Shown here in pieces: positions 1 to 45,902 of a stretch of DNA of 45,902 nucleotides. The notes beneath the pieces are model-generated. The model did no database searches and was not told the DNA's origin. It saw only the letters and a program-made list of their open reading frames with translations. The translations under genes and the position numbers were made by a program. The first letter of the stretch is position 1. The number at the start of each line of letters is the position of its first letter. Origin of the DNA: Bacteroidota bacterium (GTDB lineage: Bacteria; Bacteroidota; Bacteroidia; UKL13-3); assembly GCA_013298895.1 (NCBI GenBank), contig JAAFJM010000023.1, positions 1 to 45,902 of the forward strand. Reading direction: 5' to 3'.

Positions 1-119
1 AAGTGGCTCTAAACAAAACATTACAAACCATAAATATTGAACAACTTACAAAAGGAACTTATTTCATCAATATTGATAACTTAGAAACAAGCACTTCAAG
101 AAAGTTTATAGTGGAATAG
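1..119 (+). CDS. C-terminal end of a T9SS-sorted secreted protein (partial)
   Basis: The window opens inside this gene; only the last 38 codons (frame starting at base 3) and the TAG stop at 117-119 are present. The residues fit the end of a type IX secretion C-terminal sorting domain: an alternating beta pattern, the motif KGTYFINI, and a final basic-hydrophobic stretch ending KFIVE. In this family the domain directs export across the outer membrane and is removed at the cell surface. The body of the protein lies outside the window, so its function cannot be stated. The gene converges on the flavin reductase-like gene, with a duplicated hairpin spacer between them. Confidence 0.75.
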   Translation, partial: VALNKTLQTINIEQLTKGTYFINIDNLETSTSRKFIVE

Positions 120-130
120 GATTTCTTCCA

Positions 131-292
131 CCCTTGGTGATGTTTTAGCGGAGCGGCACCAACAAGATAGCTCAATCCTACCCTAACAAAACTTTCCAAG
201 CATCAGGTTCTTTCCGCCCTTGTTGGTGTTTTAGCGGAGCGGCACCAACAAGATTGCTCAATACTACCCTAACAAAACTTTCCAAGCATCAG
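131..292. repeat. Tandem 76-bp direct repeat with hairpin
   Basis: Bases 131-206 and 217-292 match at 72 of 76 positions at a period of 86. Each copy carries the core TTTTAGCGGAGCGGCACCAA. In the second copy the flanks form a perfect 10-bp inverted repeat (219-228 with 243-252, 14-base loop); in the first copy the left arm has decayed. The second copy also contains the stop codon and last codons of the minus-strand flavin reductase-like gene, so the duplication copied the gene end with its spacer. The hairpins lie between two convergent genes and could end both transcripts. The core looks like a dispersed palindromic repeat, but I cannot show other copies here. Confidence 0.7.
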
Positions 293-1154
293 CTACTTTA
301 TTTTGCAACAATAAATGATGCGCATAACGATGCAATTCTAATTGAAGATGTTCTAAATCGTGCGCATAACGGTTATGGATTTCCATAACTTCTTTATTCA
401 TGCGTTTATAAATTTCAGCACTATCGGAATCAGGCATGGTTTGCTCATTGGCAAGCAATCCTAAATCATTACCAGTAAGTACTTTACTCAATCTAATGGC
501 TTCTGGTAATCTATCAACTCCCATTCCTAAGTTTTTATTAGGTTTTGGTACTTCAAATAAAGCATCTCCATTGGCCCTAACATACCAATCGCTACCCAAA
601 CGGCCTACCAAGTCCATTTTATGTTGATCTATTTTTCCATCAATGGTCAAAACAGATTCATCAATATGCATCAAAATAATTTCTGCAATCACCAAATTTC
701 CAGCACCACCTTCGTTACCTGTTTCAATAATTTCGCGCACTTTACACTCAAACTGCACCGGACTTTCTTTCACCCTAAATGGTTTTACTTTTTCTGATGC
801 CAATGCAGTAAAACCAGCTTTTTCAAACTCATTTACACCCTTTGGATATTCGCAACTAGCCAAACTCATTTGTTGCACCATATTGTAATTAACCATATTT
901 ATTACCACTTCTTTAGTAGCCATTACGTTTTCTAACGTATGTTTAATGGTATTATCGCGCACCCTGCGAGCTGGCGAAAATATTAACGTAGTTGGGTTTG
1001 AACCAAAAATATTAAAGAAACTAAAAGGACTTAAATTAGGGTTACCTGCTGCATCTATAGTACTTGCAAAACAAATAGGACGAGGCGCAATGGCAGTTAA
1101 CAAAGCATTGTGAAACTCAGCTAATGGAAGTTCTTTGGGTGTTATGGTTTTCAT
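264..1154 (-). CDS. Flavin reductase-like FMN-binding split-barrel protein
   Basis: This 296-residue protein belongs to the flavin reductase / FMN-binding split-barrel family. The N-terminal 190 residues carry the family pattern: an IAPRPICFAST strand near residues 22-32, the SPFSFFNIF turn, a PARRVRDN stretch that would contact the flavin phosphate, and VINMVN. Related proteins bind FMN and are annotated as flavin reductases or diflavin-associated oxidoreductases; the true substrate is usually unknown. Residues from about 195 onward form a helical, His-rich extension that is not part of the barrel. The ATG start at 1154 is followed directly by the conserved N-terminus. Its last codons are duplicated just downstream. 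The family is clear, the reaction is not. Confidence 0.8.
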   Translation of the reverse strand: MKTITPKELPLAEFHNALLTAIAPRPICFASTIDAAGNPNLSPFSFFNIFGSNPTTLIFSPARRVRDNTIKHTLENVMATKEVVINMVNYNMVQQMSLASCEYPKGVNEFEKAGFTALASEKVKPFRVKESPVQFECKVREIIETGNEGGAGNLVIAEIILMHIDESVLTIDGKIDQHKMDLVGRLGSDWYVRANGDALFEVPKPNKNLGMGVDRLPEAIRLSKVLTGNDLGLLANEQTMPDSDSAEIYKRMNKEVMEIHNRYAHDLEHLQLELHRYAHHLLLQNKVADAWKVLLG

Positions 1155-1213
1155 TTTGGTTGATTGAAAAATTGAAAGATTACAAAATTAAAAGATTATT
1201 TTTTTGAATTGTT

Positions 1214-1262
1214 GTCAGTTCAACCGTATTCGAGAACCGTTCTCGACTAGGCTCGAACTGAC
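1214..1262. repeat. Palindromic REP-like element (type 1)
   Basis: GTCAGTTC (1214-1221) pairs with GAACTGAC (1255-1262), and an inner CGAGAAC (1231-1237) pairs with GTTCTCG (1239-1245) around a single base. The result is a cruciform-like nested hairpin. It is more GC-rich than its surroundings and sits between tyrS and the flavin reductase-like gene, beside a second, unrelated palindrome. The form suits a dispersed REP/MITE-type repeat; no transposase is nearby. Confidence 0.6.
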
Positions 1263-1273
1263 TTTTTGTAGAA

Positions 1274-1334
1274 CGTCATTGCGAGGAACGAAGCAATCTC
1301 TTTGTGGGATTGCTTCACTACGTTCGCAATGACG
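1274..1334. repeat. Palindromic REP-like element (type 2)
   Basis: The left arm CGTCATTGCGAGGAACGAAG (from 1274) pairs imperfectly with the right arm ending GTTCGCAATGACG at 1334, giving about 25 paired positions around a short loop. This CGTCATTGCGAGGAACGAAG palindrome is, to my knowledge, widely dispersed in bacterial genomes, including Bacteroidota. It lies just beyond the tyrS stop codon and may also act as a transcript-end hairpin. Confidence 0.7.
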
Positions 1335-1341
1335 ACCAAGA

Positions 1342-2625
1342 TTAATTCACCGTTATTAAAAAATAGTTCTTTTTACCTTTTTGAGCAATTAAGAATTTGC
1401 TGTTTATTAAATGATTGGTAGAAATTGTTTCTGTATCGTTCTCCACTTTGGTTTTGTTAATGCTCACTCCGCCTCCTGCAATCATTTTTCTAGCTTCTCC
1501 CTTTGATGTAAATACTGCTGCTTTTTCAGCCAATAATTCTACCACATTTAATCCATTTTCTAAATCAGTTTTAGCAATAGTAAATTGAGGCACGCCAGAA
1601 AAAATATCTAAAAAGGTTTCTTCATCTAATTGCGCAAATGCTTCGGCAGTAGCGTTTCCAAACAAAATATTAGATGCTTCTACAGCAGTGTTGTAATCAG
1701 CTTCGCTGTGCGTTCTTATGGTAATTTCTTTTGCTAATGCTTTTTGTAAAATACGTAAATGAGGTGCTTTAGCATGTTCTTCTTTTAAACTTTCTATTTC
1801 TTCTTTGGTTAATAAAGTAAAAATATAAATCCAAGTAGCTGCATCGCTATCGCTGGCATTTAACCAAAATTGGTAAAACTTATAAGGAGATGTTTTTTTT
1901 CTATCTAACCATACTGCACCACTTTCCGTTTTTCCAAACTTAGTACCATCGGCTTTTTTAATTAATTGCGTGGTCATGGCATAAGCCTCGCCTGCATCTT
2001 TACGCCTTATTAATTCAGTACCCGTAACTATATTTCCCCATTGGTCGCTACCCCCCATTTGTACTTGGCAGTTTAGGTTTTTCCATAAATAGTAAAAATC
2101 GTAGCCTTGCACTAATTGATAAGTAAACTCAGTAAAACTCATTCCAGTATCGCCTTCCAAACGTTTTTTAACCGAATCTTTAGCCATCATATAGTTTACA
2201 GTAATGTGCTTACCAATATCGCGAATAAAATCAAGGAAAGTAATCCCTTTAAACCAATCGTAATTATTTACTAAAATGGCTCCATTTTCACCCGCATTAA
2301 AGTCTAAAAAATGGCTCAATTGTTTTTTCAAACAATCTTCATTGTGACGCAAAATATCTTCTGAAAGTAAATTACGTTCATCGCTTTTACCCGATGGATC
2401 GCCAACCATACCAGTAGCACCACCCACCAAAGCTACCGGCTGATGGCCCGAACGCTGAAAATGAATCAATGTCATTATTTGGGTTAAATGTCCCACATGC
2501 AAACTATCAGCAGTTGGGTCAAAACCTATATATCCGCGCGTAACTTGTTTACTCAGTAATTCTTCTGTTCCAGGCATTACATCGTGTAACATGCCGCGCC
2601 ATTTTAGTTCTTCAATAAAGTTCAT
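1342..2625 (-). CDS. tyrS: Tyrosine--tRNA ligase
   Basis: Cytoplasmic class I aminoacyl-tRNA synthetase that activates tyrosine with ATP and charges tRNA-Tyr. The 427-residue length is normal for the bacterial TyrS family. Visible signatures are the HIGH-type motif HVGH at residues 43-46, the tyrosine-pocket stretch [10 protein letters not shown] near 171-180, GGSDQWGN at 191-198, and a KMSKS-type loop reading KFGKT at 229-233. The C-terminal 65 residues carry the S4-like RNA-binding domain ([11 protein letters not shown]). The ATG at 2625 gives the expected N-terminus. It stands alone, divergent from the T9SS gene at 2759 and followed by two REP-like palindromes. Confidence 0.97.
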
Positions 2626-2758
2626 CTTAATCTTAAAAAATCGAAGTGCAATTATAAGGTTTATTGCTTAATTGAACTACTTACAATTTGATTTGTTGCC
2701 ACAATAAAATTACTTTTTTTGCTTTTAAAATTTATTTTTGATAATTAATTCAAAACCA

Positions 2759-3988
2759 ATGAAAACAAGATTTTTACTTATTAGCACCTGTTTGATTATT
2801 TCAATAAAAATCAATGCTCAAGTATTTGGCTGCACCGACCCTTTAGCCAATAATTACAATGCTAATGCTACAAAAAACAATGGAACTTGCACCTATAATG
2901 CTACCACAGCCGATGTAGTTAGCACCAATAATTTGCCTTCGCAATTATTAGAAACATCTGGATTGACATTTTGGAACAATTTACTATTTACCCATAACGA
3001 CAATGATGATTTAAAAATTTATGCCATTGACACAACAAATGGCTCAATAACTAACAGTTACAACCTTAACGGAACAGCCAATATTGATTGGGAAGAGATA
3101 TCCCAAGATGAAAACTATATGTATGTAGGCGATTTTGGTAATAACAGCAGCGGCAATAGAACCAATTTAAAAATTTTAAGAATTGAAAAAAGCAGCATTT
3201 TAAACAACAATTTAAAAATAGATACCATTCATTTTTCTTACTCCAATCAAACTGATTTTACAGCTACTGCCGCTAATAAAACCGATTTTGATTGCGAAGC
3301 TTTTGTAGTAACTACCGATAGCATTTATTTGTTTACCAAACAATGGAATACCAACCAAACAAGTTTATATGCATTGAGCAAAACACCAGGTACATACACT
3401 GCTAAATACAAAAACAGTTACGATGTACAAGGTTTGGTAACAGGAGCTACCCTATTAGAAAACAAAAAATTGGTTGTACTTTGTGGTTACAACACCCTTT
3501 TACAACCATTTACCATACTGCTTTACGACTATGAATCAAATAATTTTTTTAGCGGAAACAAACGTAAAATAAACTTGAATTTAGCATTTCACCAAGTAGA
3601 GGGAATAGCTACCAATAATGGTTTGAAGTATTTTATTAGCAATGAATTTTTTAGTAAAAGTGTAGTTACTGTTAATCAAAAACTACAAACGTTAAACTTT
3701 TATCCATACTTATCAAACTATTTGGGATTTACCAATACCGGAATAAAAACTGAATTGCAAAACAATGCTATTGCTGTTTATCCAAACCCGGTAAAACATA
3801 CTTTAAATATAGATTTTAAGCCCAATAAAACAAATGGTAATTATCTTATTATAAACAATATTGGTAAAGTAATTTTAGAAGGAAATTTAAATCAAAACAC
3901 AAACGAGTTAAATGTTGAAAGTCTTCAAAATGGAATTTACCAACTTATTATAAATAACTATCAAACCATAAAGTTCATAAAGGAATAA
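2759..3988 (+). CDS. T9SS-sorted secreted protein, beta-propeller-like
   Basis: Predicted secreted protein of 409 residues. The ATG at 2759 is preferred over an in-frame TTG at 2738 because it starts directly with a signal peptide (MKTRFLLIS... to INAQ). Just after cleavage comes the motif GCTDPLANNYN...GTC, a short Cys-bounded unit seen in many Bacteroidota surface proteins. The middle (about 45-330) has repeated beta strands with WEEIS, DFGNN, DCEAF and VEGIA motifs, suggesting a propeller-like fold. The end is a T9SS sorting domain starting at VYPNPV. No enzyme motif is recognised. A TATTTTTG box at 2733-2740 fits a Bacteroidota -7 element but has no good -33 partner. Confidence 0.8.
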   Translation: MKTRFLLISTCLIISIKINAQVFGCTDPLANNYNANATKNNGTCTYNATTADVVSTNNLPSQLLETSGLTFWNNLLFTHNDNDDLKIYAIDTTNGSITNSYNLNGTANIDWEEISQDENYMYVGDFGNNSSGNRTNLKILRIEKSSILNNNLKIDTIHFSYSNQTDFTATAANKTDFDCEAFVVTTDSIYLFTKQWNTNQTSLYALSKTPGTYTAKYKNSYDVQGLVTGATLLENKKLVVLCGYNTLLQPFTILLYDYESNNFFSGNKRKINLNLAFHQVEGIATNNGLKYFISNEFFSKSVVTVNQKLQTLNFYPYLSNYLGFTNTGIKTELQNNAIAVYPNPVKHTLNIDFKPNKTNGNYLIINNIGKVILEGNLNQNTNELNVESLQNGIYQLIINNYQTIKFIKE

Positions 3989-4006
3989 ATACGCTGAACA
4001 AGTCAT

Positions 4007-4048
4007 AAAAAAAGGGGCTTTCTTGTTAAGCTGGCCCCCTTTTTTTTT
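4007..4048. terminator. Bidirectional intrinsic terminator
   Basis: A7-GGGGC (4007-4018) pairs with GGCCCCC-T9 (4033-4048) with one bulge. The stem is flanked by an A run on one side and a T run on the other, so it can act in both directions. It lies between the convergent T9SS gene (ending 3988) and the beta-helix lipoprotein gene (ending 4165). Confidence 0.8.
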
Positions 4049-4164
4049 ATTGAATTGATAACTTTTTATTTTTTTCTCAATTTAGGTTTTAGGTTTTTTT
4101 GATAAAATAAATTCCCAATCACAAACTTTAATACGCCAATTTAATTGATACAAAGTTAATTTAT

Positions 4165-5589
4165 TTAATCAGGTTCGTAAGCACCAATAGTTGGGCTAAA
4201 ACTTCTAAATTTGTTTGCCAAATCCACTGTAAAACCAGTTCCAGTTTCGGCCGCCCCAGTACATATTGAACCACCTTTTAGCTTATAATTTTTCTTGGTA
4301 TAATCAACAAAAAGCGGGTCATAATTGACTTGGTTTTTATCAATTTTGAGCGTAGATTGAATTAACTCATCTCTAAATAAAGTACTTTTGATATTGTTGT
4401 TTTTAATATTTGTGTTTAAAGTAACACCTTGTTCATCTCTTACAAAATTAATTTCATCTTCATTACTTCCCCAAATTATATTATTTCGTATATTATAACT
4501 TAATGGAAATGCCATAATAATAGCACCACTTTGATTTCTGTATGGTGTGTTGGTAATGGTAAAAGTGGCATTTTTTCTGGCAGCGGAGCTACCAATTGCT
4601 ACAAAGGTATTGAATGTAAAATCATAACGTCCACCCAAGTCTCCCAAAAATGTGTACTGCCCACAATCACTGATTAAATTATTATCGGCTTTGATATAAG
4701 ACGAGTAGCTTAATAAACCTACTGCTCCCATATCTTGAATAATTGTTTGTGATAATTCCAATTTAGGATTTCCATTTAATGAAACTGAATCAACCCTAAC
4801 TCCTACAAAACCATTTTTAATGATTGCACCTTGAATTTTATTGTTAACGCTACTTTGCAAAAAATGAATACCATTCCATTGATTTGGAACTTCACTATAA
4901 TCCACCCCTAGCCTATCTCCTTGCAAAACTATTGGATTATCGGTGGTTCCTAATATTTTTAAAGTTCCCCAAACATAAATGGTGGAGTTATTATGGCTAT
5001 GTATTTTTACACCCGGATTAATGGTTAGAGTAACACCAGGTTTAATAAACAAATCATCGTAAATTACATAAGGTTTTGAACCTTGCCATATTTCATCAAC
5101 TGAAATGGTATCGTTTTTAAAATAATTGGCATTCATGGCATAAGTTAAAGCCACAACTTTTTGTAAATTTCCGTTGGTGTTAAATAAAATATTGTCGGTT
5201 ACCTGAAACTCGTTGGTTAAGTCAGGATTTATATAAGTTTGAATAAAAACATAAATACTGTCTTTACCTCTAATTTCTAAATTATCAATTTTTTGTAAAT
5301 TGCCAGAACCTGGAATACCATCGGCATTTAGTTTAAATAAACCATATTGGTTTCCTTCCATTTGAATACTGGTTTTTACAGCATTTTCGTTTGGATTGGT
5401 AACTATTAACCTCAATGTTACGGACCTTGGTGTGCCAATTACACCACTGTCTTTTAAGCTAAAAATGGTGTCAAAATTAACCGAATCGGTACTAAAATTA
5501 AGTGAAACTGGCGCATTGGTAAAAACATCATCTTTGCGGCAGCTACCCATTATTATGCTTATAAAAACTATATATAAAATGTATTTCAT
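4165..5589 (-). CDS. Lipoprotein with right-handed beta-helix domain
   Basis: Predicted outer-membrane or periplasmic lipoprotein of 474 residues. The N-terminus is a short signal peptide ending in the lipobox MGSC (Cys17). Residues 30-160 look like a beta-sandwich region (VTLRLIVTNPNENAV, YVFIQTYINPD). From about 175 the repeating pattern TLTINPGVKI, GTLKILGTTDNPIVLQG, NQWNGIHFLQSS, IKNGFVGVRVD is typical of a right-handed parallel beta-helix. Related proteins may bind or cleave polysaccharide, but no catalytic residues are evident. It is the last gene of a five-gene minus-strand run, 15 bases after the thioesterase, and ends at the bidirectional terminator. Confidence 0.75.
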   Translation of the reverse strand: MKYILYIVFISIIMGSCRKDDVFTNAPVSLNFSTDSVNFDTIFSLKDSGVIGTPRSVTLRLIVTNPNENAVKTSIQMEGNQYGLFKLNADGIPGSGNLQKIDNLEIRGKDSIYVFIQTYINPDLTNEFQVTDNILFNTNGNLQKVVALTYAMNANYFKNDTISVDEIWQGSKPYVIYDDLFIKPGVTLTINPGVKIHSHNNSTIYVWGTLKILGTTDNPIVLQGDRLGVDYSEVPNQWNGIHFLQSSVNNKIQGAIIKNGFVGVRVDSVSLNGNPKLELSQTIIQDMGAVGLLSYSSYIKADNNLISDCGQYTFLGDLGGRYDFTFNTFVAIGSSAARKNATFTITNTPYRNQSGAIIMAFPLSYNIRNNIIWGSNEDEINFVRDEQGVTLNTNIKNNNIKSTLFRDELIQSTLKIDKNQVNYDPLFVDYTKKNYKLKGGSICTGAAETGTGFTVDLANKFRSFSPTIGAYEPD

Positions 5590-5604
5590 TAACTATTTTT
5601 TGTA

Positions 5605-6024
5605 TTAATCTGCTATTGAATAACGGTCAATAATCCATTGAGGTACTTTTTCTGAACGACCAGTATTAGTATTTACCATTGTATAAATAAAATGGCCTGT
5701 ACAACTTTCTTTGCCATTGGCTTTTATTATTTCGAAATTTACTTTACAACTACTGCCTTCCATGTTTTCAAGCCAAGTATAGATTTTGCAAGTATCACCT
5801 AAAACCAACGAACGTTTAAATTCTAATTGCGTACTTTTGATAACCCAACCATAACCCTCTTTTATAAATTCGTCCATGCTCATTTTGTAACAGCGGTGCA
5901 TTTGATCGTAACGTGCAAAAAGCACATAATCCATATATTTACTGCTATGCACATGGTTATTCATATCTATATCGTCAGGCCTAACCATTAACGTGGTTTC
6001 GTATTTATTCGTATTTAGTTTCAT
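5605..6024 (-). CDS. Acyl-CoA thioesterase, 4HBT/YbgC-FadM type
   Basis: Small hotdog-fold thioesterase of 139 residues, the usual size for the 4-hydroxybenzoyl-CoA thioesterase-like family. Residues 15-30 hold the family signature RPDDIDMNNHV, with Asp20 in the position of the catalytic Asp that precedes the H-V pair; SSKYMDYVLFAR forms the central helix. These enzymes cleave acyl-CoA (sometimes acyl-ACP) in the cytoplasm; chain length cannot be read from sequence. It lies between the Cys-rich membrane peptide and the beta-helix lipoprotein gene, all on the same strand. Confidence 0.85.
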   Translation of the reverse strand: MKLNTNKYETTLMVRPDDIDMNNHVHSSKYMDYVLFARYDQMHRCYKMSMDEFIKEGYGWVIKSTQLEFKRSLVLGDTCKIYTWLENMEGSSCKVNFEIIKANGKESCTGHFIYTMVNTNTGRSEKVPQWIIDRYSIAD

Positions 6025-6079
6025 TTTTTTTGTAAATTGGCTAATTAATTTTGAAATCTGTTAATTTTAGAATCTTCAA

Positions 6080-6199
6080 TTACTTACAGCCACAGTTTCC
6101 TTCACCACAATTAGTTTTTTTAGTTGTTCTTACAAATTTGTAAACCATAAAAAATATGGCTGCTGCAAATAAAATTCCAACTATTATGTATTGAATCAT
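6080..6199 (-). CDS. FeoB-associated Cys-rich membrane protein-like peptide
   Basis: A 39-residue gene, easily missed for its size. It starts MIQYIIVGILFAAAIFFMVY, a single membrane span, continues with a basic stretch (KFVRTTKK), and ends with four cysteines in NCGEGNCGCK. This layout matches the FeoB-associated Cys-rich membrane protein family, which is often linked to iron transport. No feoB is present here. Its ATG overlaps the TGA of the upstream metallo-hydrolase gene by four bases (ATGA), which implies translational coupling and supports it being real. The metal-binding role is inferred from the cysteines and the family. Confidence 0.75.
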   Translation of the reverse strand: MIQYIIVGILFAAAIFFMVYKFVRTTKKTNCGEGNCGCK

Positions 6200-6846
6200 G
6201 ATGTTAAGTTTTTGGTGTACGGATTATGTTGTTTTTCAAAACCTACAGTGGTTGGCTCTCCATGTCCACTGTATATGATTGTTTCGTTGGGCAAGGTAAA
6301 TACTTTTGTGCTAATACTTTGTAATAATGTGGTTAAATCGCCTCCTGGCAAATCGGTTCTTCCAATACTCATGTAAAAAATCACATCACCACCAATTAAA
6401 AAGTTTTGCTCTTTACAGTAAAATGCAACACTTGCAATAGAATGCCCCGGTACCAAAAGGCAACTTAATTTGGAGTTACCAAACGTAATTTCAGAAGTTT
6501 CATCCATAAAATTTACATTTTCAGGAATAAACAAGTCAGGCATGTTGAACATCAAAGTCCAACGCTTGGTTTCTTTGTAAGTAATGAGTTCATCTTTATG
6601 CAAATACAATGGAATATTGTATTTATTAAGTACAAATTCATTGCCCAAAACATGGTCGATATGACAATGCGTATTTACTAATTTTACAGGTTTTAATTGC
6701 TTATCCTCCATAAAATTAACCAATTTTTTTTGCTCATCGGCTTTCATACATCCAGCATCAATTATAATGGCTTCATTGGTTTCATCATAAAGTATGTAAG
6801 TGTTTTCTTGAAAAACGTTAAATGTAAATTGTTGTATATAAATCAT
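6196..6846 (-). CDS. MBL-fold metallo-hydrolase (glyoxalase II-like)
   Basis: Metallo-beta-lactamase-fold hydrolase of 216 residues. The metal-binding set is complete: HCHIDH at 60-65, His135 (VPGHS), Asp154 (IGGDVIF) and His195 (SGHGEPT). The spacing resembles hydroxyacylglutathione hydrolase-like proteins, but the C-terminal glutathione-binding domain of true GloB is absent. It is best called a short GloB-like hydrolase with unknown thioester or other substrate. The protein is cytoplasmic. Its TGA overlaps the ATG of the Cys-rich membrane peptide gene, and the glycosyltransferase gene ends 18 bases upstream. Confidence 0.88.
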   Translation of the reverse strand: MIYIQQFTFNVFQENTYILYDETNEAIIIDAGCMKADEQKKLVNFMEDKQLKPVKLVNTHCHIDHVLGNEFVLNKYNIPLYLHKDELITYKETKRWTLMFNMPDLFIPENVNFMDETSEITFGNSKLSCLLVPGHSIASVAFYCKEQNFLIGGDVIFYMSIGRTDLPGGDLTTLLQSISTKVFTLPNETIIYSGHGEPTTVGFEKQHNPYTKNLTS

Positions 6847-6864
6847 TTGGAATGTATTCTATAT

Positions 6865-7974
6865 TTAATAATTACGCTCTTTCCAATTCATTTTAATAGG
6901 TAAAACATAAAAAATAGTTATGGCAAAGGTGCTTATTATGGAGTACATTTCGAATAAAATTAAATAAAAAATGTTGGTTTTTATTTGTAGTCTTTTTGAA
7001 ACTAAAATCGAAATACCTGTTTGAATAAAAAATTTGCATAACAATAAAGCAATTGCATTTTTTAAACTAAAAAATAAAAGAACGAACAAACAAGGGTAAA
7101 ATAAACCCATTAGTGCAAAAAGCATTTTCCATTTTAAATTTAAGTCTTGCGCACCAATAAGCCAGCGTTTGCGTTGATGCAAAAATTTTTTAAAGGAAAT
7201 TTGCTGTTTCGAAAAATTTAAATTTTTGGTTTCTAATAAATTGATTGCCTTGAATCCTTTTTGGGTGACCGCAGTAAAAATTGCTAAATCTTCTGTAACA
7301 CTAAAGTTCAATTTAGAGTATCCTCCAGTGGACTCATAAGCTATTTTTGTAAGTGCCATGTTATTACCAACTGCTGTACTTTTTAAACCCAAATTATCAA
7401 ATGCAGAAAGCAAACCTGAAAAATAAAGCCAATCAATACTTTGCATTTTGCCAAATAAAGTTGTTCCATTAACTACAGTTGTTCCTGAAACTATGCCTAC
7501 ATTTGGGTTATTAAAGTAAGGCAAGATACTTTTAACCCAAGTTGGTTTTACCTGAATATCAGCGTCAGTTACAAATATAATTTGTCCATTACATTGGTTA
7601 AACAAATGTGCCAAAACATTGGCTTTAGCCTTTGCATTTCCAAGGTTTTCAGTTATATCAATGGTTTTAAAATAATATTTGTTTTGGGTAAATTCACCTA
7701 TTAATTCTGCTGTTCTATCAGTTGATTGATCGTTGCCAATTAATATCTCTAACTTGTTTTTTGGATAGTCAAGTAGCTCGAGTGATTTTAAGCAATTGAT
7801 AATATTTTTTTCTTCATTTCGTGCAGCAATCAATATGGAAATAGAAGGTAAACTTTCATCATTCCTAAAAAATCTGGTTTGTTTAGGTAAATTCAATATT
7901 GAAAATAACAAGGTAAATTGCAAACAAACAAAGCAAAAAAGTAAGAGGGTTACAGCTATTTCCACAGCATGCAA
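6865..7974 (-). CDS. Membrane glycosyltransferase, family 2
   Basis: Processive-type GT2 glycosyltransferase of 369 residues. An N-terminal membrane span (about 5-28) precedes the GT-A domain: ISILIAARNEE (45-55), DxD motif DAD (137-139), acid TED (227-229), and QRKRW (267-271) of the QxxRW type. Three or so further spans follow from about 285. Such enzymes transfer sugar from a nucleotide donor to a lipid or growing chain at the inner membrane; donor and acceptor are unknown. The start is not ATG: TTG at 7974 is used here, GTG at 7965 is the alternative, and an in-frame stop lies three codons upstream. It heads the minus-strand run. Confidence 0.85.
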   Translation of the reverse strand: MHAVEIAVTLLLFCFVCLQFTLLFSILNLPKQTRFFRNDESLPSISILIAARNEEKNIINCLKSLELLDYPKNKLEILIGNDQSTDRTAELIGEFTQNKYYFKTIDITENLGNAKAKANVLAHLFNQCNGQIIFVTDADIQVKPTWVKSILPYFNNPNVGIVSGTTVVNGTTLFGKMQSIDWLYFSGLLSAFDNLGLKSTAVGNNMALTKIAYESTGGYSKLNFSVTEDLAIFTAVTQKGFKAINLLETKNLNFSKQQISFKKFLHQRKRWLIGAQDLNLKWKMLFALMGLFYPCLFVLLFFSLKNAIALLLCKFFIQTGISILVSKRLQIKTNIFYLILFEMYSIISTFAITIFYVLPIKMNWKERNY

Positions 7975-8059
7975 ATAAAATTAAATTTTGTTTGAAAATA
8001 GTAATTTTTACAATTACCTAAAAATAAACAAAATAGAGTTTTATAAATACTATTAAAAA

Positions 8060-8090
8060 CTTGTGAGCATGCTTTAAATTTATATTTTTG
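8060..8090 (+). promoter_or_regulatory. Bacteroidota-type promoter for the parvulin gene
   Basis: CTTG at 8060-8063 and TATTTTTG at 8083-8090, 19 bases apart, fit the Bacteroidota sigma factor consensus (TTTG, then TAnnTTTG). The predicted transcript would start near 8097, about 30 bases before the ATG at 8126. It lies in the divergent spacer between the glycosyltransferase and the parvulin genes. Confidence 0.55.
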
Positions 8091-8125
8091 CAATCCTTTT
8101 AATCAAAAAGAAAATAGAAAAATAT

Positions 8126-10120
8126 ATGAAGAAGATTGCATCATTAGCATTATCAATTTTAGTATTATCAATCAACAATCAAATTTTTGCTCAAAAAGGC
8201 AAAAAGGCTTTAGCCCCAGCAGTAAAATTAGCTCCAGCGGCTAAGCCCAATCCAGTAGTTTTTATTTATGGAACTGACACTGTTTACCAAAATGAATTTG
8301 AACGTTTACTTTATAAAAACAAAACTAGTAAAGATAAATTAAACGAAAAGGAAGTTCGCGAATACTTGGATTTGTATATCAACTTTAAATTAAAAGTGAA
8401 AGAAGCAAAGGCTTTAAAATTAGATACAAACAATAATTTCATTACAGAATTAGCAGGTTACAGAAAACAGTTAAGCAATCCATATTTGACTGACAAAAAA
8501 GTAAGTGAAACATTGATGCAAGAGGCATACCAACGTATGAAAACGGAAATTAATGGTAGCCATATTTTATTGTTTTGTAATGAAAATGCAAGTCCAGCAG
8601 ATACTTTAGCTGCTTATACTAAATTAATAGATTTAAGAAAACGCGCACTTAAAGGCGAAAACTTTGATTCATTAGCAAGTAAATACTCTGAAGACCCATC
8701 TGCTAAAAAAATGGGTGGAAAACTAGGTTGGTACACTGTTTTCCAAATGGTATATCCTTTCGAAAACCAATCTTACAAAACTGCTAAAGGTGAAATTTCA
8801 ATGCCTTTCCGCACACAATTTGGTTATCATATTTTAAAGGTAAATGATAAAAGAGCTGCAAGAGGAGAAGTAAAATTAGCTCATATCATGATTAGAAATC
8901 AATACGAAGCAAGTGCAGAGCAAGTTCAAGATGCTCAAAATAAAATTGATTCGATTTATGAAATGATTAAGAAAGGTGAAAACTTTGGCACTTTAGCTGA
9001 AAATTATAGCCAAGATGAAGGTAGTGCAAAAAACAAGGGTGAAATGAATTGGATGGCAAGTTTAAGTGGTTATCCTGAAGAGTTTAAAGAAACTGCATTT
9101 TCTTTAAAAACAGACGAAGTTTCTAAACCTTTTAAAACAAATTTCGGATTTCACATTATTAAGTTAATTGAAAAACGTCCTTTGGGAGAATATAAAGATG
9201 TTCAAGATGTTATCAAACAAAAAACTAACAAAGATTCACGTTCTGAAAGCTCTAAGGCTGCAGTAATAGCGCGAGTTAAAAAAGAAAACAACTACAAAGA
9301 AAATTTAGCTAATTTAAAAGCATTTACTGCTACTTTAGACTCGAGTTTTATCAGTGGAAATTGGACTTACGATGAAGGTAAAACCAATAAAAATCCATTA
9401 TTTACAATTGGTACTGCTACCTACACTGTTAAAGATTTTGCTGAATATTTAGCAGCAAACCAACAGCCTTTAGAAAAAGCATCTGCTCAAATGGCTGCTC
9501 AAAACATGTTCCGTAGTTGGGCTGATAATAAATGTATTTCTTATGAAGAATCAATTTTAGATACGAAATATGAAGACTTTAGAAACGTAATGCAAGAGTA
9601 TAATGACGGTATTTTATTATTTGACTTAACTGATAAAAAGGTATGGAGTAAAGCGGTAAGTGATACAATTGGATTAGAGAAGTTTTATGAAAACAATAAA
9701 AACAACTATAAATGGAAAGATAGAGTTGTTTATAAAACATACACTTGCTTAAATGAAAAAACTAAAGCCGAAGCTGTTAAAATGTTTAACAAAGGAAAAA
9801 CCGAGGCAGAAATATTTGCTAAGTTAAATAAAAAAGTGGCAGGAACTATCAGTAGTAAAGAAATAAAAAGTGAGCGTTCAGATGCTACTGCCGATAAACT
9901 TTGGGATAAAAAAGGAATAGTTGATATTACTAACACTGATGGAAGTTTTAAATTTTATTTTGTAAGTGGTGTAGTAAATAGTGACGTTAAAACGTTAAAA
10001 GAAGCAAAAGGTATTGCTACAAGCGAATATCAAAACCAATTGGAAAAAGATTGGATTAAAGAGTTAAGAAACAAATACAATATTGTAGTTAACGAAGAAA
10101 CAGTGAAAGGTTTGTTCTAA
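8126..10120 (+). CDS. Periplasmic peptidyl-prolyl isomerase with two parvulin domains
   Basis: Predicted periplasmic folding factor of 664 residues with a signal peptide ending near FAQ (residue 23). An N-terminal helical region (about 45-130) is followed by two consecutive PpiC/rotamase domains, at about 140-235 and 245-345; each has the family pattern GSHILLF or LAHIMI, then GGKLGW or KGEMNW, PF, and FGYHILKV or FGFHIIKL. The remaining 300 residues are a helical and strand region without a recognised domain. Relatives assist folding of outer-membrane proteins, as SurA and PpiD do. It is followed 97 bases later by a second SurA-like gene, with a perfect hairpin between. Confidence 0.88.
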   Translation: MKKIASLALSILVLSINNQIFAQKGKKALAPAVKLAPAAKPNPVVFIYGTDTVYQNEFERLLYKNKTSKDKLNEKEVREYLDLYINFKLKVKEAKALKLDTNNNFITELAGYRKQLSNPYLTDKKVSETLMQEAYQRMKTEINGSHILLFCNENASPADTLAAYTKLIDLRKRALKGENFDSLASKYSEDPSAKKMGGKLGWYTVFQMVYPFENQSYKTAKGEISMPFRTQFGYHILKVNDKRAARGEVKLAHIMIRNQYEASAEQVQDAQNKIDSIYEMIKKGENFGTLAENYSQDEGSAKNKGEMNWMASLSGYPEEFKETAFSLKTDEVSKPFKTNFGFHIIKLIEKRPLGEYKDVQDVIKQKTNKDSRSESSKAAVIARVKKENNYKENLANLKAFTATLDSSFISGNWTYDEGKTNKNPLFTIGTATYTVKDFAEYLAANQQPLEKASAQMAAQNMFRSWADNKCISYEESILDTKYEDFRNVMQEYNDGILLFDLTDKKVWSKAVSDTIGLEKFYENNKNNYKWKDRVVYKTYTCLNEKTKAEAVKMFNKGKTEAEIFAKLNKKVAGTISSKEIKSERSDATADKLWDKKGIVDITNTDGSFKFYFVSGVVNSDVKTLKEAKGIATSEYQNQLEKDWIKELRNKYNIVVNEETVKGLF

Positions 10121-10145
10121 ACTATATTATTATAAAAAATACATT

Positions 10146-10185
10146 CTATAAAGCTATTTGAATCTTGTTTCAAATAGCTTTATAG
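10146..10185. terminator. Perfect 16-bp hairpin between the two parvulin genes
   Basis: CTATAAAGCTATTTGA (10146-10161) pairs perfectly with TCAAATAGCTTTATAG (10170-10185) around an 8-base loop. The T tract after it is weak, so it may be a leaky terminator or a transcript-stabilising hairpin that sets the ratio of the two flanking gene products. Confidence 0.5.
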
Positions 10186-10216
10186 CTTTAAAATTGGTTA
10201 AATAAATTAAATCAGC

Positions 10217-11593
10217 GTGTTCAAATTAAGTAAGTTTTTATTTCTTTTTGCCTTTATAGTTTTGGCAAATATAGTTACTGCCCAACCTGGAAGTGGCGAA
10301 ACAATTGATGGTATTGTTGGTGTGTTTGCTGATAAAATAATATTACATTCCGAAATAGAATTTGAGTATCAACAATTCTTAAAAGAATATCCTGATAAAA
10401 GAAGCGATACAATTAGATGTGATATTTTAAAACAAAAACTTACTGAAAAATTGCTTTCAACAAAAGCGGAAATTGACAGTTTACCACTAACTGACGAACG
10501 AATTGACGGTGAATTAGAACAAAGAATTCAGTATTTTGCACGTCAATTTGGTGGGGAAAAGGGATTAGAAGAATTTTACGGTAAAAGCATTTCCGAAATA
10601 AAACAAAACTATCGCGATAAAATTAAAACGAGCTTATTAATGCAGGAAATGCAGCAAAAAATATTGAAAGATATTAAAGTTTCTCCTACCGATATAAAAA
10701 CTTATTTTAACGCAATTGACAAGGACAGTTTACCTTATTATAGTTCGGAAGTGGAAGTTGCTCAAATTATTATAGAACCTAAAGTTTCGAAAGAAGCAAA
10801 AGACATTGCTTACCAAAAAATTTCAGAGTTACGTACTAGATTAATTAATGGCGATAATTTTAGAACAATTGCTAAAATATATAGTGATGATAAAGGAAGT
10901 GCTGTTCAAGGTGGTGATTTAGGTTTTTTTGGTCGCGGAATGATGGTTCCCGAGTTTGAGGCTGCCGCTTTTAAGACCCAACAAGATAGTATTTCAAAAA
11001 TAGTGGAAACAAAATTTGGCTATCATATTATTCAACCAATTAAAAGGCGCGGAGAAGAAGTTCATGCGAGACATGTACTTATTAAACCACAGATTTACAA
11101 AGCAGATATTGAAGATTCAAGAGTAAAAATAGATTCCATCATAAATTTAATAAAATTAGATTCAATATCTTTTACCGAAGCCGCAAAAAAGTTTAGTACC
11201 GAAAAACGTACAGGTGCAAGAGGTGGCTTTTTATCCAATCCACAAAACGGTAATACTAAAATTCCGATAGATGAATTACCAAAAGATATTTTTTTAATAA
11301 TCCAAAATTTGAAACCGGGCGACATGAGTAATGCGGAGTTAACTACCATTCAAAATGCACAAGGTGAAGCTGTTAAAGTTTGGAGAACAATTTATTTAAA
11401 GTCTGAAAGCAAACCCCATATAGCTAATTTAAAAGATGATTATCAAAAAATGCAAATAGCTGCTGAGGAAGATAAAAAACAAAAGACTTTAGCACGTTGG
11501 ATTGAAAAGAATAGAAAACAATTTTATGTTCAAGTTGCTGATGAATATAAAACTTGTCCAAGTTTACAATCATGGGAAAGTAAAAATCAATAA
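10217..11593 (+). CDS. SurA-like peptidyl-prolyl isomerase / OMP chaperone
   Basis: Predicted periplasmic chaperone of 458 residues. A signal peptide ends near VTAQ (residue 22), followed by a SurA_N-like domain opening [17 protein letters not shown], the usual start of mature SurA. Two parvulin domains follow, about 178-275 ([30 protein letters not shown]) and 283-400 (ARHVLI, GGFLSNP). In the SurA family this shape escorts beta-barrel proteins across the periplasm. The start codon is GTG at 10217; no ATG upstream fits the signal peptide. moxR follows after 17 bases, suggesting co-transcription. Confidence 0.88.
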
Positions 11594-11610
11594 ATTAACA
11601 CCATTACAAT

Positions 11611-12573
11611 ATGTTATATCAAAACGATGTTGAAGCAGCTAATGCTTTACACCAAAAATATACTGAATTAAAAAAAGAAATTAGTAAAGTAATTGTTGGG
11701 CAAAATAGTATTGTAGAAGCCTTACTTATTTCAATTTTTAGTAACGGACATACCTTAATGATTGGCTTACCCGGATTAGCCAAAACATTATTGGTTAAAA
11801 CATTAAGTGAGGTATTAGACTTAAGTTTTAACCGCATTCAGTTTACACCTGATTTAATGCCAAGTGATATTACTGGAAGTGAAATATTGAACGAAAAACG
11901 TGAGTTTCAATTTTTGCATGGTCCTATATTTGCAAATATAATTTTAGCAGATGAAATAAATCGTACACCACCTAAAACACAGGCTGCATTGCTAGAAGCT
12001 ATGCAAGAAAAAACTGTAACTATCAACGGAAAATTGCACCAATTACCAAATCCTTTTTTTGTATTAGCTACTCAAAATCCCATAGAACAAGAAGGAACTT
12101 ATGCATTACCTGAAGCACAATTAGATCGTTTTATGTTTAATGTATTTCTTGATTATCCTAGTTTTGAAGAAGAAGTAGATATCATAAAAGCAACCACTAG
12201 CAATCATAAAGTTCAATTGAATAAAATAATTCACGGGACGGAAATTTTAGCCTTTCAAGATTTGGTGCGCAAAACACCTGTAGCTGATAATGTTATTGAT
12301 TATGCTGTAAAATTAGTAAGTAAAACACGCCCGCAAAGCAATTTTGCAACTGAAGAAATAAAAAAATATATTGATTTTGGTGCAGGTCCACGTGCCGGAC
12401 AGTTTTTAATTATTGGTGCTAAAGCACATGCGTTGTTACATGGAAAATATTCTCCTGATATAGAAAATGTAAAAGCGGTAGCGGTAAATATTTTACGTCA
12501 TAGAATGATAAAAAATTACCGCGCGGAAGCGGAAGGAATTAAAATTGAACAAATTATTGCAGGTATTATGTAA
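11611..12573 (+). CDS. MoxR-family AAA+ ATPase
   Basis: Cytoplasmic AAA+ ATPase of 320 residues, the standard MoxR length. Walker A is GLPGLAKT (52-59), Walker B is ILADEINR (111-118), sensor I lies in FVLATQNPIEQEGTY, and the arginine-finger region reads PEAQLDRFM. MoxR proteins act as chaperones that help mature or activate partners, often proteins with von Willebrand A domains encoded next door. No such partner follows here; the upstream neighbour is a SurA-like chaperone and the downstream one a prohibitin-like protein 150 bases away. The family is certain, the client is unknown. Confidence 0.92.
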   Translation: MLYQNDVEAANALHQKYTELKKEISKVIVGQNSIVEALLISIFSNGHTLMIGLPGLAKTLLVKTLSEVLDLSFNRIQFTPDLMPSDITGSEILNEKREFQFLHGPIFANIILADEINRTPPKTQAALLEAMQEKTVTINGKLHQLPNPFFVLATQNPIEQEGTYALPEAQLDRFMFNVFLDYPSFEEEVDIIKATTSNHKVQLNKIIHGTEILAFQDLVRKTPVADNVIDYAVKLVSKTRPQSNFATEEIKKYIDFGAGPRAGQFLIIGAKAHALLHGKYSPDIENVKAVAVNILRHRMIKNYRAEAEGIKIEQIIAGIM

Positions 12574-12683
12574 AAACTAAAGTTCTTAATTCTCAAACTT
12601 CACTTTTTACATTTAAACATACTTTAAACCATTTAAAAATTAGCGCATACAAATTCATATTAAAGTTGTAATCTTGAATTGAA

Positions 12684-12702
12684 AAAGTTGGAATTCAACT
12701 TT
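12684..12702. other. Small inverted repeat upstream of the prohibitin-like gene
   Basis: AAAGTTG (12684-12690) and CAACTTT (12696-12702) flank GAATT. It may be a weak terminator for moxR or a protein-binding site in front of the prohibitin-like gene; the sequence does not decide between these. Confidence 0.3.
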
Positions 12703-12723
12703 AAAATAATTTAAATAAAAAAT

Positions 12724-13626
12724 ATGGTACTTATTTTTCTTGGATTAATTTTTATTGCAGTAGCAACATTTGTATTTAATGCAAATAACATAAATGCAAA
12801 ATTTGGAAAACCTATTAAAATAATTGGAGTTGTTTTAATTGCCGTTGGCATTTTAAACTCTTGCTTTAAACAAATTGATGCTGGACAGATTGGAGTAAAA
12901 TCGTTATTTGGTAAAATTGAAGACGATATTCTAATGAGTGGATTGAACTTTATAAATCCATTGGTAGAAGTAAAAACAATTGATACCAAAACACAAAATT
13001 ATACCATGAGTGGTATTCATGATGAAGGACAAAAAGCAGGTGATGATGCAATTAGAGTTTTAACAGCTGATGGTTTGGAAGTAACAATAGATTTAACAGT
13101 TCTGTACCGCGTAGTTCCTTCAGAAGCGCCAAGGTTGTTAAGAGAAACTGGATTAGATTATAATGATAAAATAGTTAGGCCATTAACCAGAACAAAAATC
13201 AGAGATAACGCTGTTTATTACGATGCTGTAGCACTTTACAGTAGCAAACGTGATACTTTCCAAATGCGAATTTTCAACAGTATTGAAAAGGATTTTAAAA
13301 GTCGTGGTTTAATTTTAGAACAGCTTTTAGTTCGTAATATTACTTTACCAACTTCTGTAAAAGCAAGTATTGAATCAAAAATTAATGCTGAACAAGATGC
13401 CCAAAAAATGCAGTTTGTTTTACAAAAAGAAAAACAAGAGGCAGAACGTAAAAGAGTAGAAGCACAAGGTATAGCCGATTACCAAAGGATTATTTCAACA
13501 GGCTTAAGCGATAAACAATTGCAATACGAGAGCATTAAAGCCAATTTAGAATTAGCCAAATCACCCAACGCAAAAATTATTGTTTTAGGTAAAGGCAATA
13601 ACCCTATGATTATTGATGGCAAATAA
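12724..13626 (+). CDS. Prohibitin-like SPFH-domain membrane protein
   Basis: Membrane-anchored protein of 300 residues. The N-terminus has two hydrophobic spans (about 1-20 and 33-48), then an SPFH/band-7 domain from about 55 (QIDAGQIGVKSLFGKI) to 230, closely resembling prohibitins in the stretches ITLPTSVKASIESKINAEQDAQ and EKQEAERKRVEAQGIA. The latter is a helical coiled-coil arm typical of the family. Prohibitins form ring assemblies that organise membrane domains and modulate membrane proteases such as FtsH; that role is inferred here. It probably has its own transcript, with 150 bases before and 114 bases after it. Confidence 0.88.
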   Translation: MVLIFLGLIFIAVATFVFNANNINAKFGKPIKIIGVVLIAVGILNSCFKQIDAGQIGVKSLFGKIEDDILMSGLNFINPLVEVKTIDTKTQNYTMSGIHDEGQKAGDDAIRVLTADGLEVTIDLTVLYRVVPSEAPRLLRETGLDYNDKIVRPLTRTKIRDNAVYYDAVALYSSKRDTFQMRIFNSIEKDFKSRGLILEQLLVRNITLPTSVKASIESKINAEQDAQKMQFVLQKEKQEAERKRVEAQGIADYQRIISTGLSDKQLQYESIKANLELAKSPNAKIIVLGKGNNPMIIDGK

Positions 13627-13740
13627 CAAATTAGGAATAAAAATTGGAATAATTTTTTTTCAAAATCATTCTTAAATTTTATTAGTATTGTAAAAATGTA
13701 GTTAGTTGTTTTTCACTACTTCAAAAAATACAAATTATTA

Positions 13741-14484
13741 ATGAAATTATTTAAATCGTTAGCCATAAATATAATACTTATTGGACTGGTTTTATACTTG
13801 TTAAGTTGGCTAGGAGCCTTTTTATTAAACGTGTATACAAGGCATGGTGAATCATTGACTTTACCTAATTTAAAAGGGCTAAGTTTTGAGGAAGTTGACA
13901 AAATATTATCTAAAAAAAAACTTCGTTACATTATTACTGATACCGCTTTTATTGATGATATGCCAAAAGGTAGTGTAGTGGAACAAAATCCATCACCAAA
14001 TACAAAAGTAAAAGAAGGACGATTTATATACATAACTATTAATTCTAATTCTACCATTGGCGTGCAAATGCCTAATTTGATTAATAGTTCACTTAGGTTT
14101 GCAGAAACCGTATTATTAAGCTCAGGTTTAAAATTAGGCAGTGTAATATATAGGCCCGATGTGGCTGCAGGTGCTGTTTTGGATCAATTGTACCGAAACC
14201 AAAGTATTCAACCCAATATAAAAATTCCAAAAGGTGCTAGCATTGATTTAGTAGTTGGCGATGGTATGGGAAGTTCCATAGTTCAAATTCCTGATTTAAC
14301 AAATTTAACACTAAATGAAGCTCGTGGTGTTTTAGAAAGCAGCATGCTGCAAGTTGGTAGCATTGTTTATGACGGAAAGAATGATTCTTTAAACGCTACT
14401 GTTAAAAGACAATCGCCAAGTTACAAAGAAGGCGAAACCATAAAAAGTGGCCAACAGGTTGATTTGTTTTTAGGTGATAAATAA
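13741..14484 (+). CDS. Membrane-anchored protein with three PASTA domains
   Basis: Protein of 247 residues with a short cytoplasmic start, one membrane span (about 11-31) and three PASTA domains at about 40-108, 110-178 and 180-246. Each shows the PASTA pattern (LPNLKGLSFEEVDKIL, MPNLINSSLRFAETVL, IPDLTNLTLNEARGVL) and a closing GS...V..Q.P element. PASTA domains bind peptidoglycan or muropeptides on kinases and penicillin-binding proteins; here there is no kinase or transpeptidase domain, so it is a standalone wall-sensing or structural protein facing the periplasm. The T9SS surface protein gene follows 85 bases later. Confidence 0.88.
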   Translation: MKLFKSLAINIILIGLVLYLLSWLGAFLLNVYTRHGESLTLPNLKGLSFEEVDKILSKKKLRYIITDTAFIDDMPKGSVVEQNPSPNTKVKEGRFIYITINSNSTIGVQMPNLINSSLRFAETVLLSSGLKLGSVIYRPDVAAGAVLDQLYRNQSIQPNIKIPKGASIDLVVGDGMGSSIVQIPDLTNLTLNEARGVLESSMLQVGSIVYDGKNDSLNATVKRQSPSYKEGETIKSGQQVDLFLGDK

Positions 14485-14569
14485 CTTATTTTTTCAACTA
14501 ATTAAATAACAAAAGCGTTAGTAAGATTAATAACAACAAAAACTACCAGTTAACTTTTAAGATATTTAT

Positions 14570-17464
14570 ATGAAATTCAATTTAACTATTATTTCCTTTT
14601 TGGTATTTTCAATTTTATCTAAAGCACAAGAAAGAAAAATGCCAATTGGCAATAATGTGTTTTTAATTGAAAATAGTAAATACCATCAACAAAATGAAGG
14701 TAAAACCTTGGGAAAAAAAAGTACATCAGATATTCCTTTCATTGATTTTTTTAACAATAAAAATACTACTAAACCCAATCCCTTACTTTGGCTTGATAAT
14801 GATGTAGTAATTGAAAATCTAAACGCGATTTTTGATTCGAAAAGCGAATTAGGAGTGAACTATAATACTGGCTTTAATGAGGCCGATGTACTTACCTCTA
14901 AATTATTGAATACCACTAATGCTGGAGGAAATGCTTTTGTTCATATAAATTTTTCAACTGGAAATGATTGGCAAACTAACGACTCGTTGGTATTTCAGGT
15001 TAAAGGAAATTCAGGAGTTTGGAATACATTATGGGTAAATAGCAATGATGTAAATAAAAATAAAGATGTATTTTTTAATATTAATTTTTTTGATGATTTA
15101 AAAAGTAATTTACTTCAATTCAGATTTGTGAGTTATTTTAATACCAATAGTGATAAACCAGAAGTATTTAAAGTACATAAACTAGTAATATCATACAAAA
15201 ATGTATTGCCTTTTTATGAATCATTCAGGCAATATGACGCCATCAATAAAACTCCATTAAACACTAAATGGATAAACTTTACAAATAACGTAACTCCAAA
15301 TGATTCCAACTTTATGCTTTGGGGAAATTCAATCATCTTTAATAGCATTACTGATATTAAAGATTCGAGTTATAATAATAACAATGGTTTGTATGGCAAT
15401 GCCGATACACTATTATCCAATCCAATTGATTTATCTAAAACAATCCCAACAGAACAAATAGTTATGAGTTTTTGGATTAGAGGATTCAAACAAATGAAGG
15501 CAAATGATTCAATTTACCTTGAAACTTTAGATAATTTAGGCAGATGGCAACGTGCTTGGGCTAGCGCAAAAATGGATACTAATTACACAAAAATTTCAGT
15601 TTCAATTAATGGTGGAAGACTACGTCATCCTTTTTTTGCGTTTAGATTTATCAATAAAGGCACTTATCTGAATTCAGAAATTGCAAGTTTTGCCATAGCA
15701 GCATTAAAAATAACAACTAAAAGAGAATTACCTTTATTTGATGATTTTTCAAGCAGTAGTGATTATTACCCAAATCAAGAAATTTGGTTAGACAACAAAG
15801 TATTCATTAACAATAATTTTCCTAAAAATCAACCCAGTTTAAATGTAGCCACTTTTGATGGTTTAGATGAATTCGGAAATGCTTATAGTAAATTACCCAT
15901 AAAAGGAACTGCCGATGTGTTAACTAGTAAAGGATATAATTTATCAACTTTTGCACTTAAAGATTCTATATACTTTAGTTTTTATTATCAGTACCAATTA
16001 CAAGGAACAACTGGACAAATTTATCCAACAGATTCATTGGTTTTAGAATTTAAAAGCACACCAAATGATGCGGACTCATTTACCATTGTTTGGCAAAAAT
16101 CGGCCTTAGATACATTACCATACGACACTTTTAATAGGGTTCATTTTGCAGTGCCTAGTAAATATTTACATGATGATTTTCAAATTAAATTTAGAAATGT
16201 TGGCAGTTTAAGTGGTAATTTAAGCCAATGGCATATCGATTATATAAAACTAGATGCTGGCAGAAGTTTGAAAGATACTTTTAATGATGATTTGGCAATT
16301 TCTGCTACACCTACTTCCATGTTAAAAAAATACAGAAGCATGCCATGGAAACACTTTATTAAAAACAAAGTAGCTTATACCAACGATTCGTTATATTTTT
16401 CTGTGTTTAATAATAACAATAGAAATTATTCAGTAGATTACAAAAGACAACTTATTGATAATGAACAAAGCATTGTATTTACTAAAAATAGTGCATTAGG
16501 AAGTGTTCCTTTTTCAGTTACCACACCTTTAATTTTAACCAGCCCCTCTCCTACTAATTTAACTACAACTTCTACCAATTTGGTTAAAACATTTAGTAAC
16601 AAAATTAGTGTAAGTAATAATGGTTTTGCAGGAATTGATAATGTTTCAACTAATGATTCAATAACAACTTCAACCAAGTTTAGTAATTACTTTGCCTACG
16701 ATGATGGCTCTGCAGAGGCAGGATATGGTATTTATTTAAAAAATAACGGTGCAGTTGCTTTAGGTTATGATTTAGAACAGATGGATACTATTTATGGTGC
16801 TCAAATTTTCTTTAATCAATCAGAAAATAATGTAAGCACCCGTAAATTTGATCTAGTTATTTGGGATAACATAACACCAATCAATCAACCTGCAACATTA
16901 GATAGGATTTTATACCGTAAAAATGGCATCAGTCCTATTTACACGAACACCATTAATGGTTTTGCCACCATACTTTTTGATTCAGCAATAATAGTTCCAA
17001 AACGTTTTTATATTGGTTGGGAGCAATTAGGCCAATTTGTTCTGAATATTGGTTTAGATGAAAATTATTATGTTGGGAATAAATTTGTTACAAATCCTAA
17101 TATGTTCTATAAAACAGATGGATTTTGGTTACCAACTGAAATACCAGGCGCATTAATGATTAGACCTTTATTAGGCCAATTTAAAGATGTACCAACCAAT
17201 ACTAAAGAAATAACTAAAGGAAGTTCACTTAACTTTTCATTATACCCAAATCCAACTTCTGGCAACATTACTATTGAAACAGAAGGAAATGATAATTTGA
17301 ACATGAAATTATTTGATTTAATGGGTAATCAAATTATTGAAACAAATATAAGTAACAATATAAATACTATTAATTTACCTACTTTAAGTACAGGAATTTA
17401 CTTAATTAAAGTAACCAATCTAAAAACGGGAGCTAATCAAATAAAAAAACTAATTTTTAATTAA
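14570..17464 (+). CDS. Large T9SS-sorted surface protein
   Basis: Secreted protein of 964 residues with a signal peptide (MKFNLTIISFLVFSIL, cut near SKAQ) and a C-terminal type IX sorting domain (SLYPNPTSGNITIE to the final KKLIFN). The body contains several related beta-sandwich segments that open with phrases such as LPFYESFRQ (about 215) and LPLFDDFSSS (about 385) and carry LVFQVKGN or LVLEFKS strands, resembling carbohydrate-binding or MAM-like modules. No catalytic motif is seen. It would be displayed on or released from the cell surface. Rhodanese starts 4 bases after its stop, so the two are probably one transcript. Confidence 0.82.
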   Translation: MKFNLTIISFLVFSILSKAQERKMPIGNNVFLIENSKYHQQNEGKTLGKKSTSDIPFIDFFNNKNTTKPNPLLWLDNDVVIENLNAIFDSKSELGVNYNTGFNEADVLTSKLLNTTNAGGNAFVHINFSTGNDWQTNDSLVFQVKGNSGVWNTLWVNSNDVNKNKDVFFNINFFDDLKSNLLQFRFVSYFNTNSDKPEVFKVHKLVISYKNVLPFYESFRQYDAINKTPLNTKWINFTNNVTPNDSNFMLWGNSIIFNSITDIKDSSYNNNNGLYGNADTLLSNPIDLSKTIPTEQIVMSFWIRGFKQMKANDSIYLETLDNLGRWQRAWASAKMDTNYTKISVSINGGRLRHPFFAFRFINKGTYLNSEIASFAIAALKITTKRELPLFDDFSSSSDYYPNQEIWLDNKVFINNNFPKNQPSLNVATFDGLDEFGNAYSKLPIKGTADVLTSKGYNLSTFALKDSIYFSFYYQYQLQGTTGQIYPTDSLVLEFKSTPNDADSFTIVWQKSALDTLPYDTFNRVHFAVPSKYLHDDFQIKFRNVGSLSGNLSQWHIDYIKLDAGRSLKDTFNDDLAISATPTSMLKKYRSMPWKHFIKNKVAYTNDSLYFSVFNNNNRNYSVDYKRQLIDNEQSIVFTKNSALGSVPFSVTTPLILTSPSPTNLTTTSTNLVKTFSNKISVSNNGFAGIDNVSTNDSITTSTKFSNYFAYDDGSAEAGYGIYLKNNGAVALGYDLEQMDTIYGAQIFFNQSENNVSTRKFDLVIWDNITPINQPATLDRILYRKNGISPIYTNTINGFATILFDSAIIVPKRFYIGWEQLGQFVLNIGLDENYYVGNKFVTNPNMFYKTDGFWLPTEIPGALMIRPLLGQFKDVPTNTKEITKGSSLNFSLYPNPTSGNITIETEGNDNLNMKLFDLMGNQIIETNISNNINTINLPTLSTGIYLIKVTNLKTGANQIKKLIFN

Positions 17465-17468
17465 ATAT

Positions 17469-17768
17469 ATGAGCGATATAACTACTGACGAGTTAAAGCA
17501 GCGCATGGATGCTGGAGAAAATTTAAACCTATTTGATGTGCGCGAGCAACATGAATATGATGAGTATAATATAGGTGCAACTTTGATACCTTTAGGTTTA
17601 TTGCCTAGTAGATTAAGTGAAATTGAAAGTCTAAAAAATGAAGAAGTAATTGTTCATTGCAGAAGTGGAGCAAGAAGTGCCAATGCAAAAATGTTTTTGG
17701 AAGATAATGGTTTTACCAATGTTCGCAATTTACTTGGCGGAATGCTAGATTGGAAATCAAAATTTTAA
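17469..17768 (+). CDS. Single-domain rhodanese-like sulfurtransferase
   Basis: Cytoplasmic single-domain rhodanese of 99 residues. It shows LFDVREQHEYDEYNI (21-35), the active-site loop CRSGAR at 64-69 with catalytic Cys64, and the closing GGMLDW. The six-residue loop is that of sulfur transferases (GlpE/PspE type) rather than Cdc25-like phosphatases. It accepts a persulfide and passes sulfur on; donor and acceptor are unknown. It is the last gene of the plus-strand run and is followed by a strong terminator. Confidence 0.9.
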   Translation: MSDITTDELKQRMDAGENLNLFDVREQHEYDEYNIGATLIPLGLLPSRLSEIESLKNEEVIVHCRSGARSANAKMFLEDNGFTNVRNLLGGMLDWKSKF

Positions 17769-17775
17769 ACTATTA

Positions 17776-17803
17776 AAATTACCCCCATTACTGGGGGTAA
17801 TTT
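17776..17803. terminator. Strong bidirectional terminator
   Basis: AAATTACCCCC (17776-17786) pairs perfectly with GGGGGTAATTT (17793-17803) around a 6-base loop, giving an 11-bp stem with AT-rich flanks. It sits between the convergent rhodanese and aminotransferase genes. Confidence 0.85.
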
Positions 17804-17807
17804 AGTT

Positions 17808-19067
17808 TTATTTTAAGGCTGACAATGCTATTTCTAGTTTTTGCAGTAATTCAGGAATATCGTTTTCTTTTAACGTACCAACTGAAATACGATACCAATC
17901 AGTTCCATTTTCGCAACCAAAAGCTGTAAATGGTACAACTGCAAGTTGGGCATAATTTAATAAAAAACTGGTAATGTCTTCTGTTGTTTTGATTATACTT
18001 CCATTAGGTAATTCTTTACCCATTAATGCAAATTGTGCTGTTAAATATATAGCACCTTCAGGAGCAATAATTTGAACAGGAAATCCTTTTGCTTTTAGTA
18101 AGTTAAAGCCATTAAACAATCCACTAAAACGAATGTCAATTTTTTGTTTTAACTCTGATAAAAACAATTGCAAAGCAGCTTCATTGTTTAAGAAATTAGC
18201 AGTTGCTACCTGCTCTGCTTTTGGTGCCCAAGCACCCACATGACCTAAAATTGATTTCATTTTACCAATTACTTCGGCTGGTCCCATACTCCAACCAACT
18301 CTTACACCGGTTGCAGCTAAACTTTTACTGATGCCATCTACAAAAATTGTATATTTTTTCATTTCAGGCACCAAGCTCACTGGATTATAATGTTCAATTC
18401 CATCAGTTCTTAGCATCCAGTAAATTTGATCATATAAAACATATAAAGGTTTTTTAATACCTTCACGTTTTTTATTTTCAGCTATTACTAATTCGCAGAT
18501 AGCCAATAATTGTTCTTTCTTAAAAGTAGTTCCAGTAGGGTTTAATGGAGAGCACAAAGCTAACAAAACAGCATCACTTAAATGTGGTGCAATTTCTTCA
18601 GGAGTAGGCATAAAGCCATTTTCAGGTTTTGTTTGTATTTCTACTTTTTGCGCATCGCTTAAATGACAGTAATGGTTATTATTCCAACTAGGAACAGGAT
18701 ATAAAACTTTATCATTAACATCTACAATCGTTTGGTAAATGGCGTAAATTAACGGGCGTCCTCCGCCTGCAACCATTATCTCATCATCTGCAAAATCTAA
18801 ATGTTCAAATTTTGAAATGAATTGTTGAATTGATTTTTTAAGCTCAAAAATACCATCAGCAGGCGGATAGTTAGTCTCATCGTTTTGATACGCAGCTATG
18901 ATATACTCTTTTAAAACACTTGGAATATTAAAAACCTTTGGGTTAAAATCGCCAATAGTAAGATTATAAATTTGTTGACCTTCTTTTATTTTTTGGTTAA
19001 TTTCATTACCCAATTTAATAATTTCAGAGCCAATTAAATGAGCGGCTTTTTGAGATACATTTAGCAT
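17808..19067 (-). CDS. Pyridoxal-phosphate aminotransferase, class I/II
   Basis: Cytoplasmic fold-type I aminotransferase of 419 residues. Signatures are SPLNPTGT (173-180), YDQIYW (212-217), with Asp213 expected to pair with the cofactor nitrogen, and IFVDGISKSLAATGVRVGW, where Lys248 forms the Schiff base. The family includes aspartate and aromatic aminotransferases. The N-terminal IGDFNPKVFNIP differs from the standard aspartate aminotransferase start, so substrate is left open. It is a single-gene unit ending at the shared terminator; the histidine kinase gene ends 67 bases upstream of its ATG. Confidence 0.88.
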   Translation of the reverse strand: MLNVSQKAAHLIGSEIIKLGNEINQKIKEGQQIYNLTIGDFNPKVFNIPSVLKEYIIAAYQNDETNYPPADGIFELKKSIQQFISKFEHLDFADDEIMVAGGGRPLIYAIYQTIVDVNDKVLYPVPSWNNNHYCHLSDAQKVEIQTKPENGFMPTPEEIAPHLSDAVLLALCSPLNPTGTTFKKEQLLAICELVIAENKKREGIKKPLYVLYDQIYWMLRTDGIEHYNPVSLVPEMKKYTIFVDGISKSLAATGVRVGWSMGPAEVIGKMKSILGHVGAWAPKAEQVATANFLNNEAALQLFLSELKQKIDIRFSGLFNGFNLLKAKGFPVQIIAPEGAIYLTAQFALMGKELPNGSIIKTTEDITSFLLNYAQLAVVPFTAFGCENGTDWYRISVGTLKENDIPELLQKLEIALSALK

Positions 19068-19133
19068 GTATCAAATTTAAAAAAACTTGAGTTGGATAGC
19101 TAAATTATATTTCAACAATTAAATCACGTTTTA

Positions 19134-21170
19134 TTAAATATCAAATGGGATATTTTTCAATATTTGATTTAGATAATTGAGTGGTAAAACTACAAAAAAC
19201 TCAGAACCAACGTTGGTTTTACTTTCAACCCAAATTTTACCGTTATGCAATTCGACTATTTTCTTACAAATTGATAGCCCTAATCCGATTGATTTTTCAC
19301 CTGCAGTTCCTCGTCTTGATGCTTGCGTAAATGGTTCAAATATGGTAAATAATTTATCAGCATCTATTCCAATACCATGATCTGTAATTCTCACTAATAC
19401 ATTACTTTCATCATACAAAGAGGTTTCAATATCTATGGTTGAATTGACATTACTAAACTTAATTGCATTAGAAATCAAGTTAAAAAAAACTCGTATAATT
19501 AAACTCTTATCTCCTTTAATTTCCAGCCCAGCAAAAAACTCTGTATGAATGTTTATTTTTTTTCTTTCAATAAAATCTTTTTGCATAACAATTGCTGAAT
19601 TTAAAACTTCACTTAAAACAACTTTGTCTTGTTTTAATAATTCTGTTTTTCTGTCAACATTAATTGCATCAGCTAAGTCGTTTATAATATTAAGCGATAA
19701 GTCTGCACTTTGATTAATCAATTGAACCAAGTTTTGATTTTCTTCATTCAATTCATCATCCATACTAATTACTCCCGTAATTGTTTTGATATTGCCAACT
19801 GGTCCTCTTAAATCGTGTGCTACAGTGGCTAGAATATAGTCTTTTTGCTTATTAAATAGAGATAATTCCTTGTTCTGTTTATTTACTTCTTCCTGTAATT
19901 TTTTTAATTGGTTGATATTTATTTTAGCTTTATAAAAAAGGTAAACCAAAATTATTACAACAATTAAAAATACTATACTAAATATGATAATCCATTTATT
20001 TTCCATTTCTTTTATCTTTAAATCTTGTAATAACTCACTGTAATTTTCAATTTTATTGGCAATTTCAAATTTATCATTTATGCCATTTTCTAATTTTAAT
20101 AATTTTAAATTGCTAATTGAATCTTTAATCAATATAAAGTTTTCAAAAGCTGTGATATAAGCCTCTTTTTGTTTACTCTTTTTATAATTATTTTTTAGTA
20201 ATTCATAATACAACAATCTTTCATTTAAGGAAGTTGGTATTGATTTCATAACCCAATTAAGGGCTATCAAAGTAGAATCAAACTTTGCCAAATCATTTAT
20301 AGCTGAATAAATGTTAGCGATGCTAATTGTATTTTCAAATAAAAAATATTTTGATAAATTATTTTTCAAAATTTCTCCACTAACAATATTACCTATGTCA
20401 ATGGCTTGTTTGAACTGTTTTTTTAAAAAATAATTTTTAGACAAATTGATTAGAGAATTTACCTCTCCAACCTTTGAGTGATTTTTCTTAGCGATTGAAA
20501 TAGATTGATTAAAATAAAACTGAGCCGAATCAAAATCGTTTAAGTTTCTATAACAAACTCCAATATTATCTATAGATCCTCTGTAATAATAATTGTCATT
20601 AATAGCATAATAACATTGAGCTGCGCAACGAAAAGAATAGATTGCTTTTTCAAATTCTTTCTGGCTAAAATACAAATTAGCTAATGAGTTGAAATAAAAT
20701 GCTAATGCTTTGTTGTCTTTTTGTTTATCAATAATTTTTTTTGCTTTTAATAAATAAAATATTGCTCCATCTACATTATCAATTTTTAATAAAACCCTAC
20801 TTTTGTATATAAATAAATATTCTAAAATTGAATCGCTTTTGAGTTTATGGGCTAATGAAATTGATTGTTCAATGGCTTCAAAACCGCTTAAAAATTTATT
20901 AGCATCAATAAAACTATGTGCCATTTTATTTAAAGCTATAATTTGAAATCCAAGGTCATTTTGTTCTTTGGCAACTTCCAGTAACTTGGCGTTTGCTTTC
21001 ATTGTTTTTATTGAGTTTCCGGCTGATTCGTAATGATCTACTTGGCTCAATAAATTGTTTAATTCTTCATTATCATCAAAAGCATAAATAGGGTTTGCTA
21101 ACAATAAATTAGCAAAAATAAATACTGTTACAAAGTAGTATTTGGATATATTATTTTTATGCTTTATCAA
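19134..21170 (-). CDS. TPR-containing sensor histidine kinase
   Basis: Hybrid-shaped sensor of 678 residues: signal peptide (to about 30), a periplasmic helical region of tetratricopeptide repeats (about 35-370; for example ALAFYFNSLANLYFSQKEFE), one membrane span (about 393-414), a coiled coil, then the kinase. The H-box is VAHDLRGPVGNI with the phospho-accepting His near 452, the N-box NLISNAIKFS, G1 DHGIGID and G2 SIGLGLSICK. The kinase core is complete. No response regulator or output domain is in the window. The start is TTG at 21170; an in-frame TAG lies three codons upstream and no nearby ATG fits the signal peptide. Confidence 0.9.
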   Translation of the reverse strand: MIKHKNNISKYYFVTVFIFANLLLANPIYAFDDNEELNNLLSQVDHYESAGNSIKTMKANAKLLEVAKEQNDLGFQIIALNKMAHSFIDANKFLSGFEAIEQSISLAHKLKSDSILEYLFIYKSRVLLKIDNVDGAIFYLLKAKKIIDKQKDNKALAFYFNSLANLYFSQKEFEKAIYSFRCAAQCYYAINDNYYYRGSIDNIGVCYRNLNDFDSAQFYFNQSISIAKKNHSKVGEVNSLINLSKNYFLKKQFKQAIDIGNIVSGEILKNNLSKYFLFENTISIANIYSAINDLAKFDSTLIALNWVMKSIPTSLNERLLYYELLKNNYKKSKQKEAYITAFENFILIKDSISNLKLLKLENGINDKFEIANKIENYSELLQDLKIKEMENKWIIIFSIVFLIVVIILVYLFYKAKININQLKKLQEEVNKQNKELSLFNKQKDYILATVAHDLRGPVGNIKTITGVISMDDELNEENQNLVQLINQSADLSLNIINDLADAINVDRKTELLKQDKVVLSEVLNSAIVMQKDFIERKKINIHTEFFAGLEIKGDKSLIIRVFFNLISNAIKFSNVNSTIDIETSLYDESNVLVRITDHGIGIDADKLFTIFEPFTQASRRGTAGEKSIGLGLSICKKIVELHNGKIWVESKTNVGSEFFVVLPLNYLNQILKNIPFDI

Positions 21171-21189
21171 ATTGATCTAAAATTAAGTT

Positions 21190-21918
21190 TTAAAATTCAC
21201 TGGCTTCCATAAAAGCCAAAAGCTCCTTATTTCCACTGCTTCTAATCCCTGCCTTTTCACCTTCCCACCATTTGGCTCCTTGGTGAATAAATACAATATT
21301 TTCTCCCATCACAAACAAACTTTTCATATCGTGGGTATTTATAACTGTGGTAATATTGTATTCTTTGGTAATGTCTTTAATGAGTTCATCAATTACTCGG
21401 CTTGTTAAAGGGTCAAGGCCAGAGTTAGGTTCATCGCAAAATAAATACTTAGGATTTAAGGCAATTGCCCTAGCAATACCTACGCGTTTCTTTTGACCAC
21501 CCGAAATATTAGATGGAAATAATTTATTTAAGTTTACTAAGTTTACTCTTCCCAAGCAAAAATTAACCCTATCCATTATTTGTTCTTCGGTAAAATCAGT
21601 GAACATACGCAATGGAAAAGCCACGTTTTCTTCCACATTTAAGGAATCAAACAAGGCCGTGTTTTGAAATAACATACCAATGTCTTTCCTAACATTAATT
21701 TTTTCTTTGTAGTTTAGTTTTAAAAAATCTCTTCCATCGAAGGTAATGCTACCTGTTTCGGGAGTTACCAAACCAACCATGCATTTCATTAATACCGATT
21801 TACCACCACCACTGGCACCAATTATAAAATTACATTTGCCTTTGTATAAATTGGCCGAAATGTCTTTTAAAACATGCTTGGTTCCAAAAGTTTTGTTTAC
21901 GTTTTCAATTACTATCAT
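21190..21918 (-). CDS. MlaF-type ABC transporter ATPase
   Basis: ATPase subunit (242 residues) of an MlaFE-type phospholipid transporter at the inner membrane. Walker A is GASGGGKS (34-41), the Q-loop GMLFQNTALFDSLNVEENVAF matches the Mla/Mkl family, the ABC signature is ISGGQ (138-142), and Walker B is YLFCDEP (158-164), followed by the D-loop SGLDP and the switch His in NTHD. It lies one base after the stop of the permease gene, so they are one transcription unit. Related complexes move phospholipid between inner and outer membranes with an MCE-domain protein, which is not encoded here. Confidence 0.92.
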   Translation of the reverse strand: MIVIENVNKTFGTKHVLKDISANLYKGKCNFIIGASGGGKSVLMKCMVGLVTPETGSITFDGRDFLKLNYKEKINVRKDIGMLFQNTALFDSLNVEENVAFPLRMFTDFTEEQIMDRVNFCLGRVNLVNLNKLFPSNISGGQKKRVGIARAIALNPKYLFCDEPNSGLDPLTSRVIDELIKDITKEYNITTVINTHDMKSLFVMGENIVFIHQGAKWWEGEKAGIRSSGNKELLAFMEASEF

Positions 21919-21919
21919 T

Positions 21920-22663
21920 TTACTTAAATAACATTAATTGTGAAATTATATAATCGAAAAATATGATGCTCATACAGCTATATACAACTGCTTTAGTACT
22001 ACTTTCACCTACTTCCAATGCACCACCTTCGGTTCTAAATCCTTGAAAAGCCGAAACAGAAGTAATTAAAAACGAAAAAGTATAGGCTTTAGTCATGGCA
22101 AAAACCACGTTATAACCCATAAAATCGGTACGTAAACCTTTTACAAAACTTTCAACACTAATAATTCCTGAGGCCCAACCTGAAATAGCACCACCTATTA
22201 AACTCAACATCATGGCATATAAAACCAGCATGGGAATGGTAATTACACCCGAAACAATTTTAGCTAACGAGGTGTAATTGGCAGCGTTAATACCCATAAT
22301 TTCTAAAGCATCTACTTGTTCGGTTACCTTCATGGTACCAATTTCAGAAGCTATGTTGCTGCCTACTTTTCCTGCCAAAACCAAGGCTGTAACAGTTGGT
22401 GCAAATTCCAAAATATTACTATCACGCACAATTCTGCCAATTAAATAATCAGGAAGAATTCCACTAACCAACTGGTAACCAATTTGAATAGTAGATACTG
22501 CACCAATAAATGTGCTGATTAACGAAATGATGGCAAAAGAGCCAACACCTATATTATTACTTTCGGTAAATATTTGTTTAACAAATATTTTCCCTTTTTC
22601 GGGTTTGGTAAAAACTGCTTTTAAAAACAGCAAATACTCACCAAAATGTTGAAAAAACCTCAT
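21920..22663 (-). CDS. MlaE-type phospholipid transporter permease
   Basis: Inner-membrane permease of 247 residues, the standard MlaE length, with about five membrane spans. The family signatures include GSFAIISLISTFIGAV, the substrate-path segment PTVTALVLAGKVGSNIASEIGTMKVTEQVDALEIMG (about 88-123, the most conserved MlaE stretch), and the C-terminal LEVGESSTKAVVYS. The EQVDALE turn is where MlaE touches its ATPase. It is the first gene of a two-gene unit with the ATPase. Substrate specificity for phospholipid is inferred from the family. Confidence 0.92.
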   Translation of the reverse strand: MRFFQHFGEYLLFLKAVFTKPEKGKIFVKQIFTESNNIGVGSFAIISLISTFIGAVSTIQIGYQLVSGILPDYLIGRIVRDSNILEFAPTVTALVLAGKVGSNIASEIGTMKVTEQVDALEIMGINAANYTSLAKIVSGVITIPMLVLYAMMLSLIGGAISGWASGIISVESFVKGLRTDFMGYNVVFAMTKAYTFSFLITSVSAFQGFRTEGGALEVGESSTKAVVYSCMSIIFFDYIISQLMLFK

Positions 22664-22757
22664 GCTTATTTAGTACTATTTCAGTGGGTAAATATAGCCT
22701 GATTTTTGGAAATATAAAGTAGGAAATAAAATGCATTAGATGATGTTTAGGAAACGC

Positions 22758-22788
22758 AAAAAGCCAAACTGTAACAGCTTGGCTTTTT
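22758..22788 (-). terminator. Intrinsic terminator after ribBA
   Basis: On the minus strand AAAAAGCCAA pairs perfectly with TTGGCTTTTT (plus coordinates 22758-22767 with 22779-22788), loop 11 bases, ending in a T run. It lies about 50 bases past the ribBA stop codon. Confidence 0.8.
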
Positions 22789-22813
22789 ATTTTGTTATTG
22801 CTTTAATCGTTTC

Positions 22814-22841
22814 TATCAACTGACAACTATCAACTGACAAC
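22814..22841. repeat. 14-bp tandem repeat after ribBA
   Basis: TATCAACTGACAAC occurs twice in direct succession (22814-22827 and 22828-22841), ending on the ribBA stop codon. It is a simple spacer repeat of unknown meaning. Confidence 0.6.
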
Positions 22842-24037
22842 TACTTAAATTCATGACCCATTTTATCGCGTTTGGTGTCGAAGTATTTTTTGTTATGTGG
22901 GTTTGGTTCTACCACAATTGGAATATTTTCAACTATTTCTAGTCCGTAACCAATTAAGCCGGCACGTTTGGTAGGGTTATTGGTCATTAAACGCATTTTG
23001 GTAATACCAATTTCACGAATAATTTGTGCTCCAACGCCATAATCGCGCTCGTCCATTTTAAAGCCTAATTTTAAGTTAGCTTCCACGGTATCAAGGCCTT
23101 GTTCTTGTAACTTATAAGCTTTTAGCTTATTTACTAGTCCTATTCCTCTGCCTTCTTGGTTGATATAAATAATAGCACCTTTACCTTCTTTTTCAATCAT
23201 TTCCATGCTTTTGGCTAATTGTTCGCCACAATCGCAACGAAGGCTATGGAAAATATCGCCTGTTACACAACTTGAATGCACGCGCACCAAAACAGGTTCG
23301 TTAGGTTCCCAAGTTCCTTTTTGTAATACCAAATGTTCTTGGTCGGTATCTATTTGTTTAAAAGCAGTAAGAATAAAATCACCATAATCAGTTGGCATAT
23401 CTACCGAAATAATGCGTTTTATTAAACTTTCTTTTTCTAATCTGTACGATATTAAATCTTTGATGGTAACCAATTTCATATCGAATTTTTTAGCAATTTG
23501 GGTTAACTCAGGCAAACGAGCCATGGTTCCGTCTTCGCTTAAAATTTCTACAATACATCCTGCAGGTTCAAAGCCTGCAAGGCGAGCAAAATCAATGGCA
23601 GCTTCAGTATGTCCCGCTCTGCGCAATACCCCTTCAGGTCTGGCTTTAAGCGGAAAAATATGACCTGGTTTTCCTAACTCTTCAGGTTTAGTAGCGGGGT
23701 CAATTAATGCTTGCACTGTTTTAGCTCTATCTTGTGCCGAAATTCCTGTAGTGCAACCTTTTCCTAATAAATCAACCGATACAGTAAAGGGAGTTTCGTG
23801 TAAAGTGGTATTATCGGTTACCATTAGTTCCAAACCTAATTCTTTACAACGACTATCAATTAAAGGAGCGCAAATTAATCCGCGTCCTTCTTTGGCCATA
23901 AAGTTAATTACCTCGGGAGTTACATTGCGAGCAGCAGTTAAAAAATCTCCTTCGTTTTCACGGTCTTCATCATCAACTACAATAATAATTTTACCGTTTT
24001 TTATATCCTCAATGGCTTCTTCTATGGTGTTAAACAT
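22841..24037 (-). CDS. ribBA: Bifunctional DHBP synthase / GTP cyclohydrolase II
   Basis: Bifunctional riboflavin-pathway enzyme of 398 residues. The N-terminal half (1-200) is 3,4-dihydroxy-2-butanone 4-phosphate synthase, with the acidic loop [10 protein letters not shown] (22-31) and RAGHTEA (140-146). The C-terminal half (205-398) is GTP cyclohydrolase II, with zinc ligands Cys257, Cys268 and Cys270 ([14 protein letters not shown]) and the motif NQEGRGIGL. Together they supply both precursors that converge on lumazine. The ATG at 24037 is chosen over an in-frame start at 24082 because the extra 15 residues come from repetitive spacer DNA and [15 protein letters not shown] is the normal N-terminus. 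No FMN riboswitch is visible upstream. Confidence 0.96.
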
Positions 24038-24193
24038 TTTTTTATATTTTGCTTCTAGCTTTTGGCAACTAGCCTCTAGCAATTATTTTTTAAATTTTGA
24101 ATGTAGAACTGTGGGTTAATTATAACGAGTTAATTATATTACAATCCTTTGATTTTAACTCTTCAACCTGCTAACCCATCACTTATCAACTCA

Positions 24194-24520
24194 TCAAATC
24201 GAATCTTTCAGTTTGGTTAAAAACTCTTTTAGTTCAGTTAATTTTTCAATGGCTTCTTGGTTAGATTGAATTAGCGGTTTGGCATTTAGCTTTTCTTTAG
24301 CTCCTTCTATGGTATAACCTTCTATTTTTATTAAACGATATATTAGGTTAAAAGTTTCAATGTTTTTTTTGCTGTATTTGCGCGTTCCTTTAATGCTTTT
24401 CTCGGGTTTTAATTGTTTGAATTCTTTTTCCCAATACCTTATTAATGATACAGATACATTGAACTTTTTAGCAAGTTCACCAATATTAATATAGACTTTA
24501 TCAAGTTCTTCGCTTGGCAT
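24194..24520 (-). CDS. MerR-family transcriptional regulator
   Basis: Small DNA-binding protein of 108 residues. A winged-helix MerR domain occupies about 8-75: INIGELAKKFNVSVSLIRYWEKEF is the helix-turn-helix and KGTRKYSKKNIE the wing. The remaining part is a short helical coiled coil. No cysteine or other ligand-binding module is present, so it resembles the small MerR-like regulators common in Bacteroidota rather than metal sensors. The start at 24520 is preferred over an in-frame one at 24568: its ATG shares a base with the TAA of the upstream dioxygenase gene (TAATG), typical of coupled translation. Confidence 0.85.
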   Translation of the reverse strand: MPSEELDKVYINIGELAKKFNVSVSLIRYWEKEFKQLKPEKSIKGTRKYSKKNIETFNLIYRLIKIEGYTIEGAKEKLNAKPLIQSNQEAIEKLTELKEFLTKLKDSI

Positions 24521-25047
24521 TATACAAAACGAGGATCGGTTTCCATTACATGTCCACAGTTTTTGCAAGTACGCAATTCCTCTGAGGCATAGTATTCTTT
24601 AAATCTAGGTAAAAAATCGTTTTCAATATCGCTTAGCTCAAAACGGTATTCATGTAATTTATGATTGCATTTATCGCAAAACCACATCAATCCATCAACT
24701 AAACCTTTGCCTTTTCTTACACGTTCAATTACTAAACCAATTGAACCTTCAGAACGAATAGGTGAATGAGGTGTATTTGGCGGACATAAAAACATATCGC
24801 CAGGGCCTAATTTAATATCAACGGCTTTGCCTTCCTCTTGAATTCTAACAGTAATTTCGCCTTCTAATTGGTAGAACCATTCTTCCGATTCGTTGTAATG
24901 GTAATCTTTACGAGCATTTGGCCCACCTACAATCATGATAATAAAATCAGTTCCTTCTGGATATAAATTTTTATTAGCAACAGGTGGTTTTAATAAATGT
25001 CTGTTCTCGTCTATCCATTTTTGTAAATTAAAAGGTCTTCTTACCAT
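24520..25047 (-). CDS. 3-hydroxyanthranilate 3,4-dioxygenase
   Basis: Cytoplasmic cupin dioxygenase of 175 residues that opens the ring of 3-hydroxyanthranilate, giving the precursor of quinolinate in tryptophan breakdown or NAD synthesis. The iron ligands fit the known pattern: His50, Glu56 and His94; Arg46 and Arg98 sit where family members bind the substrate. The C-terminal extension holds CDKC (124-127) and CKNC (161-164), the rubredoxin-like metal site of bacterial enzymes. No other kynurenine-pathway gene is in the window. A TATATTTG box at 25084-25091 may drive it together with the MerR gene. Confidence 0.93.
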   Translation of the reverse strand: MVRRPFNLQKWIDENRHLLKPPVANKNLYPEGTDFIIMIVGGPNARKDYHYNESEEWFYQLEGEITVRIQEEGKAVDIKLGPGDMFLCPPNTPHSPIRSEGSIGLVIERVRKGKGLVDGLMWFCDKCNHKLHEYRFELSDIENDFLPRFKEYYASEELRTCKNCGHVMETDPRFV

Positions 25048-25083
25048 AATTTTTAATTGTTAGATGTTTTGTTTTATAAAATT

Positions 25084-25091
25084 CAAATATA
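25084..25091 (-). promoter_or_regulatory. Candidate -7 box for the dioxygenase-MerR pair
   Basis: On the minus strand TATATTTG matches the Bacteroidota -7 element TAnnTTTG exactly, 37 bases before the dioxygenase ATG. No good -33 element stands upstream, and the box begins inside the T run of the preceding terminator, so confidence is limited. Confidence 0.35.
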
Positions 25092-25126
25092 AAAAAAGCC
25101 CTAAATCTTTTTACATGATTTAGGGC
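25091..25126 (-). terminator. Intrinsic terminator after the transaldolase gene
   Basis: GCCCTAAATC pairs perfectly with GATTTAGGGC (25098-25107 with 25117-25126), loop 9 bases, and on the minus strand it is followed by seven T residues (25091-25097). It lies 9 bases beyond the transaldolase stop codon. Confidence 0.88.
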
Positions 25127-25134
25127 AATCAAAA

Positions 25135-25791
25135 TTATGCGTTTAATTTTTGATGGTCGGCTAAAAATTGAGCCAATCCACTATCCGTTAAAGGATGTTT
25201 TAGCAATGCTAAAATACTTGCCAATGGACTTGTAATAATATCAGCACCCATTTCGGCCGATTTAATAATATGTATAGGATTACGAATTGATGCTGCTAAA
25301 ATTTCAGTTTCATATCCTTGTACTGAAAATATGTGCGAAATTTGAGCAATTAGCTCCATTCCATCAAAACCAATATCGTCTAATCTACCCACAAATGGAG
25401 AAATATAAGTAGCACCAGCTTTAGCAGCCAAAATAGCTTGACCTGCACTAAATACCAATGTGCAATTAGTTTTTATTCCTTTACCACTAAAATACTTAAT
25501 GGCTTTGATACCATCTTTTATCATCGGAATTTTTACTACGATATTTTTATGTAAAGCTGCTAAAGCTTCACCTTCTTTAATCATTCCTTCGTAATCGGTG
25601 GCTATAACTTCAGCACTTACATCGCCATCTACTAATGCGCAAATGTCTTTGTAATGTTGCATAACGGCAGCATCGCCTTTAATGCCTTCTTTTGCCATTA
25701 ACGATGGATTGGTAGTAACGCCATCTAAAATTCCTAAATCGTTTGCTTCTTTAATTTGAGCAAGATTAGCTGTATCAATAAAAAACTTCAT
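25135..25791 (-). CDS. Transaldolase, short TalC/MipB type
   Basis: Cytoplasmic class I aldolase-fold enzyme of 218 residues, the normal length for the short TalC/FSA subfamily. It transfers a dihydroxyacetone unit between sugar phosphates in the pentose phosphate pathway. The Schiff-base Lys is Lys87 in VVKIPM. Two positions separate true transaldolase from fructose-6-phosphate aldolase: here Glu61 (SAEV) replaces the Gln of the aldolase, and Phe133 (SPFVGRLDD) its Tyr, both favouring transaldolase. The ATG at 25791 is chosen over an in-frame start at 25836 because [10 protein letters not shown] is the conserved beginning. Monocistronic, with its own terminator. Confidence 0.92.
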
Positions 25792-25872
25792 GTTGTGTTG
25801 AATTTTGGTGGCGCAAATAAAACTAATTTTAGCCAATTTATTTTGGTAAATAGTTAACTATTAATTGACAAT

Positions 25873-28140
25873 TTAAAACTTAAACCTGACCCCACCATAA
25901 ATCATTCTTCCAAATACAGGTCCCCAAACCATGCTGGCATCAAAATAACTACCAAAAGGATTTTGGGCATCAATAATTGGACTAGACTGTTTAAAATCTA
26001 ATAGATTTTCAATACCCGTGTATATGTCTAACTTTTTGTTAAATAAACTTTTGCTTACTTGAGTATTTAAAATGATAAAGCTTTCGGAATAATTGGGAAG
26101 TTGCATTTCTGCCGGATTTGATGAGGTGTTAGGCAATCGTTTTGCACCAATCCAATTCCAAGTAAAATCAAAATTCCATTTGTTTTTTGTATTATATCCA
26201 ATATTGAAAAAAGCCCTATGCGCTGCAATTAATGGAACTTCTCTCACTCCTATTGAGTCATATTGAGTTTTAACATCATAATATCTGTAAGCCATTCTAA
26301 CATCTAAGCGTTTTATAGGTTCATAATCTAATTGCACTTGTAAGCTATTTGAAAACGATTTTCCATTTAAATTATAAAACCTTACTTCATTCACCATTGC
26401 TTCTCTATCTACTACTATTTGGTTTTGGAAATAGGTGTAGTAATAATCTATACTAAAACTGCCTTTGCGATAATTTAACTTAAAATCGGATGTTAACGAT
26501 AAACCATAATTCCAAGCAACCTCTGGATTTAATCCATAAGCATTATTTAAATTATTAGAATTGAAAATAAATTTCCTTGAACTAGCCAATAGTCCGGTAT
26601 TTTCAGCAATAATATTTGCCGTTCTTTGTCCTCTCCCAGCACTAGCCCTTAAAACAGTTTGCTTATTAACAGCAAGTCTTGTATGAACACGAGGGGTATA
26701 AAACCAACCAAATAAATTATTAAAGTCTAATCGTTGTCCAGCAACCAAAGTAAATTTATTAAAATAACTGTAAGTATATTCAAAAAAAGCACCAATTACT
26801 TTTTCATCTCTTATAAATTTAAATTGTTTTGAAGTATTATTTTGTGCAAAAAAATTCTCTAAAACCTCATCGTAATAATCATTCAAATAACTAAAACCTG
26901 TTCTAAACTTGTGGTCGCTAGAACTAATGATTGATTGGTATATAAAATTGGCATAAAAGGATTCTTGCTTTCCTTTGTACAAATTATTACCAAAATATGA
27001 ATCATAACTTTGACCCACGGTTGAAACTTGTAAACCTAAACTTTTATAAATTTTCCTCGGGAAAACATAACCTATTTTTAGCCAAGCATCTCCTTTTAAA
27101 GCATTTACCTTGGTTCCATAAAATTTTAAGGATATGCGGTTATTTTCATCAAAATCAAATTGTCCACCAATTTTTTTATCATTTAAAGCAGCTAAACCAC
27201 CTTGAATGATAAACCCTTTGCCTTTATCATACTTAAACCTATAAGAAGAATTAATTTGATAGCCCAAAGGATTATCTAAATAACCATCGTTATTATTATC
27301 CATTCTTAAGGTTAAAGTACTTCCATGTAATAATATTGATTGACTAAATGATTTAGTTAATTTATTGGCAACAATCAAATTTGTTTCGTACCTACCACCT
27401 TCACTAGCATAAGCGTTAAAATATACTTTTTCTTTTACATCAGGTTTATGGAGCTCTGTATTTATTTGTCCAGCAATACTTTCAAATCCATTTACAACTG
27501 AACCAATTCCTTTTGTAACCTGAATACTATTTATCCAACTTCCGGGTGTATAAGCATTGCCATAATTAACAGCCAAGCCTCGTGCGCCAGGAATCATTTC
27601 TTGTGTAAGTTGTGTGTATTGGCTAGCCAAACCAAGCATTTGAATTTGTTTAGTTCCGGTTATGGCATCAGTTAAATTCACATCAACAGAAGGATTGGTT
27701 TCAAAGCTTTCACTTAAATTGCAACAAGCCGCTTTAAACAATTCCTTTTCATTCATTATAGTGGTTTTCCAAGGGTCAATAAAACTAACTTCAGAACTTT
27801 TTCTTTCTACCCTGATATTTACATCTTTCAGTTTGTTTTTAGTAATGAGCAGAATTTTTACAAATTTTTTCTCTGCCACAAAAATGGTATCAGTTTTATA
27901 ACCCACATAGGAAACTATTAGGTTTTTTGTGCTTTCTGTAAATGGAATAATAAATACACCATTACTGTCAGATATGACAATATTGGTTTCATTTAACCAC
28001 CTAATATATGCACCTTGTATTGGTGTAATATTTCCTTTTAAATCAGTATCTACAACAATTCCTTTGAGGTTCATTGTTTGCTGGGCGTTCACCAAATGGC
28101 ACAACAAAACAACTACTACGATTAAGCAGTATTTTTTCAT
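25873..28140 (-). CDS. TonB-dependent outer-membrane receptor (probable metal/copper)
   Basis: Outer-membrane receptor of 755 residues: signal peptide (to about 19, VNAQ), a carboxypeptidase-regulatory-like beta domain (about 24-100), a plug (about 115-230; ACCNLSESFETNPSVD, ITGTKQIQMLGL, WINSIQVTKGIGSV) and a 22-strand-type barrel ending in the aromatic FKF motif. Such receptors take up bound metals or other solutes using TonB energy. The Cys pair in the plug, and the HMA and MbnP/MbnH-like genes directly upstream on the same strand, suggest a copper-related substrate, which is inference. The HMA gene ends 27 bases before its ATG. Confidence 0.9.
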   Translation of the reverse strand: MKKYCLIVVVVLLCHLVNAQQTMNLKGIVVDTDLKGNITPIQGAYIRWLNETNIVISDSNGVFIIPFTESTKNLIVSYVGYKTDTIFVAEKKFVKILLITKNKLKDVNIRVERKSSEVSFIDPWKTTIMNEKELFKAACCNLSESFETNPSVDVNLTDAITGTKQIQMLGLASQYTQLTQEMIPGARGLAVNYGNAYTPGSWINSIQVTKGIGSVVNGFESIAGQINTELHKPDVKEKVYFNAYASEGGRYETNLIVANKLTKSFSQSILLHGSTLTLRMDNNNDGYLDNPLGYQINSSYRFKYDKGKGFIIQGGLAALNDKKIGGQFDFDENNRISLKFYGTKVNALKGDAWLKIGYVFPRKIYKSLGLQVSTVGQSYDSYFGNNLYKGKQESFYANFIYQSIISSSDHKFRTGFSYLNDYYDEVLENFFAQNNTSKQFKFIRDEKVIGAFFEYTYSYFNKFTLVAGQRLDFNNLFGWFYTPRVHTRLAVNKQTVLRASAGRGQRTANIIAENTGLLASSRKFIFNSNNLNNAYGLNPEVAWNYGLSLTSDFKLNYRKGSFSIDYYYTYFQNQIVVDREAMVNEVRFYNLNGKSFSNSLQVQLDYEPIKRLDVRMAYRYYDVKTQYDSIGVREVPLIAAHRAFFNIGYNTKNKWNFDFTWNWIGAKRLPNTSSNPAEMQLPNYSESFIILNTQVSKSLFNKKLDIYTGIENLLDFKQSSPIIDAQNPFGSYFDASMVWGPVFGRMIYGGVRFKF

Positions 28141-28167
28141 ACTTTTAATAAAATAATGAATTACTAT

Positions 28168-28515
28168 TTAGTCGTGGTGTGTATTATCATTATCCCTATA
28201 CATACAGCAATCAGGCAACTTTAAATAAACATTATCTGGTGCCTTTGTTTTTTCTGTATCATGCCCGCTATTAGCAATAAGTAGATGTAATTTCTCCAAA
28301 GAAATTTTATCAGCTATAAATACTACATCAAGTATTTTTGTATCAACATTCCATTCTGCCGACTTAACACCTTTTACATCTAGTGCAAGCTCTATTCTTT
28401 CTTTACATTGTGGGCAATTTCCAAATACTTTAAATTTAGCAGTGGTTGGTTTCTGGATATTTTTAAATGCCATTAAACTAAAGATGGCTAATATTATTAT
28501 AAAAAAGTTTTTCAT
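28168..28515 (-). CDS. Secreted or membrane-anchored HMA metal-binding protein
   Basis: Protein of 115 residues with an N-terminal hydrophobic signal or anchor (about 3-17), then a heavy-metal-associated domain (about 25-95). Its metal loop reads GNCPQCKERIE with Cys34 and Cys37, the CxxC arrangement of copper chaperones such as CopZ; the usual M/T before the loop is replaced. The tail holds a second Cys pair (LPDCCMYRD) and a His-rich end. The export signal puts it outside the cytoplasm, unlike CopZ. The ATG at 28515 is preferred to an in-frame start at 28554, which lies inside the preceding gene. It directly follows the di-heme peroxidase gene. Confidence 0.85.
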   Translation of the reverse strand: MKNFFIIILAIFSLMAFKNIQKPTTAKFKVFGNCPQCKERIELALDVKGVKSAEWNVDTKILDVVFIADKISLEKLHLLIANSGHDTEKTKAPDNVYLKLPDCCMYRDNDNTHHD

Positions 28516-28516
28516 T

Positions 28517-29581
28517 TTATGGTTTCTTAAAATTGGGATTGTTAATAAAATCATAGTCAGTAAGTGTTTTTAAAAATGATATGATTTGTTGTTTTTCTAT
28601 TTCGCTCATTCTACCCTTTTTGCCTAATGCAATATTTACATCTAAATTAGGTGAATTTTCAGCAAAACCAGTATTGTAATGTTCTAATACTTCTTCTAAA
28701 GTTTTAAATCTCCCATCATGCATATATGGAGCTGTTAATTCTACATTTCTGAGAGTTGGAGTTTTAAATTTACCCTTATCAGTCTCTTTCAGTGTTACTC
28801 TGTATCTACCCAAATCAGTAAAAACAGAATCGAGTCCATTGTTTTTAAAATCAAAATCGGTAAAAGTACTGCCCAATACATGACAATGGAAGCAGTCTCC
28901 CTTGGTTTGATCTTCAATTAATTCCATTCCTTTTAACTCATCAAAAGTTAATTCTACTTCACCTCTTACATACTTATCATACTTACTATTTGCTGAAATA
29001 ACAGTTCTTTCAAACTGAGCAATAGCTTTCATAATATGTTTTGTAGTTATTGAATCAGAACCAAAAGCACGCTTAAATAATTTTTTGTAGGTAGCATCTG
29101 CATTTAGTTTCCTTAAAACATTAGGTAACGTTTCGTGCATTTCAATAGGATTGGTAATCGGCCCAATAACTTGATCTTCTAAAGTAGCAGATCCTCCATC
29201 CCAAAAAAATGCTCTTTCCCAAGCAAGGTTCATTATAGGCATTGCATTTCTATTACCTATTTCTCCTGTTATTCCTTTACTAAATTGCAAAGTACTATCA
29301 GTAAATGCAAATTTTTGGTTATGGCAACTTCCGCAAGATTGTGTGTTATCCAACGAAAGAATAGGATCATAAAAAAGTTTCCTACCTAAAGCAATTCCTT
29401 CAACAGTTAATAAATTTGAAGCAGGTATATTAATTTTAGGAAAACCAACCGGTGTATTTAAATTAAATAAAACAGCAGGAGTATCTATGACATTATTTGA
29501 AATGGTAATAACAGGATCTTTAGAGCAAGAAAATATTAATGCTACAAATGTTATTAATAAATAAAAAATATTTTTTTTCAT
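28517..29581 (-). CDS. MbnH/MauG-like di-heme cytochrome c peroxidase, lipoprotein
   Basis: Exported di-heme protein of 354 residues in the bacterial cytochrome c peroxidase / MauG / MbnH superfamily. A lipobox (IFSC, Cys19) suggests membrane anchoring. Heme sites are CGSCH (83-87) and CFHCH (230-234); further family motifs are GRKLFYDP, SCGSCHNQKFAFTD, FWDGG and TPTLRNVELTAPYMHDGRF. In methanobactin loci MbnH oxidises a Trp of its partner MbnP to kynurenine. The MbnP-like gene is one base upstream here, so the MbnH role is favoured over simple peroxide removal. The HMA gene starts one base after its stop. Confidence 0.88.
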   Translation of the reverse strand: MKKNIFYLLITFVALIFSCSKDPVITISNNVIDTPAVLFNLNTPVGFPKINIPASNLLTVEGIALGRKLFYDPILSLDNTQSCGSCHNQKFAFTDSTLQFSKGITGEIGNRNAMPIMNLAWERAFFWDGGSATLEDQVIGPITNPIEMHETLPNVLRKLNADATYKKLFKRAFGSDSITTKHIMKAIAQFERTVISANSKYDKYVRGEVELTFDELKGMELIEDQTKGDCFHCHVLGSTFTDFDFKNNGLDSVFTDLGRYRVTLKETDKGKFKTPTLRNVELTAPYMHDGRFKTLEEVLEHYNTGFAENSPNLDVNIALGKKGRMSEIEKQQIISFLKTLTDYDFINNPNFKKP

Positions 29582-29582
29582 A

Positions 29583-30341
29583 TTATTCTACCTTTCCAAA
29601 AGAAAATGACTGTTCTAAATTAGCTTTTAAGTTAGCTATCCAAAAAACATCAGCTGCTGATTCAGATTGGCGGTCATTATCAATATTGAAATTGATAATC
29701 TTTTTAGCTGAATAAGCTTTATTCAAATCAAAATTAACAGTTAATTTCTTAGTTAGACTTGAGTTTATATCTACTGATGGTAATGAAAACGCTACAAAAC
29801 CCCTTCCAGGACTTGTTCCTAAATGAAAACGTAATGGCTTTGTTTGGTTCAATGAATCTATATAGCTTCCTTCATGTTTAAAAAATATATAACCAGTGTT
29901 CCAGGTCCATAACATACCAAAACTAGGATCTAAAAAACCATCTTGTACCCCACTTGTATTTCTTAAAGAATCTACACCTAAAATAAATTTCATTTTAGTA
30001 TACTTTGCATAAGGCACATTTAAAAGTGTGAATGTATTTTGTTCAGGCCTATCCATATCTATTAAATTATAGTTTTTGGCAAAAAACTCATCATTATTTT
30101 CACTAACCAATACAACATTGGTTACATAATATTTGAGTAAACTAACTGAATATTTATTTTTAGCTTCATTAGTATATTGAGAACTAACTGTATTTATTGG
30201 AACTCCATCTACGGTGTTATTAAAATTAATAGTTAAATTAGTCGTCTTACTGTTTGAAACAGGAATTTTAGTTTCTTCTTTATCGCATGAAACTAATAAA
30301 ATGCTGGTTATTATTAATAAATTTATTATTGTTTTTTTCAT
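29583..30341 (-). CDS. MbnP-like copper-associated lipoprotein
   Basis: Exported lipoprotein of 252 residues with lipobox LVSC (Cys19). The beta-rich body resembles the MbnP family: LTINFNNTVDGVPI near the start, YSVSLLKYYVTNVVL, KMKFILGVDS, and the hallmark GMLWTWNTGY with Trp145 and Trp147, then FKHEG and LRFHLGTS. In known MbnP one Trp of the W-x-W region is converted to kynurenine by MbnH to make a copper site. Which Trp is modified here is inferred. The ATG at 30341 is used, since an in-frame start at 30362 adds only 7 residues ahead of a normal signal peptide. Confidence 0.82.
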   Translation of the reverse strand: MKKTIINLLIITSILLVSCDKEETKIPVSNSKTTNLTINFNNTVDGVPINTVSSQYTNEAKNKYSVSLLKYYVTNVVLVSENNDEFFAKNYNLIDMDRPEQNTFTLLNVPYAKYTKMKFILGVDSLRNTSGVQDGFLDPSFGMLWTWNTGYIFFKHEGSYIDSLNQTKPLRFHLGTSPGRGFVAFSLPSVDINSSLTKKLTVNFDLNKAYSAKKIINFNIDNDRQSESAADVFWIANLKANLEQSFSFGKVE

Positions 30342-30358
30342 TTTAGTTAATATTAAAC

Positions 30359-30374
30359 GCAAACGGCTGTTTGC
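30359..30374. promoter_or_regulatory. Inverted repeat upstream of the MbnP-like gene
   Basis: GCAAAC (30359-30364) and GTTTGC (30369-30374) flank GGCT, just before the MbnP-like start at 30341. It has the form of a dimer-binding operator, but no regulator is encoded nearby. Confidence 0.3.
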
Positions 30375-30423
30375 ATAATTCGAGAACTATTGAATTTGGT
30401 ATTGCATTAAGTAATGAAATATA

Positions 30424-30813
30424 CTAAATACGAAGAAAAACAGAACTTAATTGTATTAAAATTAAAGGGGAAATATTACTGTTACTAACATTATTACTAT
30501 TAAAAAAAAAGCGATAATTAGTAGGAATGTATTTTATAATAAAATTACTCAAAACTAGAAAATTCTTATAAAATTTAGGCTCTAATATTTTTATTAAATT
30601 GGTGTATGAATTATCAAATTTACAAGTAAAAGTAAAATCATGGCAACAAGATTTATTGGACATTTTACCACAATCGCAAACCTCACTTTTTTGTTCAAAA
30701 AAACTGATACTCGATATTGCTCCTCCACAAAAATGTATTGTAGCGCTAACCTTTGTTGCTAGAACAAGATAAACTAATGTAAGTATTATGTATGTTATCT
30801 TTTTCAAATACAT
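30424..30813 (-). CDS. HYC_CC_PP-type small Cys-rich exported protein
   Basis: Small exported protein of 129 residues in the HYC_CC_PP style, a Bacteroidota family of unknown role found near metal genes. A signal peptide (about 1-24) is followed by IHFCGG (the H-Y/F-C motif, 27-29), a C-x-C (46 and 48), and SCCHD (the CC pair, 56-57). The third family element, PP near the C-terminus, reads SP. No enzyme motif is present; the cysteines suggest metal binding. The ATG at 30813 is chosen over a TTG at 30828. It precedes the MbnP-like gene by 82 bases on the same strand. Confidence 0.75.
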   Translation of the reverse strand: MYLKKITYIILTLVYLVLATKVSATIHFCGGAISSISFFEQKSEVCDCGKMSNKSCCHDFTFTCKFDNSYTNLIKILEPKFYKNFLVLSNFIIKYIPTNYRFFFNSNNVSNSNISPLILIQLSSVFLRI

Positions 30814-30863
30814 AACAATATTAAACAAAATAAATTAAATAAAATCTTAATTTTAAACAGTTA

Positions 30864-32732
30864 CTATTTTTTTACAGAAGCATAATTAATGTTATCTTGA
30901 AAATTGGTCTGTAAGTATGCTTTTCCAAAGTTCAACCATTTATTGTTCAATAAAGTATCAATATTATTTGTATGAATTACTAACTGTTGATTATGGTCAT
31001 AAACTAACTCTGTTTGATCATTAATAATTCCAAAACCATTGTCAAAAGCATAATAAGCAAAATGAGGAATTTGAGGAGCAAATAAGTTTTTACTTCTTGC
31101 AAAATGTTGATTAGGAATTGACAATTGACCTAAAATGGTTGCAGCAATATCGGTATGCGATGCCACAGTGCTATTGGTTTTACCTTTATATTCAGGCTTA
31201 AGTGCCCCTCCTAACATTAACATAGGAATTCTATATCGTTCAATTTCGTGTATATTTCTCGATTTCGGAAATTTACTAGCATGATCAGCTACCAAAACAA
31301 AAATAGTATTATTATATAAAGGTTCCTTTTTTAAACTAGTTATATATCCGTAAAGGCAAGAATCAGCGTAGTGCATGGTATTTCTGTAGCCATCATTTAC
31401 TTTATCAGCATCAGAATTGAATATTTGAGGTATATTAGCTTCAAACCACTCATGAGTAGTCATTGTACTCAAAACACTAAAAAATGGTTGTGGAGCCTTT
31501 TTTAACTCATCAATATGTAATGCAAATGTTTCTTCATCATAGGCGCCCCAGTTAGTTCGTTTGTTTATTTTAAAATCATCTTCCCCAACCATTTTTTTCA
31601 CACCTGCTGCTCTTAAATAGGCTTCCAAATTATCAAATTGTAATCGACCTCCACTATAATAAGATGTATGATAATTTTGCTCATTCATTATTTTATATAA
31701 ATTGGGCAATTTATCAAACTTGCCAAACTCTTTAATAATAGAGCTTACAGGTTGAGCAGGATAACCACTAAGAATAGCTAACATGCCTTGTTCAGTTCTA
31801 TCTCCTGTTGCAAAACATTTATCAAATAGAATACCCTCTTTGGCTAATTCACAAAATTTAGGTGCAACATTTGGCTCCCCATTTAAACATGAGATAACAT
31901 CTGCACCCCAACTTTCTAACATGATGATTACAATATTGGGTTTAGAAGAAGTAAACACTTTTTCAAAAGTATCAACCTTTGATTGATGCATTTCGGTTAA
32001 AAGCCCATTTGCTAATGTTGATTCAAAAAAAGTATAAGGATTTTCTTGGGGAGGAATTGGATTAAAGAATAAATCAGCAAAATTCCAAAAGCTATTCAAT
32101 GAGGCGTAATTTAAAACAGAATGTTCTGAAAAAAAAACCTGATTCCTGTTTAATGGAACCTTTTGCAAACCACCTCTTGCTGATATAACTGTAATAGCCA
32201 TTAACAAAATTGGCAGTAATATTTTAACTTTCCAATTAGTATCTATTTTGTTTAAAGGGGTATAAATCTTATTAAAGATCCAAATAAAACACAATACCAA
32301 TATAACCAATAAAGCAAGTAAACCTAAATTTTCAACTGCAAACATAGCAGGTAACACCTCATCAGGATAAGCCATATAAGAAATTGCTTTTGCGTTTACT
32401 TTAGTGCCCCATACTTTAAAAATACCGGCATCTAGTGCACCAATAAAACAACAGATTGCAATAAAAACATAGGTTTGTATTTTGATTATTTTGTTAAATA
32501 GTTCAGGCCTACTTACAAATAAGTTAACAATACTAATCAATATGGGTAAACTCAATATATAAAAAGAAGTAGCATTATTAATTCGTAAACCTTTATAAAA
32601 TGAAAAAATAATATCATAGAAACTTAATTGAACACCACTAATATTTAAAAAAATAAAAATTATTTGTTGCGTAAAAAAAAACAATATCCAAAACAGAAAC
32701 AATGAAATATAAAACTTAAAAAGCGTGTTCAT
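30864..32732 (-). CDS. LTA synthase-like sulfatase-fold phosphotransferase
   Basis: Inner-membrane protein of 622 residues. About five membrane spans occupy 1-185, followed by a large extracytoplasmic domain (about 260-600) of the alkaline-phosphatase fold. Metal-site residues include Glu273 in VIIMLESWGAD and the Thr nucleophile (Thr313) in GDRTEQG, plus VADHASKFP near 490. This is the layout of lipoteichoic acid synthase and phosphoglycerol or phosphoethanolamine transferases; Bacteroidota lack lipoteichoic acid, so it probably adds a phospho-group to a lipid or surface glycan. Whether it belongs to the copper run downstream is unclear; the Cys-rich gene starts 50 bases after its stop. Confidence 0.82.
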   Translation of the reverse strand: MNTLFKFYISLFLFWILFFFTQQIIFIFLNISGVQLSFYDIIFSFYKGLRINNATSFYILSLPILISIVNLFVSRPELFNKIIKIQTYVFIAICCFIGALDAGIFKVWGTKVNAKAISYMAYPDEVLPAMFAVENLGLLALLVILVLCFIWIFNKIYTPLNKIDTNWKVKILLPILLMAITVISARGGLQKVPLNRNQVFFSEHSVLNYASLNSFWNFADLFFNPIPPQENPYTFFESTLANGLLTEMHQSKVDTFEKVFTSSKPNIVIIMLESWGADVISCLNGEPNVAPKFCELAKEGILFDKCFATGDRTEQGMLAILSGYPAQPVSSIIKEFGKFDKLPNLYKIMNEQNYHTSYYSGGRLQFDNLEAYLRAAGVKKMVGEDDFKINKRTNWGAYDEETFALHIDELKKAPQPFFSVLSTMTTHEWFEANIPQIFNSDADKVNDGYRNTMHYADSCLYGYITSLKKEPLYNNTIFVLVADHASKFPKSRNIHEIERYRIPMLMLGGALKPEYKGKTNSTVASHTDIAATILGQLSIPNQHFARSKNLFAPQIPHFAYYAFDNGFGIINDQTELVYDHNQQLVIHTNNIDTLLNNKWLNFGKAYLQTNFQDNINYASVKK

Positions 32733-32760
32733 AATTTGATAATATATACCTTCTATAAAT

Positions 32761-32794
32761 AAAAAAACCTCAACTGAATTCAGTTGAGGTTTTT
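32761..32794 (-). terminator. Terminator of the ACIII operon
   Basis: A perfect 32-bp palindrome (32763-32794) centred on GAATTC, with arms ACCTCAACTGAA and TTCAGTTGAGGT, ends on the minus strand in seven T residues (32761-32767). It lies 17 bases past the actF stop codon. Confidence 0.88.
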
Positions 32795-32811
32795 CACAAG
32801 TTTTATTAGTA

Positions 32812-34125
32812 TTAAACTCCTACATCGTGCATTGCACTTTCGTATATGAAAGGATGACGGGTGGGGTATAAATTTGCTTTAGTTAATCCTTTTAACACAA
32901 CAGTCAAAAACAACCCAGCAAAGAACAATAACATACCAATTTCCATGAATCCAATTCCTTGGTTCGGAATTTCAATTGAACCGGTTGGATTGTGCTCTGA
33001 AATTGCAGTTGGCAAATCCATTGCACCAGGCATAACCATTAATAAACAGTCATTCCAATGTCCAATTAAAATAGCACCGCCAACAAAATAACCAACTTTT
33101 CTATTTCTTTTAGCATCTCTCATCATAAAAATGAAAAATGGTACTACGAAATTTAAAACAATGTTTAAGTAAAAGTTGAATTGGTAAGAACCGAACATAC
33201 GTTCTTTATAATAAACTACCTCTTCAGGAATATTTGCGTACCAAATTAACAAGAATTGAGCTGTCCACATGTAAGTCCAAAACACTGAGAATGCAAACAT
33301 AAATTTACCTAAATCGTGTTGGTGTTCGTCAGTTACAATTCCTAAATACCCTTTACCTCTTAAATACCAAACTAATAAATAAGTTACTGTTAATGCACTA
33401 ACCCATCCTGTAGCAAAGTTATAAATGGTAAAAATAGTTGAATACCAATGAGCATCAACACTCATCATTAAATCCCATGCAAACATGGAGAAAGTAAAAC
33501 CGAATACCACTAAAAATACTGTTGAAATTCTAAAGTTTTTATCAAAATTTTCAACTCCACCAACTAAATCTTCATTTCTAGAGTTTTTGCGTATTTGAGC
33601 TGCACAGAAAATCCAAAATGCAGTAAATAATACTAAGCGAACTAAATAAAATGGTTGTGATAAGTACCAAGTTTTTTTAGCTAATAATGGATCTGTTTCC
33701 ATTACTCCTGGATGAGCCCAATGATAGATACCTCCATGCAATACATAAAAGTTAACTAAAATTATTGTAAGCAATAATCCTGCTCCAATAATCATATAAG
33801 TACTCATTGCTTCAGGAATTCTTCTTATAGCTACATACCAAGCAGCATTAGCTAATTGGCTAATTACTACAAATATGATTGCACAAGTTGCAATAATAAA
33901 TGTAAAGTAACTATCAACTAATAAATTACCCCAAAAACGTTTTGAAACTAAGTGGTGTAAGTCATCAGCAGTTAAATTCATACCTTCAACTGAGGGATGA
34001 TAGGTAAAATAACCTAAGATAGTTAAAAGTAAACCTACAATCATTAAACCGTATGACCACTTTTTGTTACCGTCAGTTATAGTATATTTTTCTTCTTTAA
34101 TTTCTATATGTGTATCGTGTGACAT
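32812..34125 (-). CDS. actF: Alternative complex III subunit ActF (quinol:cytochrome c oxidoreductase)
   Basis: Integral membrane subunit of 437 residues with about ten spans, last in the ACIII operon. It resembles ActF/ActC NrfD-like proteins: paired helices with HHLVSKRFWGNLLVDSYF, NAAWYVAIRRIPEAM, and WYANIPEEVVYYKERMFGSYQF. ACIII replaces cytochrome bc1 in many Bacteroidota: it oxidises menaquinol and passes electrons to cytochrome c or a terminal oxidase. Position after the mono-heme subunit and before a terminator matches the usual ActABCDEF order. The cytochrome oxidase genes that often follow are absent. Confidence 0.9.
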   Translation of the reverse strand: MSHDTHIEIKEEKYTITDGNKKWSYGLMIVGLLLTILGYFTYHPSVEGMNLTADDLHHLVSKRFWGNLLVDSYFTFIIATCAIIFVVISQLANAAWYVAIRRIPEAMSTYMIIGAGLLLTIILVNFYVLHGGIYHWAHPGVMETDPLLAKKTWYLSQPFYLVRLVLFTAFWIFCAAQIRKNSRNEDLVGGVENFDKNFRISTVFLVVFGFTFSMFAWDLMMSVDAHWYSTIFTIYNFATGWVSALTVTYLLVWYLRGKGYLGIVTDEHQHDLGKFMFAFSVFWTYMWTAQFLLIWYANIPEEVVYYKERMFGSYQFNFYLNIVLNFVVPFFIFMMRDAKRNRKVGYFVGGAILIGHWNDCLLMVMPGAMDLPTAISEHNPTGSIEIPNQGIGFMEIGMLLFFAGLFLTVVLKGLTKANLYPTRHPFIYESAMHDVGV

Positions 34126-34152
34126 AATTTTTTTTCAAATAATTAATTCAAC

Positions 34153-34779
34153 TTATTTTTTAACTGTGGTATCAGCTGCTGCTGTAGCTGTAGCTTCAGT
34201 TGCAGTTGTTTTGAAAGTGTTGATGTAATGTATTACTTGCCAAACTTGGTTTGGAGAAAGAACTGTACCATAAGCACCCATTAAGTTTTTACCGTATTTA
34301 ATAGAGTAAAATGCTTTACCATCATTAATAGTAGGTAATCTATCAGCGTAACTAGGTACCTTAGGGAACTTACCATCAGCTACAATAGTACCATTACCTT
34401 GACCATCTTCTCCATGGCAAGGAGTACAGTTAATATTATATAATCTTTTACCTTCTGCTAAATTATAAACAGTTGGAGCAGTTGGATTAACCAAAGAACC
34501 TGCAGCTTCATAAGCTTCAGCTGTTTTTGGGAAATCATATTTTGCATAATCCGATTGTCCGCGAGCAATAGTATGTTTTGCAGGTAAACGCATATTCATA
34601 CCATTAGGATTAATTGTATTAGGCTTGCTCTCTTCTTGGCTTAATGGTTCATAAGCAAATGAATGATACATATTTGGCGCATACTCCATACCAGGGTTGT
34701 CGCCACCAGCAGAACAAGATGCCATAAATGCCATGCCTGAACCTACTAAAATTGCTAAACTTATATTTCTTAGTTTCAT
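34153..34779 (-). CDS. actE: ACIII mono-heme cytochrome c subunit ActE, lipoprotein
   Basis: Membrane-anchored mono-heme cytochrome c of 208 residues. The signal peptide ends in lipobox MASC (Cys22); the heme site is CTPCH at 118-122 within LYNINCTPCHGEDGQGNG, with a probable axial Met in NLMGAYG. Upstream residues with ANMYHS and QSDYAKY belong to the ACIII-specific extension. In ACIII this subunit carries electrons out of the complex at the periplasmic face. The ATG at 34779 is used instead of an in-frame TTG at 34794, leaving 4 bases after actD and a clean lipobox. Confidence 0.92.
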   Translation of the reverse strand: MKLRNISLAILVGSGMAFMASCSAGGDNPGMEYAPNMYHSFAYEPLSQEESKPNTINPNGMNMRLPAKHTIARGQSDYAKYDFPKTAEAYEAAGSLVNPTAPTVYNLAEGKRLYNINCTPCHGEDGQGNGTIVADGKFPKVPSYADRLPTINDGKAFYSIKYGKNLMGAYGTVLSPNQVWQVIHYINTFKTTATEATATAAADTTVKK

Positions 34780-34783
34780 AGTA

Positions 34784-35311
34784 TTAGTCTTCAAACTCCC
34801 TTTCTCTTATTTCAATAGCACCATTATTTTTCAAAATTGAACTTAATTCAGCTACATCAGTTTTGTTAGGAATAATATCAATAGCAACTACAAATAAATC
34901 GTCAGTTACTCGAATATCAATAATATCTGCATTTTTACCCCAAACCATTTTGTTTACAGCAAAAAAACATCCAACCATTCCAAAGGCAGTACATAAAATT
35001 GCTAATTCAAAAGTAATTGGAATATATGTTGGAATATGTAACGAAGGTTTACCACCAACGTTCATTTGCCAATCAAAATATGAAGCATAAGTTTGTAGGG
35101 TCAATGCTAGCACAATACCAGTCATTGCAAAACAAAATGCTGCCACTGTTAATCTTGATCTTTTAATTCCTAATACTCTATCCATTCCATGAATTGCAAA
35201 TGGAGAATATACATCTCTAACTCTGTATCCATCATGAATCAACTTTTTAGTTGTATCATAAATGTGGTCAGGATCATTATAAATACCTAAAATTACTTTG
35301 TTAGTGTCCAT
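34784..35311 (-). CDS. actD: ACIII subunit ActD (DUF3341)
   Basis: Inner-membrane subunit of 175 residues. A soluble N-terminal part (about 1-55; LGIYNDPDHIYDTTKKLIHDGY) is followed by two membrane spans (about 55-80 and 95-120) and a short soluble tail. This is the DUF3341 pattern of ActD in the alternative complex III; the subunit has no cofactors and is structural. Its first 11 bases overlap the end of actC, showing tight operon packing. Confidence 0.92.
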   Translation of the reverse strand: MDTNKVILGIYNDPDHIYDTTKKLIHDGYRVRDVYSPFAIHGMDRVLGIKRSRLTVAAFCFAMTGIVLALTLQTYASYFDWQMNVGGKPSLHIPTYIPITFELAILCTAFGMVGCFFAVNKMVWGKNADIIDIRVTDDLFVVAIDIIPNKTDVAELSSILKNNGAIEIREREFED

Positions 35312-36749
35312 GAACTGAATCTCCTTTCGTTTCGTGAGCGTGTTGTGGCATTTTGTGATTGTTATTTAATAATTCAGTGTAATGTTTTTCTAATTCTAAA
35401 GCATGTTTAGTTTTAACAATACTTTTCAATTCACTCATATTAATTGAAGGTAAGAATTTCATGAATAAGAAGAACAAGAAGAAGAATAATCCAAATGAAC
35501 CTAATAATATTGAGAACTCAACAATAGTTGGAGTGTACATACTCCAGCTTGAAGGTAAGAAATCTCTATGTAATGATGTTACGATAATAACGAAACGTTC
35601 AAACCACATACCTATATTTACAATAATAGACATGATGAAAATAAACCAAGGTGTAGTTCTAGCCCATTTAGACCAAAATACTTGAGGAGCAACTAAGTTA
35701 CAACCCATCATAATCCAATAACTCCAACCGTATGGTCCAAAAGCTCTATTTAAGAATGCATATTGTTCATATTCAACACCTGAATAAGCAGCTACGAAAA
35801 ACTCAGTAATGTAAGCTAAACCAACCAAAGTTCCTGTTAACATTACAACTCTACACATAGCATCTAAATGTTCTGATGTGATGTAATCTTTGTAGTTTAA
35901 AACTTCACGAGCAACAACTAACAATGTTAACACCATACCAAATCCAGAGAAAATAGCCCCAGCAACGAAGTAAGGAGGAAAAATGGTAGTATGCCAACCT
36001 GGTACTAATGAAGTAGCAAAATCCATTGATACAATTGAGTGAACTGATAATACCAAAGGTGTAGAAATAGCAGCTAAAATTAAACTGATAACCTCATATC
36101 TATGCCATACTTTAGTAGATCCATTCCAGCCCATTGCAAAAAAACCGTACCAAAACTTACGTGCTTTAGTTGTAGCTCTATCGCGCACTGTAGCAATATC
36201 TGGTATTAAACCAACATACCAAAATACCAAAGATACAGAGAAGTATGTGGAAATCGCAAATACGTCCCAAACCAATGGAGAGTTGAAGTTAACCCATAAA
36301 CTACCAAAAGCATTAGGAAGTGGAATTGGCCAATAAGCCACCCACGGACGACCCATATGCGATAAAATGAATGATGCAGCACATAGAACCGCAAATATTG
36401 TCATTGCCTCTGCAGAACGGTTAATTGACATACGCCATTTTTGACGGAATAATAATAATACTGCTGAGATTAAGGTTCCAGCATGACCTATACCTACCCA
36501 AAATACAAAGTTGGTAATATCAAAAGCCCATCCAACAGTTTTATTTAAACCCCAGGCTCCTAATCCTACAAGCATGGTGTAAGTAGTTGAAAAAATCCAA
36601 ATTGCTAAAACGATTGATGATAAACCAAATCCAAGCCACCAAGCCTTTGATGGCTTGTTTTCGATTGGACGAGTGATATCTTTAGTTATATCACTGTAGG
36701 TTTTACCACCTGTTACGAGCAAATCTCTAATTGGTGATTCGTATGACAT
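35301..36749 (-). CDS. actC: ACIII subunit ActC, NrfD-like membrane protein
   Basis: NrfD/PsrC-family membrane subunit of 482 residues with about ten spans. Conserved ACIII stretches include WAFDITNFVFWVGIGHAGTLISAVL (about 92-116), FILSHMGRPW and VLSVHSIVSMDFATSLVPGWHTTIFPPYFVAGAIFSG (quinone-site region), and WSYWIMMGCNLVAPQVFW. It forms the quinol-facing membrane part that works with the Fe-S domain of ActB. The His-rich C-terminus (HAHETKGDSVHGH) is exposed. Its ATG lies 46 bases downstream of the actB stop codon. Confidence 0.93.
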   Translation of the reverse strand: MSYESPIRDLLVTGGKTYSDITKDITRPIENKPSKAWWLGFGLSSIVLAIWIFSTTYTMLVGLGAWGLNKTVGWAFDITNFVFWVGIGHAGTLISAVLLLFRQKWRMSINRSAEAMTIFAVLCAASFILSHMGRPWVAYWPIPLPNAFGSLWVNFNSPLVWDVFAISTYFSVSLVFWYVGLIPDIATVRDRATTKARKFWYGFFAMGWNGSTKVWHRYEVISLILAAISTPLVLSVHSIVSMDFATSLVPGWHTTIFPPYFVAGAIFSGFGMVLTLLVVAREVLNYKDYITSEHLDAMCRVVMLTGTLVGLAYITEFFVAAYSGVEYEQYAFLNRAFGPYGWSYWIMMGCNLVAPQVFWSKWARTTPWFIFIMSIIVNIGMWFERFVIIVTSLHRDFLPSSWSMYTPTIVEFSILLGSFGLFFFLFFLFMKFLPSINMSELKSIVKTKHALELEKHYTELLNNNHKMPQHAHETKGDSVHGH

Positions 36750-36795
36750 GTAATTATATTATTTTAAATTTTATTTAATTGATTGAATAATTGAA

Positions 36796-37962
36796 TTATG
36801 AATGAGCATGTTCAGCTGCTTTATGTTCTTCATGTTTTTCATCATGCTTAGCAGGTGCTTTTTGCTCGCCAGCAATTGGCTCGTTAACATTTCTTATCTT
36901 TGTCATATAACCAACCGATGGTTGAACGTTATATTCTTCTAATAATACATATTTACGTTCGTTTTTGAATAATTTAGAAATTTCACTGTTAGGATCATTC
37001 ATATCACCAAAAACTAAAGCATCAGCAGGACAAGATTGTTGACAAGCAGTTTTAACATCACCATCAACCATTTTTCTATTCTCAATTTTAGCTTTTAACT
37101 TGCTAGCTTGAATTCTTTGAACACAGAATGAACATTTTTCCATTACACCTCTAGAACGAACTGTAACATCAGGATTGATTACCATTCTTCCTAGATCATT
37201 ATTGAAATGGAAATCAAATTGATCATTTTCTCTGTATTTAAACCAATTAAACCTACGAACTTTATATGGGCAGTTATTTGCACAATATCTTGTTCCTACA
37301 CAACGATTGTAAGCCATTTGATTCAATCCTTCTGAACTGTGAACAGTAGCTAATACCGGACAAACAGTTTCACAAGGAGCATGACCACAATGTTGACACA
37401 TCATTGGTTGATGCATAACAGTTACGTGTTCAAAATCAATTTTATTATTTTTATCGTTGTATTCTTTTTCTTTAGTTGATGGTTTGCCTGTAGCTAAATT
37501 TTTGAAGCTATAGTATCTATCAATTCTAATCCAGTGCATTTCGCGACTGTTTAAAATTTCTTTTCTACCAACAACAGGTACGTTATTTTCAGCTGAACAA
37601 CTTACTACACAAGCACCACAACCAGTACAAGCATTCATATCGATTGCCATTCCCCATTTGTGACCTTTGCTATCGTGCTCTTCCCATAATGAAATGATGT
37701 GAGCATGATCGTTATTACCTGCACTAGGATTTTTAATATACTCATCCAAAGAAGCTTCACGTAATAAGTTTCTACCTTCAATAGTATGATGTGTTTGAGT
37801 TTGTGCTAATTCATAACCATCGTCAGTTTTAGTTAAGGTTACACCATTCGCTGTATTGTATGCATATGTACCATTTTCAAAACCAACTAAGCTAAATGCA
37901 TTTTTACCTAAACCTTTTCCAAAATTAGAGGCAACCTTACCGATTAATTTACCATAACCCAT
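36796..37962 (-). CDS. actB: ActB C-terminal part: Fe-S ferredoxin domain (gene disrupted)
   Basis: C-terminal remnant of ActB. It is open in its own frame from base 38100, with the first ATG at 37962; the 46 codons before that ATG continue the molybdopterin-dinucleotide-binding-like barrel (KEGDIVTLKAG, LPVLIQPGQA). The following ferredoxin-like domain is complete, with four Cys groups: CTGCGACVVSC, CQHCGHAPCETVC, CVGTRYCANNC and CSFCVQRI with CQQSC, for three [4Fe-4S] and one [3Fe-4S] cluster in ACIII. The upstream half lies in another frame, separated by an apparent deletion. Whether this piece is made on its own is unknown; actC follows 46 bases later. Confidence 0.85.
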   Translation of the reverse strand: MGYGKLIGKVASNFGKGLGKNAFSLVGFENGTYAYNTANGVTLTKTDDGYELAQTQTHHTIEGRNLLREASLDEYIKNPSAGNNDHAHIISLWEEHDSKGHKWGMAIDMNACTGCGACVVSCSAENNVPVVGRKEILNSREMHWIRIDRYYSFKNLATGKPSTKEKEYNDKNNKIDFEHVTVMHQPMMCQHCGHAPCETVCPVLATVHSSEGLNQMAYNRCVGTRYCANNCPYKVRRFNWFKYRENDQFDFHFNNDLGRMVINPDVTVRSRGVMEKCSFCVQRIQASKLKAKIENRKMVDGDVKTACQQSCPADALVFGDMNDPNSEISKLFKNERKYVLLEEYNVQPSVGYMTKIRNVNEPIAGEQKAPAKHDEKHEEHKAAEHAHS

Positions 37963-38063
37963 AGCTAAACCAATAGTAGAATTAGCTTGTCCTGGTTGAA
38001 TTAAAACTGGTAATCCTTCAATGGTAGTTTTTCCTGCTTTTAAAGTTACTATATCACCTTCTT

Positions 38064-39278
38064 TTAAATTAAATTGATCAGCAGTAACTTTACCAATGCT
38101 TCAAAAGCTGCATCATCTCCACTTACTTGATTTGAATAATTATCCAAATCAACTGTAGAACCAATATTACCTAATAAACCATTAATAGCTGCAACTAATA
38201 ATTGGTTATCTAAGTTATTTGAGCCTGAAACTACTAAAGATTGACCCTTAGCTGCTAATAATTCTTTAGCTGTTAAATCAATTGAATTTAAAGCCACTTC
38301 AATTGTAGGCACTGAGAAAGTAGGAGCACCAGTACTAGCTGCTATTTTGTTATAAATGCTTAACAATACAGCACCTTCCATTGAAGGTTTGATTGGAAAA
38401 CGATAATCAGCATTTGAACCAGTTAACGATAAGTTACTTTCGAAATGCAAATGACGGCTCATTTTCTTATCTTCAGCTTTTCTGTTTTTTGCCCAAGCCT
38501 TTGTGTATTCTACTGGCGAAATCCAAGTTCCTAAGAAATCGGCACCAAAACTTACAATAACTTTGGCTTTATCAAAATTATATGAAGGTACAACAGCTTT
38601 ACCAAAAGCGCGTTTATTGGCTTCAATTAATGCTGCGTATGAAATTGCCTCATAACCCACAACTTTAGTTGAAGGATATTTAACTGTAAATTCTGAGATT
38701 ATTTTTTTTGTAGATGGACTAGTAATAGTTCCACTTACTATTCTAATATTTTTAGCACTTGATAATGCTTTTTTAATATCTGCATCAACTGTTTCCCATG
38801 TCGATTCATTAGCGTCTTTGCGAGGAGCTTTTAAACGCTCATTGTCGTATAGACCTAATAAACTTGCATGACCAGTAGCACAAACTCCGCCTTTAAATAC
38901 AGGAGAATCAGCATTACCTTCGATTTTAACAGGACGGCCTTCACGTGTTTTAACCAAAATACTGCAACCAGTAGAGCAAGCTCCGCAAGTAGTAGCATAC
39001 CAATTAGGAACACCAGGAGTAATATTTTCAGGTTTTACAATGTAAGGAATAGCATTTTTTACAGGTATATTATTACAAGCCGCTAATGCTACAGCTGAAA
39101 TACTAAAACCAAAATACTTTAAAAAATCACGTCTATTTGATTGCATTTCACCATCAGAATCAGTTAATACTTCTTCTAAAGGAATTCCTTGTGCAAATTC
39201 ATTCTTTTTAGCAGCAACAAATTTTGGATCATTGTTTAACTCTTCTAAACCTTTCCAGTATTTATTTTTATTTTCCAT
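38064..39278 (-). CDS. actB: ActB N-terminal part: molybdopterin-oxidoreductase-like (truncated)
   Basis: N-terminal piece of ActB (404 residues) with the twin-arginine-type signal NRRDFLKYFGFS (Arg49, Arg50), typical of the TAT-variant ActB of Bacteroidota, then a molybdopterin-oxidoreductase-like domain without evident cofactor ligands: CGACSTGCSILVKTREGRP, FKGGVCATGHAS, VIVSFGADFLGTW. The last residues after AAFEALVK run out of frame (LLLINLI) to a stop at 38064. The normal ActB of this group is about 1,000 residues; both halves here sum to about 827. ActB feeds electrons through Fe-S clusters, so loss of the middle should be damaging unless the sequence is wrong. Confidence 0.85.
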   Translation of the reverse strand: MENKNKYWKGLEELNNDPKFVAAKKNEFAQGIPLEEVLTDSDGEMQSNRRDFLKYFGFSISAVALAACNNIPVKNAIPYIVKPENITPGVPNWYATTCGACSTGCSILVKTREGRPVKIEGNADSPVFKGGVCATGHASLLGLYDNERLKAPRKDANESTWETVDADIKKALSSAKNIRIVSGTITSPSTKKIISEFTVKYPSTKVVGYEAISYAALIEANKRAFGKAVVPSYNFDKAKVIVSFGADFLGTWISPVEYTKAWAKNRKAEDKKMSRHLHFESNLSLTGSNADYRFPIKPSMEGAVLLSIYNKIAASTGAPTFSVPTIEVALNSIDLTAKELLAAKGQSLVVSGSNNLDNQLLVAAINGLLGNIGSTVDLDNYSNQVSGDDAAFEALVKLLLINLI

Positions 39279-39334
39279 TTAAAATTTTTTCTTCGTTAAT
39301 AAATTAAGAAATTATATCTGTTTTTGGTTATTTA

Positions 39335-40612
39335 CTAGTAATGGCATTTAGCACATTCTAATCCACCGTTTTGAGCAACAGTTATAAAATCTTTGTTGCT
39401 TGCTTTTAAGTCTTTATGTAATTTTTCGTAGTAATCATTATTTGCCACATCAACTTTAGCTTCACGGTGACAGTTAATACACCATCCCATTTGTAAACTG
39501 CGTTGTTGGCTAACAACTTTCATTTTTTCAATTGGACCATGACATGATTGACACTCTACTTTTCCAATTTTTACGTGTTGAGCATGGTTAAAATAGGCGT
39601 GGTCAGGTAAATTGTGAATTCTTACCCATTTAATTGGTTGTTGTTTATAACCTTCAATGTAAGCTCCTTTTTCAGCATCATAACCAACTGCATTATAAAT
39701 TTTTTGAATTTCAGGTGATACTTGACCATTGTATTTTTCTTTTGCCTTAACGTACATGTGGCAATTCATACAAGTACTTGCAGATGGAATTGATGCTTGT
39801 TTACTTTTATCTGCACTTGAGTGACAATACTGACAATTGATTTTGTATTTACCAGCATGTAATTCATGAGAGTAATTGATAGGTTGAACAGGAGCATATC
39901 CTTTTTGAACACCTACTTTTTTATTTGCAAAATCGAAACCATATAAACCAAGAACTAAGGTAATAATGGCACCAACAGCTAAGGTTCCTACAACTGGATG
40001 TTTAACAAATAATTTGTAGCGAGTTGATTTCTTATTTTGTTTCCAAGGTAATTTAAAATCTTCTGGATCTAATTCTTCTGGAAACTTTTCGTTGTAAATT
40101 CTTTCAATCACTTTTCTAATGTTTACCAAAATAAAAATGATAAACAATAAAATTACTGCAAAAATGCTCAAACCAATAAGCATTGTTTGAGAATAAAATC
40201 CTTCACCTGTAGTTGGAGCAGCACCATCAGTAGGAGCAGTTGCACCTCCACCAGCTTGAGCTGGGGCAGCACCACCTGTTTTTACATACTCTAAAATTGA
40301 TTTTACTTGTCCGTCTGAAAACTGAGGGAATGCAGTCATTACTGACTGATTGTACTCATTGTAGATTTTTAATGCTTCAGCATCGCCAGACTTAACCATT
40401 GCTTGTGAATTTTTAATCCACTTGATTAACCATGCTTCATTGTGACGCTTGTCCACATCCTTAAGAGCTGGACCTACAACCTTTTCATTAATTGCGTGAC
40501 AAGATGTACAATTTGCGTTAAATAATTTTTCACCTTCGGCTACATCGGCCAGTGTTACTTTAGCTCCTAAAAAGAAAGCTGTTAGTAGAAGTAATAGTTT
40601 ATTCAGTCTCAT
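39335..40612 (-). CDS. actA: ACIII multiheme cytochrome c subunit ActA
   Basis: Membrane-anchored multiheme cytochrome of 425 residues, first in the ACIII operon. After a signal peptide (about 1-22) comes a mono-heme domain (CTSCH, 35-39; FPQFSDGQVKSILEYV), then a low-complexity Ala/Pro/Thr linker, two membrane spans (about 140-165 and 205-225) and a C-terminal five-heme domain with CQYCH, CMNCH, CQSCH, CINCH and CAKCH. The C-terminal part is the standard pentaheme ActA; the extra N-terminal heme domain makes six heme sites in all. Start ATG 40612. A TAGATTTG promoter box lies 24 bases upstream. Confidence 0.92.
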   Translation of the reverse strand: MRLNKLLLLLTAFFLGAKVTLADVAEGEKLFNANCTSCHAINEKVVGPALKDVDKRHNEAWLIKWIKNSQAMVKSGDAEALKIYNEYNQSVMTAFPQFSDGQVKSILEYVKTGGAAPAQAGGGATAPTDGAAPTTGEGFYSQTMLIGLSIFAVILLFIIFILVNIRKVIERIYNEKFPEELDPEDFKLPWKQNKKSTRYKLFVKHPVVGTLAVGAIITLVLGLYGFDFANKKVGVQKGYAPVQPINYSHELHAGKYKINCQYCHSSADKSKQASIPSASTCMNCHMYVKAKEKYNGQVSPEIQKIYNAVGYDAEKGAYIEGYKQQPIKWVRIHNLPDHAYFNHAQHVKIGKVECQSCHGPIEKMKVVSQQRSLQMGWCINCHREAKVDVANNDYYEKLHKDLKASNKDFITVAQNGGLECAKCHY

Positions 40613-40635
40613 TTAATTTATTTACAAAATCTTTA

Positions 40636-40667
40636 CAAATCTATTGTATGTTAAGTGTAGCGCCATA
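40636..40667 (-). promoter_or_regulatory. Promoter of the ACIII operon
   Basis: On the minus strand TATG (40667-40664) and TAGATTTG (40643-40636), 20 bases apart, fit the Bacteroidota promoter form, with one mismatch in the -33 element and an exact -7 element. It lies just before actA and no other operon start is near. Confidence 0.5.
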
Positions 40668-40799
40668 CTGATTTTTATCAAGCCTAGCAGTTGTTAACAT
40701 GTTGCGAATATAGTAAGATTAAGGCAGTAGGAAATGCTGTTAATAAATAAATATTATTTAGAAAGATTCTATTCTGAAGTGTCTGTAAATCTTGATATT

Positions 40800-42770
40800 T
40801 TACTTCTCAAGTAATTTTTCAACAGTTGTATCGCTTAATTCTTGCTTTTTATCTAAGTGTTCAAAAGGAGAGTTTTTACTAATAAATTCCGGTACAATTT
40901 CTTTCATTTTAGCAACAATTGCAGTTTGATTTTGAAAATTATATAATTCTAATAATTCATCAATACTATTCTTCACCAAATTAAAATCGTAGTTCCTAAC
41001 CTTACCTATCATTATTTTTGAATGATGAGTAGGAACAGTGTTCTCTTGGTCATTTAATAATTCTTCATAAATTTTTTCACCAGGACGTAATCCTGTATAT
41101 ACTATTTGAATATCCTTCCCAAGTGTAAATCCTGAAAGACGAATCATTTTTTTAGCTAAATCAATTATTTTAACAGATTTACCCATATCAAAAACATAAA
41201 TTTCTCCTCCATTACCCATGTATCCTGCCTCCAACACCAATTGGCATGCTTCAGGAATAGTCATAAAATACCTTGTTATTTCAGGATGCGTTACAGTAAT
41301 TGGTCCTCCAGCTTCAATTTGTTTTCTAAATCTTGGAATTACAGAACCACTAGACCCCAACACATTTCCAAATCTGGTTGTAATAAACTTTGTTTTACTT
41401 GAATTATTAACCTTAATTGAATTGCTAAGTGATTGAACATATATTTCTGCAATTCTTTTACTTGCCCCCATTACATTTGTTGGATTTACGGCTTTATCTG
41501 TACTTACCATAACAAATTTTTCTACCCCAAACTCAACGGAAAGATTAGCAATTGTCATGGTTCCTTTGACATTAGTTTTTATAGCCTCTGAAGGGTTGTT
41601 TTCCATTAATGGAACGTGCTTATAAGCCGCTGCATGATAAACCATTTCTGGCTGAAAACGTTCAAATAGACCTTTCATCCTCTCTAAATTTGTGATATCG
41701 GCAACAACAATCTCAATATTTTTTCTATTAACATTTTGTAAATTTTCAGAAATTCGAGAATCTAATTGATATAAACTTTCTTCACTACTGTCAACTGCAA
41801 TTATTTTTTTAATTTTAAATTTACATAATTGATTAACAATTTCACTTCCAATAGATCCAGCAGCACCAGTTACCATTACAACTTTGCCGTTAAGTTGTTG
41901 ACCAATTGCATCTATATCAAGTTCAATAACATCTCTTTCTATCAAATCTTCAATTTTAACCGTTTTAATTTGATTAAAACTTAGCTCTCCATTTATCCAT
42001 TTCTCAACTGGAGGAACACTTTGGACAGTTATGTTATTGTTTAGACATTTGTCTATTATTTCTTGTTTTCTATTTTTACTCAAATTGATACCACTAATAA
42101 TTAAATTATCAATATCAAATTTACTATTTAATTCAATAAGATCTTTTTCAAAATCAAATATTCTTATTCCCTCCAATGATTTGTTTTTCATGGCAGTATC
42201 ATCATCAAAAAAAGCAACCACCTTAATATTTGAACCTTTATGTTGTTCTAATTTTCGTTTAGTGATAATTCCAGCCTCTCCAGCTCCAAAAATGACATAA
42301 TTTACAACTTCGCCCCTATTTTGGTAGGATGTTTTTAGGTATAATAATTTAATAAATATCCTAAAAGACCCAAGCAAAAAAGTTGTAATTATAAAATCTA
42401 ATATAATTATTGATAAGGGTATATTAGAAAGTGAGCCACCAATAAAAAAAATTTTATAAAAAGAAGAAATTATGTAAATACCAAAACTGCTGAATAATGT
42501 GGTATATAAAATTCTTATTCCATCTTGTACACTTGTATGACGAATTATCCCAGAGTATAATCTAAAGTAAATCATGAACAATGACTTAACCAATAAAATA
42601 AGTGGTATCACAGTTATGATATTGGTAAAAGTTGAATCGTTTAATTTAAAACTATATCTTAATACAACTGCTAAAACAAAAGAAGATGCACAAATTCCTA
42701 AATCAAAAAGGAATATTAACCATCTTGGAATATTGGAGCTAATTACAAAGAGTAGACGTAAATATTTCAT
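40800..42770 (-). CDS. Membrane nucleoside-diphosphate-sugar 4,6-dehydratase (CapD/PglF-like)
   Basis: Membrane-bound sugar-nucleotide dehydratase of 656 residues. Four membrane spans (about 15-145) are followed by a Rossmann domain (NYVIFGAGEAGI, 157-168) and a second, larger extended short-chain dehydrogenase domain with TGAAGSIGSE (301-310) and the catalytic STDKAVNPTNVMGASK (Thr424, Asp425, Lys426; Lys438). This is the WbpM/PglF/CapD layout; members remove water from UDP-GlcNAc to make the precursor of deoxy-amino sugars for surface glycans. Sugar specificity is not visible. No glycan gene cluster is beside it. Confidence 0.88.
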   Translation of the reverse strand: MKYLRLLFVISSNIPRWLIFLFDLGICASSFVLAVVLRYSFKLNDSTFTNIITVIPLILLVKSLFMIYFRLYSGIIRHTSVQDGIRILYTTLFSSFGIYIISSFYKIFFIGGSLSNIPLSIIILDFIITTFLLGSFRIFIKLLYLKTSYQNRGEVVNYVIFGAGEAGIITKRKLEQHKGSNIKVVAFFDDDTAMKNKSLEGIRIFDFEKDLIELNSKFDIDNLIISGINLSKNRKQEIIDKCLNNNITVQSVPPVEKWINGELSFNQIKTVKIEDLIERDVIELDIDAIGQQLNGKVVMVTGAAGSIGSEIVNQLCKFKIKKIIAVDSSEESLYQLDSRISENLQNVNRKNIEIVVADITNLERMKGLFERFQPEMVYHAAAYKHVPLMENNPSEAIKTNVKGTMTIANLSVEFGVEKFVMVSTDKAVNPTNVMGASKRIAEIYVQSLSNSIKVNNSSKTKFITTRFGNVLGSSGSVIPRFRKQIEAGGPITVTHPEITRYFMTIPEACQLVLEAGYMGNGGEIYVFDMGKSVKIIDLAKKMIRLSGFTLGKDIQIVYTGLRPGEKIYEELLNDQENTVPTHHSKIMIGKVRNYDFNLVKNSIDELLELYNFQNQTAIVAKMKEIVPEFISKNSPFEHLDKKQELSDTTVEKLLEK

Positions 42771-42944
42771 TGAGAAAATTGAGTTTTATAAAATTGTGGG
42801 GCAATATTTGTTTAAAATATTGTTTTGGTAATTATTACCATTAAATTACAATTATATTGGAAATTTGTTAAAATTAATTTTTCAATTGATGAAACATGTA
42901 TATCACTTAACAAGATAAACTTTACAATTGATATAATTGTATTA

Positions 42945-43814
42945 CTATTTTTCATTTTTCTTTAAAAATGGGTAGCTAAAAACACAGACTAAAATTATTA
43001 AAGCACCTAAATAAAATTTACTCGACATAATTTCTGATTCACCAAATAATAAAACAGAAAAAAATACACCATAAATAGGTTCTAAATTATTTGTAATTAT
43101 TACAGTAAATGGAGAAAATACTTTCATTATTTCAACACTTAATGTAAATGCCAAAGTTGTGCATAATACACTGAGTATTATTAACCAAATCCAATCAGAT
43201 TGTGAAACTAATTGTAACTCAAAATTACCATTACCTTGTAATAAAATAACAACTATAATAAATAATAATGCGCCAACAAATTCAATTATGGTAATGTATG
43301 AGCTATTATGCTTCTCAATCAATTTTCCATTGTAAACACTAAAAAATGCCCCCGTAAAAGCTGCCAATATTCCGTAAATAACACCTAAAGCAGCACCTCC
43401 TTCAAAACTTAATATTATAGTAAGTCCTATCAATATAATTAATCCATATATAGCATCGCCCCAATAAAACTTTTTCTTCATGATAATTGGCTGGATTATG
43501 GATGCGAAAAGTGTGATGGTACTAAAACCTGCCATTGCAATTGATACATTGGAAACTTTTATGGCATGATAAAAAAAATACCAATGAGCACCTACAATTA
43601 ATCCCATAAAAAGTATTTCTAAAAATTCAATTTTGGATACGTTCAATTCTACTTTTTTGTAAAAAATGTAACCAGTAAGACTAATTATAGAAAGAATTAA
43701 ACGCCAAAACACTAAATCAAGTGCAGATAAGCTAATTAGTTTACCCAAAACAGGCGTAAACCCCCAAAGTAAAATAATGAAATGAAGTTGAAAATATTTA
43801 CCTTTACTTATCAA
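42945..43814 (-). CDS. EamA/DMT-family transporter
   Basis: Inner-membrane protein of 289 residues with about ten spans arranged as two EamA repeats (about 7-138 and 148-282); the second begins with GILAAFTGAFFSVYNG and ends TFTVIITNNLEPIYGVFFSVLLFGE, the family hallmark. DMT transporters move metabolites such as amino acids or nucleotide sugars; the substrate is not determinable. The start is TTG at 43814 (no suitable ATG; in-frame TAA lies three codons upstream), leaving 9 bases after the LptF/LptG gene, so the two are probably co-transcribed. Confidence 0.82.
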   Translation of the reverse strand: MISKGKYFQLHFIILLWGFTPVLGKLISLSALDLVFWRLILSIISLTGYIFYKKVELNVSKIEFLEILFMGLIVGAHWYFFYHAIKVSNVSIAMAGFSTITLFASIIQPIIMKKKFYWGDAIYGLIILIGLTIILSFEGGAALGVIYGILAAFTGAFFSVYNGKLIEKHNSSYITIIEFVGALLFIIVVILLQGNGNFELQLVSQSDWIWLIILSVLCTTLAFTLSVEIMKVFSPFTVIITNNLEPIYGVFFSVLLFGESEIMSSKFYLGALIILVCVFSYPFLKKNEK

Positions 43815-43823
43815 AATGTTTAA

Positions 43824-44924
43824 TTATTTGGGCGCTGTTTTTAATAGAAATAATGCAATTATTAGAAAAAATACCGGAGGAATCCAAACTGCCAAATAAG
43901 GTGACAAGACTCCTGTAAAACCCATAACATTAAAAATCTGAATAAGGAATAAATAAGTTATTGTTAATCCAAAACCTAAAGCTATGTGAGCACCTGTTCC
44001 TCCCCTACTTTTTTTGCTGGATACAGCAACTGCTAATATGGTTAAAATAAAAAATGAAGTTGGGACCGCTACTCTTTTATAAAGTTCCACCAAAAACTTA
44101 TGAACTGGAGCACCTTTTTCTTTCTCTTTCCTTATATATTCGTTTAACTCAGGATTGGTCATGCTAGTTACATAATTTGCCTTCAAAATAAATTCATCGG
44201 GCTTTATGTTTAAGGCTGTATCTAATTGGGTAAATCTTTTTAATGGTTCATCATCTCCAACAAAAACACGTTGTTGAACATTTTCTAACGTCCACATTTT
44301 TTTTGTTTTATTCCAAAGCAATCTAGTAGCAAATATTCTATTGTATATTTTATTTGATTTAAAACCTTCAATCGTACAATTATAACCTACACTATCTAAA
44401 TAATTATATGATTCCATATGAATTACGGAAGAATCATTAAGCATATAATAAATATTATTATTTTGAGTTACCACTTTTTCATGAATCCAGTCATCCTCAA
44501 ATTTTAACCTATGCTTATCAGCAATTGGCATTAAATGCATATTGGCCAATAAAAAAACTACAAATAAAATTAGTGATGATAAAATATATGGTTTTAAAAA
44601 TTTATAATAAGGTGCACCACTGTTTAATATAGATATTATTTCAGTATTTTGAGCAAGTTTAGAATTAAAAAATATAGTTGATAAGAACAAAAAAACTGGG
44701 CTGAATAGTCCCATAAAATATGGAATAAACCAGATATAATAATCAAAAACCAATACTGAAAGAGGTGGCTTATTTTTAATATAATCATCCATTTTTTCAG
44801 AAATATCAATAAAAATGGCGATTAATGTAAAAAGCAAAACGCAGAACAAAAATGTAGAAATATATTTCTTCATAATGTATCTATCAATAATGCCTAATGT
44901 AAAAAAGTCTTTTATTTTTTTCAT
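43824..44924 (-). CDS. LptF/LptG-family lipopolysaccharide export permease
   Basis: Permease of 366 residues of the YjgP/YjgQ (LptF/LptG) family. The fold shows two N-terminal spans (about 18-38 and 65-85), a third near 108-130, a periplasmic beta-jellyroll domain (about 140-270), and three spans near 285-365 (PTSFFILTILAVAVSS, GFGLTITYLFLIQIFN, YLAVWIPPVFFLIIALFLL). LptF and LptG, with the ATPase LptB, extract lipopolysaccharide from the inner membrane. Bacteroidota usually carry separate LptF- and LptG-like genes; only one is in the window. It overlaps no neighbour and is followed by the EamA transporter. Confidence 0.88.
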   Translation of the reverse strand: MKKIKDFFTLGIIDRYIMKKYISTFLFCVLLFTLIAIFIDISEKMDDYIKNKPPLSVLVFDYYIWFIPYFMGLFSPVFLFLSTIFFNSKLAQNTEIISILNSGAPYYKFLKPYILSSLILFVVFLLANMHLMPIADKHRLKFEDDWIHEKVVTQNNNIYYMLNDSSVIHMESYNYLDSVGYNCTIEGFKSNKIYNRIFATRLLWNKTKKMWTLENVQQRVFVGDDEPLKRFTQLDTALNIKPDEFILKANYVTSMTNPELNEYIRKEKEKGAPVHKFLVELYKRVAVPTSFFILTILAVAVSSKKSRGGTGAHIALGFGLTITYLFLIQIFNVMGFTGVLSPYLAVWIPPVFFLIIALFLLKTAPK

Positions 44925-45000
44925 TTAAATAACGCTGCAAAGTAATGCTTTATTTACTTTGAAAAAATAATGCCAAAAATTTGTTCATTAATAATTGAGC

Positions 45001-45774
45001 TTAACTCAAGGCAGCAGCTTCGGTCATGGCATGGGCTTGTTCTTTGCCTAAATACCCATCAATCAGTTTATGAATAAGGTATAAAACAGGAATCATTAAC
45101 CATGCAACAGTAAATTTATAAATATAATTAACAGTGGCAATAGCCATTACTTGACTTAGTGGCCATTGATCAGGAGTATTGAGTTTACCAATATAAAAAG
45201 CAATAAATAATACTACAAAACTGTCAACCAATTGAGAAACCAATGTACTAATAGTAGCCCTTAACCACAAACGTTTCTCACCAGTAATTTTTCTAACTGC
45301 ATGAAAAACCCTAACATCTAAAATTTGTCCAATTAAAAATGCAGCCAACGAACCAATAATTATCCATAAGCCTTGTCCAAAAATATTATCGTAAGCCAAA
45401 TTCATATCAAGTGTTCCATTTTCCAGTATTTTGGTACTCCAAAAATCGGCACCTTTTGCTCCCATTGCTAGATACACCGCTAAAAATGAATATGAAATAA
45501 GTGCTGCAGCTATATAACTATATAATTTAACGGCTTTTTGTCCAAAATATTCGTTGATAATATCAGTCATTACAAAAACCAAAGGCCACAATATTACACC
45601 TGCAGTCAGGTTAAATGATAAATTATGAGTTCCAATTGGAATATTAGCTTGATTTAACCCAAGCGTTCTTTCTAAAGAGAATATTTTAACCCCAATGAAC
45701 TCGGCTATAATTGCATTGGCTATAAAAAAAGAGCCCAATACTAAAAATAAAATGTTGCGTTTTGATTCTTTCAT
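45001..45774 (-). CDS. Queuosine precursor transporter, YhhQ family
   Basis: Inner-membrane transporter of 257 residues in the YhhQ/VUT1 family, with about six spans and the motifs VFVMTDIINEYFGQKAV (about 81-97) and ATISTLVSQLVDSFVVLFIAFYIG (about 173-196), where the Thr-Asp and Asp-Ser pairs are characteristic. Family members import the queuosine precursors preQ0/preQ1 for tRNA modification. It stands between the LptF/LptG gene and a terminator-capped tRNA. The C-terminal tail holds no further domain. Confidence 0.9.
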   Translation of the reverse strand: MKESKRNILFLVLGSFFIANAIIAEFIGVKIFSLERTLGLNQANIPIGTHNLSFNLTAGVILWPLVFVMTDIINEYFGQKAVKLYSYIAAALISYSFLAVYLAMGAKGADFWSTKILENGTLDMNLAYDNIFGQGLWIIIGSLAAFLIGQILDVRVFHAVRKITGEKRLWLRATISTLVSQLVDSFVVLFIAFYIGKLNTPDQWPLSQVMAIATVNYIYKFTVAWLMIPVLYLIHKLIDGYLGKEQAHAMTEAAALS

Positions 45775-45856
45775 TTAAAAACAATAATAAAAATTTTAAG
45801 GGTAAAAACATTATTTCAAAAAACAACCAAATTTTAACTATTATGTTTTGGAGCAT

Positions 45857-45888
45857 AAAAAAAGCTCTGAATTTCTTCAGAGCTTTTT
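45857..45888. terminator. Terminator next to a tRNA 3' end
   Basis: AAAAAGCTCTGAA (45859-45871) pairs perfectly with TTCAGAGCTTTTT (45876-45888), loop TTTC, 13-bp stem. On the minus strand it ends in a T run and directly follows the apparent tRNA 3' end, so it most likely terminates that transcript. Confidence 0.85.
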
Positions 45889-45889
45889 G

Positions 45890-45902
45890 TGATCCCGCTG
45901 GG
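45890..45902 (-). tRNA. 3' end of a tRNA (partial, isotype unknown)
   Basis: On the minus strand the final bases read CCCAG then CGGGATC then A, which fits the 3' half of a T-stem, the 3' strand of an acceptor stem and the discriminator base of a tRNA. The remainder, including the anticodon, is outside the window. A strong terminator follows immediately. Support is partial because only 13 bases are visible. Confidence 0.45.

Follow-up and report, generated by a model that had tools for sequence, protein, structure and literature searches.

An MbnP/MbnH pair within a HYC-HMA-TonB receptor operon of Bacteroidota and its possible role in copper acquisition

What does an MbnP/MbnH pair do beside a TonB-dependent receptor in a genome where a search for MbnB finds nothing, and do the genes around it form one system? 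We address this question for five minus-strand genes in a window of 45,902 nucleotides, which is the whole stretch of DNA analysed. A preliminary description had placed in a row the genes for an HYC_CC_PP protein, a lipoprotein resembling MbnP, a di-heme enzyme resembling MbnH, an exported protein with an HMA domain and a TonB receptor; the open reading frames bear this out, and the family assignments hold, that of the HMA protein marginally under its cut-off.

Gene content and the MbnP/MbnH pair

The first gene encodes a Cys-rich HYC_CC_PP protein with a signal peptide-like start (30424..30813, minus strand; NF047658, 33.1 bits, cut-off 28), whose open reading frame spans 30424-30828 with the ATG at 30813 as its likely start and holds six Cys, at positions 34, 51, 53, 61, 62 and 69 counted from 30828. 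It is followed by the MbnP-like lipoprotein (29583..30341, minus strand; PF20243, 140.7 bits, cut-off 27), in a frame of 29583-30362 with a likely ATG start at 30341, and by the MbnH-like di-heme enzyme, a probable lipoprotein (28517..29581, minus strand; PF03150, 211 bits; TIGR04039, 267 bits). The exported HMA-domain protein (28168..28515, minus strand) reaches 24.3 bits against PF00403, for which the cut-off is 24.8, and E 1.4e-5 against the NCBIfam CopZ-type model, well below that model's cut-off; its frame covers 28168-28554 with the ATG at 28515 as likely start, its CPQC occupies residues 47-50 of the longer frame, and its C-terminal tail reads DCCMYRDNDNTHHD. The TonB-dependent receptor (25873..28140, minus strand; PF00593, 77.6 bits; AF2 model, pLDDT 91.2) has the Cys pair in its plug that had been described earlier, Cys139-Cys140 (KAACCNLSESFETN; 27721..27726, minus strand). 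Computed with the likely start codons, the intergenic gaps are 82 nt between HYC and MbnP and then 1, 1 and 27 nt, the last four genes being nearly contiguous as first described. The lack of mbnB extends from the window to the genome (98.6% complete), in which the MbnB family PF05114 has no match anywhere. Among the flanking genes, which reach down to 22841 on one side and up to 40612 on the other, Pfam matches comprise riboflavin synthesis, a MerR regulator, 3-HAO, transaldolase, a sulfatase and alternative-complex-III-type subunits; 32812-34125 has no Pfam match.

The predicted MbnP fold rests on a fold search. The AF2 model (pLDDT 90.6) matches 7L6G, the crystal structure of Methylosinus MbnP, at a Foldseek E of 1e-8 and a VIA Z of 17.6 (rmsd 3.3, 206 aligned), far ahead of the next PDB entry; no other exceeded Z 5.2, which is not proof of absence. 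The single sequence gave no match in the PDB at E 0.1, and profile searches reached 7L6G at E 0.28 and 0.64 only. Against the NCBIfam equivalog MbnP_like_WxW (TIGR04052) the protein scores 39.2 bits, below the cut-off of 140, and it lacks the four-Cys motif that the chain name of 7L6G mentions, its sole Cys being that of a lipobox-like LLVSC. The W-x-W reported as intact is present within Met150-x-Trp152-x-Trp154 (29901..29915, minus strand), the predicted site of Trp-to-kynurenine oxidation, numbered here from a TTG start (Trp145/147 from the ATG); we take the first Trp to be the oxidised one. This motif is unchanged in 106 of 106 aligned rows, but 64 of these came from a contig scan with a pattern requiring M-x-W-x-W, so that just the 42 found without it bear on conservation. 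All 42 retain the motif, L013 and L034 among them representing one gene, and the conservation of Trp proposed earlier as a check is thus borne out. His180 (29823..29825, minus strand), which is His in 90 and Asp in 16 of the 106 rows, is a candidate copper ligand. We also considered CDKEE after the lipobox Cys as a surface-export signal, since we take it to resemble that of Capnocytophaga lipoproteins, and rejected it: many other listed MbnPs have similar C-x-K-D/E starts, so it does not mark out the receptor-linked MbnP.

Both CXXCH sites of the MbnH-like protein are intact, as had been noted: CGSCH at residues 83-87 (29321..29335, minus strand) and CFHCH at residues 230-234 (28880..28894, minus strand). 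Exactly two such motifs occur in all 118 distinct MbnH frames of at least 320 aa. The score against TIGR04039 (267.2 bits) lies below a cut-off, 362.85, that is exceeded in none of the 64 genomes of the GTDB family.

A recurrent receptor module and a lineage-specific insertion

The receptor family was found in 72 of 296 sampled genomes of the phylum, the other 224 being without a receptor at the threshold used. Per-genome counts are lower bounds, since at most 3, 9 or 42 candidates were scored per genome depending on the search; with 16 scored, two receptor matches appeared in four genomes, in two of which (G003 and G004) they are, or may be, broken pieces of one receptor. HYC or HMA is adjacent or fused to the receptor in 66 of the 71 phylum loci examined; in 14 of these 71, one flank of the receptor has fewer than four frames. 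HYC or HMA is encoded at most two genes from the receptor, on its strand, at 60 of 71 loci versus 1 of 413 frames at least five genes away; the neighbour profiles behind these counts were built from, and refined by iteration on, these very loci. The HMA domain, by our own profile, is fused to the receptor in nine of the 71, and six of these nine belong to the 11 loci where neither HYC nor HMA is adjacent; two fusions run against Pfam fell one above the HMA cut-off and one slightly below. Furthermore, the plug Cys-Cys pair is invariant in 72 of 72 aligned full receptors. A regular expression for it found CC in 100 of 125 sequences; 24 of the 25 unmatched hold CC within residues 60-320, and the last (L161) is a fragment. 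In Foldseek, BtuB, FpvA, Cir and OprC score alike against the receptor model, and the fold comparison therefore says nothing on substrate. The recurrent receptor operon probably handles copper; without the MbnP/MbnH insertion, no part of the module points to copper specifically.

In the window's genus, MbnP/MbnH lies between HYC and HMA in all 10 genomes searched, in line with the co-occurrence in close relatives that the preliminary description had proposed to look for. The five-gene set is whole on one contig in seven (the window, L033, L034, L036, L038, L039 and L040), is interrupted by a contig end in two (within the receptor in L037, within MbnP in L041) and is divided over two contigs (L035 and L163) in G038. 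In L037 and L039, an extra small frame is called between HMA and the receptor. Neither MbnP nor MbnH lies beside the receptor at any of the 71 phylum loci, and the pair is joined to it at none of 39 loci from the family's other genera (g4 and g9, treated below, excluded). The insertion is thus lineage-specific. The suggestion that all five genes together make up a general system of Bacteroidota is not supported, as it fits HYC-HMA-receptor and MbnP-MbnH separately and not combined.

MbnP/MbnH pairs without methanobactin were known before: the available portion of PMC3621798 describes the pair as conserved far beyond Mbn producers and, in Methylosinus, isolated pairs near MbnT-like receptors, the window's pair likewise being near a TonB receptor. 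What is new is the genomic structure, with the pair inside a HYC-HMA-receptor operon. Among the matches listed in a search of titles and abstract starts, chiefly of openly available papers, there was no paper on MbnP/MbnH with this receptor in Bacteroidota. A 2021 PNAS paper on MbnP reportedly discusses its genome neighbourhoods.

A different partner in the same slot

In g4 and g9, two genera of the same family, the same slot holds a different MbnH together with a thioredoxin-like protein that carries a type IX secretion tail, and because of these different occupants it was probably filled at least twice. In quick tree searches, the MbnH proteins of the window's genus form one clade (99), closest to MbnP-linked MbnH of other lineages; an AU test against a single origin of receptor-linked MbnH, run after the tree was seen, with four long-branch rows omitted and two truncated rows swapped for full copies of the same genes, was borderline (p 0.034). 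We can only tentatively propose that MauG/MbnH-type enzymes with different clients entered the slot on two or more occasions, the g4/g9 enzyme oxidising the thioredoxin-like protein. Tyr54 and Tyr150 of this protein, candidate oxidation sites, occur in seven of seven MbnH-adjacent homologues and in none of 20 others, 15 of which have a gap at position 150. One of the 20, L268, lacks both residues although an MbnH-like gene lies three genes from it on its strand, which speaks against taking the two Tyr as a mark of MbnH clients and makes the proposal slightly less likely. Trp104 was also tried as the MbnH substrate and set aside, being present in seven of seven MbnH-adjacent homologues and in 20 of 20 others too. 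If the proposal is true, the thioredoxin-like protein would be a new kind of substrate for the enzyme superfamily, and the enzyme would be acting on a protein destined for the cell surface.

Copper acquisition and the alternatives

We lean towards reading the operon as a copper acquisition system with an added kynurenine-type Cu(I) site. The receptor would carry copper or a small copper chelate through the outer membrane via TonB, with the plug Cys-Cys pair and the periplasmic HMA protein as a putative hand-over route and HYC_CC_PP as an accessory Cys-rich metal-binding protein. The di-heme, MauG-type MbnH may convert Trp145 (ATG numbering) of MbnP to kynurenine, which would give a high-affinity Cu(I) site in the lipid-anchored protein, and MbnP may then scavenge or buffer copper beside the receptor. 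Gene content and order, conservation, the predicted MbnP fold, the heme-binding motifs and the lineage-specific insertion form the direct basis, and from these we infer copper as the metal, kynurenine formation, the direction of uptake, the hand-over route and the membrane side of MbnP.

Known systems offer partial parallels. First of all, MbnP/MbnH of Methylosinus trichosporium OB3b share the MbnP fold (7L6G), Met-x-Trp-x-Trp and the di-heme partner, whereas the window's genome has no MbnB match, its MbnP is without the four-Cys feature, both proteins fall below equivalog cut-offs, and the pair has HYC and HMA partners and a different receptor. Second, CorA/CorB of Methylomicrobium album and MopE/SACCP of Methylococcus capsulatus also join a kynurenine copper protein (here predicted) to a di-heme MauG-like partner, CorA and MopE being characterised kynurenine copper proteins with a BCCP/MauG-like partner in the accessible text of PMC3912023, and like the window's genome (by MbnB only) they have no methanobactin operon as far as the accessible part of PMC3621798 goes. 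However, CorA uses two His, and a TonB receptor module is not described for CorA/MopE systems in the text available. Third, OprC of Pseudomonas aeruginosa shares the TonB receptor fold and a plug Cys, which belongs to a CxxxM-HxM site (available text of PMC8610252), whereas the window's receptor has a Cys-Cys pair in a plug reading CCNLSES, without the CxxxM of OprC/NosA-type copper receptors at the pair; among Foldseek matches of the receptor model, OprC has 13-14% identity and is not ranked above other receptors. Finally, the CrtA family (Bordetella) is likewise a TonB receptor for copper (here inferred) but, according to the available part of PMC12914433, is without conserved Cys/Met, has PepSY-type neighbours and occurs mostly in beta- and gamma-Proteobacteria.

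Another reading concerns the direction of transport. HYC, HMA and thioredoxin-like homologues also have RND efflux genes and multicopper oxidase genes as neighbours, and copper tolerance fits this as well as uptake does; the operon would then sense or sequester excess copper, with MbnP as a sink and the receptor serving recycling or another role. One thioredoxin-like homologue lies with CusB-like genes (L260); at L264 another accompanies HMA and RND genes, and at L261 a third occurs with HYC and a multicopper oxidase that bears a T9SS tail. At L064 a HYC-HMA-receptor operon continues toward an RND pump. We nevertheless consider tolerance rather unlikely, since TonB receptors are importers and RND, P-type ATPase and multicopper oxidase have no Pfam match among the flanking genes in the range given above. 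As to the metal, the receptor might import another one or a foreign metallophore (zinc, nickel, mercury or a chalkophore-like molecule), MbnP/MbnH being mere neighbours; HMA CXXC motifs and Cys pairs bind other soft metals too and the HYC-HMA-receptor module usually lacks MbnP, but a copper-type pair has been inserted mid-module and is kept in 10 of 10 genomes, which makes this improbable. That MbnH is an ordinary di-heme peroxidase and MbnP stays unmodified is very unlikely, for despite a strong likeness to bacterial cytochrome c peroxidases (PF03150; 1iqc, E 2.3e-45) its top PDB chain is 6e1c ('Di-heme enzyme', E 3.3e-50), which we take to be MbnH, its Tyr302 aligns with Tyr of 6e1c and Met of 1iqc, the axial Tyr presumably taking the place of the peroxidase Met in the MbnH/MauG family, and 72 of 79 Bacteroidota loci have MbnH at most two genes from MbnP. 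A pattern for the axial Tyr matched 61 of 126 sequences, all with Tyr, and did not capture the other 65.

Outer-membrane copper uptake in Bacteroidota is poorly described as far as the literature was searched, and the HYC-HMA-receptor module, which recurs and whose plug Cys pair is invariant, offers a concrete candidate for it. Furthermore, the genus-specific insertion links MbnP/MbnH to the receptor in Bacteroidota without methanobactin genes (by the MbnB search), and the parallel insertion in g4 and g9 suggests that MauG-type enzymes may have a second client.

A conserved MbnP-MbnH pair within a five-gene operon

ORFs together with Pfam and NCBIfam assignments confirm that the copper locus (25873-30813) consists of five minus-strand genes in a row, as the preliminary description had it, in the order HYC, MbnP, MbnH, HMA and TonB receptor. 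HYC, the Cys-rich protein, matches HYC_CC_PP with 33.1 bits against a cut-off of 28, MbnP matches Pfam PF20243 (140.7 bits, cut-off 27), MbnH matches CCP_MauG (PF03150, 211 bits), the HMA protein lies slightly below its cut-off (24.3 against 24.8 bits), and the receptor is named a TonB receptor by Pfam/NCBIfam. MbnP and MbnH fall below the cut-offs of NCBIfam TIGR04052 (39.2 against 140 bits) and TIGR04039 (267 against 362.85 bits), respectively, and, judged from their N-terminal sequence, both look like lipoproteins. A second MbnP-MbnH pair, separate from the first, lies on a different contig of the genome (L002). The genome's top-scoring MbnH-like match lies on contig C9 (G000:C9:35299-36186), where a search with PF20243 gave no match.

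Two features earlier reported as intact, both CXXCH sites of MbnH and the W-x-W of MbnP, are indeed so and are conserved. Exactly two CXXCH occur in 118/118 distinct Bacteroidota MbnH ORFs of at least 320 aa that were collected. The top PDB match of MbnH is 6e1c (E 3.3e-50), and Tyr302, in a column that we take to be a heme-ligand position, aligns opposite a Tyr in 6e1c and a Met in the peroxidase 1iqc. In MbnP, Met150, Trp152 and Trp154 (ORF numbering) are invariant in all 106 alignment rows, including 42/42 rows found without the motif pattern, among which one gene is present twice. In PNAS work of 2021, the first Trp of the W-x-W is said to become kynurenine, with copper held close to a His and a Met. 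The column of His180 (29823-29825) divides the 106 rows into 90 with His and 16 with Asp, a split that suggests there may be two kinds of metal site in Bacteroidota MbnP; Asp is absent from every receptor-linked MbnP in this alignment. An AlphaFold2 model from the 106 rows (pLDDT 90.6) retrieves in Foldseek the six chains of 7L6G, the MbnP of Methylosinus trichosporium (PDB), ahead of all others (E from 1e-8 to 1e-6, against 0.037 for the next entry), and VIA-align gives Z 17.6 and rmsd 3.3 with 206 residues aligned, the next entry reaching Z 5.2. The 7L6G chain name includes a four-Cys feature, whereas the window's MbnP lacks it.

At two loci (L048:7845-8801 and L049:2760-3710), an MbnP domain is followed by a type IX secretion (T9SS) sorting tail (PF18962) and adjoins two MbnH copies; because of this tail, surface-bound MbnP probably exists in the window's family. 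At L170:6752-6952, a 66-aa Cys-rich, putatively metallothionein-like ORF lies between an HYC-like gene and MbnP/MbnH.

Two modules and their union in one genus

A receptor profile, A1, built from ten receptors of the window's type, matches 72/296 phylum genomes in 46/140 genera, one match each (E 1e-150), with at most three candidates per genome scored, and 53/64 genomes of the window's family (E 1e-120). Neighbourhoods were taken for 71 of the 72 phylum matches, the remaining one being the window itself. Within two genes of the receptor and on the same strand lie HYC in 51, HMA in 46, both in 37 and either in 60 of these 71 loci, compared with matches in 1/413 ORFs at least five genes from the receptor. 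The HMA profile also matches the receptor itself in 9/71 loci, probable HMA-receptor fusions (L055, L064, L068, L091, L094, L095, L097, L098 and L100), and Pfam finds HMA in both fusions tested, over the cut-off in L091 and just under it in L068. Such fusions account for six of the 11 loci that lack a neighbouring HYC or HMA, which brings the loci with either one adjacent or fused to 66/71. Furthermore, plug Cys139 and Cys140 are invariant in 72/72 aligned receptors. From domain knowledge and neighbours, copper is the likeliest metal of this module, of which, with its Cys pair, no description was found in the literature searched (coverage incomplete). The known copper receptors OprC (PMC8610252) and CrtA (PMC12914433) have motifs unlike those of the window's receptor.

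First, in none of the 71 phylum loci is MbnP or MbnH among the four genes to either side of the receptor; in 14 of these loci one side offers fewer than four ORFs. Second, among 40 family receptor loci (L124 to L163), MbnH is near the receptor in L163 alone, which belongs to the window's genus, and neither gene is near it in the other 39, each of which extends two or more ORFs upstream of its receptor. Third, 80 MbnP loci were kept from a scan of genome contigs, with MbnP detected in 79; MbnH lies within two genes in 72 of the 79, and receptor and HMA follow downstream in L164-L167 alone, to judge by length the contigs of four of the genus's ten genomes. The insertion is present in 10/10 genomes of this genus: complete in the window, L033, L034, L036, L038, L039 and L040, cut by the contig end in L037 (in the receptor) and L041 (in MbnP), and split between two contigs in genome G038 (L035, L163). 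From these phylum, family and MbnP-locus counts, MbnP-MbnH is common and HYC-HMA-receptor recurrent, and their union is seen in the window's genus alone; the idea of a general Bacteroidota system thus stands for the two modules separately and not for the five-gene set. MbnP/MbnH pairs without methanobactin, and their position near TonB receptors in Methylosinus, were reported in 2013 (PMC3621798). No description of the joint operon and its one-genus restriction was found in the literature searched (coverage incomplete).

A thioredoxin-like protein in the place of MbnP

In two other genera of the family, g4 (4/4) and g9 (2/3), the order is HYC, X, MbnH, HMA, receptor, with a second HYC between MbnH and HMA in L044. 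X stands beside MbnH in place of MbnP (L042:3680-4441, L043:3664-4425, L044:7400-8152, L045:7251-8006, L046:7662-8426, L047:7082-7843); it is a thioredoxin-like protein of ~250 aa (profile match to PDB 2m72, E 5.8e-6, residues 34-158), with PF18962 in both members tested, L042 and L044 (E-values 7.3e-14 and 2.6e-11). No description of such an alternative was found in the literature searched (coverage incomplete). In the MbnH tree, receptor-linked MbnH of the window's genus forms one clade (98 and 99) neighbouring MbnP-linked MbnH of other lineages, and that of g4/g9 a separate clade (100); a tree constrained to join all receptor-linked MbnH is worse by 22 log units (AU p 0.034). The window's genus is one clade (100) in the receptor tree, where g4 and g9 stand apart. 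Recruitment of MbnH to this slot at least twice is the simplest account; the operon may have passed from one of g4 and g9 to the other.

The X profile matches 26/64 family and 6/296 phylum genomes, which are lower bounds since part of the candidates was scored, and four matches span hardly more than the T9SS tail. X also directly adjoins MbnH in L279, from a different family, where Pfam gave no match to the T9SS tail in the X copy; other copies adjoin HYC, HMA, CusB-like and RND genes and a T9SS-tailed multicopper oxidase. Nine positions, including Tyr54 and Tyr150, separate MbnH-adjacent X (7/7) from the other X copies compared (0/20); in one of the latter, L268, an MbnH-like gene stands three genes off. 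The gene row at L261:5445-9201 encodes HYC and two T9SS-tailed proteins, one thioredoxin-like and the other a multicopper oxidase. A protein of 340-374 aa, in which a Cys-Cys motif (GCCSGGSG or a close variant) follows a signal-like start, recurrently adjoins the X gene (L260:8514-9563, L264:3641-4684, L271:6664-7686, L273:6532-7656, L277:5562-6611).

Flanking genes and proposed working of the operon

Upstream of the copper locus lies an alternative complex III-type operon (32812-40612, minus strand), with ActD by Pfam (PF11821, 34784-35311, minus strand) and NrfD, Fe-S and multiheme cytochrome subunits; it directly adjoins the copper locus in L037, and in L040 a sulfatase lies between the two, as in the window. 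The copper operon is followed, two genes downstream (24194-25047), by genes for a MerR-family regulator and for 3-hydroxyanthranilate dioxygenase, an enzyme of the kynurenine pathway that acts on free tryptophan; among the relatives fetched, this flank was found in the near-identical L040 alone.

The main rival is that the operon serves copper tolerance, not uptake; among the window's flanking genes scanned with Pfam (from 22841 and up to 40612), however, none matched an efflux, ATPase or multicopper oxidase family. The copper proteins CorA and MopE carry kynurenine and have a co-transcribed di-heme partner, and they show that proteins of this type can be surface-located and are copper-repressed (PMC3912023). 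Uptake is the most likely working of the operon: the receptor would import the metal, its plug Cys pair would hand it over to the HMA protein, and the lipid-anchored MbnP would bind Cu(I) only once MbnH has acted.
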